A stretch of DNA of 64,000 nt, taken from Vreelandella zhuhanensis (GTDB taxonomy: Bacteria; Pseudomonadota; Gammaproteobacteria; Pseudomonadales; Halomonadaceae). A program made the translations under genes and the position numbers. The stretch is from NCBI RefSeq assembly GCF_009793355.1, contig NZ_WTKP01000002.1:62001-126000 (forward strand). Reading direction: 5' to 3'. A model generated the notes under the pieces. The model was given only the letters and a program-made list of their open reading frames with translations. It did not search any database and was not told the DNA's origin. This document shows positions 1 to 64,000 of the stretch, in pieces; within the stretch, counting starts at the first letter, position 1, and each line of letters begins with the position of its first letter.

Positions 1-156
1 CGGCAGGCTCAATGTCTGCGCCTGTACCGGCGCCACCATCAGTGCCGTGAAGATAAACAGCCCTAGCATTATCTTGGCTACGCTTGCCTTGAGCCCCGTC
101 TTGATTAATTCTGTTTTCAATAACATGATCTTGAATAACATCGCCTCGAATAACAT
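1..156 (-). CDS. Exported protein, N-terminal fragment (runs off the window)
   Basis: Only the first ~50 codons are in the window; the reading frame is open to base 1. From the third in-frame ATG (base 126) the product has a textbook signal peptide: a basic n-region (KTELIKTGLKASVAK), a hydrophobic core (IMLGLFIFTALMVAP) and a VQA|QT cleavage site, so the mature protein is exported. Three in-frame ATGs at 156, 141 and 126 lie in near-identical 15-base units (MLFEA, MLFKI, MLLKT), so the true start is uncertain. A weak AAGAAAG precedes 156. The gene is divergent from the amidoligase pair. Nothing of the mature domain is visible, so no function can be given. Confidence 0.6.
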   Translation of the reverse strand, partial: MLFEAMLFKIMLLKTELIKTGLKASVAKIMLGLFIFTALMVAPVQAQTLSLP

Positions 157-294
157 CGTCTTTCTTGGCTGCTGTATTACCTTGTGCTGTCGCACCTGCT
201 TCTCCTGGCTGGCAAGGGTGGCGGCCTGTGGCTAAGACCAACCGGGGGTATGATAGACTTAAGGTGATATTCGTTCACCTCACAGGATGCCGAG

Positions 295-1302
295 ATGACG
301 TTGCAAGCACCACCCGAACGGGATAATTTTGAAGGCCTGCCACGACATATCGGGGTGGAAATTGAATTTGCCGGTTTGCCGCCCCGGGACACCGCATTGA
401 TTATACGCGACCTCTTTGGTGGCGAGCTCAACGTCATCAGCCCTCACCGCCTTAACGTGGACGGCACGCGCTGGGGCAAGTTCGGTATCGAACTGGATAC
501 CCAGTACGCGCACCCGGACACGGCGGTGCTTGAAGAAAGCCCCCATCAAGATAGCGAGTGGGAACGTCAGCGTCACCAGATGCGGATCGAGTTTCACCAA
601 AAGACCCGTGAGCTTATCGGCGACATGGTCTCGGGTCTGGTGCCCACGGAAATCGTCTGCCCGCCTGTTCCCTGGAACGAACTGGAGGAGCTCGACAGCT
701 TATTCGATGCCTTGCGTGAACACGGCGCCAAGGGCACGGATGCCAGCCTACTCTATGGATTCGGCCTGCATTTGAACCCGGAAGTGGCCAGTCTGGAGGT
801 GGATGATATTCTGGCTCAGTTGCGCGCCTATTTACTGATGGCGGTCTGGTTACGTGAAGAAATCAAGGTAGATATCACCCGAGAAGTGCTGCCTCACGCT
901 AACCCCTTTCCCAAGGAATACGCGCTGAAAGTATTGAATAGCTCTTATACACCGGATCTCGATACCCTGATCGAGGATTACATCGCCTACAACCCCACAC
1001 GCAACCGCGAACTGGACATGTTCCCCCTGTTTGCCTACCTACGCCCGGAGCACCCTCACGAGTTGATGCAGAATAAATTGGTCAAACCGCGCCCCACCTT
1101 TCATTACCGCCTGCCCAATGCGCAACTTTCACAACCTGGCTGGGGTGCAGTCGTGGAATGGAATCGCTGGGTGGAAGTCGAGAAACTCGCTGCACGGCGC
1201 GACGTGCTCATGGCGCGTTGCAAAGAATACGTGGCCGACCATGCCCGCTCACCAGTGACACGCTGGCTGGAAAAAATCCGTCACTGGCTGAGAGAGGGAT
1301 AA
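295..1302 (+). CDS. Amidoligase family protein (COOH-NH2 ligase, glutamine-synthetase-like fold)
   Basis: 335 residues. The N-terminus carries GVEIEF (20-25), the metal-binding G-x-E-x-E signature of the amidoligase branch of the glutamine-synthetase/GCS superfamily. LYGFGLHLNP (153-162, His159) fits the second conserved active-site strand. Family members use ATP to form amide or peptide-like bonds; the substrate here is unknown. The stop is 7 bases before the start of a class I glutamine-amidotransferase-like hydrolase, a pairing known for this family and suggestive of a ligase/hydrolase couple acting on a gamma-glutamyl or similar conjugate. The ATG at 295 follows AGGA by about 8 bases; an earlier ATG at 287 stops at once. 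No signal peptide, so probably cytoplasmic. The family call is firm, the pathway is not. Confidence 0.8.
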   Translation: MTLQAPPERDNFEGLPRHIGVEIEFAGLPPRDTALIIRDLFGGELNVISPHRLNVDGTRWGKFGIELDTQYAHPDTAVLEESPHQDSEWERQRHQMRIEFHQKTRELIGDMVSGLVPTEIVCPPVPWNELEELDSLFDALREHGAKGTDASLLYGFGLHLNPEVASLEVDDILAQLRAYLLMAVWLREEIKVDITREVLPHANPFPKEYALKVLNSSYTPDLDTLIEDYIAYNPTRNRELDMFPLFAYLRPEHPHELMQNKLVKPRPTFHYRLPNAQLSQPGWGAVVEWNRWVEVEKLAARRDVLMARCKEYVADHARSPVTRWLEKIRHWLREG

Positions 1303-1309
1303 TACGCCT

Positions 1310-1984
1310 ATGTCACGCCCCTTGATCGGCATCACCACCTCGGATGCCAAGAGTCGCCTTGCCTGGTGGTTTGACTGGTTCGCCGTCTGGCGTCATGGCG
1401 GGCGCCCTCTGCGCTTATCGCCTTCGCGTGCCCTGCCGGATACTCTGGATGGGCTGATCATCGGGGGTGGCGACGATATCGAAGCACACCTCTATGGCGG
1501 CGAAGTGCAATTGGACGTACGGGTCGATCCCCAGCGCGACAAGCTCGAGCTGCAATTGCTCGAAACCTTCATTCCCAAGGGCACACCGGTGCTCGGCATC
1601 TGCCGCGGTGCCCAGCTGATCAACGTCCACCTGGGTGGCACCCTGGATCCGGATATCTACACCACTCATGAAGGACTCAAGCAACGGCGTACCGTGCTAC
1701 CGCGCAAGACGGTGGACATCGTCGGCGACAGCCAGCTTTACCGCATTCTGCGAGTCAGCTGGTGTCGCATCAACAGCCTTCATCATCAGGCGGTGCAGAA
1801 GACTGGTCCCGGCATCAGGATCGTCGCCCGCGACCGCAACGGCCTGGTCCAGGGAATCGAGTCAACCGAGCATGACTTTCTGATCGGCGTGCAGTGGCAC
1901 CCCGAATGGCTGATTTTCAACCGCCCCCAGCAGCGCCTGATTCGCGCCCTGGTCAAGGCCGCCCGGCGGGTGCAACACGACTAG
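1310..1984 (+). CDS. Class I glutamine amidotransferase-like hydrolase (peptidase C26 type)
   Basis: 224 residues. Nucleophile elbow GICRGAQL with Cys98 and the GVQWHPEW motif (His197, Glu199) complete the Cys-His-Glu triad of class I amidotransferases. The GGGDDIEAHLYGG stretch near residue 55 resembles gamma-glutamyl-GABA hydrolases (PuuD) rather than synthase-linked GATases. It is cotranscribed with the amidoligase, so it probably supplies ammonia to, or hydrolyses a product of, that ligase. Slightly shorter than PuuD (about 250). Cytoplasmic. The specific substrate cannot be deduced. Confidence 0.85.
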   Translation: MSRPLIGITTSDAKSRLAWWFDWFAVWRHGGRPLRLSPSRALPDTLDGLIIGGGDDIEAHLYGGEVQLDVRVDPQRDKLELQLLETFIPKGTPVLGICRGAQLINVHLGGTLDPDIYTTHEGLKQRRTVLPRKTVDIVGDSQLYRILRVSWCRINSLHHQAVQKTGPGIRIVARDRNGLVQGIESTEHDFLIGVQWHPEWLIFNRPQQRLIRALVKAARRVQHD

Positions 1985-1995
1985 CAAGCACGTCA

Positions 1996-2688
1996 CTAGC
2001 TGTGATGTGAAGCGATGCGCCGCGATGCCAGGCGATCGGCAAGCCGCGTGGGCTCGGGCAGTTTGGTGCGCCCCAAGCACTGAATCACCCAGTCAAGCGC
2101 CGTGGGAAGGCTGATGCGATGGCCCGGCGAGACAAAGATCGGTTTCACGCCTTGGCGTGAGCGCAGTACCACGCCGATGGTTTCCTGCTGCTCTCCCCGG
2201 CCGTCGAGAAGCGGCACCCAGTCGCCGCGCTCGGGTCCTGGCTCGCCGTGGCGACCGCAAAGCCGCGACTTGGCCACACCGATGCTGGGCAGGTCGAGCC
2301 ACAGGCCCAGATGGCTGGCCACACCCAGACGCCGCGGATGGGCAATGCCCTGGCCGTCGACCATGACAAGCTCCGGCCGGATACTAAGTTTGCCGAAGGC
2401 GGCAAGGGCCGCGGGCAACTCGCGGAAGGAAAGCAGCCCCGGAATGTAGGGCATGCGGGTCGGCTCGCGGTGCACCACCTCTTCCACCACACCAAGAGAT
2501 GGCCACTCGAGCACCACCACGGCTGCCCGGGTGACCTCGCCACCAGCCTCGAAGCCGATATCCACCCCGGCAAGATGGCGCACCGGCGCCAGGCGATCCT
2601 CCAGCTCCACACACGAGGCCAGGCGCCGCTGCAGGGCGATGGCCGCCTTCGGGTCCAGATTCCAGTCATGCAGCGGTTGCGAAATCAT
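1996..2688 (-). CDS. nfi: Endonuclease V (deoxyinosine 3' endonuclease)
   Basis: 230 residues, normal length. Motifs AGVDIGF (catalytic Asp), PYIPGLLSFRE (Glu) and VDGQGIAHPRRLGVASHLG (metal-binding Asp/His region) are those of Nfi. The enzyme nicks DNA at the second phosphodiester bond 3' of deoxyinosine and related deaminated bases and so starts alternative excision repair. The ATG follows AGGAG by 8 bases. It converges on the amidotransferase gene with only 11 bases between the stops; no obvious terminator lies between. Single-gene unit as far as can be seen. Confidence 0.93.
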   Translation of the reverse strand: MISQPLHDWNLDPKAAIALQRRLASCVELEDRLAPVRHLAGVDIGFEAGGEVTRAAVVVLEWPSLGVVEEVVHREPTRMPYIPGLLSFRELPAALAAFGKLSIRPELVMVDGQGIAHPRRLGVASHLGLWLDLPSIGVAKSRLCGRHGEPGPERGDWVPLLDGRGEQQETIGVVLRSRQGVKPIFVSPGHRISLPTALDWVIQCLGRTKLPEPTRLADRLASRRIASHHS

Positions 2689-2886
2689 CGCAGTTCTCCT
2701 GAAGAAGCGACTTCACAACGCTTCACCATTCCCATGGGTTTTCCAGCTCCTGAGCGCGTTCGGCTGCTTCACGCAACACACACTCATTTGGTTGTCCTGC
2801 TGTTTAGGGAATCCTCATGGTAGGCTATTTTTCCGCTTTACGAATAGCCAGTCGAAAATCCCTTTCTGTCTGCTGGAGTCGCTTAC

Positions 2887-3606
2887 ATGGCGCAACTTCT
2901 CATCGTCAAGACCGGCAATGCCTTTCCCGAAGTCATCGATGCTCACGGCAACTTCGAGGCGCTATTCCAGCGACAGCTGGAAACCGCCCTGCCACCCGGC
3001 TTGACACTTCAGGTGTTCGACGCCCCACGCGAAAGCCCGCTACCTGAACTTTCTTCGCTCGCAGGGATCGTGATTACCGGCTCACATAGCATGGTAAGTG
3101 CGGCCGAGCCCTGGAGTGAAGCGCTCAAGCCTTGGCTTGTCGAGGCACTTGAACGTGATATCCCCATGCTCGGGGTATGTTACGGCCATCAACTGATGGC
3201 ATCGGCATTCGGCGGGGTCAGTGATTATCATCCAGCCGGGCGCGAATCCGGCACACGCCAGGTGACGCTCAATGAATACGCACAAGGCGACCCCTTGTTG
3301 GGTGAATTGCCCCAGCAGTTTCACGCACATCTGACCCACGCTCAATCGGTATTGAGGCCGCCTGAAAATACTCGAATACTCGCTGGAAACAAGCATGACC
3401 CCTACCAAGCGCTGCGTTATGGTCCGCACCAGTGGAGCGTACAATTTCACCCTGAGTTCACCGTACCGGTGATGCATGCTTACCTGGAACGCCAACGTAG
3501 CGCCTTGCGTGAACAAGGCGAAGACCCGCAGGTGTTGATGGATGCCGTCAGACCCACTCCGGAAGCCACCGCCTTGCTCCCACGGTTTGTTTCGCTATTG
3601 GGTTAA
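2887..3606 (+). CDS. Glutamine amidotransferase class I domain protein
   Basis: 239 residues made of a single GATase1 domain. Oxyanion strand ITGSHSMV near residue 61, nucleophile MLGVCYGHQL (Cys98) and QFHPEF (His188, Glu190) are all present. It resembles the stand-alone GMP-synthase-like amidotransferases (YfeJ type), which lack a synthetase domain and whose physiological partner is generally unknown. The start ATG is preceded by CTGGAG about 10 bases upstream. It ends in front of a strong bidirectional hairpin terminator. Not part of the upstream amidoligase unit because nfi lies between on the other strand. Confidence 0.8.
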   Translation: MAQLLIVKTGNAFPEVIDAHGNFEALFQRQLETALPPGLTLQVFDAPRESPLPELSSLAGIVITGSHSMVSAAEPWSEALKPWLVEALERDIPMLGVCYGHQLMASAFGGVSDYHPAGRESGTRQVTLNEYAQGDPLLGELPQQFHAHLTHAQSVLRPPENTRILAGNKHDPYQALRYGPHQWSVQFHPEFTVPVMHAYLERQRSALREQGEDPQVLMDAVRPTPEATALLPRFVSLLG

Positions 3607-3666
3607 CGCCAGCACCCTGAACAGGCAGGCCGACACCCATTCATGCTGAGCTCACCCCTGACGCAA

Positions 3667-3702
3667 AAGCCTCCGCAACCGAAATTTTCGGTGCGGAGGC
3701 TT
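3667..3702. terminator. Bidirectional intrinsic terminator between amidotransferase and deaD
   Basis: GCCTCCGC pairs with GCGGAGGC and the inner ACCGAAA pairs with TTTCGGT, a long stem with a one-base bulge. It is flanked by AAAA on the left and TTGTTT on the right, so it can stop transcripts from both convergent genes. A small extra hairpin (GCCGGGC/GCCCGGC, 3711-3728) sits on the deaD side. Confidence 0.85.
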
Positions 3703-3733
3703 GTTTAATTGCCGGGCTTATGCCCGGCCTGGA

Positions 3734-5446
3734 TCAGGCGCGTTCGCGGCGACTAATCGGCGCATCATCTTCTTGGCGACGACGCGGCGCACGCTCGGGA
3801 GCACCGCTGTCTTCGCTGATTTCCAGTTGACGACCGGCTACACGGGCGCGTGCCATCTTGACCAGAATACTGGGCGGCAAGCCATTGGGCAGCTCGACCA
3901 CGGAGAAGGCGTTACGAATATCGATACGACCGATACGCGCACCTTCAATACCGCCTTCGTTGGCCAGCGCCCCTACCAACTGGCCGGGTTTCACGCCGTC
4001 CTGATGGCCGACGGACACGCGATAGCGGGTCATGCCTTCGCTAGGCCCGGCATTGCGGTCACGACGTGGCTTGGCATCACGCGTGGTAGCACCACGCTCT
4101 TTCTCTTTCTCTTTACGCGGCGCCTGCAGACGACCGATCGGTGCTTCGTCAGCACGCGCCATGGCCGAGAAAGAGCACGCCAGCTCGATCGGGTCATGAC
4201 CCTCTTCCACCAGGCGCTCAATCAACGCACGTTGCTCATCGGCACCTTTGGTCAAGGAGGCGATAACCCGCTGATGGAAAATCTCGTCACGGTGAGCACG
4301 GATAGCCGCTTCATCCGGGACGGCCATTTCGCTCAGTTTCTGGCCGGTAGCTTGTTCGATCCAGCCCACTTTGCGGCCTTCGCGGAAACCGACGAAGGTA
4401 ATCGCCACCCCGGTGCGACCGGCACGGCCGGTGCGGCCGATACGGTGTGTATAGGCTTCGCTATCCTGGGGCAAGTCATAGTTGATGATGTGGGTAAGAC
4501 GCGACACATCCAGACCACGCGCCGCCACGTCGGTGGCGATCAGAATATCGACCTTGCCACGCTTCAGGCGAGTAATGGTGCGCTCGCGCAGGCTTTGATC
4601 CAGGTCACCCGAAAGGCTGGCCACGCTCAGACCGCGAGCGGACAACTGTTCCATCAGGGTGGTACAGGCAGCCCGGGTCCGCACGAAGACGATGGCACCG
4701 TCGACGGGCTCGACTTCGAGGATACGGGCCAATGCTTCCAGCTTGGCGCCGCCATCGACGCGCACCAGACGCTGTTCGATGCTTGCGGCGGTACCCACGG
4801 CGGAGGCAATTGCAACCTTGACCGGGTCGACCAGATAACGGTTGACGATGCGCTCGATTTCAGTCGGCAGAGTCGCCGAGAAGAACACACGCTGGGCATC
4901 CTTGGGGGTGTCGGCAACCACACGCTTGACGTCATCGATAAAGCCCATGCGCAGCATTTCGTCGGCTTCATCCAGCACCAGGGCTGAGAGGCCGTCGAGC
5001 TTGAGGCTACCGCGATCCAGGTGGTCGATCACTCGACCCGGCGTGCCGACCACGACTTGTGCGCCACGCTTGAGCGCGCCCAGCTGTTCGCGATATTCCT
5101 GGCCGCCACATAGTGTCGCCACTTCCAGGCCTTTCATGTTCTGGCCGTACTTGCTGAACGACATGGCAACTTGCTGGGCCAGCTCGCGAGTAGGTGCCAG
5201 TACGAGCACCTGGGGCTGGCGACGCTGAATGTCGAGACGCGACAGCAACGGCAATGCAAAAGCAGCGGTTTTGCCGGTACCGGTCTGGGCCTGGCCCAGC
5301 ATATCGCGGCCTTCGAGCAGCGCAGGGATGGTTTGCGCCTGAATCGGCGACGGCGTTTCATAGCCCTGTGCTTCAACAGCGGACAGGACGGCAGGCAACA
5401 AGGAGAGGTCGCCGAAGCTCGGCGAGGTAACAGAAGTCGTGGTCAT
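3734..5446 (-). CDS. deaD: ATP-dependent DEAD-box RNA helicase, CsdA/DeaD type
   Basis: 570 residues. In order: Q motif region GYETPSPIQAQ (about 29-38), motif I AQTGTGKT (53-60), PTRELAQQ, TPGRV, motif II DEAD (159-162), SAT (190-192), helicase C-domain with ATDVAARGLDV and HRIGRTGRAG, then a basic linker and a C-terminal DbpA-type RNA-binding domain (about 465-540). This is the layout of CsdA/DeaD, which unwinds structured RNA in ribosome assembly and mRNA decay at low temperature. Somewhat shorter than E. coli DeaD (629) because the Arg/Gly tail is short (ends near RREDA/RRERA). Preceded by a ~500-base leader rich in inverted repeats, which suggests post-transcriptional control. The start is preceded by AAGGTG at about 9 bases. 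Confidence 0.93.
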   Translation of the reverse strand: MTTTSVTSPSFGDLSLLPAVLSAVEAQGYETPSPIQAQTIPALLEGRDMLGQAQTGTGKTAAFALPLLSRLDIQRRQPQVLVLAPTRELAQQVAMSFSKYGQNMKGLEVATLCGGQEYREQLGALKRGAQVVVGTPGRVIDHLDRGSLKLDGLSALVLDEADEMLRMGFIDDVKRVVADTPKDAQRVFFSATLPTEIERIVNRYLVDPVKVAIASAVGTAASIEQRLVRVDGGAKLEALARILEVEPVDGAIVFVRTRAACTTLMEQLSARGLSVASLSGDLDQSLRERTITRLKRGKVDILIATDVAARGLDVSRLTHIINYDLPQDSEAYTHRIGRTGRAGRTGVAITFVGFREGRKVGWIEQATGQKLSEMAVPDEAAIRAHRDEIFHQRVIASLTKGADEQRALIERLVEEGHDPIELACSFSAMARADEAPIGRLQAPRKEKEKERGATTRDAKPRRDRNAGPSEGMTRYRVSVGHQDGVKPGQLVGALANEGGIEGARIGRIDIRNAFSVVELPNGLPPSILVKMARARVAGRQLEISEDSGAPERAPRRRQEDDAPISRRERA

Positions 5447-5964
5447 TAATTAATCACACCTTGGTAGACCGGTTTTTTTACCGGCAAATAACATCTAAAG
5501 CGTCCCTGACTCTGTCAACGATTGGATTCCAATCGGCATAATACGAATGCCCTCTTGAGGGCGGCATCAAATTGAGTCGGGGACACCGGTCGCGCCTAGC
5601 ATTTGTTCTGGGTAGCCAACCGGCTATTTCACCAGAACACTGTGGCGACCTTACTGCGCCGATTTCACCCGGGTGGTGAAATGCTGGAGGCGCGCCATCT
5701 TCACAGCAATGAACATCAGCAAACGGCTTGATGTTCGCGCAAGCTTGCCATGCAGGCAAAGGCTTGTATCGTCGTGATGGAGGGGTCAACACATGCGAGG
5801 AATGCGCATCCTACCATTATCATCGCCGCCTGGCCAATTTTTTCCTTGTTTCTCCTGAAGAAAGATGAGAACTACCACGCTTGCGTCTGTTGGAATTTCA
5901 ACTAGCCTGAAAATATCTATCAAAAACAGTCGCAAGATGTTTCGTCAGTCCAAGGAGGCACGCA
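5447..5964 (-). promoter_or_regulatory. Long structured leader/upstream region of deaD (no gene)
   Basis: No credible gene lies in these 518 bases. Several inverted repeats can fold in a leftward deaD transcript: TGTTCTGG/CCAGAACA with nearly complementary inner arms (5604-5639), TTTCACC/GGTGAAA (5663-5681) enclosed by GCGCC/GGCGC (5656-5693), GAACATCA/TGATGTTC (5711-5736) and TTGCC/GGCAA (5745-5759). The right-hand end must also carry the promoter of csbD. A long folded leader is known for cold-induced helicase and csp mRNAs; the transcription start here is not visible, so calling it a leader is inference. Confidence 0.5.
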
Positions 5965-6174
5965 ATGAACTGGGATCAAGTGGAAGGCAAGTGGACGGAA
6001 CTCAAAGGTAAGGCCCGTGCCAGTTGGGGAGAGCTGACGGACGATGACTTGGATCAGATTGATGGTAAACGTGAACAGTTGGTAGGTAAGCTTCAGCAAA
6101 AATACGGCTTAGCACGTGAGGAAGCTGACAAGCAGGCCGACGAATGGGCGAAAGACCTTGATAAGGAAACATGA
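5965..6174 (+). CDS. CsbD family stress-response protein
   Basis: 69 residues, the usual CsbD size. The [20 protein letters not shown] opening, the central [18 protein letters not shown] helix and the closing [13 protein letters not shown] match the family. CsbD-like proteins are small, hydrophilic, charged proteins induced in general stress and stationary phase (YjbJ in enterobacteria); their molecular role is not settled. Strong ribosome site AAGGAGG 7 bases before the ATG. The next gene starts one base after the stop, so the two are cotranscribed. Confidence 0.9.
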
Positions 6175-6175
6175 A

Positions 6176-6676
6176 ATGCGCAAGGCGACACTCACTTTAG
6201 CAGTTGCGGCAATTGCCAGCGGTTACGCATTGGGAACGCATGCATCCGATGACGCTCAACCACACGGCTCTCAGAATCCCCAAGGCCTGTATTCGGCAGA
6301 AGATATTCTGGATGCCGATGTCTTTTTTGCTCACAATGTTGATGAAGAAATCGGTGAAGTGGAAGACATTCTGTTCGATGACGCAATGAGCATCAGTGCG
6401 CTTGTAATTGAAAGCGGCGACATTCTCGGGCTCGGTGGGCGTGAAATCGTCATCGAGCCGGAGTATTTCAAGCTGGAAACGAGCACCGAGGGAGACGGCG
6501 ATACCGAGCACCGGATACTTATCGATGCATCTTCCGAAGAAGTGGAAAATTTCCCTACCTATGATCGCGACTGGTGGGAACAGGCCAAACAGAACACTAG
6601 AGAGGCCTGGCAGAACACTCGCCAGGATGTGGAAAGTGCTTGGCAGCGCACACGTGAGGCCATAGAAAATAACTGA
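6176..6676 (+). CDS. Exported PRC-barrel domain protein
   Basis: 166 residues from the ATG at 6176, which follows AAGGA and is one base past the csbD stop. Signal peptide MRKATLTLAVAAIASGYALG...THA, then a PRC-barrel-like domain (about 36-115) with the typical YSAEDILDADVF and GEVEDILFDD strands, then a very acidic, Trp-rich helical tail (WWEQAKQNTREAWQNTRQD) with two repeated AW-NTR units. PRC-barrel proteins of this exported type accompany stress and envelope functions; no enzymatic role is known. The acidic composition is normal for a halophile's periplasmic protein. Transcription ends at a strong hairpin just downstream. Confidence 0.75.
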   Translation: MRKATLTLAVAAIASGYALGTHASDDAQPHGSQNPQGLYSAEDILDADVFFAHNVDEEIGEVEDILFDDAMSISALVIESGDILGLGGREIVIEPEYFKLETSTEGDGDTEHRILIDASSEEVENFPTYDRDWWEQAKQNTREAWQNTRQDVESAWQRTREAIENN

Positions 6677-6721
6677 ACGAACTAATTAAAGTTAAAAACG
6701 TTAATATCCCTTCTAAAGGAA

Positions 6722-6751
6722 AATAGCGGCGAACCAAGGTTCGCCGCTATT
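6722..6751. terminator. Bidirectional intrinsic terminator
   Basis: Perfect 14-base arms AATAGCGGCGAACC / GGTTCGCCGCTATT with a two-base loop, flanked by AAA on the left and TTC on the right. It lies between the convergent PRC-barrel gene and the glutathionyl-hydroquinone reductase gene and can serve both. Confidence 0.9.
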
Positions 6752-6770
6752 TTCATCTCAACCACTCTTT

Positions 6771-7781
6771 TCAGCCGAGCTTCTTTTTACGCACGCCTCG
6801 CCCGACTAACCGTTCGCGGTCATGGGGACGTTCCAGGGCCAGTATCGGACCGGCCGGTACGATCCGGGTGGGATTGATAGTGTCATGGCTGTAATAATAA
6901 TGGCGCTTGATGTGATCCATATCCACGGTTTCCGCCACACCCGGCCACTGGTATAGCTCGCGAACGTAATTCGACAAGTTCGGGAAATCTTCGATACGTT
7001 TCAGATTACATTTGAAATGGCCGTAATATACCGCATCGAAACGGACGAGCGTGGTGAAGAGCCGAATGTCCGCTTCGGTAAACCACTCTCCGGCCAGGTA
7101 ACGCTGTCGGCTCAGGCGGGCTTCCATCCTCTCCAGTGCTTCAAACAACGCCTTGACGTGTTTTTCGTAAACATCTTGCTCGGTGGCAAAGCCGGATTTA
7201 TAGACCCCGTTGTTGATATGGTCGTAGACATCGGCGTTCACTTCATCGATCGTCTCACGCAGATCGAGCGGATAAAAATCCAGGTCATTACCGCTGAGAT
7301 CGTCAAAGGCATCGTTGAAGATACGCAGCAGGTCGGCGGATTCATTATTGACGATGGTATTGCGCTTCTTGTCCCATAATACCGGCACGGTCACTCGGCC
7401 AGTATAATGAGGGTCCGTCATGGTATACAGCTGGTGGTGATACTCCACCTGATTGACAGGGTCGCCACTAGCCCCCTCCCGGGTATTGTAGGTCCATCCA
7501 TGTTCCAGCATCAGAGGACTGACATGCGATGTGTCTATCAGCGAATCGAGCCCCTTGAGGCGACGCATGATCAAGGTGCGATGTGCCCATGGGCAGGCCA
7601 ATGAAACATAGAGGTGATAGCGGTTTGCCTCGGCCGGAAGCACCTTGCGCTCGCCTTCTTCACTGCGCGCTTCGTCGCTGACCCAATCGCGCAGTTGTGC
7701 CGATTCACGCACAAACTCGCCACCATGCTTTTTGGTGTCGTACCACTGATCGTGCCACACCCCATTAACCAAGCGTCCCAT
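6771..7781 (-). CDS. yqjG: Glutathionyl-hydroquinone reductase (Xi-class GST, YqjG/ECM4-like)
   Basis: 336 residues, typical length. Catalytic CPWAHR at 63-68 (Cys63 is the nucleophile that takes glutathione off glutathionyl-hydroquinones). N-terminal thioredoxin-like fold is followed by the all-helical GST C-domain with ARLSRQRYLAGEWFTEADIR and the YYGHFKCNLKRIEDFPNL block that is diagnostic of this class. The enzyme recycles quinones and chlorinated aromatics using glutathione in the cytoplasm. AGGAGA stands before the ATG. A LysR-type regulator lies upstream on the same strand but separated by ~95 bases, so control by it is only possible. Confidence 0.92.
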   Translation of the reverse strand: MGRLVNGVWHDQWYDTKKHGGEFVRESAQLRDWVSDEARSEEGERKVLPAEANRYHLYVSLACPWAHRTLIMRRLKGLDSLIDTSHVSPLMLEHGWTYNTREGASGDPVNQVEYHHQLYTMTDPHYTGRVTVPVLWDKKRNTIVNNESADLLRIFNDAFDDLSGNDLDFYPLDLRETIDEVNADVYDHINNGVYKSGFATEQDVYEKHVKALFEALERMEARLSRQRYLAGEWFTEADIRLFTTLVRFDAVYYGHFKCNLKRIEDFPNLSNYVRELYQWPGVAETVDMDHIKRHYYYSHDTINPTRIVPAGPILALERPHDRERLVGRGVRKKKLG

Positions 7782-7875
7782 TGAATGTCTCCTGAAAAGG
7801 GTTTGTTTGCGTCTCTTTTCAGCATACGCCCAAGTGTGCCCGGCTCAAGTGGAGGTTTTGCGCCCATTCATTCGA

Positions 7876-8778
7876 TCACATCGAACCATGTGGCTGGCAC
7901 TCGACCACCGCCCGTCTCAGTGCTTCGGCCATGGCATGTGCTGCCGGGCCTGCTCTGTCGCGATCGCGAAAGATCAACTGCATAGGCACTTCCCGGATAC
8001 CACCGGCGGCCAGGGGCAAGGGTTTTAACAGGCCGGAAGCCAAGGCCTCTCCAATACGTGTTTCCGGCATCCAGGCAAACCCCAGGCCACGCTTGAGCAT
8101 GTCCATGGAGGTATCCAGGTGGCTCACCGTCCAGCGTTGCTCGGCTTTCAGCCAACCGGCACTGGCAGACTGGCGTAACGCGGAATCGCGCACCACCAGC
8201 TGGCGATGCTGAGTCAAATCACGCAGGTCCAGCGCTCGACCCAAACGGTGCAGAGGATGGTTCGGATGCGCCACGGCCACAAAACGAACCGTGACCATGG
8301 GTATGCCGAGAAATCCCTGCGCCTCGATGCCTGTCACCACTAGATCGGCTCGGCCGTCATAAAGCATTTCAATGCCGCCATTAAGCACGCTTTCATGCAA
8401 CTGGACACGAACCTGCGGGTAAGTTGCCGAAAAGCTCTCCAACGCCTTGGCTTGTGCGGCGGCGGGAAATATCTGATCAATGGCCACGACCACTTCCGCT
8501 TCGAGCCCTGCCGCTAATCGCGTTGCCACATCTTCAAGCGAGGCGGCACTTTCGATCAATTGGCGTGCTCGGCGCAAAAGCAACTCACCAGCTTCCGTCA
8601 AACGCACCTGACGGCCGATGGGCTCCAATACCTGCACGCCCAACTGCTCTTCAAGCTTATGAACCGCGTGATTCAGCGTGGAGGGACTTTTATGCACGGC
8701 TTCGGCAGCACGTGCAAAGCCTCCATAGTCAACCACAGCGGCCAACATCTGCCACTGCGCAAGCGTTACCCGAGACAT
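7876..8778 (-). CDS. LysR family transcriptional regulator
   Basis: 300 residues. N-terminal winged helix (MSRVTLAQWQMLAAVVDYGGFARAAEAV... helix-turn-helix about 3-60) followed by the two-lobed LysR effector domain. It sits back to back with a pirin gene that is now a pseudogene, with ~134 bases between the starts. LysR regulators are commonly encoded opposite their target, and LysR-pirin divergence is a familiar arrangement, so pirin was probably its target. Effector unknown. GAGGAAAT precedes the ATG. Confidence 0.9.
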   Translation of the reverse strand: MSRVTLAQWQMLAAVVDYGGFARAAEAVHKSPSTLNHAVHKLEEQLGVQVLEPIGRQVRLTEAGELLLRRARQLIESAASLEDVATRLAAGLEAEVVVAIDQIFPAAAQAKALESFSATYPQVRVQLHESVLNGGIEMLYDGRADLVVTGIEAQGFLGIPMVTVRFVAVAHPNHPLHRLGRALDLRDLTQHRQLVVRDSALRQSASAGWLKAEQRWTVSHLDTSMDMLKRGLGFAWMPETRIGEALASGLLKPLPLAAGGIREVPMQLIFRDRDRAGPAAHAMAEALRRAVVECQPHGSM

Positions 8779-8912
8779 TTCGATTTCCTCGATGCAAAAC
8801 AGCGAAACAATCCGCTTAATATTCGAAAAAATCTCACTAGAATGCCATTAAATCACAGCTGAACGCTGTAACCGACCGCGAATTGCTTCAAAGACACTTA
8901 TCGGAGGCCTAA

Positions 8913-9272
8913 ATGGCATTGTCCACTCAGCGCGTTATCGATCATCTTATAATGCGGGTATCGCTCATCTTGCATTGTCACCTCACGGCAATGTGACGTT
9001 CGCCACACCCGCCGCCACCCTGCTGGCTTATGTGTTTGAAGGGCAACTTGAATATGGCGACAAGCATGTACGAGCCGGAGAGCTGGCAAGGTTTGCGCCT
9101 GGCAATGAGCTATTCCTGACGGCTTCCGGGGGTGCTCAAGCATTACTTGCTGAGCGGCGAACCACATCATGAACCTATCGCTCACTACGGTCCTTTTGTA
9201 ATGAACGAACAACATGAACTCGAGCAGGCATTGCAGGATTACCGTAATGGTTCCTTCGGGGCTTTTTTATAG
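8913..9272 (+). pseudogene. Pirin remnant (internal deletion plus frameshift)
   Basis: An intact start (GGAGG, 6 bases, ATG at 8913) encodes MALSTQRVIDHLI, the pirin N-terminus. After about 13 codons the frame is lost; a second frame from about 8951 gives the pirin C-terminal cupin (TLLAYVFEGQLEYGDKHVRA, AGELARFAPGN), and a third frame from about 9147 gives SGEPHHEPIAHYGPFVMN and QDYRNGSFG, ending at TAG 9270-9272. Pirins are ~280-290 residues; here the whole N-terminal iron-binding cupin is missing. No functional product is likely. Pirins are iron-binding cupins, some with quercetinase activity. Confidence 0.8.
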
Positions 9273-9420
9273 AGGATAGAGTCATTTTTCTCCCCTATGA
9301 CTTTAACTACCACCGATGAAACTAATTAACACAAAAATTAACAATAAATAGCAAACACTGTTCTAGGTAGGAAAGGTGCTATTATTGCTTCCTTTATTAC
9401 CTGAAAGAGCAGGTTTTTGT

Positions 9421-11223
9421 ATGGGCATACAGTCTATGCACTCCTGCTTGCATGGGGTAAGGTTTATCAGCTTTTTCATAGTTTGGTTACCTCTTTCACT
9501 GATTTTGGCGGTCTTATTACCCATGTTGCGAATCCTTCATTCGCTGCCCCGCACGCATAAACTGTTACTTTTACCTGTGGCGACCATGGTCACAGTGCTG
9601 GGCGCACAAAAGTTATTGACGACATTTAATGATTTTTCTACTCCTACTACATCTCTGGAAAGTGTACTGGTACCGCTTCCCGCCGACTCCCGCCCTGGGG
9701 TGCCCTCTCTTCGCCAAGAACAAACGCCGGTAGCCGACGCCATCGGACGTGCCTCGCGCGCACTGGATGCCACTCGGGAACATATTCCCTTAAACGAGCT
9801 CACCGCCACCGAGATCGTTGACCTTGATGTCATTGTTGCCGCAGAAGCGAATATTGCCGCTCAGCCTCCCGAAGACACCTTCACCCCACTTGACGATGGC
9901 TCGCTGCACATGGCGATGGTGATAGGTACCCTGGCCAGCGGCATGCCCGACAGCTCACCGACTCTAGCCACGCTTGCCGATACTTCCATGGAAAACGACT
10001 CGGAAATAGGCGATGCCACTTCCTACGATGACTACGCCACCGATCTCGACGTTTTTGACGACATTTCCTTTCTCGACCTGGAGCTTGCCGCGGAAGAAAC
10101 CTTCGTCCCAGAATGGACCACCCATAGCGTGGCTTCCGGAGAGACCTTCGCCATTCTAGCGCAAAACCAACTGGGGCTGGGATATAGCCGAGTCCTCGAA
10201 CTGTTGGCCGACCTCCCCGACCAGCGGCTGTTGACTCATTGGCGAGCCGGGCAGAGTTTCGACTACAAGCTCGATGCACAGGGTGAGTTGCTCTCACTGC
10301 GCATGATGAAAAATACCCGTGAAGGTGTACTGATCGAGCGTGAAGGAAGCCAGTTCGCCGTCACCGGTATACAGCGTCATGGTGAACCGGTTCAACGCCT
10401 ATACGCCGGCAGTGTCAGCGGTAGTTTTGCCCGCTCGGCCCAAGCCACCGGCCTGAATAGCGGCGCCGTTACCGAATTGACCCGCCTGCTCGAACAAAAA
10501 CTTGATTTTCGCCGCGACAGCCGTCGCGGCGACCGTTTTCAGGTATTGCTCGAGTCCGACATGATCGAAGGTGAAACCCTCGATTCTCGTGTCCTGGCCG
10601 TTCAATATGAAGGCGCACGCATGGATTTGACCTTGGTGCGCAACCTGACGGACAACAACTTCTATACCCCCGACGGCAGCAGCCTTGATCCTGCTTTTTC
10701 TCGCTACCCCTTTGAAGGCAGCTATCGTCTGAGCTCAAATTTCAACCCGCGACGCAAGCATCCTGTGACAGGGCGCATCAGTCCCCATAACGGCACCGAC
10801 TTTGCCATGCCGATTGGCACTCCCGTCACTTCACCAGCGACTGGTCGCGTAGAGCGCGTCGGCAACCACCATGCAGCCGGGCGTTATATCGTCATTCGTC
10901 ATGACAATGGTTACCGTACCCGCTATCTACACCTGTCGCGCCCTCTGGTCGGCCGTGGCGACCGAGTCGAGATGGGAGAGCGTATCGCCCTGTCAGGCAA
11001 TACCGGACGTAGCACCGGCCCTCATTTGCATTATGAAGTCATCGTCAACAACTCTCCGGTCAACGCCATGAACGTCGAGTTACCGGAAAACCGTAGCCTG
11101 AACGGCGAGAGCCTGGAAGCCTTCAAGCGCCAGACCCAGCCGATCATGGTCGCGTTGCAAAGCGGCGAAGCGGGCACCATCAGCGTGGCGCAGGCGGGTA
11201 ACGACGAGGAAGATGAAGGCTAA
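9421..11223 (+). CDS. M23 family murein endopeptidase with OapA/LysM-like region (MepM-like)
   Basis: 600 residues from the ATG at 9421 (GCAGG upstream); a GTG at 9376 would add 15 residues but its ribosome site abuts it. One or two hydrophobic segments near the N-terminus (FFIVWLPLSLILAVLLP and LLLLPVATMVTVLG), with the OapA-like LPRTHKLLLLP between them, anchor it in the inner membrane. An acidic linker follows, then a LysM-like fold (about 235-300) and a Zn peptidase domain with HNGTDFA (His456, Asp460) and HLHYE (His535, His537). These cut D-Ala-mDAP crosslinks in the periplasm to allow wall growth. Neighbours are two L,D-transpeptidases. Strong terminator follows. Confidence 0.9.
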   Translation: MGIQSMHSCLHGVRFISFFIVWLPLSLILAVLLPMLRILHSLPRTHKLLLLPVATMVTVLGAQKLLTTFNDFSTPTTSLESVLVPLPADSRPGVPSLRQEQTPVADAIGRASRALDATREHIPLNELTATEIVDLDVIVAAEANIAAQPPEDTFTPLDDGSLHMAMVIGTLASGMPDSSPTLATLADTSMENDSEIGDATSYDDYATDLDVFDDISFLDLELAAEETFVPEWTTHSVASGETFAILAQNQLGLGYSRVLELLADLPDQRLLTHWRAGQSFDYKLDAQGELLSLRMMKNTREGVLIEREGSQFAVTGIQRHGEPVQRLYAGSVSGSFARSAQATGLNSGAVTELTRLLEQKLDFRRDSRRGDRFQVLLESDMIEGETLDSRVLAVQYEGARMDLTLVRNLTDNNFYTPDGSSLDPAFSRYPFEGSYRLSSNFNPRRKHPVTGRISPHNGTDFAMPIGTPVTSPATGRVERVGNHHAAGRYIVIRHDNGYRTRYLHLSRPLVGRGDRVEMGERIALSGNTGRSTGPHLHYEVIVNNSPVNAMNVELPENRSLNGESLEAFKRQTQPIMVALQSGEAGTISVAQAGNDEEDEG

Positions 11224-11261
11224 CCTTCACTTCTCGGTGAAAGTAAGACGCCGATGACATT

Positions 11262-11309
11262 GAAAAAGCGCCGCTACCTGCCAGATGAACAGAGTAGCGG
11301 CGCTTTTTC
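11262..11309. terminator. Bidirectional intrinsic terminator
   Basis: Perfect 16-base arms GAAAAAGCGCCGCTAC / GTAGCGGCGCTTTTTC around a 16-base loop, giving a U-run on both strands. It separates the convergent M23 peptidase and L,D-transpeptidase genes. Confidence 0.9.
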
Positions 11310-11357
11310 ATGGCTTGAAATTGATCGGTTGGTTCTCTCGTCTAGCTGTTCTCCCGG

Positions 11358-13007
11358 CTAGTTAAGGGGACGCTGCAACTTGGCAAGCACTTTTTGATCA
11401 CGCTGATAGATATCCGGGCGAAATTCCACATTGCCCTGAGCATCAGGCCAGGCAGTCACATAACCCAGTGTCACAGGGATATGTTGCGGCAATCGCACCG
11501 TCCGGTCGCTGCCACTGCCGTTCAGCAAGCGGCTCAACCGCTGCTTGCTTCCACTGTCTTCCAGTAGCAGCTGGGCAAATTCCTCAGCATTTTCAACACG
11601 TACACAACCGGAACTCAGGGCACGCTGCTCACGCCTGAATAGACCTTGCGCTGGCGTATCGTGCAGGTAAATCATATGGTCGTTGGGAAAGCGGATCACC
11701 ACGTCACCCAAGGGATTTCCCGGTCCTGCTACCTGGCGCAGCATTATATTGCCCGGTGCCGACCAATCAATCGAGTCAGGTGAAAGAGGCTCACCGTTCG
11801 CATTCAATACCCGAATATTATTCCGGGCAAGATACTCCTGATCACGCCGCACTTCGGGCAAGACGTCTTCACGTAAAATCGTCGGCGGCAGCGTCCAGGA
11901 CGGGTTGAGGGTCAGATGCGTAATCGCCGAGTGAATGAGTGGCGTATCCCGCCCGGACCTGCCGACCACTACCTTTGAACGCCATCGCTCGCCATCCGGG
12001 CGAAAATAATGCAACCGGTAACCGGCGATATCCACCCAGACCCTCGGCGTGTCCCGGGGAATCGACGTCATCCAGCGTGCGCGTTCCAGATTGACGCGCA
12101 ACTGATCGACACGTGAAGAGAGTGAGATATTGAGTGCCGCCAGGGTTTGACGACCGATAACCCCATCCGCCTCAAGCAAGTGGCGCCGCTGAAAGCGTTT
12201 GACCGCAGCCTCGAGCGTCTCGTCAAAATAAAGCGGCTGAGGTGAACTAACGGCAATTTCAGGATAAGCGTCTCTGTCCGCGCGCATCACCTCAGGCTCA
12301 CCCACCTGGACCAGACGCCTGCGCAGCAGAGCCACATCCTCATGGGTCATGCCAGGGCGCAGGGCTTCATTGCGACTCGGCAAATAGCCCAAGGAGGCCT
12401 GTGCAGGCTGGTTGGCCAACCCCCGGTAATAGCGAAGCGCATCACGCAAAGATTGATATTCACTGGTGCCGGGGCGCGCCAGGGCAAACACAGCGTCAAG
12501 GTTCCGGGCATCGACGCCCTGCACCACCTTGGACAGGTTGTAGCGCCTTGAGTCCAGTTCAGTTTCCCAGTTTTCCAGCGTTTCCTGTGGATTTATCTTG
12601 CCGCGTTCCAGATGATCCAGGGCAAGCAGCAACTGACGCGTGGCCCGAAGCTCGAACACCGCTTGTGTATCGGCATCCGCTTGCTGAGCCTGCCGGTAAG
12701 CTGCCAGTAACTGTGACGCCTGATAATTTTCGGGTTCGAGACCATCGTCTTCGAGGTGCTCCAATGCCTTGACCAAGGCCTCGACCGCGGCCTCTTCCTG
12801 CCAGACCGGCTGATTTTCGTGTAACCGGTAAAACGCATCCACCGGTAGATCGTTTTCCGGCAATCCGGCCAAACGCTGCATCAATGTCTCTGATAGCGCT
12901 TCCGGCTCCGCAACATCGTCGTGGGTCGCTGCAAGCAGGCCATGTGACAGGACCAGACATAAGGCTAGCCCCCCTACCCATCGCCTCTTCAACTTGATAC
13001 CTTTCAT
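11358..13007 (-). CDS. ldtD: Murein L,D-transpeptidase with peptidoglycan-binding domain (YcbB/LdtD-like)
   Basis: 549 residues. Signal peptide (KLKRRWVGGLALCLVLSHGLLA), a helical scaffold domain, a PG_binding_1 domain (LEAAVKRFQRRHLLEADGVI, about 260-290), then the YkuD catalytic domain with SSGCVRVENAEEF; Cys468 is the nucleophile. This is the LdtD/YcbB layout: it makes 3-3 (mDAP-mDAP) crosslinks in periplasmic peptidoglycan, a route that resists most beta-lactams. The gene stands alone, convergent with the M23 peptidase and divergent from a second, smaller L,D-transpeptidase 72 bases away, so the two may share a regulatory region. Confidence 0.9.
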   Translation of the reverse strand: MKGIKLKRRWVGGLALCLVLSHGLLAATHDDVAEPEALSETLMQRLAGLPENDLPVDAFYRLHENQPVWQEEAAVEALVKALEHLEDDGLEPENYQASQLLAAYRQAQQADADTQAVFELRATRQLLLALDHLERGKINPQETLENWETELDSRRYNLSKVVQGVDARNLDAVFALARPGTSEYQSLRDALRYYRGLANQPAQASLGYLPSRNEALRPGMTHEDVALLRRRLVQVGEPEVMRADRDAYPEIAVSSPQPLYFDETLEAAVKRFQRRHLLEADGVIGRQTLAALNISLSSRVDQLRVNLERARWMTSIPRDTPRVWVDIAGYRLHYFRPDGERWRSKVVVGRSGRDTPLIHSAITHLTLNPSWTLPPTILREDVLPEVRRDQEYLARNNIRVLNANGEPLSPDSIDWSAPGNIMLRQVAGPGNPLGDVVIRFPNDHMIYLHDTPAQGLFRREQRALSSGCVRVENAEEFAQLLLEDSGSKQRLSRLLNGSGSDRTVRLPQHIPVTLGYVTAWPDAQGNVEFRPDIYQRDQKVLAKLQRPLN

Positions 13008-13078
13008 CGTCCACTCCTTGCGTTACGACTGCTACAATTCTATCAGCCTTGTTTACCCTTCTTGCGGAATCTTTCAGT

Positions 13079-13801
13079 ATGGCGGCACACTCAAACGCTA
13101 CAGTATTGTTGTTTACATTACCGTTTTCTCTATTACCCCTCATCACACATGCCGATACATTCATGTCCCGGATTAACGGCAGTTCACCGCCAATTTCAGG
13201 ATCACTTGAGCATCGTCTGGCTCAACTTGCTCCCCATGCCAACCCACATGTACTACAACTTGCCGCCAAAGCCTTGTCATGTGCCGCACCCAGTGCCCAG
13301 CGTCTGGCAGTGATTGATTTTTCGTTGCCCTCCACCGAAGAGCGCCTTTGGGTTTTCGACCTGCAACAGCAGACCCTGCTGTTCGAAGAACTGGTATCGC
13401 ATGGAAGCGGCTCGGGAGACGCCAAGGCCGAAATCTTTTCCAACACCCCGGAAAGCTACCAGTCGAGCATCGGTTTGTTTCGCACCATGAACAGCTACTA
13501 CGGACGTAACGGTTATTCTTTACGCCTGGAAGGACTGGAACCCAATATCAATGACCTGGCTTACGAGCGCGCCATCGTGATCCATGGCGCCGACTACGTC
13601 AGCGATGATTTTATCCAGCAAACCGGTAGACTGGGACGCAGCCAGGGATGCCCTGCCGTGCGTGAAGAAATCACTTATCCCTTGATCGACAGCCTCAAGG
13701 ACGAGCAATACGTCTTTGCCTATTACCCTGATCAGGAGTGGCTGGAAACCTCAGCGTTTCTCGCCTGCTCCTCTCCTGCCGGTCACCTCGCCCAACGCTG
13801 A
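13079..13801 (+). CDS. Murein L,D-transpeptidase catalytic domain protein (YkuD_2 type)
   Basis: 240 residues from the ATG at 13079 (GGAA upstream); a TTG at 13049 is possible but leaves a worse signal peptide. Signal sequence ATVLLFTLPFSLLPLITHA, then a YkuD_2-like domain: VSHGSGSGDAKAEIFSNTP, GLEPNINDLAYERAIVIHGA and SQGCPAV with Cys191 as nucleophile and His about 170. This family is distinct from classical YkuD; members are short periplasmic proteins presumed to act on peptidoglycan. Adjacent to ldtD and an M23 peptidase. Activity is inferred from the Cys/His motifs only. Confidence 0.85.
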   Translation: MAAHSNATVLLFTLPFSLLPLITHADTFMSRINGSSPPISGSLEHRLAQLAPHANPHVLQLAAKALSCAAPSAQRLAVIDFSLPSTEERLWVFDLQQQTLLFEELVSHGSGSGDAKAEIFSNTPESYQSSIGLFRTMNSYYGRNGYSLRLEGLEPNINDLAYERAIVIHGADYVSDDFIQQTGRLGRSQGCPAVREEITYPLIDSLKDEQYVFAYYPDQEWLETSAFLACSSPAGHLAQR

Positions 13802-13943
13802 TGCTGCAAAACGACATAATGTCGCAAATGAAGAAAACACTCCCCAATGATGCGGGCATACTCTTACGAACTTTCTCGATGATACCTTTCTTTTCAAGCT
13901 GATTTTCAAGCAGCGGGTTGCACCGCGACACAAGATTTATCAT
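13695..13943 (-). CDS. Doubtful small ORF, possibly a truncated gene start
   Basis: A leftward reading frame begins at ATG 13943 after GAGGAG (8 bases), 39 bases from the divergent SDR start. The first ~45 residues (starting MINLVSRCNPLLENQLEKKG) look like real coding sequence with a charged amphipathic helix, but past about 13800 the frame is only the antisense of the transpeptidase gene and turns Arg-rich. I do not recognise it. Either a small unknown protein or the stump of a gene cut off at its 3' side. Confidence 0.25.
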   Translation of the reverse strand: MINLVSRCNPLLENQLEKKGIIEKVRKSMPASLGSVFFICDIMSFCSISVGRGDRQERSRRETLRFPATPDQGNRQRRIARP

Positions 13944-13981
13944 GCTGAAGTCTCCTCTTATTTCGATCATGGAGAGTTCTC

Positions 13982-14668
13982 ATGCATAAAGGTGTTGTGT
14001 TGATTACCGGTGCCTCCAGCGGCATAGGTGCCGCCACAGCTAGAGCGGCTTCACGAGAAGGGTACAAACTGGTACTGGCCGCCCGCTCTCATGAAAAGCT
14101 CGAGGCCCTGGGGCAGGAGCTGGGAACGGACAATGTCATGACCTGCAGTGTCGATGTCACCGACATGGAGCAGCTTCAGAGCATGGTCGAGCAGGCGATG
14201 GAGCGTTTCGGACGTCTCGATGCGGTCTTTGCCAACGCGGGCCGAGGCGGCTCCCCCGGCGGCTTTAGCGAGGCCGACCATCACAGCTGGCGGGAAATGA
14301 TCCTGACCAATATTTACGGGGTCGGCCTGACCCTACAGGCCTGCTTGCCGGCGCTGCGGCATAGCAAGGGCCATGTATTGCTGACCGGCTCCGCCGCCGG
14401 GCGAGCCACCATTCCCGGTTCGATGTACAGCGCCACCAAATGGGCGGTTACCGGGATCGGCTATAACCTGCGCGAGGAACTGCGCGGCACGGGAATACGC
14501 GTCACCTTGATCGAACCGGGCATGGTGGACACCCCCTTCTTCGACGAACCTCCCGCCCATGCATTGGAAGATCGCGACATCGCCAATGCGGTCATTTATG
14601 CACTCGGGCAGCCGCGCCATGTCGATGTCAACGAAATCCTGATACGCCCTACCCCACCGGAAGAGTGA
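13982..14668 (+). CDS. Short-chain dehydrogenase/reductase
   Basis: 228 residues. Classical SDR: cofactor loop TGASSGIG (9-16), NAG (82-84 region), catalytic Ser in LLTGSAAG and YSATK (Tyr149, Lys153). The presence of AARS after beta-2 favours NADP(H). Substrate not deducible; closest in style to YdfG/serine or sorbitol dehydrogenase-like SDRs. GGAGAG precedes the ATG by 6-7 bases. It is followed by ~200 bases without a clear gene, then a luciferase-like monooxygenase. Confidence 0.88.
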   Translation: MHKGVVLITGASSGIGAATARAASREGYKLVLAARSHEKLEALGQELGTDNVMTCSVDVTDMEQLQSMVEQAMERFGRLDAVFANAGRGGSPGGFSEADHHSWREMILTNIYGVGLTLQACLPALRHSKGHVLLTGSAAGRATIPGSMYSATKWAVTGIGYNLREELRGTGIRVTLIEPGMVDTPFFDEPPAHALEDRDIANAVIYALGQPRHVDVNEILIRPTPPEE

Positions 14669-14872
14669 CCGCTGCTCAACGCCGAGAATTCCTGGCTGCG
14701 CCAAGGATTGGTTTATTTTTTCCGAGATCGTTTGCAATTCCCGGTAGCGACCCTCATAACAGTTATTAGCAAGCAGGCTAAGTATTGAGTCTGACATTCG
14801 ATGCCACCTTTCGGATGCCCGCGCATCATGCGCTTAGCCGCTGCACCACACGTTTTCACTTTCAGGTGCTGT

Positions 14873-15865
14873 ATGAGCCAACTTTCCACCACACCGCTTT
14901 CCGTTCTGGATCTCGCGCCGATTCGTCAAGGGAGCAGCGCTGCCGACACCTTCCGCGACACCGTTTCGCTTGCGCAATTGACCGAACGCCTGGGCTTCAC
15001 CCGTTACTGGCTGGCCGAGCATCATAATATCGAGGGTATCGCCAGCGCCGCAACCTCGGTACTGATCGGCCACGTGGCCGGGCAGACCAGACGTATTCGC
15101 GTAGGCAGTGGCGGCATCATGTTACCCAACCATCCGCCGTTGGTGGTGGCTGAACAGTTCGGTACCCTGGAAACCTTGTATCCTGGACGAATCGATCTGG
15201 GGCTGGGCCGCGCCCCGGGCTCCGATGCCGCCACCATGGCCGCCATGCGGCGCTCGGCGCATGCCGGTGTGGATGATTTCCCCCAGCAACTCGCCGAACT
15301 GCAGCGTTACCTGGGCGAGCCAAAGCCCGGTCAGCGAGTCAAAGCCGTGCCTGGCCAAGGTACCCATGTGCCCATCTGGCTGTTGGGCTCCAGCGGCTAC
15401 AGCGCCCAGCTGGCGGCCCGGCAGGGCTTACCGTTCGCCTTTGCCGCCCAGTTCGCCCCCGGCTATCTGTTCGAGGCGCTGCGGCTGTACCGCGACAATT
15501 TCCAGCCCTCCGAGCACCTGGAAAAACCCCACGCCATGGTGGGACTGCCGGTGATTGCCGCCGACAGCGATGAACAGGCGGACTTCCTGGCCACCACCGC
15601 CCAGCAGAAATTCCTCAACTTGATTCGTGGCAAACGTACCCAATCTTTGCCGCCCACCGAAGCGCTCGACTGGAACCCGCATGAGCGCGCCCAGGTTCAG
15701 CAGTTCCTGGGGGCCGCGATCATCGGCGGTCCAGAAACAGTACGCACCGGGCTCGAAGATTTTATCGCTCGTACCGGGGCGGATGAACTGATGATCAACA
15801 GCGACTTCTATCGTCACCAGGACCGCTTGCGTAGCTACGAGATCGTCGCTAAGGCCGCACGGTGA
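14873..15865 (+). CDS. LLM class flavin-dependent oxidoreductase (MsnO8/YhbW-like)
   Basis: 331 residues from ATG 14873 (CAGG 7 bases upstream). Bacterial-luciferase TIM barrel: [12 protein letters not shown] start, [40 protein letters not shown] and [14 protein letters not shown] are hallmarks of the MsnO8 subgroup, which bind reduced FMN. Substrate unknown. The stop overlaps the GTG of azlC by four bases (GTGA), so it forms an operon with the AzlCD exporter. The linkage might mean that the oxidoreductase product or substrate is a branched-chain amino acid-like compound, but that is a guess. Confidence 0.88.
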
Positions 15866-16587
15866 GCGCCGAACTCACGCTGAAAGGCTCTCTTTCGGGC
15901 TTCAAGCGCATGGCACCGCTTTCGCTGTTCGTGGTCGCGTTCGGCCTGGCGTTCGGTGTCGCCGCCATTCAGCGCGGTCTTTCCGGCTTGGAAACGCTGT
16001 TGATGAGCGGGCTGGTATTCGCCGGGGTGGCGCAGTTCGCTGCCCTGGAGCTATGGGGTCCAGAGATTCCCTTGATTGCCTTGATTGCCACCACTTTCGC
16101 CATCAATGCCCGACATTTGTTGATGGGTGCTGCTCTCTACCCATGGCTGCGCCACCTTCCTCCCCTGCAGCGCTATACCAGTCTCAGCGTCATGAGCGAT
16201 GCCAACTGGGCTATGGCGGCGACAGATTACCAGCGTGGCGAAACCAACATCGGCATTCTGGTGGGCGGTGGTATTGCCCTGTGGTTGGCCTGGATGTTGG
16301 GCACGGCATTGGGGGTGATATTCGGCAGTGGGATCAGCGAACCCGAGCGCTTGGGGCTGGATGTGATCATGGGCTGTTTCATGCTGGCCATGCTGGTCGG
16401 CGGCAAGACCAAACTTTCGATGTTGTTTCCCTGGAGTGTCGCTGCCATGGCGGCACTTTTGGCGCTATATTTCTTACCTGCCAACTCGCATGTGATCGTC
16501 GGCGCTCTGGCTGGTGGCATCGCCGGGCTTTTCCTTCCTGACACTCCCAAGCCCAAGGAAACCTCCAAGCCGAAGGAAACAGCATGA
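15862..16587 (+). CDS. azlC: AzlC family branched-chain amino acid exporter, large subunit
   Basis: 241 residues with about seven membrane helices. [38 protein letters not shown] and [20 protein letters not shown]-type blocks are the AzlC signatures. AzlC works with the small AzlD to export branched-chain amino acids or analogues such as 4-azaleucine (YgaZH in E. coli). Starts with GTG overlapping the upstream stop and ends by an ATGA overlap with azlD. The C-terminal tail is Pro/Lys rich ([13 protein letters not shown]), a short tandem repeat. Confidence 0.9.
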
Positions 16588-16892
16588 GTCTTGCCCTGAC
16601 ACCCGCAGGTGCCTTGGTGGCCATAATTATCATGGCGGGTGTAACCTACCTTGCCCGTATCGGCGGTGTGATGGTGATGGCACGTGTACCCATCGGCCCT
16701 AAAGTGGAGCGTTTCATCAACGCCATGGCGGGCTCGGTGTTGGTCGCGGTTATTGTGCCCATGGCGGCACAAGGCGACTGGGCCGCACGAATGGCGCTGG
16801 TGGCCACACTCGGGGTGATGTTGGCCACTCGCAAACCCTTGGCTGCGATTACCGCCGGCATCGCCACCGCCGCGTTATGGCGTTTATTTTAG
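16584..16892 (+). CDS. azlD: AzlD domain protein, small exporter subunit
   Basis: 102 residues, three to four membrane helices, with VTYLARIGGVMVM near 20 and a MLATRKPLAAITAGIATAAL ending typical of AzlD. It starts inside the azlC stop (ATGA), so the two subunits are translationally coupled. Role: partner of AzlC in the inner membrane. Confidence 0.9.
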   Translation: MSLALTPAGALVAIIIMAGVTYLARIGGVMVMARVPIGPKVERFINAMAGSVLVAVIVPMAAQGDWAARMALVATLGVMLATRKPLAAITAGIATAALWRLF

Positions 16893-17012
16893 AGCCGCCT
16901 GCCCCAGTGCCGATTAGCTGACACAGCATCCATTGGCGAAGGAGTGGGTAAGGCGTCACACTGAGGCAGCGCATTCCTCGATGCGCTATCCATCATTTAA
17001 CAAGGAAGCCCG

Positions 17013-17498
17013 ATGACGATTTCCGTAGGCGAAAAAATTCCCGACATCACCATCAAGACCAACGGCCCGGAAGGACCTCAAGATATCTCCACCGGGGAGC
17101 TGTTTGCCGATAAACGCGTGGTGCTGTTTGCGGTGCCCGGCGCTTTCACGCCGGGGTGTTCCAACACCCACATGCCCGGCTTCGTGGTCAACGCCGACAA
17201 GATTTTCGAGAAAGGTGTCGATACCATCGCTTGCATGGCGGTAAATGATGCTTTCGTGCTCGACGCCTGGCAGAAGAACCAGAATGCCCAGGCCTTCACC
17301 ATGCTGGCCGACGGCAATGCCGAATTCACCAAGGCGCTGGGGCTCGAGCTCGATGCCTCCGGTGCGGGCATGGGCACACGGTGCAAGCGCTTTGCACTGA
17401 TTGCTGACGATGGGGTAGTGAATTACATTGGCGTGGACAGCAAGGGCGTGAAAGATAGCAGTGCCGAGACTGTGCTCGAGCTTCTCAGCCGTACATAA
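17013..17498 (+). CDS. Peroxiredoxin (Prx5 subfamily)
   Basis: 161 residues, normal for atypical Prx5. Active-site block PGAFTPGCSNTHMPGF with peroxidatic Cys49; FAVNDAF-like AVNDAFVLDAWQ follows, and a further Cys lies in GTRCKRFA. Reduces H2O2 and organic hydroperoxides using glutathione/glutaredoxin or thioredoxin in the cytoplasm. AAGGAAG precedes the ATG. Single-gene unit with its own upstream region of 120 bases. Confidence 0.92.
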   Translation: MTISVGEKIPDITIKTNGPEGPQDISTGELFADKRVVLFAVPGAFTPGCSNTHMPGFVVNADKIFEKGVDTIACMAVNDAFVLDAWQKNQNAQAFTMLADGNAEFTKALGLELDASGAGMGTRCKRFALIADDGVVNYIGVDSKGVKDSSAETVLELLSRT

Positions 17499-17540
17499 GC
17501 GGGACGTTTGCCATCCCACCAGGGTGAGCAACGCTTAAAA

Positions 17541-17568
17541 AACAAGGGCGCACCACGGCGCCCTTGTT
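17541..17568 (-). terminator. Intrinsic terminator for the DUF4383 gene
   Basis: AACAAGGGCGC pairs with GCGCCCTTGTT around a six-base loop. Read leftward it is followed by a T-run (bases 17535-17540 are A on the plus strand), so it mainly serves the minus-strand gene; it may also stop the convergent peroxiredoxin transcript. Confidence 0.85.
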
Positions 17569-17579
17569 GGATAGGTGAG

Positions 17580-18023
17580 TTACCGCGGAGCACGCTTGGT
17601 TTCTGTCACGGGACGCGCAGGCGGACCGAAGCCGAAATAGCCGGCTGCCAAGGCAGTGAGGATATGCAACCAAACATCATGGCCGTAGAGCGGGACCAAG
17701 CCGAACAGCGTATTGGTGAAAGGGATCAAGCCGAGCAACGCCAATATGGCGAATAGTACCGCATTGACTTGAGCAAAGAAGACCGAGGCACTCAAGCCTT
17801 GCCGGGAAGCCATAATCCCCCAGACACCCACGCCAAGATGCACCAGGTTGTGCAGGAAATTGACGGCGAAGAGCCCGAATAACCTGCCATGGCCCATTTC
17901 GACTGCCATCTCATTCGTCATGCCACCCGTCATTTCCGGTGGAGTAACGAGACCCGGAATGAACCCCAGTACACCAATGATGGCATAAATAATACCGAAG
18001 ATGAGAGCAAATTTAGTAACCAT
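17580..18023 (-). CDS. DUF4383 family membrane protein
   Basis: 147 residues with four predicted membrane helices (FALIFGIIYAIIGVLGFIP, LFGLFAVNFLHNLVHLGVGVWG, VFFAQVNAVLFAILALLGLIP, HILTALAAGYFGFG). The NFLHNLVHLGVGVWG block is the mark of DUF4383. Function unknown; the family is common in stress-linked gene sets of halotolerant bacteria. AGGAGG stands 5 bases before the ATG. The upstream 190 bases are AT-rich and hold no gene. Confidence 0.85.
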   Translation of the reverse strand: MVTKFALIFGIIYAIIGVLGFIPGLVTPPEMTGGMTNEMAVEMGHGRLFGLFAVNFLHNLVHLGVGVWGIMASRQGLSASVFFAQVNAVLFAILALLGLIPFTNTLFGLVPLYGHDVWLHILTALAAGYFGFGPPARPVTETKRAPR

Positions 18024-18213
18024 GAGACCTCCTGTCCTTGATTGACTGTATCGTCGTGTTGCTTAACTCAAAGCAGCATTTAAACCTTGCTTCAGCCAGT
18101 GTAGAAAAAAACGCTGTACTCTGTCTTTTATTGAAAATTCCAGCCTTCAAGTAATTTCATTAGAAATGAAAATGGCATTCGTGGAGGCAACCACTCCCTC
18201 AACCACTTATTTT

Positions 18214-20139
18214 TTATCTATTTATTTGCCGCGTTTCCTCTTCTATCAATTCCTGGTTATTTCCCGCAATAAAACCAATACTTCTGTGCGTCTTATCCTT
18301 TACGAGAAGCTTCCTGAAGTCTTCCACGGCTAACGGTGGGCTAAAAAGAAATCCCTGGCCACCCTCGCATTGCTGGCTACGCAACAAGTTATATTGCTCT
18401 CTGGTTTCAATGCCTTTGGCCGTAGCTCGAAGATCAAGATTTTTCGCCAACTGGATAATCGATTTCATAATAGTGATAGCATCAGCGTCATGCGGCATGC
18501 CATGTACAAAGGATTGATCGACATTGACGGTATCAATTGGAAAGCGCTGCAAATAACTGATCGATAAAGGACCGACCCCAAAGTCGTCAATGGTTAATGC
18601 CAGGCCCAGCTGTTGCAATGATTCGAGCATCGTTAAAGAGGCTTTTGCATCATGCATCAAGCTGCTTTCGGTAAATTCCAGCTCGAGAAAATGGGCTTCC
18701 AATCCAGTATCTTCAAGTATCTCGATAATGCTTTCTAGAAACTTCTTGTTGCATAGCTCCACCGTTGAGATATTCACCGCGACCGGCACGATATCAATCC
18801 CTTCGTTACGCCATGCCTGTAGTTGCCGGCAGGTTTCATGCAACACCCATTGGCCGATGGGGACAATCAGACCGCATGCCTGGGCAACGGGTACGAACTC
18901 TGAAGGAAGCACCAGCCCCAGAGAGGGTTCGTGCCAACGAACCAGCGCTTCGGCACAGCACACCTCACCCGTCTCTATATCGACCTTGGGTTGAAAATTG
19001 AGAAAAATTTCGTTTTCTTTAAGCGCTTGCTGAAGGTGGCTCTCGATAAACAAACGCTTGACGGTAATCGCATTCATGCTGGGACGAAAGAAATGGTAGG
19101 TATTACGTCCATCCTTCTTCGAATGGTACATCGCAAGATCGGCATGGTGCATCAACTCATGCGTATCGATGCCATCAACCGGGTAAAGGCTGATACCCAT
19201 ACTGGCACTGACGCGCACCTCATGCTTGTGGATGCAATAAGACTCAATAATGGTGGAAAGTATTTTTTCAGCCACCTTCGCTGCATCTTCGGGTTTTTCA
19301 ATTTCAGTCAATAGAATCACGAATTCATCACCGCCCTGGCGACAGACGGTATCCGTATCCCGTACGCACTTGCTTAGACGCTCCGCTACCGCTTGCAGCA
19401 GCATATCGCCTAAAGCATGACCCAGCGTATCGTTGACAGGCTTGAAGTCGTCAAGATCCAGATAAATCAAGCCCACCTGATGGTGATGGCGATGTGCCAG
19501 ACCAATCGCTCGATTAAGTCGCTCCACGAGCAATACCCGATTGGGTAGGCCTGTCAGCACATCATGTTGTGCCAGGTAAGTCATCTTTTCCGACATGGTC
19601 TGAGACTGACAGGCATCGTGGAAGACGATTACCGCACCGGTGACATTTCCTTCTTCATCATGCAGCGGTACAGCTGAATCCTCGATGTGACATTCACTTC
19701 CATCACAACGAATCAACACGCAATTCATTGCCAATCCTACGGTTCGGTTTTCCTCGATAGCACGTCGCGCCGAATTGGCGGCGGCTTCATGGGTTTTGGC
19801 ATCGATGATATGAAAGACTTGAGCAAGCGGCTTGCCGATGGCGTCCTCACTTGCCCAACCGGTCAGGGTTTCCGCCATTCGGTTCAAGTAAGTCACCGTG
19901 CCATATAAATCGACAGCCAATACGGCGTCACCCACCGAATTGAGCGCCACTCGCGCCCACGCCCTTTCGGCATACAGTGCCGACTTCATTTCAGCAAGCG
20001 CCACCCTGAGGTGTTCGTCCTGTCTCGGCTCATTTTCGGTCGGTAGAAACTGGCTTGCCGGCGAGAGGTTTGAGTGCTGCTCCCCTTCTTTCCTTGAAGC
20101 CCAATGATCTGCACCAAGCAACCGCTTATAATCAGACAT
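18214..20139 (-). CDS. PAS-GGDEF-EAL protein; diguanylate cyclase with a degenerate EAL domain
   Basis: 641 residues from ATG 20139 (GGGA upstream); a TTG at 20154 is less likely. PAS domain (about 50-170; VGDAVLAVDLYGTVTYLNRM), GGDEF domain with intact GGDEF (269-273) and intact inhibitory RxxD site (RDTD, 260-263), then EAL (397-399). In the EAL half the DDFG pair and NIS are kept, but the lysine normally in the KID motif is Asn (N539) and the first Glu of the EGVET loop is Lys (K575, AKGIET). These align with residues known to be needed for phosphodiesterase catalysis, so it probably makes c-di-GMP or senses it rather than degrading it. No transmembrane segment: cytoplasmic. Confidence 0.88.
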   Translation of the reverse strand: MSDYKRLLGADHWASRKEGEQHSNLSPASQFLPTENEPRQDEHLRVALAEMKSALYAERAWARVALNSVGDAVLAVDLYGTVTYLNRMAETLTGWASEDAIGKPLAQVFHIIDAKTHEAAANSARRAIEENRTVGLAMNCVLIRCDGSECHIEDSAVPLHDEEGNVTGAVIVFHDACQSQTMSEKMTYLAQHDVLTGLPNRVLLVERLNRAIGLAHRHHHQVGLIYLDLDDFKPVNDTLGHALGDMLLQAVAERLSKCVRDTDTVCRQGGDEFVILLTEIEKPEDAAKVAEKILSTIIESYCIHKHEVRVSASMGISLYPVDGIDTHELMHHADLAMYHSKKDGRNTYHFFRPSMNAITVKRLFIESHLQQALKENEIFLNFQPKVDIETGEVCCAEALVRWHEPSLGLVLPSEFVPVAQACGLIVPIGQWVLHETCRQLQAWRNEGIDIVPVAVNISTVELCNKKFLESIIEILEDTGLEAHFLELEFTESSLMHDAKASLTMLESLQQLGLALTIDDFGVGPLSISYLQRFPIDTVNVDQSFVHGMPHDADAITIMKSIIQLAKNLDLRATAKGIETREQYNLLRSQQCEGGQGFLFSPPLAVEDFRKLLVKDKTHRSIGFIAGNNQELIEEETRQINR

Positions 20140-20302
20140 GATCAATTTTCCCAAGAGAGCCCCCTCGATCGGCTACCAAGAAGAGTAGTAGCGCGACCTA
20201 GAGCATTCAATTAAATTAGCTTTATAGACTTATCAATTTGAATAAGAGGAAGCACTTTCGTCTTAGGCATGGCGGCTGTCTCTCTTGACACTCGCATAAA
20301 AA

Positions 20303-20320
20303 GCGCGGCCGAAGCCGCGC
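20303..20320 (-). terminator. Intrinsic terminator for the Val/Glu-repeat PRC-barrel gene
   Basis: GCGCGGC and GCCGCGC arms close a four-base loop (TTCG on the minus strand, an extra-stable tetraloop), followed leftward by TTTTT. Placed 36 bases past the stop of the minus-strand gene. Confidence 0.88.
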
Positions 20321-20355
20321 CTTATGATTCCGCCATATCAATTCAATCAATTATC

Positions 20356-21123
20356 TCAGGAGGAACCACCTCTCGCATCACTCAAGCGCTGGTCGCCTTC
20401 CACTTCATCGAAGTCTTCTTCACGATAGTCTTCGGCGGCGGAGCGAAGCTGCTCTTCACTACGCTGCTGCTGAGATACCAGCTGGTCCCCCTGCACTCCC
20501 AGTGCTTCCAGAGGAATAGCCAGCTCTTCGGCACCGAAGCCGAGGAAACCACCGGTACTGACGATACCGTAAAGCTGGCCATCCTGAGTATGGCGGGCGA
20601 TACGGTCGATATCACCCATTTCCTCACCCTGGCTGGTCACTACCATCATGCCCTCAAGCTCGCTGGCCTGCATGGACATGAGCGAGCTTTCCTGCTCATC
20701 GGTAGCTTGCTGCTGAGTAGTAGTCTGGGTTTGTTGTTGGTCTTCTTGCTGTTGGCGTTCTTCCCGTTGCATTTCAACGTCGACTTCTCCACTACGCTCT
20801 ACTTGCACTTCCGCTTCGCCTTGCTCCTCTACGGTAACCTCAGGCTCCGCCTCTTGAATTTCAACATCCGGCTCCGCCTGCTCCACGTGCACTTCCGGCT
20901 CGGGCTGAGTGATGGTTACATCCGGGCTCTGCTGCTCAACGGTAACCGTGGGCGGCTCTTGCTCTACCTGTACATCCGCTGCTTGTTCATCCACTACCAC
21001 CGTGGTGCCTTCAGCTTGGCCGGCCTCCTGCTGGTCAGTCTGCTCTTCGTTCTGTGCCAGAACGCCACTGACCATACCGGCACTAAGTGCCCCGACTGCG
21101 ATAGCAATCACTGTCCTTTTCAT
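20356..21123 (-). CDS. Exported PRC-barrel protein with Val/Glu-rich repeat region
   Basis: 255 residues from ATG 21123, 6 bases after AAGGAGG. Signal peptide MKRTVIAIAVGALSAGMVSGVLA|Q. Residues about 35-125 are a low-complexity, strongly acidic region built of alternating Val/Glu strands (units such as PDVTITQPEPEVHVEQAEP and PDVEIQEAEPEVTVEEQ), then a Gln/Thr-rich hinge, then a PRC-barrel-like domain (about 165-220: ASELEGMMVVTSQGEEMGDI, FLGFGAEELAIPLEAL) and an acidic tail. Probably periplasmic or envelope associated. The alternating pattern suggests beta structure with one hydrophobic face. No enzyme motif. Function unknown. Confidence 0.75.
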   Translation of the reverse strand: MKRTVIAIAVGALSAGMVSGVLAQNEEQTDQQEAGQAEGTTVVVDEQAADVQVEQEPPTVTVEQQSPDVTITQPEPEVHVEQAEPDVEIQEAEPEVTVEEQGEAEVQVERSGEVDVEMQREERQQQEDQQQTQTTTQQQATDEQESSLMSMQASELEGMMVVTSQGEEMGDIDRIARHTQDGQLYGIVSTGGFLGFGAEELAIPLEALGVQGDQLVSQQQRSEEQLRSAAEDYREEDFDEVEGDQRLSDARGGSS

Positions 21124-21267
21124 AGCATGCCTCCTTGATTGGGTTGCAAGCTTCAATCTAGACCACTTATTCGATATCTAAAAAGCAAGTTACAAAACAA
21201 TAACAAAAAAACCTATGCAAGGGATTGCTATTTTCAAAAGCATTTAGCTTATGTTAATTAAAAGCTG

Positions 21268-22179
21268 TTAAGCCACTTGATGACATACCATCGCCGGGTT
21301 TTGTTCCACCATTTTCACCACACTGCCAACCACGATCAGACAAGGAGAAGGCAGTGGCTCGGCGGCGAGTTTTTCGGGCATATCCGCAAGTGTACCGGTA
21401 AGCGCGCGCTGTTCCGGCAAGCTGGCGTTGGCCACCAGCATGATTGGCCAGTCGTCGGGCAACCCGGCGCTACGCAGCCCAGCGCAAATCGCCCCCACCT
21501 TGGAAAGCCCCATATAGAACACCAGCGTTTCATCACGACTGGCCAATGCCGCCCAGTCCGGCGTGCCGTCTTCACGACATAGTTGAGCAGTGATAAACCG
21601 CAGCTGCTGGGCATGGCCACGGTCGGTAAGCGGAATACCCATGCAGGCGGCGGCGGCCGAAGCGGCGGTAATGCCGGGAACGATTTCTATGGGCACCTGA
21701 GCGTCACCCAGCAAAGCAAGCTCTTCACCCATACGACCGAAGATGCCGGGGTCACCGCCTTTCAGGCGTACCACCGACTTGCCTTGCCCCGCCAATTTGA
21801 CCAGCAACGCACCGATTTCGGCCTGGGGCATACTGTGATGACCGCGCGTCTTGCCCACGTAATGGCGCTCGGTTCCCATCGGAATCAGCGCCAGCACATC
21901 ATCCCCCACCAAACGGTCGTAGACCACCGCATCGGCCTGCATCAGCAACCGCGCTGCCTTGAGCGTCAACAGTTCCCCATCACCGCTGCCTGATCCCACC
22001 AAGTACACGCACCCTTGGCGACAGGCGCCGCGCAACGAAAGGTTGGGGGTAGCACGGTGTTCCTTGTTGGACGTTAGGCAGGACAGGTAACGCCACGCTC
22101 CCTGGCTCAAGCGGGACTGATTGAAACGGGCGAAGGCTTCAAGCCACTTCTGTTTAAGACTTTGGGTCAGAGTGCGCAT
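21268..22179 (-). CDS. cobA: Uroporphyrinogen-III C-methyltransferase (SUMT)
   Basis: 303 residues: a ~55-residue N-terminal extension with no known role, then the SUMT domain with VYLVGSGSGDGELLTLKA, YDRLV, VRLKGGDPGIFGRMGEE, PGITAASAAAACMGIPLT and ETLVFYMG. Uses S-adenosylmethionine to methylate uroporphyrinogen III at C2 and C7, giving precorrin-2 for siroheme (nitrite and sulfite reductase cofactor). It is preceded in the same frame by a relic of a nitrate-reductase C-terminus, so it was probably the last gene of a nitrate/nitrite assimilation operon. GAGGAGAGG stands before the ATG. Confidence 0.92.
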   Translation of the reverse strand: MRTLTQSLKQKWLEAFARFNQSRLSQGAWRYLSCLTSNKEHRATPNLSLRGACRQGCVYLVGSGSGDGELLTLKAARLLMQADAVVYDRLVGDDVLALIPMGTERHYVGKTRGHHSMPQAEIGALLVKLAGQGKSVVRLKGGDPGIFGRMGEELALLGDAQVPIEIVPGITAASAAAACMGIPLTDRGHAQQLRFITAQLCREDGTPDWAALASRDETLVFYMGLSKVGAICAGLRSAGLPDDWPIMLVANASLPEQRALTGTLADMPEKLAAEPLPSPCLIVVGSVVKMVEQNPAMVCHQVA

Positions 22180-22194
22180 GGGGGCCCTCTCCTC

Positions 22195-22290
22195 TTCGAT
22201 CAGGGATTTTATTTCAGGAACGCAGTTACCACATTGTGTACCGCAGGCATGCCTTGCGCCCAGCGCATCATAGCCTTCACGACCCAGTCC
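22195..22290 (-). pseudogene. C-terminal relic of an assimilatory nitrate reductase (BFD-like Fe-S tail)
   Basis: Read leftward this encodes LGREGYDALGARHACGTQCG then NCVPEIKSLIEEE, matching the BFD-type [2Fe-2S] tail (CGTxCGxCxPEL) found at the end of NasA-type nitrate reductases and in NirB. Nothing before it resembles the rest of such an enzyme: the upstream frame is short and unrelated. It runs without a stop into the cobA start. In many Proteobacteria cobA follows nirB-nirD-nasA, so this is best read as the stump of a lost operon. Confidence 0.65.
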
Positions 22291-22364
22291 GGCCAGGCCG
22301 GGCCGGGCCGGGCTGTAACAGGATAGCTGAGCTGGGCAGCGTAAAAAGCGCAGCCCTTGAGCTG

Positions 22365-22583
22365 CGCCTTTCGACGGTGATTGGTCGCTTCGGTTGGAAA
22401 GCTGGGCAACTCAGTATCGAGCAGCAAAGCCTGCATGCCGACGCCGTGACCTTCTATGCCGGCAGTCTGGCGGTACCCATGCGGCGCGACATGGATTCGC
22501 CCGAGGGTCAGCAAGGTGCTGGAACCTTCAACAGTTTGCTGAGCCGCCACATACGCAAGGTACTGACGCTATCGGGCGATTGA
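22365..22583 (+). pseudogene. Relic of a DUF1111 di-heme thiol oxidoreductase
   Basis: The frame contains VIGRFGWKAGQLSIEQQ and, joined directly, AVTFYAGSLAVPMRRDMDSP followed by EGQQGAGTF. Both blocks are typical of the DUF1111 di-heme peroxidase-like family, where they are separated by about 150 residues and the second leads into a CxxCH heme site. Here the middle is deleted and no CxxCH remains. Opposite strand to the nitrate reductase relic and just upstream of it. Confidence 0.6.
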
Positions 22584-22653
22584 TTTCACCCACATCGGAG
22601 AATTCGCTAACCGCTTGGTGAATGCCTTTCTCATCTCACTGGTCCAGACACGA

Positions 22654-23016
22654 CTATTCTTCCCGTTCTCCCTGGATATCGGCTGCACGGTTTTCTTCTC
22701 CGACCAGGTACTTTTCGACAAAACGTTGTCGCTGCTGTTCATCGAGGAAAGGACCGAAATAGGCGGGGTCCAGACCTGCCTCCCCAGCTTCGAAGCCAGC
22801 GGTTCCCGCTTTCGTTTGTGCATCCACAGAAACCGAGGAATTGAGATTATCTCGTATGATCATACCGGCGTGCTGGGCCGGGGTAAGGATGACACCCCGA
22901 TCGAGGTGATCATCGATAGTGCCTTCCATCTGGGTACCCAGCATCACTTCGTCTTTATACTTCTTGCCCTTCGCCTCGTCTTCGAGTTGTTGACGCACTT
23001 CGCGCTCATCGTTCAT
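22654..23016 (-). CDS. Small acidic hypothetical protein encoded after Hsp20
   Basis: 120 residues from ATG 23016, 7 bases after AAGGA. Charged, soluble, no signal peptide or membrane segment. Recognisable blocks: QQLEDEAKGKKYKDEVMLGT, DDHLDRGVILTPAQHAGMI and FGPFLDEQQRQRFVEKYL. I cannot assign a family. It lies 75 bases downstream of the Hsp20 gene on the same strand, with a hairpin in the gap, and is likely cotranscribed, so a role in heat or envelope stress is plausible but unproven. No cysteine in the sequence. Confidence 0.7.
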   Translation of the reverse strand: MNDEREVRQQLEDEAKGKKYKDEVMLGTQMEGTIDDHLDRGVILTPAQHAGMIIRDNLNSSVSVDAQTKAGTAGFEAGEAGLDPAYFGPFLDEQQRQRFVEKYLVGEENRAADIQGEREE

Positions 23017-23055
23017 GTTCAGTTCCTTCTTCACTAACGGTCGACTGCAACAAGA

Positions 23056-23080
23056 TAGGCACCTCCTACCGAGGTGCCTA
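23056..23080 (-). terminator. Intercistronic hairpin after hsp20
   Basis: TAGGCACCTC pairs perfectly with GAGGTGCCTA around a five-base loop, between hsp20 and the 120-residue gene on the same strand. Read leftward the bases after it are TCTTGTTG, a poor U-run, so it is more likely a partial terminator or an mRNA processing/stability element that lowers expression of the second gene. Confidence 0.5.
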
Positions 23081-23090
23081 AAAAATGTGT

Positions 23091-23621
23091 TCAGTGCTTG
23101 ATAGGTATTTCCTGACGTTTCGGTGCCGCCTCGGCATCGCGGGGAACGGTCACGGTGAGCACGCCGTTGTTGAAAGAGGCCTGGATATCTTCCTTTCGGG
23201 CATCCGCGGGAAGATTCAGCATCCGGCGAAAACTACCGTAGGAACGCTCGATGCGTTGATACCGTTTTTCCTCAGACTTTTCCTCCTGACGCTTTTCACC
23301 TTCGATGATCAACTGGTCATCTTCAAGGTTCAGCTTGATGTCCTTTTCTTCGACACCCGGCACTTCAACGCTGATCACGTATTCCTTGTCACGTTCAGCG
23401 ATATCCACGCTGGGACGCAGCAGACTTGGGGCTTCTCCGGCGACGGTCGATGGCATGCCGAACTGGCCCATCACCCTGTCCATCCAGCGATCAAGCTCCT
23501 GATGAATACCCAGCAACGGCGAGACCTCGCCACCGCTGGATTTCGCAGGAGTGGAACCTGACCCAGTATCGCTTCCTTCGTTCCTGAGCCAGTTCCATGG
23601 GGAAAGCTTGTGCGTATCCAT
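23091..23621 (-). CDS. Hsp20/alpha-crystallin small heat-shock protein
   Basis: 176 residues. Disordered N-terminal arm (NWLRNEGSDTGSGSTPAKSS), helix with DRWMDRVMGQFG, then the alpha-crystallin domain (about 68-165) with PSVDIAERDKEYVISVEVPG and the closing ASFNNGVLTVTVP signature; C-terminal IPI (QEIPIKH) is the oligomer-locking I-x-I motif. ATP-independent holdase that keeps unfolding proteins soluble. AGGAGGTG stands 7 bases before the ATG. CCCCATGG about 35 bases upstream resembles a heat-shock sigma -10 box, but I see no convincing -35, so this is tentative. Confidence 0.93.
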   Translation of the reverse strand: MDTHKLSPWNWLRNEGSDTGSGSTPAKSSGGEVSPLLGIHQELDRWMDRVMGQFGMPSTVAGEAPSLLRPSVDIAERDKEYVISVEVPGVEEKDIKLNLEDDQLIIEGEKRQEEKSEEKRYQRIERSYGSFRRMLNLPADARKEDIQASFNNGVLTVTVPRDAEAAPKRQEIPIKH

Positions 23622-23807
23622 TTTTTAACACCTCCTTTTTTGTCAATATCCATGGGGTAAAGCACCTATATCAGTGTCGGAAACATTCGAAAGGTTATCA
23701 AGGGGAGGGAAATTAAAATCGTACGCAAAAGCATAAATTGCTCTAAGTATTTAATATAAATAAACTTGGCTGCACATCAATAAGTGGCCACCTCGTCGGC
23801 TGGATAA

Positions 23808-24467
23808 CTAATCACGCCTTTGGCGATCGAACAACACGATAAAGATCAGCCCGAACAGCATGCCGGCCAGGTGAGCGAAATTGGCCACCCCCTGTTGCGT
23901 GCCGAACACCCCGGCCATCAGCTCGAGTATCCCCAAAAACACCACGAAGTATTTCGCCTTCATGGGAATCGGCGGGATAAGCAGCACCACGATCTGGTTG
24001 GGAAACTTCATGCCGAACGCCAGCAAGATGGCGAACACCCCGCCCGAAGCCCCCACGGAGGGTGCCGGGGGTATCGCACCAACGGAAGAGAGCAGCACCT
24101 GTACCACCGCGGCCCCGACAATACAGAAACCGTAAAAGACAGCGAATTTCAACGAACCCCAGACTCGCTCTATCGGCCCACCGAACATCCACAACACGAA
24201 CATGTTGATAAACAGGTGGAACAGGCCGCCGTGCAGAAAGGCATAGGTAACCAGCTGCCAGGGACGGAATTCACCCGCTGCCAACTCCGGCGGTAATTGA
24301 GCGCTCACTTCCACCCCCAAGGGCCATAACGCCAGATACTGCATTCCCAGATAGGGGGCGTTCAACAGCGCCAGAAAACTGAGGGCATTGAGTATCAACA
24401 ATGTCATCACTACCGGAATGGAACCCCGTGAGGCCAAGCTTTTTTCCTCCTGTTCCATTTGTTGCAT
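23808..24467 (-). CDS. Rhomboid family intramembrane serine protease
   Basis: 219 residues from ATG 24467 (GGGAG, 6 bases). Six membrane helices. Catalytic dyad visible as GASGGVF (Ser141) in helix 4 and FAHLAG (His199) in helix 6; HGGLFHLFINMFVLWMFG is the conserved H-x2-x-H-x3-N region of helix 2. Cleaves membrane-protein substrates within the bilayer; substrate unknown. Closest in build to the six-helix bacterial class without an extra domain. Single gene. Confidence 0.9.
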   Translation of the reverse strand: MQQMEQEEKSLASRGSIPVVMTLLILNALSFLALLNAPYLGMQYLALWPLGVEVSAQLPPELAAGEFRPWQLVTYAFLHGGLFHLFINMFVLWMFGGPIERVWGSLKFAVFYGFCIVGAAVVQVLLSSVGAIPPAPSVGASGGVFAILLAFGMKFPNQIVVLLIPPIPMKAKYFVVFLGILELMAGVFGTQQGVANFAHLAGMLFGLIFIVLFDRQRRD

Positions 24468-24885
24468 ATGACGCTCCCTTGAAAAGCATTTTCTCCAGCC
24501 TGATAACTCACTTGCGTCTCCACTATTTCTTGCCCGACGACTCAATGGCTCTCAGCTGCATTAAAGATATAACGGAAGTATAGGAAACATATCCGTAAAC
24601 GAAACGTTGATCGGAGGCGATGATTCCCCGAGCCTGAAAGTTGTCAGCTGAATCCATGAGGCAAGGTACGCTGCGTTTAAACGCCATGTGGCAAAGTCGG
24701 AAAAAGCCACTCATGCTTGAATGGAGTCAGAAATATGCCTTGAATCCCATCTCAAAATCAAAGGAGGCGGAGCGGATAAGTGTCAGGGAAGCGACACTGG
24801 CTAAAGCAGTTGAGAGCCTGTCACATGACCGTAAGGTTTCAGTGCCAGTGTCGATGTTGCCGTCAACCAAGGAGAACTTTGACCG
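24468..24885 (+). promoter_or_regulatory. Non-coding region with mutually exclusive hairpins ahead of phoH
   Basis: No convincing gene in 418 bases. The right part holds three complementary segments: AGTGTC (24779-24784), GACACTGGC (24793-24801) and GCCAGTGTC (24844-24852). The middle can pair with the first (6 bp) or with the third (9 bp), a switch-like layout ending 15 bases before the AAGGAG ribosome site of phoH. Promoters for the divergent rhomboid and phoH genes must also lie here but none is clear. Confidence 0.4.
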
Positions 24886-26295
24886 ATGGTACGATTCGAT
24901 AAGAAAGCCACACGGCTTTACGTGCTGGATACCAACGTATTGATTCATGACCCCACCGCGCTCTATCACTTTGATGAGCATGACGTGGTCATTCCCATGA
25001 CGGTTCTAGAAGAACTCGACAAACACAAGAACGGCATTCGCGAGATTGCCCGCACGGCACGCCAGATCATCCGCGCCCTTTCGGACCTGACCAACCAGGT
25101 CGATTTCCAGGAGATTCAGCAAGGAATTCTCATCCCCAAGCTCAGCGGGGAAACCGGCCGTCTGCGCTTCCTCTGTTATCAGGATCTCAAGCCACTGGAT
25201 AATATGGAGGACAGTCCCGACAACCGTATTCTGGCCGAGACCTGTCGGCTACGTGAGGAAAGGCCCGATGCCTCGGTGGTGCTGGTCACCAAGGACATTA
25301 ACCTGCGGGTCAAGGCGGCTGCACTCAAGGTACCGGTAGAGGACTATCTCAACGATCGGGTATTTTCCGATTCCGATACTATGATTGAAGGAGCCAAGGT
25401 CTACGTACCCGTCGGTCTGGATGCCAAGGGACTATGGGGATCGCTTAATGTCGAGGTGAAGGTCGAGCGTCTCGAAAACCATACGTTTTATCAGCTCAGC
25501 GGAATAATGCCTCATGACTGGCATGTCGGCATGCTGGTGTCCGATGGTGAAAATGGCGCTGAATTCGAGGCCATTGTACGCGAGCTGGGTCCCTCCAGCG
25601 CACGCTTGGAGCTGCTGACCAATTACCGTCATCACACCGGCGTATGGGGCGTGCATGCCCACGACAGCCGCCAAAACTTCACCTTCAATCTCTTGATGGA
25701 TCCGGAGATCGACTTGGTCACCATCGCCGGCAATGCAGGAACCGGAAAGACCTTCATGACCCTGGCGGCGGCATTCCAGCAGACACTGGATTTCAAGCAA
25801 TTCGAGCGGATCGTCTTTACGCGCGTACCCGTGCCGATGGGCGAGGATATCGGCTTTCTGCCCGGTACTGAGGAAGAAAAGATGTCGCCGTGGATGGGGG
25901 CCTTTCACGATAACATGGACAACCTGCTGCGCAATGACGATGGAGAAAGCAGCTGGGACAATGACGCCACCCGTTCATTGATCGGCTCTCGCGTCCAGAT
26001 TCGCTCGCCGGGCTTTATGCGTGGGCGTACCCTGAACGATACCTTCCTGATTATCGATGAGGCACAGAATTTTACTCCCAAGCAACTTAAGTCACTGGTA
26101 ACCCGTGCCGGTCGCAATACCAAGATCGTCTGCCTGGGCAACGTGGGGCAGATCGACACTCCCTACCTCACCGCCAACACCTGCGGCATGGCCGCCGTGG
26201 TCGAACGTTTTCGCGACTGGCCCCACGCCGGGCATATCACCTTGACCAGCGTGGAACGCTCGCGCCTGGCACTGGCCGCTGAAGAGCTGTTATAG
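24886..26295 (+). CDS. PhoH family protein with N-terminal PIN domain (PhoH2/YlaK-like)
   Basis: 469 residues. PIN-type RNase domain first (LYVLDTNVLIHD with Asp15, VLEELDKHK, CRLREERPDASVVLVTKDIN; about 10-150), then an OB-like linker, then the PhoH ATPase: Walker A GNAGTGKT (282-289), IVFTRVPVPMGEDIGFLPG and Walker B LIIDEAQNF (Asp391, Glu392). PIN-PhoH proteins are RNA-unwinding and cleaving enzymes in mycobacteria. AAGGAG stands 13 bases before the ATG. Followed by ~110 bases with a weak GC hairpin and no clear terminator. Not the phosphate-linked short PhoH/YbeZ form. Confidence 0.92.
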   Translation: MVRFDKKATRLYVLDTNVLIHDPTALYHFDEHDVVIPMTVLEELDKHKNGIREIARTARQIIRALSDLTNQVDFQEIQQGILIPKLSGETGRLRFLCYQDLKPLDNMEDSPDNRILAETCRLREERPDASVVLVTKDINLRVKAAALKVPVEDYLNDRVFSDSDTMIEGAKVYVPVGLDAKGLWGSLNVEVKVERLENHTFYQLSGIMPHDWHVGMLVSDGENGAEFEAIVRELGPSSARLELLTNYRHHTGVWGVHAHDSRQNFTFNLLMDPEIDLVTIAGNAGTGKTFMTLAAAFQQTLDFKQFERIVFTRVPVPMGEDIGFLPGTEEEKMSPWMGAFHDNMDNLLRNDDGESSWDNDATRSLIGSRVQIRSPGFMRGRTLNDTFLIIDEAQNFTPKQLKSLVTRAGRNTKIVCLGNVGQIDTPYLTANTCGMAAVVERFRDWPHAGHITLTSVERSRLALAAEELL

Positions 26296-26404
26296 AATTC
26301 GATATAAAAACTTTAATATCAATAACTTGATAGTCATATCACTCCACCGCTGGGGCATTACGCCCCGGCCTTCGCGACTCAACAGACACGCTCTGTTCAG
26401 ATGG

Positions 26405-27397
26405 TTAATCTTCATCGCTGGGTAAATGGTGGGTTGGCTTTTGCCAGGGATGCATGGGTCCCAGCGTATCTGCTGCATGGGCTTTTCTTTCCCCCATCGG
26501 ACGCGGCTCACCGACCGTGGTATCCAGCCGGGTCTGGCGCTCCATCTGGCAGTTGATTTCCGCGCCCAACAATATGACGAAGGCCGAAAGCCAGAACCAC
26601 AACATCAATACCACTACCGCCCCTAACGAGCCGTAGAGCTCGCTGAAATTGGCAAAATAGCGCACATACAAGGAGAGCCCACCGGAGCCAAGCAACCACA
26701 ATCCCGTGGCGACCAAGGTTCCCACGCTCAGCCATTGCCAGCGTGGCGCGCGCCGGTAAGGAGCGAAGCGATACAGTAGTGCAATCAGGACACTCATAAG
26801 CACTAGCAGCGGCGGCCAGCGCAACCAACCCACGATTCGATCATAGGGGCTATGTATTCCCAGTATATTGACCACCAGCGGGAACAGGGCGATAAACCCC
26901 AGGGTGAGCAGGGTAATGCCGAGCAAGCCGAATGTCAGGGCGGCCACTACCAGGATGCGCTTGGTTAACCCGCGTTTTTCTACCTGCCCATAAACGACAT
27001 TAAGCCCCACGACAAGTCCGGTGACGCCCTTGGAAGCCACAAAAATGGCTAATACCGTGCCCAAGGCTGCCGTGATACCCGGCCCTGTATCGATTTCCTC
27101 GATAAGCTTCTGCGCTTGTTCGTCGATCAAGGTGGCCGCATTCGGCGGCATCAGACGGCTGAGCTCATTGAGTTGGCGAATGATGTCGTAAGGATCGAAC
27201 AGCAACCCCCATAGCGAAATCATTGCGGCAATCGCGGGAAATATCGCCAGCAAGGCGTAAAACGCCACACCGGCCGCCAGCATGGTGATGCGATGAGCTT
27301 CCATCTGCTGCTTGACCCGCCAGGCGATATCCAGCCAGCCTTTTACCGGAATGTCACAGGGCACTTCGGCCTCACGACCACGTAACCGCTCGCTCAT
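26405..27397 (-). CDS. YihY/virulence factor BrkB family membrane protein
   Basis: 330 residues, six membrane helices (for example ITMLAAGVAFYALLAIFPAIAAM, then LVVGLNVVYGQVEKRGL...KRILVVAALTFGLLG). The AGVAFYALLAIFPA and NVVYGQ blocks define the YihY/BrkB family, once called RNase BN in error. Biological role unclear; some members are linked to envelope or lipid functions. Last gene of the minus-strand run, 58 bases after the antiporter module, so it may be cotranscribed with it. Confidence 0.88.
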   Translation of the reverse strand: MSERLRGREAEVPCDIPVKGWLDIAWRVKQQMEAHRITMLAAGVAFYALLAIFPAIAAMISLWGLLFDPYDIIRQLNELSRLMPPNAATLIDEQAQKLIEEIDTGPGITAALGTVLAIFVASKGVTGLVVGLNVVYGQVEKRGLTKRILVVAALTFGLLGITLLTLGFIALFPLVVNILGIHSPYDRIVGWLRWPPLLVLMSVLIALLYRFAPYRRAPRWQWLSVGTLVATGLWLLGSGGLSLYVRYFANFSELYGSLGAVVVLMLWFWLSAFVILLGAEINCQMERQTRLDTTVGEPRPMGERKAHAADTLGPMHPWQKPTHHLPSDED

Positions 27398-27455
27398 GAA
27401 AGTTCTCGCGTCGGGAAAAATATGCCATGAAATTGTCTGGATGATACAGCAACTT

Positions 27456-29267
27456 TCACGACGGAATATTCTCCCATGCTAGCAGTGCCACCAATCCCAC
27501 CGCGAGCGCCATCATCAAGCCACTGGCATGGCGGCGCATCCAGGCGTCGCTGGCGAGGAGCTGTTCCAGGCGCTTCATCAGCAGGGTTTCCATCGCCAAT
27601 GCGCGCGTCACTATGGAGGCCTTGGTGATGAACAAGCGGTGCACCATGGCACCATAGACGTTGGCGCCGGCACGCCCGAGTGCGGCGTATAGCCACCAGA
27701 GATCACCGGTCGGTACGATAAAAGGCCTTGGCGTCCATAACGTCAACACCAGCCCGGCGGCTAATACTCCCAAGGGGAGTGGCCAGACCAGTCCCGGCCA
27801 TTCAGCGAAGGGAGGAAACGGCATGGACTCCGCCGGTAGCGGTAACCAGACAGGCGTAATCAGCGCCAGCCCCAAGGTTGCCAGCCAAGCATAAAGCTGC
27901 CAGCCATTTCCCTTGCCGACCTGACGCTGCTGCCATTGGCGCCACAACGCCACGCTCACTAGCGCGGCGGTGCCTATCGCTGCCAGCGACAAGAGCCATA
28001 TCAAGGTGGTTTGTTCATTGTCGTACAATGCCGACTTGAACCCCCATTTGGATACCATTCCTGCTCCCAGCGTGCCTGCCAGCGAAAGCCCGGGAAGCGC
28101 CAGCAACGCCCACATCAGCGTCAGTGGCCAAGCCGGTAGATGCTCACTGATGCTGGTGCCCATGAACAGCGCCCCCTTGGCGAGGGCATGATGAGCGACG
28201 AACAATACCAGCGCCGGCCAGACCAGGTGCCAGTTGTCGGGTGCTGTCAGGCCGGTGGCCACCAGAGTGGTCATCATGCCCATTTGACTGATACTCGAAT
28301 AGGCCAGCACCGCCTTGGGATGACGCTGCATCACGCCGTATATCGCCGCCCCGAAAGCCGCCAGCAACCCGACGACCATGATCAGCTGACCAAGACGCAA
28401 GAATCCTTCGCTGAGCAAAGAATTACCTAACGGCAAGACGTTGAGCCAGCCCAGCAAACCCGCCTTGATCATGGCCCCGCTCAAGACGGCACTGGCAGGC
28501 GCCGGTGCCACCGGGTGCGCCAAAGGCAACCATACATGCAGGCCGATCACCCCGGCCTTGATGCCAAATCCACCCCACAGCAGCGCCGCTATGGCCACCC
28601 CATGCGGGGCTTGGGCAATCCCTTCACGCAGCCCTTCCAGGGTGAGTACCTGCGCCTCCCCCGCCACCCATAGGAAGCCCCCGAGCACCATGCCTTCGCC
28701 GAGCACCGCCATGATCAAATAAACATGGGCACCCAAAACCGCTCGCTGCGACTCGTCATGTATCACCAGGGCGTAGGCGGCAAAAGTCATCAGCGAAAAG
28801 CCAAGATAGAAACTGGCAATATCCTGAGCGACGATCAAAAGAATATTGCCCGTCAACGTCAATGGCCATAACACGGCAAGGCGCAACAGGCGCCGTCTTG
28901 CGGCGGTATCTCCAGCATTTGCCTCGGCCTGCTCATGGGCGAAATAGCCTCGGGCATGCAAGGCCGCCAAGGCCCAGAGCAAGGCAGTGAACATCAACCA
29001 CGCTCGGCTCAGGGCTGTAAGTTCCCATTGCCCACCGAGTATCCAGCCATCCAGTATCCATTGACCATTACCTACTAGCACTAACCCCAATGCCGGCCAG
29101 GCGGCGCTCAGCCACCAACCGTTCAAGTACTGCACCACCCCCTGATCGCCTGCAGCAACATGGCGCCACATCACCTTAATGGACAGCAATAACGGCCAGA
29201 GCAAAGCCAGGCCCAGCAGACTGTTGAACCAGAGCGCACTGGAGGTAAGTGTATCGGGCAGCATCAT
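27456..29267 (-). CDS. Antiporter-like subunit of complex-I/Mrp type (third large subunit)
   Basis: 603 residues, about 14-16 membrane helices; NuoL/M/N-MrpA/D superfamily (Proton_antipo_M). The TM7 lysine is in GFGIKAGVIGLHVWLP, the TM8 lysine in AVLSGAMIKAGLLGW and the TM12 lysine in AHHALAKGALFM. The glutamate normally found in TM5 (as in FYLGxELM) is Ser: YLGFSLMTFAAYA. It starts by an ATGA overlap with the stop of the preceding antiporter-like gene. Long C-terminal tail ends in one further helix. Likely carries ions across the inner membrane as part of a four-gene complex; the missing TM5 Glu argues that this copy's proton path is altered. Confidence 0.85.
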   Translation of the reverse strand: MMLPDTLTSSALWFNSLLGLALLWPLLLSIKVMWRHVAAGDQGVVQYLNGWWLSAAWPALGLVLVGNGQWILDGWILGGQWELTALSRAWLMFTALLWALAALHARGYFAHEQAEANAGDTAARRRLLRLAVLWPLTLTGNILLIVAQDIASFYLGFSLMTFAAYALVIHDESQRAVLGAHVYLIMAVLGEGMVLGGFLWVAGEAQVLTLEGLREGIAQAPHGVAIAALLWGGFGIKAGVIGLHVWLPLAHPVAPAPASAVLSGAMIKAGLLGWLNVLPLGNSLLSEGFLRLGQLIMVVGLLAAFGAAIYGVMQRHPKAVLAYSSISQMGMMTTLVATGLTAPDNWHLVWPALVLFVAHHALAKGALFMGTSISEHLPAWPLTLMWALLALPGLSLAGTLGAGMVSKWGFKSALYDNEQTTLIWLLSLAAIGTAALVSVALWRQWQQRQVGKGNGWQLYAWLATLGLALITPVWLPLPAESMPFPPFAEWPGLVWPLPLGVLAAGLVLTLWTPRPFIVPTGDLWWLYAALGRAGANVYGAMVHRLFITKASIVTRALAMETLLMKRLEQLLASDAWMRRHASGLMMALAVGLVALLAWENIPS

Positions 29268-30772
29268 GGCAGGTAGTCTCCCAATGCGACTGCAGTAGCC
29301 CAGCCCAAGGGGCTGAACGGCATGGCGGCAAACAGCCCCGCACCCAGGCTGAGCAAGGCGGTGGCAACCATCGGCCATAACAGCCAGGCACTGGTTTCCA
29401 TATGCCCCAGGCGTCGTTCTTCGGGCCAGGCGCCGTGACCATGAGCCGGGCCCAGGCGAAACCACAAACGATATAGAATAGGCAGAAAATACATCGCATT
29501 GAGCATACTAACCGCCACCAGCACCACGATTACCCAGGGCATACCCGCCTGCACGGCCCCCATGCCCAGATACCATTTAGTGATAAAACCGGCTACCGGT
29601 GGCAAGCCGATCATCCCCAGAGCACCTACGGTAAACGCCAGGCTGGTCAAGGGCATGCGGCGCCCGGCACCGTTAAGCTCATCAATGCGATGAATCCCCA
29701 GCTCTTCGGCGTAGTTGCCGGCGCAGAAGAACAAGGTGACTTTCATAAGGCCCTGGTGAAGCAGATGAGTCAGTGCCGCAATGGTGCCAAAGGGGCCGAA
29801 CAAGCTGATTCCCAGCACAATGTATGAAACCTGGCTGATGGTGGAGAAAGCCAGGCGCGACTTGAGCTCCTCCTGAGCCAGCGCCCGAAGCGAGCCGTAG
29901 ACAATGGTGATCGAGGCCGCCACAGCCAATACGGTGGTCATACCCAGTTCCACGCTGAGCTCGATGCCGAAAACATCATAGACAACGCGTAATATCCCAA
30001 AGGCGCCGGCCTTGACCACCGCCACCGCATGCAGCAGTGCACTGACCGGCGCCGGGGCAACCATCGCACGAGGCAACCAGCCATGCACCGGCACCATGGC
30101 CGCCTTGACCGCCAACCCACCGACCAGTAGCGCAAAGATCAGCAGCAACAAGCCGCGGTAGTCGGGCAGAAAGACTTCAAGGCCGCTGCCTTCCAAGGCG
30201 AAAGAGTGCTCACCGGCCAGGCTATACAACAGCACCACACCAAGCAGTAATACCGTGCCTCCTGCCAAGGTATAACGCAGATAAACGCGCCCGGCATCCA
30301 ATGCCTTCGGCGTACCGCGATGCACCACCAAGGGGTAGGTAGATAAGGTCAGCATTTCGTAAAAAATCAGGAAGGTGAAGAGATTGCCCGCCAGCGCAAT
30401 GCCTAAGGTGCTGCCCACGCACAGGCTAAAAAAACCAAAAAAACGCTTCCGGTTGGGTGAGCCCTCCAAATAGCCGATGGCATAGAGAGTGGTGCACAAC
30501 CACAGCAATGACGAAAGTCCCGCAAACATCATGCCCAAGGCATCGGCGCGCAAGACGAAGTCGATGCCTTCCACTACCGGAAAACGAAACGTATCGCGAT
30601 GCCCCTCTACTACGCGGTACCCCAACAGCACCACCAGTGTCAGCTTGACCAGCGCCGCCCCCAGATTAACGCCGGTACGCCAACGCCAAGCGTTTTCCGG
30701 CAGCGCAAAGATAACCACCGCTGCCAACAGAGAAGTGGACAACGCCATTGGCGGCAACCAGGCCGCGTTCAT
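29264..30772 (-). CDS. Antiporter-like subunit of complex-I/Mrp type (second large subunit)
   Basis: 502 residues, about 14 membrane helices. All ion-path residues of the superfamily are present: TM5 Glu in FLIFYEMLTLSTYPLV, TM7 Lys in GGLAVKAAMVPVHGWLPRA, TM8 Lys in LLHAVAVVKAGAFGILR and TM12 His/Lys in LLHQGLMKVTLFFCAG. The GWLPRAMVAPAPVSALLHA stretch is closest to MrpD/HyfB/NuoM-like proteins. ATGA overlaps on both sides couple it to its neighbours. Part of the module 27456-32957. Confidence 0.88.
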   Translation of the reverse strand: MNAAWLPPMALSTSLLAAVVIFALPENAWRWRTGVNLGAALVKLTLVVLLGYRVVEGHRDTFRFPVVEGIDFVLRADALGMMFAGLSSLLWLCTTLYAIGYLEGSPNRKRFFGFFSLCVGSTLGIALAGNLFTFLIFYEMLTLSTYPLVVHRGTPKALDAGRVYLRYTLAGGTVLLLGVVLLYSLAGEHSFALEGSGLEVFLPDYRGLLLLIFALLVGGLAVKAAMVPVHGWLPRAMVAPAPVSALLHAVAVVKAGAFGILRVVYDVFGIELSVELGMTTVLAVAASITIVYGSLRALAQEELKSRLAFSTISQVSYIVLGISLFGPFGTIAALTHLLHQGLMKVTLFFCAGNYAEELGIHRIDELNGAGRRMPLTSLAFTVGALGMIGLPPVAGFITKWYLGMGAVQAGMPWVIVVLVAVSMLNAMYFLPILYRLWFRLGPAHGHGAWPEERRLGHMETSAWLLWPMVATALLSLGAGLFAAMPFSPLGWATAVALGDYLP

Positions 30773-32268
30773 CAGCGGTCCCCTTGCAGTAGATTCAAGG
30801 GGCCATAGGCAAACAGCCCTAGCAGCAAAGAAGCCAACGCCAGGCCGAGCGCCAAGCCATCCAGCCAAGGGGGCAAGGCACGAAACGCATAATGAGGAGA
30901 AGTTTCGACAAAGGAGTAGCGAAACACGCGAAACACATAGGCGGCGGAAAGCAAGGTGCCCAAGAGGAGCGCTGCCACCCAGGCCCACTGGGCCTGCATC
31001 ACCATTGCCCGCAACAATAACCACTTGGCGGTGAAGCCTGCGCTCGGGGGCAATCCGATCAAACTGACCGAGGCGACGCCGAAGGCCAGCAATGACAAGG
31101 GTAACTGACGACTGGCACCGACCAGGCCTTGCAGTGAAGTCTTCCCAGTGGCGAGTATCAGATTTCCGGCGGCCAGGAACATCGCCGCCTTGGCCAGGGC
31201 ATGGCCTACCAGATACAGCCAGAACCCTTGCCAGGCCAACACCTGCACCGATGCCGAGATGCCGGGGCCCAGCAACAGGGGAAACACCACCATCAAATAC
31301 CCCATCTGAGCGACCGTGGAATATGCCACCAAGGACTTCAATTCCACCGCACGCCAGGCCAGCCCGCCTCCCCAAAAAATGGCAATCACCCCGAGCCAGG
31401 CGACCAGCTGAGCGGCAAAGATGCTGTCCGGGATCAACACGCTCCATAACTGCAACAGGATGAACAGTGACGCCTTGATCACCAGGGCGGCGTGCAAGGC
31501 ACTTACCGGCACCCAGGCATTGCCATGTACCGGGGCCAGCCAGGCATGCAACGGAAACAAGGCCGCCTTGAGGGCCAGCCCCGCCCCCAACAACGCCGCA
31601 GCCGTCCAGGCCACCGGCCCCGCTTCCACCACTTGCACCAGACCGGCCAGGTCCAGCCTGTCCCAGTGGCCTAGAATCAACGCCACTCCCAATAAATACA
31701 TCAGCGAGCCGACCAACGCCAACAGCAAGTAGCGTATGCCGGCCACCAGCGCCTCCACCTTACCCGGCAGCAACAACATGGCGACGGCACTCAACCCCAT
31801 CAGTTCCAGAGCGACATAGAGGGTGAGCAGATCCGCTGCCACCCAGATCAGCGAAAGCGAACTGATCAGTATCCCTAGCAGCGGCCACAGCCAGCGCTCC
31901 AGGCTGCGTTGCGCTGGGTCAGCGTGGCGCAATTCACCCGGTGTATAGAGTGCCGCTACCAGCCCCAACCCTTGGGTGAGCAACAACAGCAAGACACTCA
32001 GGCCATTCAGGCGCAACTGTACGGTCAGCTTGCCCCATTCCAGTTGCCAACGCTGCAAGCCGTACTGCTCGACTATCATCAACAGCACGATGCCGCTGGC
32101 CACCAGAGGCAGCCCAGCCAGCAAGATAGGCCAGGTACGTTGAGGGCGCAGCCAGGCACCCAGCACACCCAAGAGACAAGGCAGGCACAGAGCCACCCAA
32201 AGCGCCGGGTAGGTGAGAGGCAATACCATCTGTGAGCTTTCGACCAGGCCGAAGCGCATGCTCATCAT
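30772..32268 (-). CDS. Antiporter-like subunit of complex-I/Mrp type (first large subunit)
   Basis: 498 residues, about 14 membrane helices, NuoN/MrpD-like. TM5 Glu in LLTLYVALELMGLSAVAM, TM7 Lys in GLALKAALFPLHAWLAP, TM8 Lys in SALHAALVIKASLFIL and TM12 Lys in LVGHALAKAAMFLAAGN. HGNAWVPVSALHA replaces the more common H-x-x-APxxVSALL, a small departure. Its start overlaps the end of the small fused subunit and its stop overlaps the next gene's ATG. Confidence 0.87.
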   Translation of the reverse strand: MMSMRFGLVESSQMVLPLTYPALWVALCLPCLLGVLGAWLRPQRTWPILLAGLPLVASGIVLLMIVEQYGLQRWQLEWGKLTVQLRLNGLSVLLLLLTQGLGLVAALYTPGELRHADPAQRSLERWLWPLLGILISSLSLIWVAADLLTLYVALELMGLSAVAMLLLPGKVEALVAGIRYLLLALVGSLMYLLGVALILGHWDRLDLAGLVQVVEAGPVAWTAAALLGAGLALKAALFPLHAWLAPVHGNAWVPVSALHAALVIKASLFILLQLWSVLIPDSIFAAQLVAWLGVIAIFWGGGLAWRAVELKSLVAYSTVAQMGYLMVVFPLLLGPGISASVQVLAWQGFWLYLVGHALAKAAMFLAAGNLILATGKTSLQGLVGASRQLPLSLLAFGVASVSLIGLPPSAGFTAKWLLLRAMVMQAQWAWVAALLLGTLLSAAYVFRVFRYSFVETSPHYAFRALPPWLDGLALGLALASLLLGLFAYGPLNLLQGDR

Positions 32269-32957
32269 GGCCCTGATCGCTTTTGCCGGAGGCTTTCATT
32301 ATCGCTGATAAGCGCCTTGGCTCCCTGCAAGTGATACAAACGTCGTATCAGCATGGCACCCAGCAAGGTACCTAACCAGGCCACTCCCAACCCCGTGATG
32401 ATCAATGCCTGCGCCTGAGCCACGGTGCCCGTCAACCCCGCCAGCAACAGGAACACCCCGGAACCCAGCACATTGAATGCTAGCAACCGGCGCAACAAGT
32501 GCCGGTGCAAGGCGAACGCTCCAAGCCCGAGAGCGCTCATCGCCACCCCGGCCAGCAATAAAGGTTGTTGAATAGGTGAGTAAGCCATCACCGGTACGCT
32601 GTGTCTGAGAGCCGTACCAATCATGCCCATCCATGCCAGCGCCAGTACCGCGCGAATGGCAGCTTGTCGAAAGGGCTCGCGAAACCAGTCGCGCCGTGGA
32701 GGCAAGGGAGAACCGGGCGGAAGGATACCCAAGGCGTAAAACAGGCTGCAGCCGGTCAATCCAGCGCCCAGCGAAAATTCAGCAAGCGCCAACCAGGGTG
32801 CCCCAAGCTGCCACCAGGCAAGCGCCATGCTCAAAGCAAAACCGACAAACACAATGCAAGCACGTACCAGATGGCGATCAAACAGACAGCCTAGCGCCAA
32901 GGCGGTGAGCCCCAGCGCTAAAAGCAGGTCAAAAAGAGGCGGAGTGGCATTCATCAT
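32265..32957 (-). CDS. Small fused antiporter subunit (MbhD/MrpA-C-like plus MnhC/NuoK-like)
   Basis: 230 residues, six to seven membrane helices. N-half: LALGCLFDRHLVRACIVFVG then LAEFSLGAGLTGCSLFYALG, the DUF4040/MbhD pattern found in the MrpA C-terminus. C-half: LLAFNVLGSGVFLLLAG and AQALIITGLGVAWLGTLLGA, the MnhC/NuoK pattern (PQALVLTAIVI). A fusion of two normally separate small subunits is unusual. First of four overlapping genes; starts 3 bases after the esterase stop. Presumably the small membrane core around which the three large subunits pack. The assignment of each half rests on short motifs, so it is tentative. Confidence 0.65.
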   Translation of the reverse strand: MMNATPPLFDLLLALGLTALALGCLFDRHLVRACIVFVGFALSMALAWWQLGAPWLALAEFSLGAGLTGCSLFYALGILPPGSPLPPRRDWFREPFRQAAIRAVLALAWMGMIGTALRHSVPVMAYSPIQQPLLLAGVAMSALGLGAFALHRHLLRRLLAFNVLGSGVFLLLAGLTGTVAQAQALIITGLGVAWLGTLLGAMLIRRLYHLQGAKALISDNESLRQKRSGP

Positions 32958-32960
32958 GGC

Positions 32961-33626
32961 TCATGCAAGGCGTTCACTCAGCCAAGTGCCGATATCTTGC
33001 ACCTGTTGCGGGCACAAGGCATGCGCCATGGGGTAGCGGTGATAGTTCACCGTGTAATCCCAGGCCTTGAGCCGCTCATAGGCAGCCCGTCCCAAGGCTT
33101 CCTGCACCACCGGATCAAAGTTGCCGTGATGGATCTCTATGGGAATATGCCGGTTGGCATCGGCCAATTGAATACTGTCGGCGGTGGCAAAGTACGTCGA
33201 CAAGGCCAACAACCCACCCAGCGGCTGAGGAAAAGACAGCGCCACCTCGTAAGCCACCGCCCCTCCTTGAGAAAACCCCGCCATGATGATGCGTCGGCTA
33301 TCGATGCCCTGATCAATCTGCTCTTGCACCAAGCCCTTGATCCGCTCAGCAGAAGCCTGCAACTGCTTTTCATCCACTCGCCGATCCAGGTCCATGGACT
33401 GCAGGTCGTACCAGGCCGGCATTACCATCCCACCGTTGATCGTGACCGGCAAGCGTGGCGCATGCGGCATGATAAAGCGTACATTGGCCCCTTCCGGCAA
33501 TTTCAGCGCCGGCACCAGGGGTTCGAAATCATTACCGTCGGCACCCAGGCCGTGCAGAATAAACACACAGGCGTTGGCGGGCTGGCCGTTGCGCGGTTCA
33601 AGGATCAGTTCACCGGGGTTACTCAT
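32961..33626 (-). CDS. Carboxylesterase/phospholipase family alpha/beta hydrolase
   Basis: 221 residues from ATG 33626 (GGAAG upstream). Oxyanion block CVFILHGLGADGNDF, nucleophile elbow MAGFSQGGAVA (Ser), Asp in HHGNFDPVV and His in YPMAHALCP complete the triad. It resembles YpfH and Pseudomonas carboxylesterase II (EstB-like), which hydrolyse short-chain acyl esters. The stop is 3 bases before the antiporter module, so it is cotranscribed with it, though no functional link is known. Confidence 0.9.
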   Translation of the reverse strand: MSNPGELILEPRNGQPANACVFILHGLGADGNDFEPLVPALKLPEGANVRFIMPHAPRLPVTINGGMVMPAWYDLQSMDLDRRVDEKQLQASAERIKGLVQEQIDQGIDSRRIIMAGFSQGGAVAYEVALSFPQPLGGLLALSTYFATADSIQLADANRHIPIEIHHGNFDPVVQEALGRAAYERLKAWDYTVNYHRYPMAHALCPQQVQDIGTWLSERLA

Positions 33627-33693
33627 GGGTAGCTTCCACTTCAATCAAAAGCGATACCCTAGCGTAAAGCATCAATCACAGCGAGCGCCATTC

Positions 33694-35475
33694 TTAAAAC
33701 GGCCATACCACAGGAATTAAAACCAGCGCCACGGCTGCGGTCAGTAAGTTAAGCCCACCCCCTAACCGCAGGAAATCACCGAAATGATAACCACCGGGAC
33801 CATAGACCATCAGGTTGGTCTGGTAACCGATGGGTGTCAAAAAGCTGGCAGAGGCGGCAAACATCACCGCGACCACAAAGGGCATGGGGTTGACGCCGAG
33901 GCTTTCGGCACTGGCCATGACGATAGGAAAAACGATCACGGCTGCAGCATTATTGGTGACGAGTTCCGTCAACAGCGCCACTAGAAAATATACCCCTATC
34001 AGCAGCAACAAGGGATTGCCTCCCGCCAACGCCAAGGCCGATTGCGCCACTTGGGCGGCAGCCCCACTGCTTTCCAGTGCCGCTCCCACGCCAAAGGAGG
34101 CGGCAATGGTCAGCAGTACCTGAGTATCCAGGCCACGCTTGGCCGCACTCACTGAACAGCAGCCGGTCAACAGTACAGCGGCGGCGCCAAGCATGGTGGC
34201 ATTGAGCATACTCATCAGACCAAAAGCCGCGAGCATGACAACCCCGCCCAGAATTGCCCAGGCCAGCCCGGCTTTTTCATGCACCGGCCGAGCCGCTCCG
34301 TTGAGCTGGCTGATCAACAGAAAATCCCGCGACTGGCGATGGCGTTCGATGAAAGGCGGCCGCGCCTCCAGCAGCAACACATCGGAAGGCTGCAACCGTA
34401 CCTGACCCAGATTACCCGCCACGCGCTCGCCTCCCCGGCAGATAGCCAATACAGCGGCACCGTATAAGGTGCGAAAATGGCCATCTCGAATACGCTTACC
34501 GATAAACTGGCACTGATCCGAGACCACCGCTTCCACCAGCCGACGCTCCTTGAAGTCTTTTTCCAGACTAAAATCTCCGTGGCGCGAGGGAACTAGGCCG
34601 CGAATCTGCTGCAATTCCACCGCAGCATCAGAGGTCCCGGCGAATACCAGTCGATCATTGGCTTTAAGTCTTTCCCCCGGACCTACCACCGTGACGATAT
34701 TTCCCTCGCGTTCGATTTCCACCAAAAATAGCTCCTGCAAATGCCGCAATCCAGCCTCCTCGACACTGCGATCCACGAGCGGCCCATCAGGCGCCACTTC
34801 CATTTCAATGGTGAATTCCCGCGGATTATCGAAGGCAGTGGAAGCACTGTGGCGGCGTGGGAGCAAGCATGGTCCCAGCACGATCAGATAAATCAATCCG
34901 ATGACCGCCACCGGCACCCCCACCCAGGCCAAGTCGAACAAGCCCATGCTTAATGCCGGGTCGCGCTCAAGCAGCAGCCCATGGACCACCAGATTGGTAC
35001 TGGTGCCGAACAGGGTCATGGTGCCCCCCAGGATGGAGGCAAAACTCAATGGCATGAGAAAGCGCTGGGGAGACAATGCCAGGCGGCGGCTCCAGCTCAT
35101 CACGGCAGGAATATAGGTCGCCACCACCGGCGTATTATTGAGAAAGCCGCTCAAGGCCGCGACGGGGATCAGCAAGCGGCCCAGCGCTGTGCGTTCCGAA
35201 TCGGGGCGTTTCAGCACATGACGGATAAGCAGGTCGATGCCGCCTGTTTCCCGGATGCTGGTGACCAGTACGTACATGAACGCAACGGTGAACAAGCCGC
35301 TATTGGAAAAACCACCCAACGCCTGGCTGGGGTCGATCACTCCGAGGGTCAACAGTAAAATGACGGCACCGAGCAAAATAATATCGGGCCCGAGCCGGGT
35401 AAAGGCCATCAGGGGAAAGATAGTAAGCACTACCGTTACCGAAACCCAGGCATCCAACGACATGACAGTATCCAT
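33694..35475 (-). CDS. SLC13 family permease with two RCK/TrkA-C domains
   Basis: 593 residues. N-terminal half with membrane helices (PLMAFTRLGPDIILLGAVILLLTLGVI; TPVVATYIPAVMSWSRR and the GTSTNLVVHG substrate/Na+ loop), a cytoplasmic pair of TrkA-C-like domains (about 200-390) with EVAPDGPLVDRSVEEAGLR and ECQFIGKRIRDGHFRTLYGA-type blocks, then a second membrane half with LVTNNAAAVIVFP and TPIGYQTNLMVYGPGGY. This is the layout of SLC13/DASS permeases that move dicarboxylates, sulfate or related anions with Na+. Substrate not deducible. ATG 35475 or in-frame ATG 35463 could be the start. Confidence 0.9.
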   Translation of the reverse strand: MDTVMSLDAWVSVTVVLTIFPLMAFTRLGPDIILLGAVILLLTLGVIDPSQALGGFSNSGLFTVAFMYVLVTSIRETGGIDLLIRHVLKRPDSERTALGRLLIPVAALSGFLNNTPVVATYIPAVMSWSRRLALSPQRFLMPLSFASILGGTMTLFGTSTNLVVHGLLLERDPALSMGLFDLAWVGVPVAVIGLIYLIVLGPCLLPRRHSASTAFDNPREFTIEMEVAPDGPLVDRSVEEAGLRHLQELFLVEIEREGNIVTVVGPGERLKANDRLVFAGTSDAAVELQQIRGLVPSRHGDFSLEKDFKERRLVEAVVSDQCQFIGKRIRDGHFRTLYGAAVLAICRGGERVAGNLGQVRLQPSDVLLLEARPPFIERHRQSRDFLLISQLNGAARPVHEKAGLAWAILGGVVMLAAFGLMSMLNATMLGAAAVLLTGCCSVSAAKRGLDTQVLLTIAASFGVGAALESSGAAAQVAQSALALAGGNPLLLLIGVYFLVALLTELVTNNAAAVIVFPIVMASAESLGVNPMPFVVAVMFAASASFLTPIGYQTNLMVYGPGGYHFGDFLRLGGGLNLLTAAVALVLIPVVWPF

Positions 35476-35633
35476 TAATAACGTGATGCTGCATTGTGAC
35501 GCCCATCCTATATTCTAAAAAGTTATTTTTAGAAATTCTGAAATTCCATAAAAGAATAAAAAGGCAGAAAAGAGTTAAGCTAAGCGATATAGAAAAGGGC
35601 TAATTCTTGAAGAACGTGAATCATAGGCACGCA

Positions 35634-35659
35634 AAAAGACCCGCCGAAGCGGGTCTTTT
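35634..35659 (-). terminator. Intrinsic terminator for the cold-shock gene
   Basis: AAAAGACCCGC and GCGGGTCTTTT arms with a CGAA loop; leftward it is followed by a U-run. It lies 50 bases past the stop of the minus-strand csp gene. AT-rich sequence from about 35520 to 35630 beyond it holds no gene. Confidence 0.9.
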
Positions 35660-35708
35660 CTGCTTGTCTGGCTCGAAAGCCTAACTAGCGAACATCATGC
35701 TGAAGGAA

Positions 35709-35915
35709 TTAACCGACAACCTTGATGTTGGAAGCCTGAAGGCCTTTCTTGCCCTGAGTGACGTCGAAGGAAACCTTCTGGCCGTCTTGCAGAGTTTTGA
35801 AGCCATCGGCTTGAATTTCGGAGAAGTGAGCGAACAGGTCGTCACCATTATCGTCCGGAGAAATGAAACCAAAACCTTTAGTATCGTTGAACCACTTAAC
35901 TGTGCCAGTTGCCAT
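35709..35915 (-). CDS. Cold-shock domain protein (CspA family)
   Basis: 68 residues from ATG 35915 (GAGGAA, 6 bases). Single cold-shock domain with RNP1 KGFGFIS and RNP2 LFAHFSEI (the usual VFVHFS is LFAHFS). It binds single-stranded RNA/DNA and melts mRNA secondary structure. The upstream 230 bases contain no gene; a small hairpin CGGG/CCCG (35949-35961) lies 30-45 bases before the ATG. Csp mRNAs often have long control leaders. Confidence 0.94.
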
Positions 35916-36154
35916 TATCGAATTCCTCAAATAGCTAAAATATAGAGCCGGGAAATACCCGAATTACAGTGGGTAGAACAAGAAACCTTCACCAGACTCG
36001 ATGCTATAGAGCGTTTCGATACTGCTGACTTCGTGCGACTTGCTAACCAACTGCGCGCATTCTGCACCTTTCCTCAGCCCCCGTCAAACCTTATTTGCAT
36101 TTGTTCACCGAGGGCTTACTGTTCGCCAAAAACTTACTCACCATTCATTATTCA

Positions 36155-37831
36155 CTACCCATTAGTTTCTTGCAGGATCCATCCCGCCGCTTTTTCGGCA
36201 ATCATCAGGGTCGGTGAGTTGGTGTTGCCGCTGGTGATGGTGGGCATCACGCCGGCATCCACCACGCGCAGGCCTTGCACGCCGCGCACACGCAAACGCG
36301 AGTCCACCACCGCCATGGGATCGTTCTCCCGGCCCATCTTCGTCGTTCCTACCGGATGGAAGATGGTGGTCCCGATATCCCCTGCCAGCCGGGCCAGGTC
36401 GTCATCACTCTGGTACTCCACCCCGGGCTTGATTTCTTCCGGCTCATACTTGGCGAAGGCTGGCTGCTCAGCGATACGCCGGGTAATCCGTAAAGAATCT
36501 GCCGCCACACGCCGGTCTTCCTCCGTATTCAGGTAATTGGGGGCAATCGCAGGCGCCTTTCGTGGATCGCGGCTCTTGATACGCACCGTGCCGCGGCTGG
36601 TGGGGTTGAGATTGCACACGCTGGCTGTAATCGCCGGATAGGCATGCAGTGGCTGGCCGAACGCTTCCAGGCTCAACGGCTGAACGTGATACTCGATATT
36701 GGGATGCGGGTAGTCGCTGGAACTACGCGTAAAAGCCCCCAGCTGCGAAGGCGCCATGCTCATCGGGCCGGAACGTTTCAAGATGTATTCCAGGCCGATG
36801 CCCGTCTTGCCCCACCAAGTGCTGGCCATGGTATTGAGCGTCTTGGAGCCGATCTTCACCTTATATACCGAGCGAATCTGCAAATGGTCCTGGAGATTTT
36901 CTCCCACCCCCGGCAGATTTTTCACGATGGGAATTGCATGTTCAGCGAGCAGGTCCGCCGGGCCGATGCCGGAAAGTTGCAACAACTGGGGCGAGCCGAT
37001 AGCCCCGGCACAGACAAGCACTTCACGCCGGGCATGCGCGACCACTTCCTTGCCTTCCCGCTCAAGACGCACGCCGGTACAACGAGAAGTGCCGTCCGCA
37101 TTAGGCTGACATTCAAGCTTGAGCACTTGCGAGGAATGCCACAAGGTGAAATTGGCGCGCTTGGTGCAGACTGGACGCAGAAAGGCCTTGGCGGTGTTCC
37201 AGCGCCAGCCGGAACGCTGGTTGACCTCGAAGTAATCCACCCCCTCGTTGCAACCGCGATTGAAGTCGTTGGTCTTGGGAATCCCTGCCTGTTGGGCGGC
37301 TTCGGAAAAATCGTCCAGCACCTGCCATTTCAAGCGCTGCTTTTCTACCCGCCACTCACCGCCATGCCCATGAAAATCCCCATGTGCGGCATCGCTGTCG
37401 CTATTGTCGTCCAACCGATAATGGCTTTCGTGCTTGATGAAATCCGGCAGGCAATGCTCCCAGCGCCAGGCATCATCACCGGTAGCCTCGGCCCAGTCGT
37501 CGTAGTCCCGGGCCTGACCGCGCATGTAGATCATGCCGTTGATACTCGAGCAGCCGCCCAACGTCTTGCCGCGTGGGTAGAGCAAGGAGCGGCCGTTCAA
37601 GCCTTTGTCGGGCTCGGTTCGAAAGCACCAGTCGGTGCGCGGGTTATCGATGCAATACAGATAACCCACCGGAATATGAATCCAGTGGTAGTTGTCGCGC
37701 CCCCCCGCCTCGACCAGCAGCACCTTGTTTTTCGGGTCGGCGCTCAGGCGGTTGGCCAGCAGGCAGCCGGCGGTACCGGCGCCCACGATGATGTAATCGT
37801 AGTCATGTGTTTGTTGTTGGGTGTCAGCCAT
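36155..37831 (-). CDS. GMC family FAD-dependent dehydrogenase (alcohol/choline dehydrogenase type)
   Basis: 558 residues from ATG 37831 (GTG at 37837 possible). FAD-binding YIIVGAGTAGCLLANRL, GMC signature 1 GKTLGGCSSINGMIYMRGQA and signature 2 GAIGSPQLLQLSGIGPA; C-terminal HPVGTTKMG and NTNSPTLMIAEKA complete the fold. It oxidises a primary alcohol to aldehyde with FAD. The N-terminus (NYHWIHIPVGYLYCIDNPR) is closer to AlkJ-like enzymes than to true BetA, so the choline name should not be taken over uncritically. Its gene follows mmsA by 21 bases; the pair may degrade an alcohol to an acyl-CoA. Confidence 0.87.
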   Translation of the reverse strand: MADTQQQTHDYDYIIVGAGTAGCLLANRLSADPKNKVLLVEAGGRDNYHWIHIPVGYLYCIDNPRTDWCFRTEPDKGLNGRSLLYPRGKTLGGCSSINGMIYMRGQARDYDDWAEATGDDAWRWEHCLPDFIKHESHYRLDDNSDSDAAHGDFHGHGGEWRVEKQRLKWQVLDDFSEAAQQAGIPKTNDFNRGCNEGVDYFEVNQRSGWRWNTAKAFLRPVCTKRANFTLWHSSQVLKLECQPNADGTSRCTGVRLEREGKEVVAHARREVLVCAGAIGSPQLLQLSGIGPADLLAEHAIPIVKNLPGVGENLQDHLQIRSVYKVKIGSKTLNTMASTWWGKTGIGLEYILKRSGPMSMAPSQLGAFTRSSSDYPHPNIEYHVQPLSLEAFGQPLHAYPAITASVCNLNPTSRGTVRIKSRDPRKAPAIAPNYLNTEEDRRVAADSLRITRRIAEQPAFAKYEPEEIKPGVEYQSDDDLARLAGDIGTTIFHPVGTTKMGRENDPMAVVDSRLRVRGVQGLRVVDAGVMPTITSGNTNSPTLMIAEKAAGWILQETNG

Positions 37832-37852
37832 GGCCACTGTCTCCGCGCGTGG

Positions 37853-39364
37853 TTATTTTGCAGTCGGCATCACGAACTCGGCGCCGGCATCGATGGAATC
37901 CGACCAGCGCTGCATGATCGACTTCTGCTTGGTGTAGAAACGCACGCCTTCTTCACCATAAGCATGCGTATCACCGAACAGCGAACGCTTCCAGCCACCG
38001 AAGCCATGCCATGCCATGGGCACCGGAATCGGTACGTTGATGCCCACCATGCCCACCTGAATGCGGCGGCCAAATTCACGCGCCACGCTGCCGCTTTCGG
38101 TGAAGCAGCTCACCCCGTTGCCGAACTCATGGTCGTTGATCAACTGTATCGCTGTCGCCACGTCCGGCACCCGCACGCAGACCAATACAGGGCCGAAGAT
38201 CTCTTCACGGTAGATGGTCATCTCCGGGGCCACGTTGTCGAACAGCGTGCCACCCATCCAGAAGCCTTCGGCATTGCCGTCACCGGTCACGGAGGAATCG
38301 AAATCCCGCCCGTCCACCAGCAATTCGGCGCCTTCCTGAACCCCTTTTTCGATATAACCGGTAATGCGCTGGTGCGCCTGAGCGGTCACGATGGGGCCCA
38401 TCTCGGCGTCCAGTTCCAAGCCGTTCTTCACTTTCAGGGCCTGGGTGCGTTCCGCCAGGGCCGGCATGATCTTGTCGGCGACATCGCCCACCAACACCGC
38501 CACACTGATCGCCATGCAACGCTCGCCGGCGCTGCCGTAAGCGGCGCCGATAAGCGCATCCACGGCCTTGTCCAGATTGGCATCGGGCATCACCACCATA
38601 TGGTTCTTGGCCCCGCCCAAGGCTTGAACGCGCTTGCCGTTCCTGGCGCCACGCTCGTAGATCAGGTTGGCGATCGGCGTGGAGCCGACGAAGCTCAAGG
38701 CTTTCACGTCCGGGTGGTCGAGCAACGCTTCAACGGAATCCTTGTCCCCCTGCACCACGTTGAATACACCATCCGGCAAGCCGGCCTGCTTGAGTAAATC
38801 GGCCATCAACAAGGAAGCGCTGGGGTCGAGCGGGCTGGGCTTGAGAATGAACGTATTACCGGCGGCAATCGCCACGGGGAACATCCACATCGGCACCATG
38901 ACCGGGAAATTGAACGGGGTGACACCCGCCACCACGCCCAACGGCTGTCGCATGGTCCAGTTGTCGATCCCGGTGCTGACCTGCTCGGTATAATCGCCCT
39001 TGAGCAATTGCGGAATGCCGCAGGCAAATTCGACGATATCGATCCCCCGAGCGACTTCACCCTGGGCATCGGTGAACACCTTGCCGTGCTCAAGGGTGAT
39101 CGCCCGGGCCAGCTCATCCTTATGGGCATTGAGCAATTCCAGAAAACGAAACATGACCCTTGCCCGGCGCAGCGGCGGCGTGTCCGCCCAAGCTGGAAAA
39201 GCGGCTTGAGCCGCCGCCACGGCGCTTTCGACATCCGCCGGCGAAGCCAAGGCGACTTGCGCGGACACCTTGCCGCTGGCGGGATTGAAAACATCCTGGC
39301 GCTGGGCGGGTTCAGTCTCTACTACTTGGCCATTGATATAATGATTAATTATTGTGTCAGACAT
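37853..39364 (-). CDS. mmsA: CoA-acylating methylmalonate-semialdehyde dehydrogenase
   Basis: 503 residues. Aldehyde dehydrogenase fold with [40 protein letters not shown] and catalytic GERCMA (Cys283). The [16 protein letters not shown] block and [20 protein letters not shown] near the end are MmsA hallmarks. It turns methylmalonate or malonate semialdehyde into propionyl- or acetyl-CoA in valine, inositol or beta-alanine breakdown. First gene of a two-gene operon with the GMC dehydrogenase; the LysR gene 39532 is divergent. Confidence 0.93.
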
Positions 39365-39419
39365 ATAAGAAAGTCCCGTCAGCTTGATCTAGGAGAATGG
39401 TCTAGAAGAATTCTTGCAG

Positions 39420-39455
39420 TTGATCCCAGCTTATCGTCCTCATCCCAGGGATCAA
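39420..39455. promoter_or_regulatory. Candidate operator in the mmsA/LysR divergent region
   Basis: TTGATCCC (39420-39427) and GGGATCAA (39448-39455) form a perfect 8-base inverted repeat with a 20-base spacer, in the 167-base gap between mmsA and the LysR gene. A separate AAGAATTCTT palindrome lies at 39406-39415. LysR sites usually show a T-N11-A core, which this does not obviously have, so binding is only a suggestion. Confidence 0.4.
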
Positions 39456-39531
39456 TTGAGAAATTCAAAAGCTGGTTATAAGCTTTACTAATATCACTCT
39501 AGGCACTCATATCACTCCAGGTGGATAGCCC

Positions 39532-40464
39532 ATGCAAGACTTCCATGCGTTGAGAGCCTTTGTCACCGTCGCTCGGGAAGGTAGCGTCTCGCGCGCGGCC
39601 GAACGCCTTCATCTGACCCAACCGGCCATCAGCCTCAAGCTGAAGCACTTTCAAGAAATCTTGGGGTTGACGCTATTCATTCGGCGTCCGCAAGGGCTGG
39701 CATTGACCGCGGACGGCCATGCGCTGCTTCCCGCCGCCGAAAATGCTCTGGCGGCCGCCCAGACCTTCGAACAGGCCGCCGCCGCCTTGCACAGCACCCT
39801 GCGGGGACGCCTCAAGATCGGCACCATTGTCGACCCCGAGTTTATTCGGCTGGGCGCTTTCCTGCGCCGCCTGGTCGAACGTGCGCCACAGCTGGAAACC
39901 GAGCTTCATCACGGCATGAGCGGCAGTGTTCTATCGCGGGTGCATAACGGCGAACTCGATGTGGGGTTTTTCCTCGCACCTCCGGGTGAAGGCCCCGATG
40001 ACGCCGTGATGGCTCATCAGGAGCTGACCCACTTTCATTATCATGTGATCGCCCCCGCCGGCTGGGAAGCGCGCCTGGCGAAGAGCGACTGGAAAAGCCT
40101 TGCCGCGCTGCCGTGGATCGTCACTCCCGGTGATTCCGTGCATCACCGCCTGCTCGACCAAGTGCTCGCACCCCTTGGCGCCGTTCCCAATCAAGTGGCT
40201 CAGGTCGACCAGGAAGCCTGCATGCTGGATCTGGTACGCGCTGGGGTCGGCCTTAGCCTGGCACGGGATGCCTTGGCGATGAGCGAACGCCAAGAGCACG
40301 GTCTGCTTGTGGTCGACAACATACGCCTGGCCTGTGCCCTCAGCGTTATCTGGCGCCGTGACCGTTACGAGGAATCTGCCATTCGCACCACACTGGAGAT
40401 ATTGGCAGAGGTATGGAAAAGCCGGCCGGAAGTATCCGTTTCAGTCACTAACCCCGGAATGTAA
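39532..40464 (+). CDS. LysR family transcriptional regulator
   Basis: 310 residues. HTH (MQDFHALRAFVTVAREGSVSRAAERL..., about 3-60) and LysR substrate-binding domain. Divergent from mmsA-GMC, and therefore likely their regulator. The AT-rich 160 bases after the stop hold no gene. Effector unknown. Confidence 0.9.
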   Translation: MQDFHALRAFVTVAREGSVSRAAERLHLTQPAISLKLKHFQEILGLTLFIRRPQGLALTADGHALLPAAENALAAAQTFEQAAAALHSTLRGRLKIGTIVDPEFIRLGAFLRRLVERAPQLETELHHGMSGSVLSRVHNGELDVGFFLAPPGEGPDDAVMAHQELTHFHYHVIAPAGWEARLAKSDWKSLAALPWIVTPGDSVHHRLLDQVLAPLGAVPNQVAQVDQEACMLDLVRAGVGLSLARDALAMSERQEHGLLVVDNIRLACALSVIWRRDRYEESAIRTTLEILAEVWKSRPEVSVSVTNPGM

Positions 40465-40626
40465 AAAATATAAATATCAACAAATTAAACCGAAAAAAAG
40501 CCAATACAAAAGCATTAAAACAATCTATTAAGCGTTAACCATGCGGCGTCTTAACTCCCTTCACGGAACCCTTACTGCGACTGACACTCAATGGGAGAGG
40601 TACACCCATACTGGAGCGCTTCCCCT

Positions 40627-41265
40627 ATGAGCCACTCGATGCACACTTTCCTGCTCAGCCCTCTGGTCCTTGCGCTAGGGCTGAGCGCTTCCTCCAGTCT
40701 TCTTGCCGAGACTGACGACACCCGCCTTGCCACCTTTGCCGGTGGCTGTTTCTGGTGCATGGAACCTCCCTTTGAACGCCAGCCGGGCATTGACGATGCT
40801 GTCTCCGGCTATATCGGGGGTAGCGTGGAAGACCCTAGCTATGAAGCCGTTACTCAGGGCGATACCGGCCATGCTGAAGCAGTTCAGTTTCACTATGACC
40901 CGGAGCAGATAAGCTACCCGCAGCTTCTGGAAGTGTTCTGGCGCAACATCGACCCCTTCGCCGAGAACCGCCAGTTCTGTGACGTCGGCTCTCAATACCG
41001 CTCGGCGATCTTCTATCATGATGAAGAGCAAAAACGCCTGGCGGAAACCTCAAAAACCGAGCTGGAAGCGCATTTCGGCCGTGACATCGCCACGCAGATC
41101 GTGCCCGCCGATACGTTCTGGGAAGCCGAGGAATACCATCAGGACTACGCGGAACGCAATCCACTGCGCTACAAGTTTTACCGTTACAGCTGTGGGCGTG
41201 ACGAACGCCTGGAGGAGGTCTGGGGTGAAGAAGCCGGCGGGCCGACATTTACCGGCGCCGATTGA
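40627..41265 (+). CDS. msrA: Exported peptide-methionine (S)-S-oxide reductase
   Basis: 212 residues from ATG 40627 (an ATG at 40591 would put a hydrophilic stretch before the signal). Signal sequence FLLSPLVLALGLSASSSLLA, then MsrA domain with GGCFWCMEPPFE (catalytic Cys41, Cys44), GDTGHAEAVQFHYDPEQISY and FCDVGSQYRSAIFYH. Reduces methionine-S-sulfoxide in proteins. Most MsrA enzymes are cytoplasmic; here a signal peptide sends it to the periplasm. No MsrB or recycling thiol protein is nearby. Confidence 0.9.
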   Translation: MSHSMHTFLLSPLVLALGLSASSSLLAETDDTRLATFAGGCFWCMEPPFERQPGIDDAVSGYIGGSVEDPSYEAVTQGDTGHAEAVQFHYDPEQISYPQLLEVFWRNIDPFAENRQFCDVGSQYRSAIFYHDEEQKRLAETSKTELEAHFGRDIATQIVPADTFWEAEEYHQDYAERNPLRYKFYRYSCGRDERLEEVWGEEAGGPTFTGAD

Positions 41266-41406
41266 ACATACCGCCTCGCTGAATAGCCAAGAATAACCGC
41301 ACCTTCTTTTCTATACTGCCGACAAAAGCCAATCTTCACGTTAGCGATAGCTCAGGTGAAGAGGCTCAACGTCAATGTGTAATGTATAGAAAAGGATAAA
41401 TAAACG

Positions 41407-42249
41407 ATGGATACATCAGAACAGGCTCAACCACGCCAACCCGGCATGGAACATCTCATGTCACCGGAGCCCGACTACCAACCGCGTTATCCCGGTTCTG
41501 ATCGGCTCAAAGGCAAGACCGCACTGATTACCGGGGGCGATAGCGGGATTGGACGCGCCACCGCTGTGTTGTTCGCACGCGAAGGCGCCAATGTCGCTAT
41601 TCATTACAAGGATGAACACGAGGATGCCGAGACCACCCTGGCCCTCATGCGAGACGAGGGCTGTGACGGTCTCGCGCTAAACGGCGATATCGGCACCAAG
41701 CAGGAAGCAAAGCGGGCCGTGGAGGAAACCGTTAAACGGTTCGGTGGCCTGGATATCGTGGTCAACAACGCCGGTGAACAGTACGCCCAATCCAACGTCA
41801 CCGATATTCCCGAAGAGCAGATTCGACGCACTTTCGATACCAATTTGTTCGGCCCATTTTTTGTGGTGCAATCCGCCTTGCCGCATTTGAAAGCCGGGGC
41901 TTCGATTATCAATGTCACCTCGGTCACCGCCTTTCGCGGCCAGGACCTGTTGGTGGATTATTCCGCCACCAAGGGCGCCCTTCTGTCGTTGACACGTGCC
42001 CTGTCCAGCAAGCTGGCGGAAGACGGCATTCGGGTCAATGCGGTGGCCCCCGGCCCTATCTGGACGCCATTGATTCCCGCCTCCTTCCCCGAGGAAAAGT
42101 TAGCCAAATTCGGCAAGGGTTCACCGTTAGGCAGGGCTGGCCAACCCAATGAAGTCGCCTCATGCATGCTATTTCTGGCCTGCGAGGATAGCTCCTTCAT
42201 GACCGGCCAGACGCTGCATCCCAACGGGGGAGATCTCGTTGGCGGCTGA
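41407..42249 (+). CDS. SDR family oxidoreductase (YghA/GSP39-like)
   Basis: 280 residues. N-terminal extension MEHLMSPEPDYQPRYPGSDRL is typical of the stress-related YghA/general stress protein 39 group. Cofactor loop TGGDSGIGRA, NNAGEQ, catalytic Ser in INVTSVTAF and YSATKGAL, and the tail TGQTLHPNGG. Expected NADP(H)-dependent; physiological substrate unknown. AAAGGA precedes the ATG. Single gene. Confidence 0.9.
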   Translation: MDTSEQAQPRQPGMEHLMSPEPDYQPRYPGSDRLKGKTALITGGDSGIGRATAVLFAREGANVAIHYKDEHEDAETTLALMRDEGCDGLALNGDIGTKQEAKRAVEETVKRFGGLDIVVNNAGEQYAQSNVTDIPEEQIRRTFDTNLFGPFFVVQSALPHLKAGASIINVTSVTAFRGQDLLVDYSATKGALLSLTRALSSKLAEDGIRVNAVAPGPIWTPLIPASFPEEKLAKFGKGSPLGRAGQPNEVASCMLFLACEDSSFMTGQTLHPNGGDLVGG

Positions 42250-42287
42250 CGCTTTCGAGACGTTTTTTTGAAAAACTGTATCGCTCT

Positions 42288-43025
42288 CTACCCTGCGGCC
42301 AGGGCCTGGCGCTCCAGCTCATCGACCATGCCCGGCTCCAGCTTCAATGCCGAGGCAAGTTGCTCCAGCCAGGCACGCTCCATGGGATTTTTCTCATCGA
42401 TCACGGCCACGCTCATCAGGTAGATCTCACGGGCGGCTTGCGGGGAGTCTGCCTCGCGCGCCAACGCCTGGGCATCCAGCGGTGCCTTGAGTTGATGCTC
42501 TACCCAGGCATGCAGCTCCTGGTCAGCGCCCAGGGCGTCGATTTGCTGAGTAATCAGTTCCTGCTCACGCGCATCGATATGCCCATCGGCACGTGCCGCC
42601 ATGATCATGGCTTGCAACAATTCCAGGCTTCGCCGCTCCTGAGTGGAACCGCTCAGGCTCTCCACCGGTTTACCCTCGGCCGCTTCATTAGAGGCACTTG
42701 CCTGGGAATTCTGCCAAGCCTTCCAGGCCAACATGCCCACCCCGGCAATCGCGCCGTACTTCAATGCCTTGCCGCCCAGTTTACGGCCGCGTCTGGAACC
42801 CACCAATAGCCCCATGGCGCTACCGCCCAGCAGGCTTTTCATATCGAAACCGCCCTCGCTTGACGCCTTGCCGGACTGCCCTTTTTGCCCCTCGTTACCG
42901 CCCAGCTGCTTGGAAAGCCCTTCCAGAATGCCTTTCACATCCATTGTGCCGCTGCTGCCTTTTTTGTTATTGCTGCTGCCACCGGCTTGTTGCATCAACT
43001 GCTGAAGAATCTTGCTTGCGTTCAT
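42288..43025 (-). CDS. yebE: DUF533/TerB-like protein (YebE family)
   Basis: 245 residues. Gly/Ser/Gln-rich N-terminus, a hydrophobic Gly-rich segment (LLGGSAMGLLVGSRRGRKLG, GAIAGVGMLAWKAW) and a C-terminal all-helical TerB-like domain (about 135-245) with QAMIMAARADGHIDAREQEL and AVIDEKNPMERAWLEQLA. YebE is an inner-membrane protein of the envelope-stress (Cpx) set in enterobacteria; role unknown. AGAGG stands before the ATG. Convergent with the SDR gene. Confidence 0.85.
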   Translation of the reverse strand: MNASKILQQLMQQAGGSSNNKKGSSGTMDVKGILEGLSKQLGGNEGQKGQSGKASSEGGFDMKSLLGGSAMGLLVGSRRGRKLGGKALKYGAIAGVGMLAWKAWQNSQASASNEAAEGKPVESLSGSTQERRSLELLQAMIMAARADGHIDAREQELITQQIDALGADQELHAWVEHQLKAPLDAQALAREADSPQAAREIYLMSVAVIDEKNPMERAWLEQLASALKLEPGMVDELERQALAAG

Positions 43026-43259
43026 GATCGGCCTCTTGGCTGTCGCTGCTCTGGTTTGGTGACGGGATCTGGCTTCGTGAGATGATCTGGACAGTGTAGC
43101 GCCGATCTAGTGACTGTCGCCCACCTTACCCAAGCGTTGCCAGGCTTGTGCGTTTGGCATGTAAGGTTTTCTTGCTCCGTCACACTAAAGCCTAGACCTG
43201 ACGAGAGGTGGTGACGGCAGGTCTCAAGTGCTCAACAATTCGACACGACGAGGTGTGAC

Positions 43260-43478
43260 ATGAAAATGAAGCTTTTGACCGCTGGCCTGCTCACAAGCCT
43301 GATGATGGCCGGCTCTGCCCTAGCCATGGATTCCGAAGCCGTCGAGAAGCATATGGCCAAGATCAACGACAACTACATCAAGACTGCCGAGGAAGAAGGC
43401 AAGATCAAGGCACTTGAGGAGAAGGTCGAAGAGCTCGAGGCCATGATCCAGATGATGCTCGACGATCAGGATTCCTGA
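43260..43478 (+). CDS. Small exported coiled-coil protein
   Basis: 72 residues. Signal peptide MKMKLLTAGLLTSLMMAGSALA|MD, then about 50 residues that form one long charged helix with heptad pattern (IKALEEKVEELEAMIQMML), no cysteine so not a lipoprotein. GAGG lies 8 bases before the ATG. Unrecognised; Lpp-like in size and style but without a lipobox. A GC-rich imperfect hairpin about 30 bases past the stop may terminate it. Confidence 0.75.
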   Translation: MKMKLLTAGLLTSLMMAGSALAMDSEAVEKHMAKINDNYIKTAEEEGKIKALEEKVEELEAMIQMMLDDQDS

Positions 43479-43643
43479 CCGCTATCAACACCCTGATGCC
43501 CGACCACGAGCTCCCGGTGCGTTGACGCTGGGGCTCGCGGAAAGCTGCACGGTGACGGCTTCGGCGTCGTGGACCGTTTCGGGACGTATGGTGAGACGGG
43601 ATGGTGTCGGCATGGATCTCAACTCAGGAGCCTCACCCTACTC

Positions 43644-44120
43644 CTACTTGCCCACCAGCCAATGGGTCACGCCGAGCGCCAGCACGATAGCCGCGATGGC
43701 CAGCATCTCTTCGGCCGAGATGGTGGCAATATCCAAGATGATCACCTTACGCGCGATAGCCATCAAGGCCGTCGCGATGACCAGCCGAATGGGCAAGACA
43801 TTGGTGCCCAGGTAAAGCCGAATGTTGATGAAGATTTCCACGGCGATCAGCACCACCATGAAGGCACCGAAGATAACGAAGATGTCGGCGACTTCAAAAA
43901 GCATTACTGGCGGTGAGATGAACTTGGTGTAGAGCACATAGATGACATCCAGGACGCCCCAGATGATTACCAGCACCATCATTACCGCCAGTAGCTTGAT
44001 GGCGTAGCGAATGATGATATGCAACCGCCTGATCAGCGGATCTTCATGCTCCTTCGGCAACTCGTCATGCAACAGCCTGTGCGACTGAGATGTTTCCTTG
44101 TCGTTGCCATCGTCTTGCAT
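43644..44120 (-). CDS. PsiE-like phosphate-starvation-inducible membrane protein
   Basis: 158 residues. Hydrophilic N-terminus, then four membrane helices (IKLLAVMMVLVIIWGVLDVIY, FEVADIFVIFGAFMVVLIAVE, IRLVIATALMAIARKVIILDI, EMLAIAAIVLALGVTHWLVG). RKVIILDIATISAEEMLAIA is the PsiE signature. Function unknown; in E. coli psiE is PhoB-induced. No Pho box is visible here. GGGAGAA precedes the ATG. Confidence 0.85.
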   Translation of the reverse strand: MQDDGNDKETSQSHRLLHDELPKEHEDPLIRRLHIIIRYAIKLLAVMMVLVIIWGVLDVIYVLYTKFISPPVMLFEVADIFVIFGAFMVVLIAVEIFINIRLYLGTNVLPIRLVIATALMAIARKVIILDIATISAEEMLAIAAIVLALGVTHWLVGK

Positions 44121-44317
44121 CGATTTCTCCCGATCGGCCCCACGAAACCAGGCCTTGATTGTTCAATACGCCGACCACTGTCTCAACCGCTGTGAGTGAC
44201 CCTTTTATCGCCGATGATTGTCTAACTGCTAAGTTAGTGAGGGGTCGCCATAACGATTCTCTCGGGTAAGTTCGCCGTCAGAAAACACCCTGTCGTTCGT
44301 GAAAAGAGGACAACACA

Positions 44318-44821
44318 ATGATCGAGTCACTGGAAGATCTCGAAGCCGTTAAAAAGTCGTGTCATTCATTGGTCACGAAGAGTTCAAGACTTTCTGCCGG
44401 CGCAGCGATCATTCCAATCCCTGGTGTAGATATAGGGTCAGACGTTGCCATATTGATGCGGTTAATTCCCGAAATTAATCAAAAATTTGGTTTATCGCTT
44501 GAACAGATCGAAAGCCTCGACACCGAATCCAAGCTGTTTGTGATGACCGCCATTTCCAACACGGGCAGCAAGATGGCCGGGAAATACATCACCAAAAAGC
44601 TGATCGTGCTGCTGCTAAACAAGGCGGCAGGCAAGGTAGCGGCGAAAGGGGTTGCCAAGTTCGTTCCCTTCGTCGGCAGCGCCGTGGCAGGCGGCATCAG
44701 CTTCACCGCCATGAAGTACATGGGAAACAGCCATGTCGAAGATTGTTACGCCATTGCTTTGGCAACTCTGGAAAAGAAAAGGCTGGAATCCGTGATCGTG
44801 GTCGTACCCGAGCAAAAATAG
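44318..44821 (+). CDS. DUF697-like small membrane-associated protein
   Basis: 167 residues. RLSAGAAIIPIPGVDIGSDVAIL (near 28-50) with IPxPGxD is the mark of DUF697, usually the C-terminal part of YcjF-like GTPases; here it stands alone without a GTPase domain. Second hydrophobic hairpin around residues 105-130 (VAAKGVAKFVPFVGSAVAGG). AGAGGA 7 bases before the ATG. The DNA is less GC-rich than its neighbours. A CTAACT/AGTTAG inverted repeat (44222-44237) lies upstream. Function unknown. Confidence 0.7.
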   Translation: MIESLEDLEAVKKSCHSLVTKSSRLSAGAAIIPIPGVDIGSDVAILMRLIPEINQKFGLSLEQIESLDTESKLFVMTAISNTGSKMAGKYITKKLIVLLLNKAAGKVAAKGVAKFVPFVGSAVAGGISFTAMKYMGNSHVEDCYAIALATLEKKRLESVIVVVPEQK

Positions 44822-44975
44822 CGCTGCCAGCTCTGCCATACCGCTTACGTCATCCAATACGGTGAGCTAGGCAACAAGAGGCCTCGTAGGTGATCCCGAG
44901 ACGAATTGTTCAGTGTTTCCTTTGCAATAACTCTCGCTGCATCCTTGTTCTGGTTGAGATTGTTTAAACACGGCG

Positions 44976-46649
44976 CTACTGAGGCCGGGCTCGCTGGATA
45001 ATCGCCCCGCAGTCCAGTCCGCTTGGCAGGCAACCGTAGTTCATGCCGGGCTGTGGCTGCAGGCGCGAGGCGACGAAGGCATCCGCCACCGCACTCGGCG
45101 CATGCTGAATCAACAGGGCAGCCTGCAGTGCCAGGGCCATGCTGTCTGCCACCTGGCGGGCGCGGTACTCGAGGGTTTCGCGATCGGCAAACTGCGCCTT
45201 GAGTTGGCCGACAAAGCGGTCAAAGGCAGGCTCGCTACCGGAAGCTCGGTTCAGCTCGGCAAAGTACGCTTCCAGCACCGCCGGTTCACGGCCGATGGCG
45301 CGCAGAATATCCAGGCACTGCACGTTGCCGCTGCCCTCCCAGATGGCGTTCACCGGCGATTCACGGAAAAGCCGCGCCATGATGTGGGTCTCAATTACGC
45401 CCGTTCCGCCGATGACCTCCATCGCTTCATAAGCGTGGCTGGGCGTGCGCTTGCAGATCCAGTATTTACCCACTGGAGTGGCGATACGTGAAAGCAGCCG
45501 CTCGTGCTCATCGTGCTGGTTATCCATGGCCCTTGCCATGCGCATCATGTAGGTGGCGGCGGCTTCGCTCTCCAGTGCCAGATCCGCCAGAAGGTTCTGC
45601 ATCAGTGGCTGCTCGCTCAGCGTGGCGCCAAACGCCTTGCGCTGGCTGGCGTGATGCACCGCCTGGGCGGTGGCCTGGCGCATGCCCGCCGCCGAGCCGA
45701 TCATGCAGTCGTAGCGGGTCATGCCGACCATTTCGATGATGGTGCGCACGCCGCGCCCCGGCTCGCCTACCCGCCAGCCCAGCGCGCCGCGCAGTTCCGC
45801 CTCGCTCGAGGCATTGGCCACGTTGCCCATCTTGTCTTTGAGCTGCTGAATTTGCAGTGCATTCTTGCTGGCATCCGGGCGCCAGCGCGGCACCAGAAAG
45901 CAGGTCAGGCCCGCATCGAGTTGCGCCAGTACCAAAAAGGCGTCGCACATCGGCGCGGAGACGAACCACTTATGCCCCACCAGCTCATACGCCTTGCCAT
46001 GGCCGTCGTGGCCAATGAAATAAGCCCGGGTGGTGTTCTGGCGCACGTCCGAGCCGCCCTGCTTTTCGGTCATCGCCATGCCCAGCGTTACGCCCTGTTT
46101 CTCGCCATCGGGGCAATTGCGAGGGTCGTAGTGCTCAGCCGTGGCTTTCGCCTGCCAGTACCTAGCAAGCGCGGGCTCGTGCTGCAAGGCCGGTACTGCG
46201 GCAAAGGTCATGGTAATAGGGCAGCCGTGGGCTGCTTCCACCTGAGCTTGCAGGTAGTACTTCGCCGCCCGCGCCACCTGGGCGCCAGGGCCAGGCTCTC
46301 GCCAGGGTCGGCTGTGCAAGCCTTGCTCAATGGATGCTTTCATCAAGGCGTGATAGCTGGGATGAAAATCCACGACATCTACACGATGCCCGTAACGGTC
46401 GTGGGTGCGTAGCCGCGGTTTTTGCGCATTGGCCTGGAACCCCAGTTCGATGGTCTCGGCGCGGCCCGTCCACTCGGCAAAGCTGCAGATCTCCTCCTCC
46501 GCCCAGCCGGCCCCTTCGCGCTTCACCGCCGTCTGCAGTACCGGGTCGGCCAGGTAAGGGTTGTAGTCCTCAAGCGGGGCGGGCTGGTTCTTTACCCTGT
46601 GCGTGGCCGCGCCAAAGCGGTCCTGCATGGGTGCGGGTAACTCACTCAT
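44976..46649 (-). CDS. Acyl-CoA dehydrogenase, AidB-like
   Basis: 557 residues from ATG 46649 (GAGGAG, 8 bases). Longer than ordinary acyl-CoA dehydrogenases and with the AidB layout: unique N-domain with FAEWTGRAETIELGFQANAQ region, GMAMTEKQGGSDVRQNTTRA, RYDCMIGSAAGMRQATAQA and AYEAMEVIGGTGVIETHIMA, FRESPVNAIWEGSGNVQCLD. FAD-binding. AidB belongs to the alkylation (Ada) response in E. coli; its substrate is unsure and isovaleryl-CoA activity is weak. No ada or ogt gene nearby, so the symbol is left empty. Confidence 0.88.
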   Translation of the reverse strand: MSELPAPMQDRFGAATHRVKNQPAPLEDYNPYLADPVLQTAVKREGAGWAEEEICSFAEWTGRAETIELGFQANAQKPRLRTHDRYGHRVDVVDFHPSYHALMKASIEQGLHSRPWREPGPGAQVARAAKYYLQAQVEAAHGCPITMTFAAVPALQHEPALARYWQAKATAEHYDPRNCPDGEKQGVTLGMAMTEKQGGSDVRQNTTRAYFIGHDGHGKAYELVGHKWFVSAPMCDAFLVLAQLDAGLTCFLVPRWRPDASKNALQIQQLKDKMGNVANASSEAELRGALGWRVGEPGRGVRTIIEMVGMTRYDCMIGSAAGMRQATAQAVHHASQRKAFGATLSEQPLMQNLLADLALESEAAATYMMRMARAMDNQHDEHERLLSRIATPVGKYWICKRTPSHAYEAMEVIGGTGVIETHIMARLFRESPVNAIWEGSGNVQCLDILRAIGREPAVLEAYFAELNRASGSEPAFDRFVGQLKAQFADRETLEYRARQVADSMALALQAALLIQHAPSAVADAFVASRLQPQPGMNYGCLPSGLDCGAIIQRARPQ

Positions 46650-46835
46650 TGGTGTTCTCCTCGTGCCAGGGGCAGCCATCATCCCTTGCGCTCACGTACT
46701 CTAGAGGTCTCCCGGTAGGCCACGTAGCCTGCTTGAATCATCATCCAAAAAAAATGAATGAATAAAAATAGAAGCGACCTACTATTGAAGAATAGCGTTA
46801 CTTAATCCAACCACTCAACCCAGTGCCAGGAGGCC

Positions 46836-47357
46836 ATGGTGAGCATTCCCCAGCCCGAACTACTTCATTTTGACAGCGATGAAGCCAACGGCTACCCCAA
46901 CTCCCCGCTGCCGGTGCTGATTTACCGTCAGGTTCTCGACACCGGTAATGCCGAGGAGCGAGCCGATACATTCGAAACCATGTTCAAACGCCACGGCTGG
47001 CCACCGGCGTGGCGCTACCATCTGTATGACTTCGACCACTTTCACTCCACCGCACACGAAGCATTGGGCATCTTCCGTGGGAAGGCCCGGGCACGGCTGG
47101 GTGGGCCTAACGGCCGTGAGCTGATGCTTTACGCGGGCGACGTGCTGGTGCTTCCAGCGGGGGTTGGGCATGCCAGCCTGGAAGCAGACGATGATTTCTG
47201 CATGGTAGGCGCCTACCCACCGGAGCAATACCCCGAGATAGAGCGCGGCGACCCGGCACAGCTTGCGGCCGCACAAGCGCGGGTGGCTTCAGTGGACATA
47301 CCAGAAAACACCCCGGTAGGCGGGCCACTGACACCGCTGTGGGGACAAGCCACTTAA
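46836..47357 (+). CDS. Cupin domain protein (YjlB-like)
   Basis: 173 residues. Single cupin barrel with YHLYDFDHFHSTAHEALGIF and ELMLYAGDVLVLPAGVGHAS; metal-binding His/Glu residues are visible. YjlB-like cupins are uncharacterised. AGGAGG stands before the ATG. Divergent from the AidB-like gene, 186 bases between the starts. Confidence 0.85.
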   Translation: MVSIPQPELLHFDSDEANGYPNSPLPVLIYRQVLDTGNAEERADTFETMFKRHGWPPAWRYHLYDFDHFHSTAHEALGIFRGKARARLGGPNGRELMLYAGDVLVLPAGVGHASLEADDDFCMVGAYPPEQYPEIERGDPAQLAAAQARVASVDIPENTPVGGPLTPLWGQAT

Positions 47358-47669
47358 ATGGTCCAAGGCACTGCCGACAGTAGATTCATGGTAGAGGGAA
47401 TGGAAGAAGCCTAAAGAGCAACTCCGCCTGCGAAGGTGGGAAAGACAAGACGTTACCCCACTCAGCTGCGGTTTGGCAGCGCAATAACTCCTTTCAGACA
47501 GACGGAGTCTTGCCCCAGTGTCACAAGGCGACATAGTTGATTACCGATCGGTAATTTTTAGGGCGTTTTTAGCCCCTAAAATCGCACAGTTACCGCTCGG
47601 TAATTATCTGGTTGTAGAGCACAATATTTAAGCCTAGACTTACCGAACGGTAATCACATCCAGGCTCCC
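47358..47669 (+). promoter_or_regulatory. hipBA upstream region with three palindromic operators
   Basis: No gene in these 312 bases. Three copies of a 14-base palindrome TTACCG-N2-CGGTAA lie at 47541-47554 (AT centre), 47590-47603 (CT) and 47640-47653 (AA). Starts are 49 and 50 bases apart, so they face nearly the same side of the helix. The last ends 16 bases before hipB. TATTTA (47625-47630), between sites 2 and 3, may be the -10 box. HipB is a dimeric HTH repressor that binds palindromes, so autoregulation through these sites is the likeliest reading. Confidence 0.75.
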
Positions 47670-47933
47670 ATGACTTCCAACAACGCCTCCTCCCCCATGA
47701 CCACTACCATTCGCCAAAGCGAAGACCTTGGCAAACTGGTGCGCCAGCTACGTGCCGAGCAAGGGTTATTACAGATCGATCTGGCCGGTCTCGCCGGCAC
47801 CGGCAATCGCTTTATCGTCGATTTGGAACGGGGCAAGCCGACGCTACAGTTGCAGAAAGTGCTGGACGTGCTGGACTTGATGGGGCTTGAAGTCGTCGTG
47901 AGACGCAAGGGTGGCAACCGCCATGGCAAGTGA
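47670..47933 (+). CDS. hipB: HipB-like HTH antitoxin
   Basis: 87 residues. HTH_3/Xre-type DNA-binding domain: LGKLVRQLRAEQGLLQIDLAG, TGNRFIVDLERGKPTLQLQK, VLDVLDLMGLEVVVR. HipB binds the HipA toxin and represses the operon. AGG precedes the ATG; an in-frame ATG at 47697 is the alternative start. The stop overlaps the start of the HipA fragment by 11 bases, so translation is coupled. Three palindromes lie upstream. Confidence 0.85.
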   Translation: MTSNNASSPMTTTIRQSEDLGKLVRQLRAEQGLLQIDLAGLAGTGNRFIVDLERGKPTLQLQKVLDVLDLMGLEVVVRRKGGNRHGK

Positions 47934-48402
47934 CGATACCTTGGCTGTGTACCAAGGCGAAAGGCACGTCGGGTGGTTGTACGATACCCAGCCACTACGC
48001 TTCGAGTATGCCCCTGAGTGGTTGGAGTACTCCGAAGCGGTGAGTTTGTCCCCTTCAATGCCTCTCTCGCAGCAGGTTCACGCAGGCGATAACGTGTTGG
48101 CTTACTTTGAGAACCTTCTGCCGGAAGGTGATCTTCGCCACCACCTGGGACTTCGCCATCACACCACGACTGTTTTTGGGCTGCTGAAAGCCATTGGTGG
48201 AGATACGGCCAGCGGCTTCACCCTGCTTTCACCGGGCGAGTCACCGGCTCCGCCGCACTACCGGCCTATTCGCTGGGAGACCGTGGCGGAACACTTGCAA
48301 CAGCGGCAACGAGGCCCTTTGTTCTCGCAACAAGGCGAAGAGGCGCGTATCTCACTCGCCGGCGCTCAAAACAAATTACTGCTGATTAACAGTTCCGTGT
48401 AA
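47923..48402 (+). pseudogene. hipA: HipA N-terminal fragment, kinase core missing
   Basis: 159 residues. N-subdomain 1 of HipA is complete (VYQGERHVGWLYD, FEYAPEWLEY, LSPSMPLSQQ, FENLLPEGDLRHHLGLRHH, FGLLKAIGGDTASGFTLL) and the frame stops just after the ISLAGAQNKLLL loop, the position of the autophosphorylated Ser and ATP loop. HipA is about 430-440 residues, so the whole catalytic kinase part is absent and the next ~120 bases show no continuation. It is smaller than, and unlike in gene order to, three-gene HipBST. No toxic kinase activity is expected; a decoy or repressor-modulating role for the fragment is possible. Confidence 0.75.
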
Positions 48403-48426
48403 GACCATGTGCAACACTATAAAAAA

Positions 48427-48457
48427 ACGCAAGGAAATCAACAAGTGAATTCCTTGC
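48427..48457 (-). terminator. Intrinsic terminator for guaA
   Basis: CGCAAGGAA and TTCCTTGCG arms around a 13-base loop; leftward it is followed by a run of seven T. Placed about 65 bases beyond the guaA stop. It may also act on the hipBA transcript coming from the other side, though without a U-run in that direction. Confidence 0.85.
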
Positions 48458-48521
48458 GCGCTCAATTTATGTGCCTTTAAACCACTTAAAAATAAGTAAC
48501 TTACTTGTTAATCGTTAATCG

Positions 48522-50099
48522 CTACTCCCACTCAATCGTCGCGGGCGGCTTGCTGCTTACGTCATACGTCACCCGCGAGACACCGTTGATCTCGTTGATG
48601 ATGCGGTTGGAGACTTTCTCCAGCAGCTCATAGGGCAGGTGCGCCCAGCGGGCGGTCATGAAGTCGATGGTTTCCACGGCGCGCAGGGCGATCACCCATT
48701 CGTAGCGGCGGGCATCGCCGACCACGCCTACCGATTTCACCGGCAGGAACACCGCAAACGCTTGGCTGGTCTTGTGATACCAACCCGAGTTGTGCAGTTC
48801 TTCGATGAAGATGGCGTCGGCTTCACGCAGGATGTCGGCGTAGTCTTTCTTCACTTCGCCGAGAATCCGCACGCCCAGGCCCGGCCCCGGGAAGGGGTGG
48901 CGGTAGACCATGTCGTAAGGCAGGCCAAGTTCCACGCCCAGTTTGCGCACTTCGTCCTTGAACAGCTCGCGCAGCGGTTCGACCAGCTTGAGCTTCATGG
49001 TTTCCGGCAGGCCGCCCACGTTGTGGTGCGACTTGATCACGTGCGCCTTGCCGGTCTTGGCGGCGGCGGACTCGATCACGTCCGGGTAGATGGTGCCCTG
49101 GGCCAAAAAGGCCACGCCTTCGATCTTGCTCGACTCTTCATCGAAGATGTCGATGAAGGTGTTGCCGATGATCTTGCGCTTGGCTTCCGGGTCGTCTTCG
49201 CCTTTCAGGCGCGACAGAAACTGGTCTTCGGCATCAACGCGAATCACCTTCACGCCCATGTGCTTGGCGAAGGTTTCCATCACCTGGTCGCCTTCGTTCT
49301 TGCGCAGCAGACCGTTATCCACGAACACGCAAGTCAGCTGGTCGCCGATGGCCTTGTGCAACAGCGCCGCGACCACCGAGGAATCCACCCCGCCGGAAAG
49401 GCCCAGCAAGACGTGGCGGTCGCCGACCTGCTCGCGAACGCGGCCGATCTGGTCTTCGATGATCTGCGCCGGGGTCCAGAGGCGTTCGGCACCGCAAATG
49501 CCCAGTACGAAATGCTCGAGAATCCGCTGGCCCTGCAGGGTGTGGGTGACTTCCGGATGGAACTGCACCCCATAGAACTGCTTTTCTTCCCAGGCCATGG
49601 CGGCAATCGGGCAGCTGGGGGTGGACGCGGTCACGGTGAATTCACTGGGCACCCTGGCGACCTTGTCGCCGTGGCTCATCCACACATCCAACAGGCCCTT
49701 GCCGGTTTCGTGGTCGAGGTGGTCCTTGATGTCCTTGAACAGCGCGGTCTCGGCGTCGATGCGAATCTGGGCGTAGCCGAACTCCTGCACCTTGGAGCCT
49801 TCAACGGCGCCGCCCAGCTGCTCGGCCATGGTCTGCATGCCGTAGCAAATGCCGAACACCGGCAGGCCCATTTCGAACACGCACTGCGGCGCGCGGGGGG
49901 AGTCCAGTTCCGTGACCGACTCCGGCCCCCCGGCAAGGATGATGCCGTTGGGGTTGTAGTCGCGAATCTCGTCTTCGGTGATATCGAAGGCGCGTACTTC
50001 GGAGTAGACGCCGATCTCGCGTACCCGGCGGGCGATCAGCTGGGTGTACTGAGAGCCGAAATCCAGAATCAGAATCTTGTGGGCATGAATATCAGTCAT
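48522..50099 (-). CDS. guaA: GMP synthase (glutamine-hydrolysing)
   Basis: 525 residues, normal. N-terminal GATase with [15 protein letters not shown] (Cys85) and QFHPEVTHT (His/Glu), then the ATP pyrophosphatase domain with SGGVDSSV P-loop and the dimerisation domain ending in [11 protein letters not shown]. Converts XMP to GMP with ATP and glutamine. Second gene of the guaBA operon, 9 bases after guaB. Confidence 0.97.
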
Positions 50100-50108
50100 T
50101 TCGGTCTC

Positions 50109-51578
50109 TTAGCCTACCCGGTAGTTCGGGGCTTCTTTGGTGATCTGGACATCGTGCACGTGGGACTCGTTGAAGCCTGCGCCGGTGATCTGGACGAATT
50201 CCGGCTTGGTGCGCATTTCTTCAATATCGCGGCAGCCGGTGTAGCCCATGGAGGCCCGCAAGCCGCCCATCATCTGGTGAACGATGGCGCTCATCAAGCC
50301 TTTATAAGGCACGCGGCCTTCGATGCCTTCCGGCACCAGCTTTTCCGCGCCGTCGCTTTTGTCCTGGAAGTAGCGGTCGGCACTGCCCTGGCTCTGGGAC
50401 ATGGCGCCCATGGAACCCATGCCGCGGTAGGCCTTGTAGGTACGGCCTTGGTAAAGCTCGACTTCGCCAGGCGCTTCTTCGGTCCCTGCAAGCAACCCGC
50501 CGACCATCACGCAGCTGGCACCGGCGGCAATCGCCTTGGACAGATCACCGGAGAAACGCACACCGCCATCGGCAATCAGCGGAATATCATATGGCTTGAG
50601 CGCTTCGGCAACGTTGGAAACCGCGGTGATTTGCGGCACGCCGACACCCGCCACGATACGCGTGGTGCAGATCGAGCCGGGGCCGATGCCCACTTTCACA
50701 CCGTCGGCACCGGCTTCGGCCAAGGCTCTGGCGGCGGCGGCGGTGGCGATGTTGCCGCCGATCACCTGGATCTGCGGGAAGTGCTTCTTGGCCCAGCGCA
50801 CCCGGTCAATCACGCCCTGGGAATGGCCGTGAGCGGTGTCGATGATGATCGCATCCACGCCGGCTTCCGCCAGTGCCGCAATACGCTCAGCGGTTTCCGG
50901 GCCGGTGCCGACGGCGGCGCCGACCAGCAAGCGGCCGTCGCTGTCCTTGGCGGCGTTGGGGTAGGTGCGGGCTTTTTCGATATCCTGGAAGGTCACCAGG
51001 CCACGCAGATGAAAGTCATCATCCACAATCAGCATCTTTTCGATGCGATGCTCGCGCATCTTGGCCTTGCTTTCTTCGAGCTGGGTACCTTCGGCCACGG
51101 TGATCAGGCGCTCGCGGGGCGTCATGATCGCCTCGACGCTATCGCCGTGGTTGGGCTGGAAACGCATGTCGCGTTCGGTAACGATGCCCACCAACGTTTC
51201 CCCTTCGACCACCGGGAAACCGGAGAAGCCGTATTCACGGGCCATGGCCAGCAGGTCTTCAAGCTTAGCCTTGGGGCTGACGGTCACGGGGTCTTTGACG
51301 ATGACGCTTTCGTGCTTTTTGACCTTGCGAACTTCCGCGGCCTGCTGGGCGATGCTCATGTTCTTGTGGATGATGCCGATGCCGCCTTCCTGGGCCATGG
51401 CAATCGCCAGGCGCGCTTCAGTCACCGTATCCATGGCGGCGGAAACCAGCGGGATATTCAGCGAAAGGTGACGTGTCAGGCGGGTCTTGAGGCTGACATC
51501 CTTGGGCAGGATATCGGAGAAGCCGGGAACGAGTAATACATCATCGAACGTAAGCGCTTCTTGGGCCATACGTAGCAT
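50109..51578 (-). CDS. guaB: IMP dehydrogenase
   Basis: 489 residues from ATG 51578; the start was chosen because the family begins M-L-R[15 protein letters not shown], and an ATG at 51593 adds only MGVAA. Catalytic loop [11 protein letters not shown] (Cys304), two CBS domains (about 95-200), and the flap ending [13 protein letters not shown]. Oxidises IMP to XMP with NAD+, the committed step to GMP. First gene of guaBA. xseA is divergent 153 bases away. Confidence 0.96.
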
Positions 51579-51730
51579 AGCGGCAACACCCATGGTTGAG
51601 CAGATGGGAAGAGGAGATACGAAGGGTTAATCCCCCATTGTAACGGCTAGAGCCCCATCCCAGCAATGTAAGGCATGGCAAGTCTTGGGCGTGATAAGCT
51701 GCGTGGCGGTTTTTCTCTCATTTTTTAATC

Positions 51731-53086
51731 ATGAAACCTTTTATGTCGTCTCCCGCTATTGAAGCCCTTTCCGTCAGTGAGTTGAATCGTCGCACCCGCC
51801 AGACCCTGGAACGCGATTTCGGTGAATTGTGGGTGGAAGGCGAGCTTTCCAATGTCTCGCGCCCCGCGTCCGGGCACATCTACTTCACCCTGAAGGACGA
51901 CCGCGCCCAGATTCGTTGTGCGCTGTTTCGCCAGCGGGCGCGCTTCGTGGGCGCGCCCATGCGCGACGGCGACCAGGTAAAACTGCGCGGGCGGGTATCA
52001 TTGTTCGAGCCACGCGGCGACTATCAGTTGCTGGTAGAGGCGGTGCAGGCGGCGGGCTTGGGGGAATTGCTGGCGGCCTATGAGCGTTTGAAGCAGCAGC
52101 TCGACGGCGAAGGGGTGTTCGCCAATGCCCGCGCCCTGCCCTTTCCGCCGCGCAAGCTGCTGATATTGAGTTCCGCCAGCGGGGCGGCGATTCGCGATGT
52201 GCTGGCGGTACTCGCGGCGCGCTGGCCGCTGGTGGACGTCACGCTGATTCCCTTGCCGGTGCAGGGCGCCGAAGCCGCCCCTGCGATGATTCGCGCCCTG
52301 GCGCTGCTCAACCGCCAGCGCCGACTAGACCCGGCGCGCGATGCCATCCTGATCACCCGCGGCGGCGGCAGCCTGGAGGATTTGTGGGCGTTCAACAACG
52401 AGCATCTGGCCCGGGCGATCTTTCATTCGCGCCTGCCGGTGATGTCTGCGGTGGGCCATGAGATCGACACCACCCTGGCGGATTTCGCCGCCGATGTGCG
52501 TGCTCCGACCCCTTCCGCCGCCGCCGAACGCCTGGTGCCGGACCAGCAAGCCCTCAAGCGCAGGCTCAAAGAACAGCAACAACGCCTGACGCAAGGCATC
52601 GCCCGGCGTCTGGAGCGCGAGAGCCAACTGCTCGACAGCCTGCGTGCCCGGCTGCGCCATCCGGGGGAGGCGTTGAACCGCCAGCGCCAGCACCTTCAAG
52701 GGCTGCAAACCCGGTTGTTGCGCGCCCAGCAGCAGACCCTGGCCCAGCAACGAGCCCGGCTGGATCAGCTTATGCGTCGGCTAGGGGGCCAGGATCTCAG
52801 GCGCCGTCATGCCCAGGCACAACAACGCCTGGAAAACGCCCGAGCACGCCTGGATCAGGCCATGGCTCGCCGCCTGTCGCAGGAGCGCCAACGCCTGGAA
52901 GGCGTGGGCCGCGAGCTCAATGCGGTAAGCCCCTTGGCGGTACTGGGGCGCGGCTATGCCATCGTGCATAACCACCAGGGTGAGGTCATTCATCGCGCCC
53001 AGGACACTCAGCCCGGCCAGGCACTCAAGCTACGCCTGGGCGAAGGCAGTTTGACGGTGGAAGTGAAACGGCGCTACAAGCGCTGA
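51731..53086 (+). CDS. xseA: Exodeoxyribonuclease VII large subunit
   Basis: 451 residues. N-terminal OB fold (LWVEGELSNVSRPASGHIYF), central catalytic domain with ILSSASGAAIRDVLAVL, ITRGGGSLEDLWAFN and MSAVGHEIDTTLADFAAD, and a long Gln/Arg-rich coiled coil (about 265-400), then GRGYAIV. Degrades single-stranded DNA in mismatch repair with XseB, whose gene is not in the window. An in-frame ATG at 51743 (MSSPA) is also possible. Confidence 0.95.
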   Translation: MKPFMSSPAIEALSVSELNRRTRQTLERDFGELWVEGELSNVSRPASGHIYFTLKDDRAQIRCALFRQRARFVGAPMRDGDQVKLRGRVSLFEPRGDYQLLVEAVQAAGLGELLAAYERLKQQLDGEGVFANARALPFPPRKLLILSSASGAAIRDVLAVLAARWPLVDVTLIPLPVQGAEAAPAMIRALALLNRQRRLDPARDAILITRGGGSLEDLWAFNNEHLARAIFHSRLPVMSAVGHEIDTTLADFAADVRAPTPSAAAERLVPDQQALKRRLKEQQQRLTQGIARRLERESQLLDSLRARLRHPGEALNRQRQHLQGLQTRLLRAQQQTLAQQRARLDQLMRRLGGQDLRRRHAQAQQRLENARARLDQAMARRLSQERQRLEGVGRELNAVSPLAVLGRGYAIVHNHQGEVIHRAQDTQPGQALKLRLGEGSLTVEVKRRYKR

Positions 53087-53111
53087 GAGAAAACGCTGCC
53101 AAACGCAGCGG

Positions 53112-54089
53112 CTATGTCCGCTCCGGCGGTTCGTAAAGCCGCCATCTCAGGCCTTTCGGGTCAAGCTCGAACACCACCGTCGCCAGGGTGTTTTCCTCGT
53201 CCGGGTCATCCGGGGCGAGGCGCAGAATCGGCAAGCCTTCACCACCGGTATCGTGCAGCAGCGCCAGGGGGTCGCGTAGGCCAGCGGCAAGCAGGGCTTC
53301 GCCGCGCTGCTGGCGGTCGAAGGATGACTGGGTAATTTGCTGTGCGGCCTGCCCGGTTCGATGATGCAGCGCATGATTGGCGTGAACCCGCGGCTCAGTG
53401 ACCGAACGTACCGAGACCTCGCCGCCGCCGAATTCCACGCTGAGTATCTCGCCGGTTGCCGGTGCCGCCAAGGTGAAATGAAAACCAGCGCTGTCCGGGA
53501 AGCGCCGCAGTAACGCCACGGCATCCGCAAGACTTGACTGGTTCAATACGGCGCGGCCCAGCACCATGCGCGGCACGTTGGGCGAAAACGCCGCCAACCG
53601 CAAATTATTGACCGTCTGAACGAGGCCTTGGCGGGTAAAGGCAAAGGTATGCCCGGGCAGTGAACCGGGGTAGCAGAAAGCGGTAAAGCCCTGGCCCTGC
53701 GCGGGCTCCACGTCCACCATGAAGCAGTGGCCACGCAGGCACGGCAAGCCGTCTTCGTTATGCGCGATCAGCGGGGACTCGCCGGGCAATTGCACAGAGG
53801 TACAGCCATCCGCCGTGTCGGCCAGCAATTCCCCGCGACAGTTCCAGGCAAGCACCTGCTCCAGAGGTAACTGCAGCCCGGCGGCCAAGCCTTCGAGTTC
53901 CGCCCAGACCGACGGAAAATGGCGTTGCGTGGTAGCCGCCATCCGGGCGACAGCCGGGTGATGCCTCGCCGCTTGAATCTGTGCCCATAACGTGGTCGCG
54001 GTGAGCTCATGCTGAACCGCATCGCGCCCCAAACGGCCCAGCGTCTTGCCCAACTCAAAAGGGTCGCCACTCAGGCGCTGAATTGGCAT
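53112..54089 (-). CDS. C45 family peptidase/acyl-CoA:6-APA acyltransferase-like protein
   Basis: 325 residues from ATG 54089. Ntn-hydrolase with the predicted autoprocessing Cys96 in ADGCTSVQLPG; conserved LIAHNEDG and the FCYPGSLPGHTFAFTRQGL region follow. Family members include isopenicillin N acyltransferase, but bacterial homologues act as amidases or acyltransferases of unknown substrate. The alternative GTG start at 54137 adds 16 residues with no better ribosome site. Convergent with xseA. Confidence 0.85.
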   Translation of the reverse strand: MPIQRLSGDPFELGKTLGRLGRDAVQHELTATTLWAQIQAARHHPAVARMAATTQRHFPSVWAELEGLAAGLQLPLEQVLAWNCRGELLADTADGCTSVQLPGESPLIAHNEDGLPCLRGHCFMVDVEPAQGQGFTAFCYPGSLPGHTFAFTRQGLVQTVNNLRLAAFSPNVPRMVLGRAVLNQSSLADAVALLRRFPDSAGFHFTLAAPATGEILSVEFGGGEVSVRSVTEPRVHANHALHHRTGQAAQQITQSSFDRQQRGEALLAAGLRDPLALLHDTGGEGLPILRLAPDDPDEENTLATVVFELDPKGLRWRLYEPPERT

Positions 54090-54260
54090 AAGCCGGTCAT
54101 ATGTCGGTGGATTTTTATGGCTCAAGAGGCTAGGCACCCAGGTTCGCTGTATTTCTTGACGAACTTACCCATCTCCCTCGCGGGTTACCAGTTCAGTTCC
54201 CGTATTTCCGCTGTGGCACGAGGTATCGGGCACATTACCTCCTTCCAGCGCCAGGCCAAA

Positions 54261-55079
54261 TTACAATGAGAGGTCATTACCCAAAAGCTTTACCCCCCCC
54301 TTAAACATAACATTCTTATAAAGAGAATCCTTATTAAATCCTGTTTCATGAGACATCACTTTGGCTTTCAATAATTCGACGCCATTACGCTGCTTTCTTA
54401 TGAGCTTTCTATTTTCTAGGGCAGACATACATCGACTGACATGGACACTGGTAATGCCTAGCAAATTACCGGTGATGGCCTGCGTAATCGGTATATTAAA
54501 ATAATTTTCTGTTATTATTTTTGAAAAAGACAGCCTGGCGTGCAGCTCAAGCAGGAAATGCGCCACTCGCTTTTCCGCTTGGTATTGAGTACAACTCCTT
54601 AAGCGCTCTATCAAAATATTGTCATGAATAATAATTAAACGCAGTATTGCACTACCGATATTTTCATTCTCTTTAGCTAAGCCATGTAATGCGGAATATT
54701 TCATACCCACCAAACTGCCACTGGTAAGCATTACCACTTCAGCATTTTCCCCTGTCAGAAAACTCTCGCGCAAACCAATAATATCTCCAGGTAAAAATAT
54801 ATCGATTATTTCACGATCGCCATTTCCCGAAGGAACAAACGAGCAAGCCCACCCGCTTTCCAGAACATAAACATCTGATTCCGCACCCCCACCCGCCTTC
54901 AATATTTGATGCTTTTCAACAGCAAGCCGCTCACTTTCTTCCTTTAAAAACAGATATCTGTAATCAATTGGCAGCTCGGCATACTGTCCCAGACAATGAT
55001 AAAAAAAACCATCCCGGAACGTTTGCCACCCATCCGTCATAATCGACATTCGATCATTATTTTCACTTGATTTCCTCAT
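54261..55079 (-). CDS. Crp/Fnr family transcriptional regulator
   Basis: 272 residues from ATG 55079 (GAGGA, 9 bases). Cyclic-nucleotide-type sensor barrel (about 40-150; LKAGGGAESDVYVLESGWAC, IIDIFLPGDIIGL) and winged HTH (about 175-240; ITQAITGNLLGITSVHVSRC). No four-cysteine Fe-S cluster of Fnr. Has a ~30-residue basic C-terminal extension. Noticeably AT-rich compared with neighbours, with codons such as ATA and AAT frequent, and a C-run at 54292-54300, all suggesting horizontal origin. Ligand and targets unknown. Confidence 0.88.
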   Translation of the reverse strand: MRKSSENNDRMSIMTDGWQTFRDGFFYHCLGQYAELPIDYRYLFLKEESERLAVEKHQILKAGGGAESDVYVLESGWACSFVPSGNGDREIIDIFLPGDIIGLRESFLTGENAEVVMLTSGSLVGMKYSALHGLAKENENIGSAILRLIIIHDNILIERLRSCTQYQAEKRVAHFLLELHARLSFSKIITENYFNIPITQAITGNLLGITSVHVSRCMSALENRKLIRKQRNGVELLKAKVMSHETGFNKDSLYKNVMFKGGVKLLGNDLSL

Positions 55080-55263
55080 TCCTTGAGTCCTCACAGCTAA
55101 AATTTATAAAAACTCGCTCTCCAGTTTTAACAAAAGTTATATATGCAATTTTATTTAACAAAACCCAACTACAACGTAGTGTAGAGAGAGAAATCTCTCC
55201 ACACCATGGCTGTAAAATTTGAAAGTTTCTCAGTCTGCAGAACGGACTTATGGCGCTTGATTC

Positions 55264-56577
55264 TTACACTAGCTCTTTGAGCAATACCTTGGATTTTCGC
55301 GCCTGGTTATAAGTGTCGCGTTTGAGTGGCGGGAGCTCTTCGAGGGTGGCCGGGCGAAAGCCATGCTCGACGAACCAGTGAGCCGTGTGAGTGGTCAGCA
55401 CGAACAAGCTGCTTATGTTGTGTTTACGGGCACGGCGCTCCAAAGCTTCCACCAGCCTTTCACCACGCTCACCACCTCGATAACTGCTGTGAACCGCCAC
55501 GCAGGCAAGCTCGGCAATATCACTTTGCGGAAACTCGTGCAGTGCCGCGCAGCCGATCACCATGCCGTCACGCTCGATCACCACATAATCGTCGATTTCA
55601 TGCTCCAGGCGTTCGCGGGAACGCGCCACCAGCATGCCACGGCGCTCCAGCGGCTCGAGGAGATCAAGCAGCCCTGCGATATCGTTCAGGGTGGCAGGGC
55701 GCAACTGCTCATAGCGATGCTGAGTGATCATGGTGCCCACGCCATCGCGGGTGAACAGCTCTCCCAGCAGGGCGTCGTGGTTGTGCCAGGAAAGCAGGTG
55801 CGTGCGGGCCACGCCCTGGCGTGACGCATTACAGGCAGCCTGCAAGTGACGCCTCAATTCACTGTCGGTTTGGGCATGCTCAAGGCGAGGTTCGGCCTCC
55901 GCCGGGGTCAGCTGGCGTAACAAAGCCCCCGCTTCATCGCGCAAGCCTTCGGATTCCCCCAGCAAAATCAATTTATCGGCATTTAGCGCCACCGCTGTCT
56001 GCTGGGCGACTTCCGAGGCATCCAAATCAAACACTTCGCCGGTGCTGGAAAATCCCAGCGGCGAGAGCAACACCAGCGAGCCCTTGTCCAGTAGCCCCTG
56101 AATGGCACCACCCCGCACCCGGCGCACTTCACCGCTGTGGTCGAAATCCACGCCATCCCGGACCCCCAGCGGCTTGGCCATGACCAGATTGCCCGAGACC
56201 ACGGTCAATTCCACGCCATGCAGCGGTGTACTCGGCAAACCCAGCGATAGCCGCGCTTCCAACCACAGGCGTTGATGCGCCGCGACTTGCTCGACCTGAG
56301 CCATGACCGTTGAATCGGCTACCCAGCGGCCGTCATGACGTGTGGGAACGATGCCCGCTGTCATTAGCGCCTGTTGAACCTGGGGACGAATACCGAACAC
56401 CACCACCAGGCGTACGCCCAGGGTATGCAACAGGGCGAGGTCCTGAATCAGTTGTTCGCCGCGACCGGATGCCATGGCTTCACCTTCGACAAGGATCACG
56501 AAGGTTCGTCCACGGTGCGCATTGATATAGGGCGATGCGTTACGGAACCAGTCAACGAAAGGGAAACGCGTATCCAA
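55264..56577 (-). CDS. argA: Amino-acid N-acetyltransferase (N-acetylglutamate synthase)
   Basis: 437 residues. N-terminal amino-acid kinase-like domain (FRNASPYINAHRGRTFVILV; LVVVFGIRPQV; LLSPLGFSSTGEVFDL) for arginine feedback, then a GNAT domain (about 295-437; CVAVHSSYRGGERGERLVE, LTTHTAHWFVEHGF). Makes N-acetylglutamate, the first step of arginine synthesis in the cytoplasm. The start is a TTG at 56577 with GGAGAG upstream, supported by family alignment at FxNASPYINAHR. Confidence 0.95.
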   Translation of the reverse strand: MDTRFPFVDWFRNASPYINAHRGRTFVILVEGEAMASGRGEQLIQDLALLHTLGVRLVVVFGIRPQVQQALMTAGIVPTRHDGRWVADSTVMAQVEQVAAHQRLWLEARLSLGLPSTPLHGVELTVVSGNLVMAKPLGVRDGVDFDHSGEVRRVRGGAIQGLLDKGSLVLLSPLGFSSTGEVFDLDASEVAQQTAVALNADKLILLGESEGLRDEAGALLRQLTPAEAEPRLEHAQTDSELRRHLQAACNASRQGVARTHLLSWHNHDALLGELFTRDGVGTMITQHRYEQLRPATLNDIAGLLDLLEPLERRGMLVARSRERLEHEIDDYVVIERDGMVIGCAALHEFPQSDIAELACVAVHSSYRGGERGERLVEALERRARKHNISSLFVLTTHTAHWFVEHGFRPATLEELPPLKRDTYNQARKSKVLLKELV

Positions 56578-56635
56578 GGGCCGCTCTCCGGCAGCAGGTG
56601 AAAGACAATATCCGCCCCTACTTTACCAGACCCAC

Positions 56636-56674
56636 AAAAACGGCGGCACCACTGTCGTGATACCGCCGCTTTTT
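56636..56674. terminator. Intrinsic terminator between argA and pit
   Basis: CGGCGG pairs with CCGCCG, with AAAAA before and TTTTT after, giving a long nearly symmetrical hairpin that works on both strands. It terminates the leftward pit operon transcript before argA. Confidence 0.85.
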
Positions 56675-56706
56675 CGTTACGTCTTTCTAGCCGTGATAAG
56701 TCAACT

Positions 56707-57972
56707 TCAGCCGAAAATGGCCTTGAAAATAAAGAAGAAGACAATCGCCAAACCAGCACCGGCCGGCAGGGTAATCAACCATGACATGACGATGGTGCCG
56801 ATCACACGCAAATTAAGCGCTGCCATACCCCGTGCCAAGCCGACACCTAAGATTGCGCCGACCAGCGTATGCGTGGTGGAAATCGGCAGGCCGGTACCCG
56901 ATGCCAGTACCACGGTAGTAGCAGCAGCAAGTGTTGCAGCAAAACCCCGGCTGGGGGTCAGCTCGGTAATCCCGGTACCCACAGTTGCAATGACCTTGTG
57001 GCCGTAAGTAACCAGCCCGACCACGATACCGCCACCACCCAGCACCAGCACCCACCAAGGCACCAAGGCAGCACTTTCGATGACACCGTCACTCTGTACC
57101 ACGCTGATGACCGCTGCCAGCGGGCCTACGGCATTGGCCACGTCGTTGGAGCCATGGGCAAACGCCATGGCACAGGCGGTAAAGATCATCAGAACGCCGA
57201 ATACACGCTCGACATTGGCATAGCCGAAATGGTCTTCGGCGTCTTTCACATACGTCACCCGGCGTTCCATGACGATACCCAGGCCCATGATCAACAGCCC
57301 CACCCCAAGGGAGAGCAGGAAACTCTGACCGAAACTGAAGTCGAGCCCGACGTGCTTGAGCCCCTTGGTCATGGTCACCATGGAAATGATGAATCCTACC
57401 AGGAATACATAGACAGGTACGTAGCGCTTGGCCGCCGCAAAGGGGTCATGGTTTTCAAAGATCAAATGATGCACGGACTTGAACAATAGAAAGCCCAGGG
57501 AACCAGCCAATAGCGGTGACACCACCCAGCTGGCGGCAATCATGCTGACTCCGCCCCAGTCGATGGTATGGGCTCCAAGACCCACCAGCGCAAAGCCTAC
57601 AATAGCCCCCACGATCGAATGCGTGGTGGAAACCGGCCAGCCTTTCATGGAAGCGATCAGCAGCCAGGTAGCCGCTGCCAAAAGCGCTGCCAGCATGCCG
57701 TAGACCAACAACTGGGGGTCGTCCTTGAGCAAGGCAGGATCAACGATACCCTTGCGCACGGTATCGGTAACTGCCCCCCCGGCCAACCAGGCCCCTAGAA
57801 ACTCGAACACCACGGCAATGATGATCGCCTGCTTGATGGTGATCGCTTTCGACCCCACCGAGGTGCCCATGGCATTGGCGACATCGTTGGCCCCCACACC
57901 CCACGCCATGAAGAAGCCGAATAGACAGGCTAGGATGATGAATACTTCACTGTACTGAGTAATGATCAGCAT
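56707..57972 (-). CDS. pit: Inorganic phosphate transporter, PiT family
   Basis: 421 residues, about 10-12 membrane helices. The duplicated family motif appears in both halves: GVGANDVANAMGTSVGSKA near the N-terminus and AFAHGSNDVANAVGPLA near residue 270, plus GWPVSTTHSIVGAIVGFAL and GLPISTTHTLVGAILGVGL. Low-affinity phosphate symport with H+ or Na+. Follows the PhoU-like DUF47 gene by 9 bases, the standard pairing. A Pho-box-like array stands before that operon. Confidence 0.94.
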   Translation of the reverse strand: MLIITQYSEVFIILACLFGFFMAWGVGANDVANAMGTSVGSKAITIKQAIIIAVVFEFLGAWLAGGAVTDTVRKGIVDPALLKDDPQLLVYGMLAALLAAATWLLIASMKGWPVSTTHSIVGAIVGFALVGLGAHTIDWGGVSMIAASWVVSPLLAGSLGFLLFKSVHHLIFENHDPFAAAKRYVPVYVFLVGFIISMVTMTKGLKHVGLDFSFGQSFLLSLGVGLLIMGLGIVMERRVTYVKDAEDHFGYANVERVFGVLMIFTACAMAFAHGSNDVANAVGPLAAVISVVQSDGVIESAALVPWWVLVLGGGGIVVGLVTYGHKVIATVGTGITELTPSRGFAATLAAATTVVLASGTGLPISTTHTLVGAILGVGLARGMAALNLRVIGTIVMSWLITLPAGAGLAIVFFFIFKAIFG

Positions 57973-57981
57973 AAGGGCCCC

Positions 57982-58662
57982 TTAGCGCGCTGTCAGAATC
58001 TGTAACCGACTACCTACGCGCTCGGCGCGGTCGGATAGCTCACCTACCCAATCGATGATCTTGTACAGAAAAACCACATCCACTGGAGGCAATTCGCTTT
58101 CCAGTTCGAACAGCAAACGGCGAATCGCCACTTGCTGTCCATCCGCTTGATGTTCCAGGGTATGCAGCTCACGAATCATGTTCTGCATGACATCCGAGAC
58201 ATTGCGGCCGAAGCCGGATTCAAGCAGGTCCTTGAGTTCTTCCAGCGCTTGACGCGCCTGGGCCACGCAAGCCACCGAGGTACGCATGTAATCGCGCATC
58301 GGGTCGGCCAATGCATCGGGCACCCGCATCTTGCGTCCCAGCATGATGCCGGTAATATCGCGCACCTTGTTGGCTATCTTGTCCTGTACGCTGATCAGGT
58401 CGAGCAGATCCGAGCGCGATACCGGCAAGAACATGGTACTGGGCAGATTCAAGCGCAGGTCGGTCTTGAGCTCGTCGGCCTCGTGTTCGAGGCGCGTGAC
58501 GTTCTCACGCAGTTCATTGGCGGTGTCCCAATCCTCCTGCAAGGATGCTTCAAAAAACGGCAGAAGTTGATCGGCACATTCATTGGCCTTGACGATGTGG
58601 GCCAGCAGCGGCTGAAATGGCGAGCGGCCGAACATCGCGGAAAAAGGGTTGGTGGTTACCAT
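57982..58662 (-). CDS. DUF47/TIGR00153 PhoU-like partner of the Pit transporter
   Basis: 226 residues from ATG 58662 (AAAGG, 5 bases). All-helical PhoU-like fold with VTRLEHEADELKTDLRLNLP, PVSRSDLLDLISVQDKIANK and HTLEHQADGQQVAIRRLLF containing the E-x3-D metal motifs of two helical bundles. These proteins regulate phosphate transport by the adjacent Pit permease. First gene of the two-gene operon; its promoter region holds TATACT (58710-58715, minus strand) and Pho-like repeats. Confidence 0.9.
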   Translation of the reverse strand: MVTTNPFSAMFGRSPFQPLLAHIVKANECADQLLPFFEASLQEDWDTANELRENVTRLEHEADELKTDLRLNLPSTMFLPVSRSDLLDLISVQDKIANKVRDITGIMLGRKMRVPDALADPMRDYMRTSVACVAQARQALEELKDLLESGFGRNVSDVMQNMIRELHTLEHQADGQQVAIRRLLFELESELPPVDVVFLYKIIDWVGELSDRAERVGSRLQILTAR

Positions 58663-58732
58663 AATGCCTTTAAGCCTGTTTTCGGGGGGAGCCTGGAAAT
58701 GGCGGCGCCAGTATAAAGACTGCATACCGTGC

Positions 58733-58779
58733 CGTCATGAAAAGTTCATAATGTCATCAAAAATTCATCAAAACATCAT
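58733..58779. promoter_or_regulatory. Pho-box-like direct-repeat array
   Basis: Five half-sites on the plus strand: CGTCAT (58733), GTTCAT (58744), TGTCAT (58752), ATTCAT (58763), CATCAT (58774). Four intervals are 11, 8, 11 and 11 bases, and the spacers are CAAAA or GAAAA, matching the PhoB consensus (TGTCAT plus A-rich spacer every 11 bp). The array overlaps the -35 region for leftward DUF47-pit transcription (TATACT -10 at 58710-58715), although the half-sites are oriented opposite to the classical case. Confidence 0.6.
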
Positions 58780-58796
58780 GCAACCGAGGTAGCAGC

Positions 58797-59690
58797 ATGG
58801 CAAAAGATAGCCGAAACACTCGGGAAGTCGAATTGAAACTGGCCTTGGCCGAAGACGGCCCCGAGGCACTCGCCACGCATACCCTGCTGGCTTCACTGCC
58901 TTGCCGTAAGCAACAGCTGACCAACACCTACTTCGACACCCCGGAAGGTGACCTGGAAGGCGCCCGCATGGCATTGCGCCTGCGACAGGTAGATGGCCGC
59001 ACCCTGCAAACCCTGAAAACCGCAGGCCAGGGCGGCGGCGGCATGTCCGAACGCGGGGAATGGGAATGGGAAGTGCCCGGCGGACAGCTTGATCTTGACA
59101 GCCTGAGTGCGCTTCCTGTGATGCACGACTGGAAAAGCGCGGCACTTGAACGGCTTGCCCCCCGCCTACAGACGAATTTCACCCGTACCACCTGGCAGCT
59201 CGATGCGTCGGGAAGCTCTATGGAAGTGGCACTCGATCAAGGTGAAATTCGTGCCGGCTCCCACCGTGCCAGCATCCGCGAGGCTGAACTCGAGCTTGTC
59301 GCAGGCAACCCCCAGGCACTTTGGACGGTCGCGCTTTCCCTCGCTGAAACAGTCAGGTTACGCCCCGCCGACATGAGCAAGGCAGCGCGGGGCAACGCCC
59401 TCTTGCAGCAGCATTGGGCATTGCCGGAAGCAGTAACTCCCGATCAATGGTTGCAGCGTGCCATTGTGGCACTGGATGCTTATCACGACAGCACGGATGG
59501 CTATTTTCTCCGGGCAGCCCATGACGCCTTGCGGGAATTGGCGCACCATCAGGCACTACACTGTAAAGAACGGCTATTGGCCGAACGATTAATCTCGCAA
59601 CTCGACGACAGTGGTGAGTTTGCTGCGGCATTCGGCCAGGTGGCACTGAAGCTCTGGCGTCACATGGCGTTAGAAACCACGCCTACCTGA
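58797..59690 (+). CDS. CYTH domain protein (inorganic triphosphatase-like)
   Basis: 297 residues. CYTH (adenylate cyclase/thiamine triphosphatase) tunnel fold: ExExK motif REVELKLAL (Glu10, Glu12, Lys14), LTNTYFDTPEG, MALRLRQVDGRTLQTLKTAG, MSERGEWEWEVPG, VALDQGEIR and IREAELEL. Similar to the N-terminal part of YgiF, which hydrolyses inorganic triphosphate; the C-terminal ~95 residues are too short for a full CHAD domain. Next to phosphate genes, which fits a polyphosphate-related role. Divergent from DUF47-pit across the Pho-like array. Confidence 0.87.
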   Translation: MAKDSRNTREVELKLALAEDGPEALATHTLLASLPCRKQQLTNTYFDTPEGDLEGARMALRLRQVDGRTLQTLKTAGQGGGGMSERGEWEWEVPGGQLDLDSLSALPVMHDWKSAALERLAPRLQTNFTRTTWQLDASGSSMEVALDQGEIRAGSHRASIREAELELVAGNPQALWTVALSLAETVRLRPADMSKAARGNALLQQHWALPEAVTPDQWLQRAIVALDAYHDSTDGYFLRAAHDALRELAHHQALHCKERLLAERLISQLDDSGEFAAAFGQVALKLWRHMALETTPT

Positions 59691-59738
59691 AAAAGTTAGC
59701 CGAAGCAGTCAACGATATTTACAATTTAGGAAGACAGC

Positions 59739-60599
59739 ATGGGGTCTGGATTAAAACCGGCTAATGTGGGAATTCGCAAACGTCTATTTCAGATCATTTT
59801 CGAGTCTGACACACCCCTTGCCAAGGGTTTCGATATCGCCCTGATCGTCGCTATCATGATAAGCGTCATGGTGGTCATCCTCGATAGCGTCACTGCCCTT
59901 CATTTGCGCTTCGGTAGTTTTTTTTACTATCTCGATTGGATGCTGACGGTGCTGTTCACGGTAGAAATCGCCCTGCGAATTTACTGTCTGGAGCGGCCCT
60001 GGCTATACCTGAAAAGCTTTTACGGCATCGTGGATATCATCGCGGTGCTTCCCACTTGGTTGGCGCTGCTGTTCCCCGGCGCTCAGGTTCTCTTGCTGGT
60101 CCGAATGCTGCGAATACTACGGATATTTCGCGTTCTCGGCCTGTTTACCTTTGTCGGTGAAGCACAGTTGTTGCTGGATGCGCTGAGGCGCAGCCTAAGG
60201 CAGATACTGTTGTTCTTCTGCAGCATTTTCATGCTGGTGACATTGTTCGCCTCGCTGATGTTTCTGATCGAATCGCCTGAAGCGGGCTTCACCAGCATTC
60301 CCAAGTCCATCTACTGGGCAATCGTCAGCCTGACCACGGTAGGCTATGGGGATATCGTCCCCGCCACCTCGTTAGGCCAGGCAATCACGGTGGTGCTGAT
60401 GCTCATCGGCTATTCGATCATCGCCGTGCCCACCGGGGTGTTTTCCGCACAAGTCATTCGCTCGATCCGCGAGGAACGCTATTCCCATGAGGCCTGCCCC
60501 GGCTGCGGTTACGACCGCCACGAAAAGAAAGCCCGTTATTGCTTGCGCTGCGGCACCTGGCTGGATGAAACCACCGAAGATCCTCGCAAACGCCAATAA
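59739..60599 (+). CDS. Voltage-gated-type potassium channel with C-terminal zinc ribbon
   Basis: 286 residues. Six-helix Kv-like core: S4-like LLVRMLRILRIFRVLGLF with Arg every third residue, then pore TTVGYGD (199-205). The tail after the last helix (about 250-275) has CPGCGYD (Cys253, 256) and CLRCG (Cys268, 271), a CxxC-x11-CxxC zinc ribbon, instead of the RCK domain found in most prokaryotic K+ channels. Selective K+ flux in the inner membrane; gating unknown. Separated from the CYTH gene by 48 bases on the same strand. Confidence 0.9.
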   Translation: MGSGLKPANVGIRKRLFQIIFESDTPLAKGFDIALIVAIMISVMVVILDSVTALHLRFGSFFYYLDWMLTVLFTVEIALRIYCLERPWLYLKSFYGIVDIIAVLPTWLALLFPGAQVLLLVRMLRILRIFRVLGLFTFVGEAQLLLDALRRSLRQILLFFCSIFMLVTLFASLMFLIESPEAGFTSIPKSIYWAIVSLTTVGYGDIVPATSLGQAITVVLMLIGYSIIAVPTGVFSAQVIRSIREERYSHEACPGCGYDRHEKKARYCLRCGTWLDETTEDPRKRQ

Positions 60600-60630
60600 G
60601 AACAGGTAAAGCATCGGTTATTAAGATTTC

Positions 60631-61254
60631 TTAAGCTTTAAATGGCTCAACATTTCCCCGGCCTTCACGCAAGATCTTGGGCGGCAGTTCGCGTAGATCA
60701 ATCACGCTGGTGGGTTCAAGGTGACAGGCGCCGCCGTCGATGATCGCATCCAGATGAGCGGCGAAACGCTCACGAATCTCTTCCGGATCGGTCATGGGCA
60801 GCTCTTCGCCCACCGGGATCAAGGTGACGCTCATCAAGGGTTCACCTAGGGCCTCCAGCAAGGCATGCGTGATCCGGTGATCCGGCACGCGCACCCCGAT
60901 CGAACGCCGCTTGGGATGTAACAGCCGGCGCGGCACTTCGTTGGTGGCATCCAGAATGAAGGTGTAGGGTCCGGGCGTATGCGCCTTCAACAAACGAAAA
61001 ACGTCATTGTTCACTTTGGCATAAGTGCCTATCTCGGAAAGATCCGAACACATCAACGTAAAGTTGTGCTTTTCATCCAGCGAGCGTAACCATTTGATCT
61101 TGTCGATGGCTTTCTTGTCGCCCAGATGGCAACCCAAGGCATAACCCGAATCAGTGGGATAGGCCACCACGCCGCCTTTGCGGATGATCTCGATGGCTTG
61201 ATCAATCAAGCGCTTCTGGGGGTTTTCCGGATGAATCTGGAAAAATTGGCTCAT
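60631..61254 (-). CDS. yciO: L-threonylcarbamoyladenylate synthase-like protein (YciO)
   Basis: 207 residues from ATG 61254 (AGGAG, 7 bases). YrdC/Sua5 fold: IRKGGVVAYPTDSGYALGCH, KKAIDKIKWLR, HNFTLMCSDLSEIGTYA, TFILDATNEVPRRLLHPKRR, SIGVRVPDH and CHLEPTSVIDL. YciO is a paralog of YrdC/TsaC; its threonylcarbamoyl-AMP activity is weak and its true role unclear. Same order after the RNase AM gene as in enterobacteria (yciV-yciO), 93 bases apart. Confidence 0.92.
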   Translation of the reverse strand: MSQFFQIHPENPQKRLIDQAIEIIRKGGVVAYPTDSGYALGCHLGDKKAIDKIKWLRSLDEKHNFTLMCSDLSEIGTYAKVNNDVFRLLKAHTPGPYTFILDATNEVPRRLLHPKRRSIGVRVPDHRITHALLEALGEPLMSVTLIPVGEELPMTDPEEIRERFAAHLDAIIDGGACHLEPTSVIDLRELPPKILREGRGNVEPFKA

Positions 61255-61347
61255 GCAGTACTCCTGTGACCTAAGGAACCAGTGTGACAGTAAGAAACCA
61301 GGCATCGAAACCCATGCCCATGACATGGCCTAGCATAACCGAACGGC

Positions 61348-62262
61348 TCAGCCGGCGGCCAATGGGCCCGGCTCGGCTTGATCAAGGTGCAGCAATCTTG
61401 GATGCCGCCACACCGGACGTGCCGCAGTACGTGGCACCGGGCTCATGCTACCCGGCGCCAGGTGTCCACCGGGGAAGTGAAAATCGCTGCCCAGCGAGGC
61501 GTAGAGTTCCCGCTCATCGAGCTGGCGCGCCAAGTCACGGGTGGCATCGGGGTTCTGATACCCACTGACCAGTTCCACCGCCTGCCCCCCGGCGGCCTTG
61601 AAAGCATCCAGCAGCAAGCCGCGCTTGCGTCGGGTCAAGCCATGGCGCATGGGATGCGCCAATACCGCAACACCTCCAGACGCCACGATCCAGGCCACCA
61701 CTTGGGCGATTTCCGGCCAGTGAGATTTGACATCACCGCGTTTTCCGCTTCCCAGGTAACGTTTGAAGGCGGTCGCAACATCCGGCACCATTCCCGCCGC
61801 CACCAGGGCATTGGCGAAGTCAGGCCGTCCCAACGGTCGTTCGCTGCCCGCCTGTTCACGCGCCCGAGTCAGCGCATTTTCCAGCCCCAGCTTCTCCAGG
61901 CGTTCGGCAATCACTTCGCCGCGGGCAATACGTGCCAATCGCTGCTGCTCGAGCGCCTCCACCAACGGCCCCTGCAAACCGCCGGGCAGCAAGGCCACCA
62001 CATGGATATTGATGCCCTGCCAGCGACTGGACAACTCACTGGCCGGTACCAGGCAAAGGCCTGCTTCACGAGCCGCTTCACCGGCCTCGAGCACGCCATC
62101 CATGGTGTCATGATCACTTAACGCCATATGCGTCAGGCCGCGTTCGGCGCACAGTTTGACCAGTTCCGTAGGCGAAAGCGCCCCATCGGAAGCCGTGGAA
62201 TGCATGTGCAGGTCGATACAATAGCGTTGCTCGGTGGCAAACGCACAAGGTAATGGGGGCAT
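61348..62262 (-). CDS. rnm: PHP domain 5'-3' exoribonuclease (RNase AM, YciV)
   Basis: 304 residues from ATG 62262 (a TTG at 62292 would add 10). PHP metal-binding motifs IDLHMHSTASDG, ALSDHDT, GVAVLAHPMRHGL and GSDFHFPG. RNase AM trims the 5' end of ribosomal RNAs in E. coli; family also studied as 3',5'-nucleotide phosphatase. Upstream of yciO on the same strand. The yciI gene is divergent. Confidence 0.9.
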   Translation of the reverse strand: MPPLPCAFATEQRYCIDLHMHSTASDGALSPTELVKLCAERGLTHMALSDHDTMDGVLEAGEAAREAGLCLVPASELSSRWQGINIHVVALLPGGLQGPLVEALEQQRLARIARGEVIAERLEKLGLENALTRAREQAGSERPLGRPDFANALVAAGMVPDVATAFKRYLGSGKRGDVKSHWPEIAQVVAWIVASGGVAVLAHPMRHGLTRRKRGLLLDAFKAAGGQAVELVSGYQNPDATRDLARQLDERELYASLGSDFHFPGGHLAPGSMSPVPRTAARPVWRHPRLLHLDQAEPGPLAAG

Positions 62263-62381
62263 AGGAATGACGCCGTCCGGCGAGTTTGTCAAAATAGGAT
62301 GTCGTTAACGACGCGCCCGAATATGGTGCGCGCTTGCGCCCGCGTGGTCAATCACGCCGGGCTTTCCCAAGGAGTTGTCCC

Positions 62382-62681
62382 ATGCTGTATGCCATTATCA
62401 GTGAAGATGTACCCGATAGTCTGGAAGGACGTCTCGCCGCACGGCCGGATCACCTGGCTCGCCTGGAAGCCTTGCGTGATGAAGCGCGCCTGGTGCTGGC
62501 CGGCCCGCATCCGGCGATTGATGCCGAAACTCCCGGCGATGCTGGCTTCAGCGGTAGCTTGGTGATTGCCGAATTCGAAAGTCTGGAAGCGGCGCAGGCC
62601 TGGGCGGAGGTCGACCCCTACATGATTGCAGGCGTTTATGCACAGGTAACGGTGAAGCCTTTCAAGAAAGTTTTACCCTGA
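62382..62681 (+). CDS. yciI: YciI family protein
   Basis: 99 residues, the standard size. AAGGAG 6 bases before the ATG. Alpha-beta barrel dimer fold with [40 protein letters not shown] and [33 protein letters not shown]. The conserved His-Asp pair of YciI is present ([13 protein letters not shown]). Function unknown. Divergent from rnm and part of the conserved yciV-yciO-yciI neighbourhood. Confidence 0.92.
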
Positions 62682-62697
62682 CCCTTCGCCCGGTCGC

Positions 62698-62734
62698 TTA
62701 TACCCGTTTATACCCGCTTATACCCAGGATAAGC
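62698..62734. repeat. Three tandem 10-base repeats (TTATACCC)
   Basis: TTATACCCG (62698-62706), TTATACCCG (62708-62716), TTATACCCA (62718-62726), ten bases apart, flanked by GCTTAT and ATAAGC that could pair. They lie just past the yciI stop and before a hairpin at 62747-62772. They differ from the DnaA box TTATNCACA at one or two positions. Confidence 0.7.
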
Positions 62735-62746
62735 ACAGTTTTCACC

Positions 62747-62772
62747 ACCCCAGGCATTTTGGCTGGGGTTTT
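62747..62772 (+). terminator. Intrinsic terminator after yciI
   Basis: CCCCAG and CTGGGG arms with a nine-base loop, followed by TTTTG. About 65 bases past the yciI stop. The remaining 200 bases up to mnmC are AT-rich (62850-62960) and hold no gene, presumably the mnmC promoter. Confidence 0.7.
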
Positions 62773-62976
62773 GCACAAACCCTGTGGAAAACTCTGTTGA
62801 AAGACGGCGGACGCTTTGTGCTAAGCCAGAGCTAGCGGCACTGTCCACCGATTGATTATTTTTTAACCTATTTTGACGACTGTCGATGATGACCAATCTC
62901 AGTCTTAATGGGCTTTGATGTTTATCACCTGCCATTTCATGCGCTTGTATTTTTCTAATTAAAAGGGGTGTCGTGC

Positions 62977-64000
62977 GTGTCTCATCGCTTTCCCGCTCTA
63001 CCGCCACTGACCCATCTGACGCCACCCCCTCTGGACTGGCAAGACGGTGCGCCCCACTCCCGCACTTTCGATGATGTGTATTTTTCGCGCCAGGATGGAC
63101 GTGCCGAAACCGAGCATGTGTTTCTGCATGCCAACCGACTGCCCGAACGCTTCGCACAGTGGGCGGCTCCCCGCCCTTTCGTGATCGGTGAAACCGGGTT
63201 TGGTAGCGGCCTCAACATGCTATGTGCCTGGGCCTGCTTTGAGGTGCATGCCCCGCCCGGCGCGCGGCTGCATCTGATTTCCACTGAAAAATACCCCATG
63301 AGACGCGAAGACCTTGCACAGGCACTTTCCGCCTGGCCCACGCTTGCCGACCATGCTCGGGTGTTACTCGAACAATGGCCGCCTTGCATCAGCGGCGTTC
63401 ATCGGCTGTGGTTAAGCGATGCAGTCACCCTGGATTTGCACTTTGGCGATACCACCGAGCGCCTGCAGTTGCTCGACGGCCTTGTGGATGCCTGGTTTCT
63501 GGACGGTTTTGCCCCTTCCAAGAATCCCCAGATGTGGCAACCCGAGCTATTCGATGCCATGGCGGCACGTTCACGACCCGGGGCTACTTTTGCAACGTTC
63601 ACCTGTGCGGGCATCGTCAAGCGTGGCCTGAAAGCGGCAGGCTTTGCCTGGCGAAAACAGCCGGGGTTCGGGCGCAAGCGAGAAATGCTTGCCGGTGAAA
63701 TCACAGTTCCGCCTGCCGACCAGCGGCGCAAGGCTACCCCCTGGTTCACTCCCCCAGCGCTTCAGACCACGTCGCATGTCGCGGTGATCGGTGCGGGTAT
63801 CGCTGGCACCAGTGTCGCCGAGGCCCTGGCTCGGCGGGGTGTCCACGTCACCTTGCTGGACCGCGACGCTCCCGGCGCGGGTGGCTCGGGCAATCGCCAG
63901 GGGGCGCTTTACGTCAAGCTGGCGGCACAGACCAATCTTCAGAGCCGCTTTTATCTGGCAGGCCTGATGCATAGCCGCCGATGGCTGGCGCGCCTCGACC
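62977..64000 (+). CDS. mnmC: Bifunctional tRNA 5-methylaminomethyl-2-thiouridine enzyme MnmC (5' part)
   Basis: The frame is open from GTG 62977 to the window end (341 residues seen of about 650-700). GTG chosen because AAGGGG lies 8 bases before it; an upstream GTG at 62968 is possible. N-terminal methyltransferase (MnmC2): FVIGETGFGSGLNMLCAW (SAM loop) and AWFLDGFAPSKNPQMW; FAD domain (MnmC1) starts at HVAVIGAGIAGTSVAEAL, with GGSGNRQGALYVKLA. Converts cmnm5s2U or nm5s2U to mnm5s2U at tRNA position 34. The 3' end is outside the window. Confidence 0.93.
   Translation, partial: MSHRFPALPPLTHLTPPPLDWQDGAPHSRTFDDVYFSRQDGRAETEHVFLHANRLPERFAQWAAPRPFVIGETGFGSGLNMLCAWACFEVHAPPGARLHLISTEKYPMRREDLAQALSAWPTLADHARVLLEQWPPCISGVHRLWLSDAVTLDLHFGDTTERLQLLDGLVDAWFLDGFAPSKNPQMWQPELFDAMAARSRPGATFATFTCAGIVKRGLKAAGFAWRKQPGFGRKREMLAGEITVPPADQRRKATPWFTPPALQTTSHVAVIGAGIAGTSVAEALARRGVHVTLLDRDAPGAGGSGNRQGALYVKLAAQTNLQSRFYLAGLMHSRRWLARLD

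Follow-up and report, generated by a model that had tools for sequence, protein, structure and literature searches.

Group 3 Mrp antiporters are described as lacking MrpA and possessing MrpD, sometimes in several copies (PMC8415708; published systems are cited here and below from excerpts of the sources). A MrpEFGBCD1D2D3 (Mnh/Mrp) operon has been named in Verruconatronum alginivorum (PMC13274419), and the published layout MrpEFGBBCDD is comparable (PMC4287430). The four-gene module studied here is located in a window of 64,000 nucleotides, which is the whole stretch of DNA analysed. It resembles Group 3-type Mrp operons with several MrpD, compared by their descriptions, in the order C-D1-D2-D3 and in the absence of MrpA; both the Pfam assignments and the tree place it within the Group 3 definition (no MrpA, MrpD present). 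It differs from these operons in that MrpE, F, G and B, which in Mrp systems stand alongside MrpC and MrpD, are missing, MbhD is fused to MrpC, and neither the Asp of MbhD nor the MbhE site is retained. In Mrp Groups 1 and 2, MrpA combines an antiporter domain with MbhD and MbhE domains, whereas the module has MbhD on its small subunit and three separate large proteins.

The membrane arm of complex I (NuoJ, K, N, M, L) is similar to the module in its predicted subunit folds and its three antiporter-like subunits. The terminal subunit of complex I features a long C-terminal helix, as does D3 of the module, and a sodium module is absent from both (PMC7684303). However, the module has neither NuoH nor a redox arm, and its sequence kinship is with Mrp. 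The arms of energy-converting hydrogenases and MBS (MbhD, G, H; HyfB, D, F) correspond to the MbhD- and MbhG-like halves of the small subunit, and D3 is nearest to HyfB models; in contrast to these systems, the module has no adjoining hydrogenase genes and no counterpart of MbhA, B, C and F, and no PF00146 protein, the membrane anchor of energy-converting hydrogenases, was found in the host genome. The DAB/MpsAB systems of inorganic carbon uptake, composed of one antiporter subunit and DabA, share with the module an antiporter-like protein without MrpEFG, but no DabA was found in the host genome. Nt-Nha of Natranaerobius is a single MrpA/D-like antiporter for which antiport was reported without small Mrp subunits (PMC5703873); compared by description, it is a single protein rather than a four-gene set. 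No description of the four-gene layout was found in the open-licence literature searched.

Gene layout and host genome content

The module consists of four intact, tightly packed minus-strand genes at 27456-32957 (Table 1). As predicted originally, three large antiporter-like proteins are encoded together with one small fused subunit, designated DC. The 4-base ATGA overlaps, exact or nearly so, that had been expected between the genes are present at the junctions DC/D1 and D2/D3, while D1 and D2 overlap by 1 base (TGATG). Scans for promoters (1 promoter-like site versus 5.1 expected) and terminators (16 terminator-like sites versus 13.7 expected) were uninformative. Judging by the best NCBIfam matches, the module genes will probably be given names derived from MrpD, Nuo or HyfB.

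Table 1. Genes of the module and its immediate neighbours in the window.
Feature	Position	Strand	Length	Basis and remarks
Fused small subunit DC	32265..32957	-	230 aa	Pfam MbhD, profile match, AF2
D1 antiporter-like subunit	30772..32268	-	498 aa	Pfam Proton_antipo_M
D2 antiporter-like subunit	29264..30772	-	502 aa	Pfam Proton_antipo_M
D3 antiporter-like subunit	27456..29267	-	603 aa	Pfam Proton_antipo_M
Carboxylesterase family (Abhydrolase_2)	32961..33644	-		Pfam; 3 bases upstream of the module, not a member
BrkB/YihY family membrane protein	26405..27397	-		Pfam; 58 bases downstream of the module, not a member

The host draft genome is 99.49% complete and encodes nine PF00361 proteins at E 0.001 or better. 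Three of them belong to the module and six to three MrpA-type operons. This accounts for all nine, and NuoL/M/N, HyfB and DabB were thus not detected at other sites. The genome has MrpE three times, at the three MrpA-type operons. Searches of the host genome for NuoH (PF00146; positive control matches in 11/14) and DabA (PF10070; control matches in B. subtilis and H. volcanii) gave no match, and no complex I was detected with the PF00361 and PF00146 searches. The scan of the module and its neighbours agreed with the claim that MrpB/E/F/G, a Nuo arm, a hydrogenase and DabA are missing at the locus; for NuoH and DabA, the absence extends to the whole draft genome.

Distribution, selection and neighbourhood

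About a hundred of the searched genomes carry the module. A match was obtained in 63 of 82 congeneric genomes and none in the other 19, five of which are under 90% complete. The four genes are in order at 36 of 37 compact loci in the first two locus sets and at 62 of 69 named loci in a further set; the layout, described at the outset as unlike standard Mrp, NDH, hydrogenase and DAB systems, is conserved in Halomonadaceae. A search of plasmid records gave a single match, to Halomonas sp. PA16-9; the replicon concerned is 1.8 Mb long and has no genes listed. In one locus (L065) the contig ends within D3 and D2 is split in two, in another (L075, within the 36 ordered loci) D3 is split in two, the DC frame is broken in four genomes (G265, G290, G099 and G153), and in G255 (L096) a 90-aa piece of D3 alone is left at the site. 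Where the module is absent, a clean empty site is usual, judged from 12 non-carriers examined among the 19 congeneric ones.

The dN/dS values against the nearest relative, G269 (L098), were 0.117 for DC, 0.108 for D1, 0.081 for D2 and 0.151 for D3. In this comparison, the module values (0.08-0.15) exceeded those of the neighbours (esterase, BrkB, transporter; 0.02-0.06), and for locus L040 the ranges were 0.07-0.24 and 0.06-0.12, respectively. Judged by these ratios, the four-gene unit is kept by purifying selection, and its genes are under weaker constraint than their neighbours. A decaying, functionless remnant of an Mrp operon would be compatible with the weaker constraint, the lost subunits, the absence of a match in the 19 congeneric genomes (with the same five incomplete ones), the broken frames of DC and of L065 and L075, and the isolated D3 piece of G255. 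It is nevertheless very improbable, with dN/dS of 0.08 to 0.15 on all four genes, the conserved Glu and Lys residues of D1 and D2 described below, and a fused Trp-type small subunit that is a derived trait common to two genera.

The esterase remains in place in the examined non-carriers, followed by BrkB in 10 of 12. Flanking genes differ between the two genera, g1 and g29, and BrkB was not seen beside the module at five g29 loci. In g29, other ORFs lie between the esterase and DC; among those listed, one was recognised by eye as tryptophan synthase beta-like and one as prenyltransferase-like. The recurring esterase, citrate-type transporter, BrkB and PhoH genes were considered as conserved partners and rejected as local backbone. 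No partner appears to travel with the module, because the neighbours stay when it is absent. MrpE, F, G and B were not found beside 97 compact loci (69 named and 28 unnamed, flanks searched to contig limits, some genomes in both sets), where the search gave two chance matches of 22 and 24 aa, and none is listed at nine further compact loci. No Nuo redox genes were seen beside the module, nor were NiFe hydrogenase subunits present among the scanned neighbours.

These surroundings bear on the idea that the module is a proton-conducting arm, through which the proton-motive force drives an unlinked partner at the J-K end, as proposed for DabB and DabA, or as the membrane arm of complex I couples to its redox arm. 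The sodium module is lost, whereas D1 and D2 keep their proton residues and the J-K connection is retained; the fold matches of DC and D3 suggest an arm of the complex I kind, and in P. furiosus the hydrogenase activity of MBH was unchanged after removal of MbhABC (PMC8415708). However, the flanks remain when the module is gone and differ between g1 and g29, and neither DabA nor NuoH was found in the host genome, which makes an unlinked partner unlikely.

Features of the subunits

DC is composed of MbhD/NuoJ-like TM1-3, a linker TM and MrpC/NuoK-like TM1-3. It scores 38 bits against Pfam MbhD, above the cut-off of 27.2, and 23.3 bits against Oxidored_q2, below the cut-off of 26.1; profile matches were to MbsD and MbhD chains and, more weakly, to MbhG chains. 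The AF2 model (pLDDT 88.4) features seven long helices. In VIA, it gave moderate matches to 8e73_6M (Z 9.2, rmsd 2.1, 111 aligned, 8..127), 4he8_D (Z 9.5, rmsd 2.8, 119 aligned, 6..183), 6khi_E (Z 7.1, rmsd 3.4, 93 aligned, 129..223) and 6z16_C (Z 6.3, rmsd 2.4, 89 aligned, 129..220), all below the Z of about 13 that VIA asks for helical bundles, with the designed repeat protein 5cwo_A at Z 8.6 among the matches. From chain letters and lengths, we take the matched chains to be of NuoJ type (e.g., 8e73_6M) and NuoK/MrpC type (6khi_E, 6z16_C). Foldseek found no match of the DC model to the PDB at E 0.001 or better, and the NuoJ- and NuoK-type halves are visible only in the second look with VIA.

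The compact form keeps one acidic element of the sodium site, the MbhD Glu (E69 of MbhD), and has lost another, the MbhE motif D-T-x-x-E. Glu60 of DC, equated with E69 by alignment to the MbhD profile, is present in 107/107 compact rows (a set that includes some genomes twice and excludes L170) and in 16/16 full rows. The MbhD Asp occurs in all 16 full rows, and its position is occupied by Trp in 102 of the 107 compact rows. The D-T-x-x-E pattern is found in none of the 107 compact rows; it is kept in 16/16 uncut full B proteins (15 by pattern, L034 by a separate look) and in all three MrpA of the host genome. L036, whose contig starts inside B, was dropped from the MbhD and MbhE counts.

An Alcanivorax MAG (locus L170) carries a B-less, unfused version of the module 14 bases after mrpG of a complete mrpABCDEFG operon, and its unfused MbhD also has Trp. 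The position of this version would equally suit joint action with a standard Mrp. One of the three standard Mrp operons of the cell could provide the missing MrpE, F, G and B in trans, resulting in a hybrid or supercomplex that performs ordinary cation/proton antiport with extra proton channels. Three MrpA-type operons with MrpE in the host genome and the Alcanivorax arrangement are consistent with such a supply, but the parts that would contact these subunits are changed: the MbhD Asp is replaced by Trp in most compact rows and also in Alcanivorax, and the MbhE region is deleted. Supply in trans is quite improbable.

All three large subunits are above the Pfam Proton_antipo_M cut-off. D1 keeps the Glu of TM5 and the Lys of TM7, TM8 and TM12, with Glu/Lys in 37/37 compact rows; its grouping with MrpD rows (SH-aLRT 81) is not strong. 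D2, the most conserved of the three, keeps Glu/Lys/Lys/Lys in all readable compact rows (36 or 37; one X, one gap) and scores 444.7 bits against NCBIfam PRK07234.1-1, below the family cut-off of 718. In D3, Ser replaces the TM5 Glu. This Glu is absent in 36 compact rows, the window and 14 full rows, and reduction was rejected as the cause of its loss. L034 was left out of the D1-D3 residue alignment, and a D3 row is lacking for L068, whose contig stops behind C, and for L081, in which D3 was not found. The best NCBIfam match of D3 is PRK06521 (HyfB), below the cut-off. Its AF2 model (pLDDT 87.6, lower at 511-530 and 571-603) has a long C-terminal helix (residues 524-599), and the best VIA match was chain L of E. 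coli complex I, 7p61_L (Z 37.7, rmsd 5.1, 529 aligned, 14..595); MrpA 7d3u_A gave Z 36.7, rmsd 3.1 and 495 aligned (15..546). D3 is HyfB-like in sequence and NuoL/MrpA-like in predicted fold.

Ancestry and possible function

Larger Mrp operons of related Gammaproteobacteria have the layout E-F-G-MbhD-B-C-D1-D2-D3 and include one-to-one orthologues of D1, D2 and D3 in the same order; in more distant relatives, these orthologues follow mrpE, F, G, B and C immediately on the downstream side. In a joint tree of 10 of the 37 compact loci and the window, compact D1, D2 and D3 are each monophyletic (SH-aLRT 100) and fall within the full-operon rows; this nesting, from which the direction of change is read, is supported at 81 to 98. 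Separate D1, D2 and D3 trees (nine loci and the window) gave compact clades at 100/100, 100/99 and 100/100. The phylogeny of the large subunits, which the original prediction had called for, joined D1-D3 to Group 3 Mrp operons and not to NuoL/M/N, the latter being long branches from one E. coli genome. This placement and the match of the MbhD half to MbhD rather than Nuo models make it exceedingly improbable that the module is a complex I fragment (NuoJKLMN) left behind after loss of the remaining operon, although its subunit set and predicted folds are similar and no complex I was detected in the genome.

As read from gene order and trees, the ancestor of the Halomonadaceae module was a complete operon of Group 3 type with the order E-F-G-MbhD-B-C-D1-D2-D3. 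The MbhE region has since been lost along with MrpE, F, G and B, and MbhD is fused directly to MrpC through a linker helix. The identity and origin of the module as a reduced Mrp-family complex are very probable, and in our reading it has come by convergence to resemble the J-K-L-M-N arm of complex I. The suggestion of a distinct system holds for the conserved non-standard layout, but the orthologues in full operons show it to be a known Mrp type in reduced form. The missing Mrp genes do adjoin in the full operons of distant relatives, as had been envisaged, and none was found near compact carriers. Alcanivorax and Halomonadaceae D1 group together at 54/81, and p-AU is 0.288 for D2 and 0.115 for D3; one origin for the unfused Alcanivorax and the Halomonadaceae forms is neither shown nor rejected by these sequence comparisons.

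We infer the transport function of the module from sequence. The four proteins would line up as in the membrane arm of complex I, with the fused J-K followed by D1, D2 and a terminal D3, whose long helix would tie the row together. Each of D1 and D2 has the full complement of Glu and Lys residues that a proton route would use; D3 is without the TM5 Glu. With neither the MrpE/F/G/B module nor the MbhE acidic site left, sodium exchange by the route proposed for Mrp would not be expected, and this loss of the proposed sodium module speaks against ordinary Mrp-type Na+/H+ exchange. A shortened cation site may be situated at the J-K/D1 end, around the invariant MbhD-type Glu60 and the TM5 Glu of D1, and we tentatively propose that the module alone acts through it as a proton-coupled exchanger of Na+ or K+. 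Such a residual site is speculative, since MrpB has been lost together with the Asp of MbhD and the acidic residues of MbhE. In Bacillus, a subcomplex of MrpABCD that lacked E, F and G was reported to be inactive (PMC5703873), so a natural EFG-less complex may also be inactive as an antiporter. The best explanation overall, with a probability of about one half, is a reduced Mrp derivative working alone as a proton-coupled cation exchanger, the mechanism with the shortened cation site being somewhat less probable. It is rather unlikely that the module is instead a redox-free and sodium-free P-module in which a fused J-K connector carries the three antiporter-like subunits. In that case, an Mrp antiporter would have independently repeated the sodium-module loss inferred for the path to complex I and become a pure proton device energising something else.

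The sodium-carrying subunits of Mrp and the coupling of protons to sodium are disputed, and are argued mainly from structures and simulations (PMC7419157, PMC9568556). A natural complex that has three antiporter-like subunits but neither MrpE, F, G and B nor the acidic residues of MbhE would allow the role of those parts to be tested directly. Complex I differs from Mrp and MBH in having no sodium module (PMC7684303), and the four-gene module repeats this absence in a separate lineage without gaining a redox arm. Salt-loving Halomonas-type bacteria have a conserved four-gene membrane machine that comes from an eight- or nine-gene sodium/proton exchanger; the parts lost are those most often thought to carry sodium, and the remainder is predicted to be built like the proton-pumping arm of complex I alone.

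Gene content and predicted folds

The compact module consists of a gene for a fused small subunit (DC, an MbhD/NuoJ-like half joined to an MrpC/NuoK-like half) and genes for three large antiporter-like subunits (D1, D2 and D3). The genes overlap by 4, 1 and 4 bases along the DC-D1-D2-D3 junctions and share a strand with the neighbouring carboxylesterase and BrkB/YihY genes.

Genes of the compact module and its immediate neighbours
Gene	Position	Strand	Product	Remark
DC	32265-32957	minus	230 aa	
D1	30772-32268	minus	498 aa	
D2	29264-30772	minus	502 aa	
D3	27456-29267	minus	603 aa	
carboxylesterase	ends 3 bases before DC start	minus		neighbour of module
BrkB/YihY	begins 58 bases past D3 end	minus		neighbour of module

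D1, D2 and D3 belong to the Pfam family Proton_antipo_M. In DC, the MbhD match scored over the curated Pfam cut-off and the Oxidored_q2 (NuoK/MrpC) match under it. None of the NCBIfam models listed passed; among the best 25 families per large protein (of 74, 75 and 61), D1 and D2 scored highest with MrpD-type models and D3 with HyfB.

The predicted DC structure features seven long helices (8-26, 30-50, 54-75, 96-120, 132-150, 154-176 and 180-215). VIA aligned it with 8e73_6M over residues 8-127 and 8e9g_J over 3-127, which we take to be NuoJ-type chains, and with 6khi_E over 129-223 and 6z16_C over 129-220, presumably NuoK/MrpC-type chains. Other matches were 4he8_D (6-183), 6hum_G (1-177), MbsD 6u8y_D (5-90; Z 7.4, rmsd 1.6, 79 aligned) and MbhD 6cfw_D (5-89; Z 6.7, rmsd 1.7, 78 aligned), these Z values being modest for a helical protein and interspersed with unrelated chains. 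The NuoJ-type alignment ranges suggest that, in the model, the DC linker helix occupies the place of NuoJ's fourth helix. The D3 model, of reduced confidence at 511-530 and 571-603, was aligned with chain L of E. coli complex I across residues 14-595, long C-terminal helix included (Z 37.7, rmsd 5.1, 529 residues), and almost equally with Dietzia MrpA (Z 36.7 over 15-546).

Relation to larger Mrp operons

Seventeen larger operons of relatives were read. Their usual order is E-F-G-MbhD-B-C-D1-D2-D3, where B is MrpB and C is MrpC; MbhD has its own gene in nine and shares one ORF with B in seven. B and C were detected in all 17, and E, F and G each in 16 (F in 13, plus 3 by another reference). 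The contig of L036 starts inside the operon, and no D3 was found in the operon of L081. In three full operons (L033, L036 and L070), a single fused frame of ~1,080 aa encodes both D2 and D3. Locus L034 (G001 C1:881000-898000) carries E-F-G-(MbhD+B)-C followed by a 937-aa protein with two antiporter domains; it is a separate second locus in G001, which carries the compact module as well.

In an 89-row tree, compact D1, D2 and D3 each formed one clade (SH-aLRT 100) amid full-operon rows of the same position, and separate D1, D2 and D3 trees recovered these clades again. For the Nuo and Hyf rows, which come from E. coli and sit on long branches, the exact positions are unsafe. Genus g35 of the same family has full operons (L066, L067 and L068, the last cut after C by the contig end) which are close unfused kin of the compact module. 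L066 and L067 are sister to the compact form for D3 (90/98), with no resolution for D1 and D2.

The original prediction that this layout could be a distinct system needs qualifying. The parent operon type is known already, being named MrpEFGBCD1D2D3 in PMC13274419; for the MbhD-MrpC-fused form lacking E, F, G and B, no account was found in the literature searched.

Set against full-operon MbhD, B and C in concatenated form, DC lacks MrpB and the MbhE region, and its MbhD-to-C joint comprises ~50 residues with one helix. Most rows contain the MbhD motif A-P-D-x-A-x-A-E. Its Asp is present in 16/16 full rows and in the aligned chains of the hydrogenase MBH and of MBS; compact rows have Trp there in 102/107 cases, otherwise Gly (2), Leu (2) or Phe (1). 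The motif Glu, kept in 107/107 compact and 16/16 full rows, aligns with MbhD residue 69, a Glu whose MrpA equivalent is, according to Steiner and Sazanov, the sodium-site residue E706 (PMC7419157). The MbhE motif D-T-x-x-E occurs in 16/16 uncut full B proteins and in 3/3 MrpA of the host genome, and the pattern [FY]R.[FYW]DT.[LMG]E in 0/107 compact rows. By their spacing, four apart, its D and E would fit D792 and E796 of the same source. At the positions of MbhG Asp37 and His41, Gly and Phe are common to compact and full forms, so this change is older.

Distribution and chromosomal site

DC matches were found in 116 of 275 genomes of the family: 63/82 in the window's genus, 43 in genus g29 (G118 and G160 weak only) and 10 in other genera, the last to one half or to two separated halves. 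An interrupted DC frame occurs in two genomes of the window's genus (G265 and G290) and two of g29 (G099 and G153). Order-level matches occurred in 31/341 genomes (five fused) and class-level matches in 35/369 (two fused), every fused one in the window's genus. Both searches gave a few weak matches across both halves, but in ORFs of ~340-410 aa or with internal stops; in one that was read (L079 of G346), MbhD and B share one ORF and C lies in the next. A scan of named genomes yielded 70 loci, 69 labelled Halomonas, Vreelandella, Billgrantia or Halovibrio variabilis and one from an Alcanivorax MAG. By locus, Vreelandella rituensis comes nearest among the named relatives listed, with a DC 95% identical; the listed records may omit some very near the window.

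The DC-D1-D2-D3 order is kept in 36/37 compact loci, including one with D3 split in two (L075); at L065 the contig ends within the locus and D2 is split in two. Among the 69 named loci, 62 have this order, and seven show contig-end cuts or ORFs that are missing, doubled or overlong. In the window's genus the module usually lies between esterase and BrkB, with the transporter gene beyond the esterase and PhoH beyond BrkB. Five g29 loci were read; in these, extra genes separate the esterase from the module and BrkB is absent. The upstream side is changed in G007 (L054, C2:1284000-1301000); read by eye, the upstream genes are of biotin type, and a pair of histidine kinase and response regulator genes comes directly downstream.

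Nineteen genomes of the window's genus lack a DC match, five of them <90% complete. Of the 12 examined, 10 have esterase - BrkB - PhoH, and in nine of these the esterase directly adjoins BrkB. In G255 (L096), a 90-aa ORF between the two (3230-3502, esterase orientation) is 54% identical to part of D3 and is a remnant of module deletion. Of the remaining two, one lacks BrkB and the other has no downstream landmark. The four genes are gained or lost jointly, and their neighbours stay independent of them.

Retained residues and possible function

The TM5 Glu and the TM7, TM8 and TM12 Lys of D1 are present in 37/37 compact rows, 15/15 full rows and the window; D2 has the same set, save one X and one gap (compact) and one gap (full). 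The D3 lysines are kept in 36/36 compact rows, and TM8 Lys is Ala in 2/14 full rows. The D3 TM5 Glu is absent (0/36 compact rows, 0/14 full rows, not in the window). That position is Ala, Ser, Thr or Ile in the window and 50 other rows, full-subunit operons included.

The dN/dS values (NG86) against the nearest relative, G269, were 0.117 for DC, 0.108 for D1, 0.081 for D2 and 0.151 for D3, and 0.024-0.058 for three neighbour genes. Against L040 they were 0.188, 0.219, 0.072 and 0.244, with neighbours at 0.064-0.118; against L039, dS was saturated. All four genes are therefore under purifying selection, strongest in D2, yet weaker than in the neighbours.

The host genome (3.25 Mb, 23 contigs, 99.49% complete) encodes nine PF00361 proteins, three in the module and six in three MrpA-type operons, which also hold all three MrpE copies. 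Two of these operons adjoin each other and run in opposite directions (L037, C17:172000-188000). Neither NuoH nor DabA was found genome-wide, which bears out the lack of a DabA partner noted originally; with the PF00361 proteins accounted for, nothing points to a complex I, energy-converting hydrogenase or DAB system that could go with the module.

In PMC7419157 and PMC9568556, sodium uptake and storage are placed mostly on MrpE/F/G, MrpB and the C-terminal side of MrpA, and one model cited there assigns sodium to MrpD. Other sources report complex I without the sodium module (PMC7684303), reduced sodium-dependent H2 production with unchanged hydrogenase activity in MBH minus MbhABC (PMC8415708) and an inactive Bacillus MrpABCD subcomplex (PMC5703873). 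Because of these results, the compact module should not be expected to perform ordinary Mrp sodium exchange.

The module may borrow E, F, G and B. In the Alcanivorax MAG (L170; PNLU01000039.1, 1019-11971), an MbhD-C-D1-D2-D3 set without B begins 14 bases past a complete mrpABCDEFG, a layout that keeps alive the idea of such modules working with standard Mrp. Its MbhD (80 aa) has the Asp-to-Trp change of compact forms and is separate from C (102 aa), so the loss of B does not need fusion; this C matched 25/244 genomes of that order, self included, the next best being 47% identical. The module may also drive an unlinked partner. No partner gene travels with it, and for this reason the favoured reading is that the compact module would have a shortened cation site at its J-K/D1 end.
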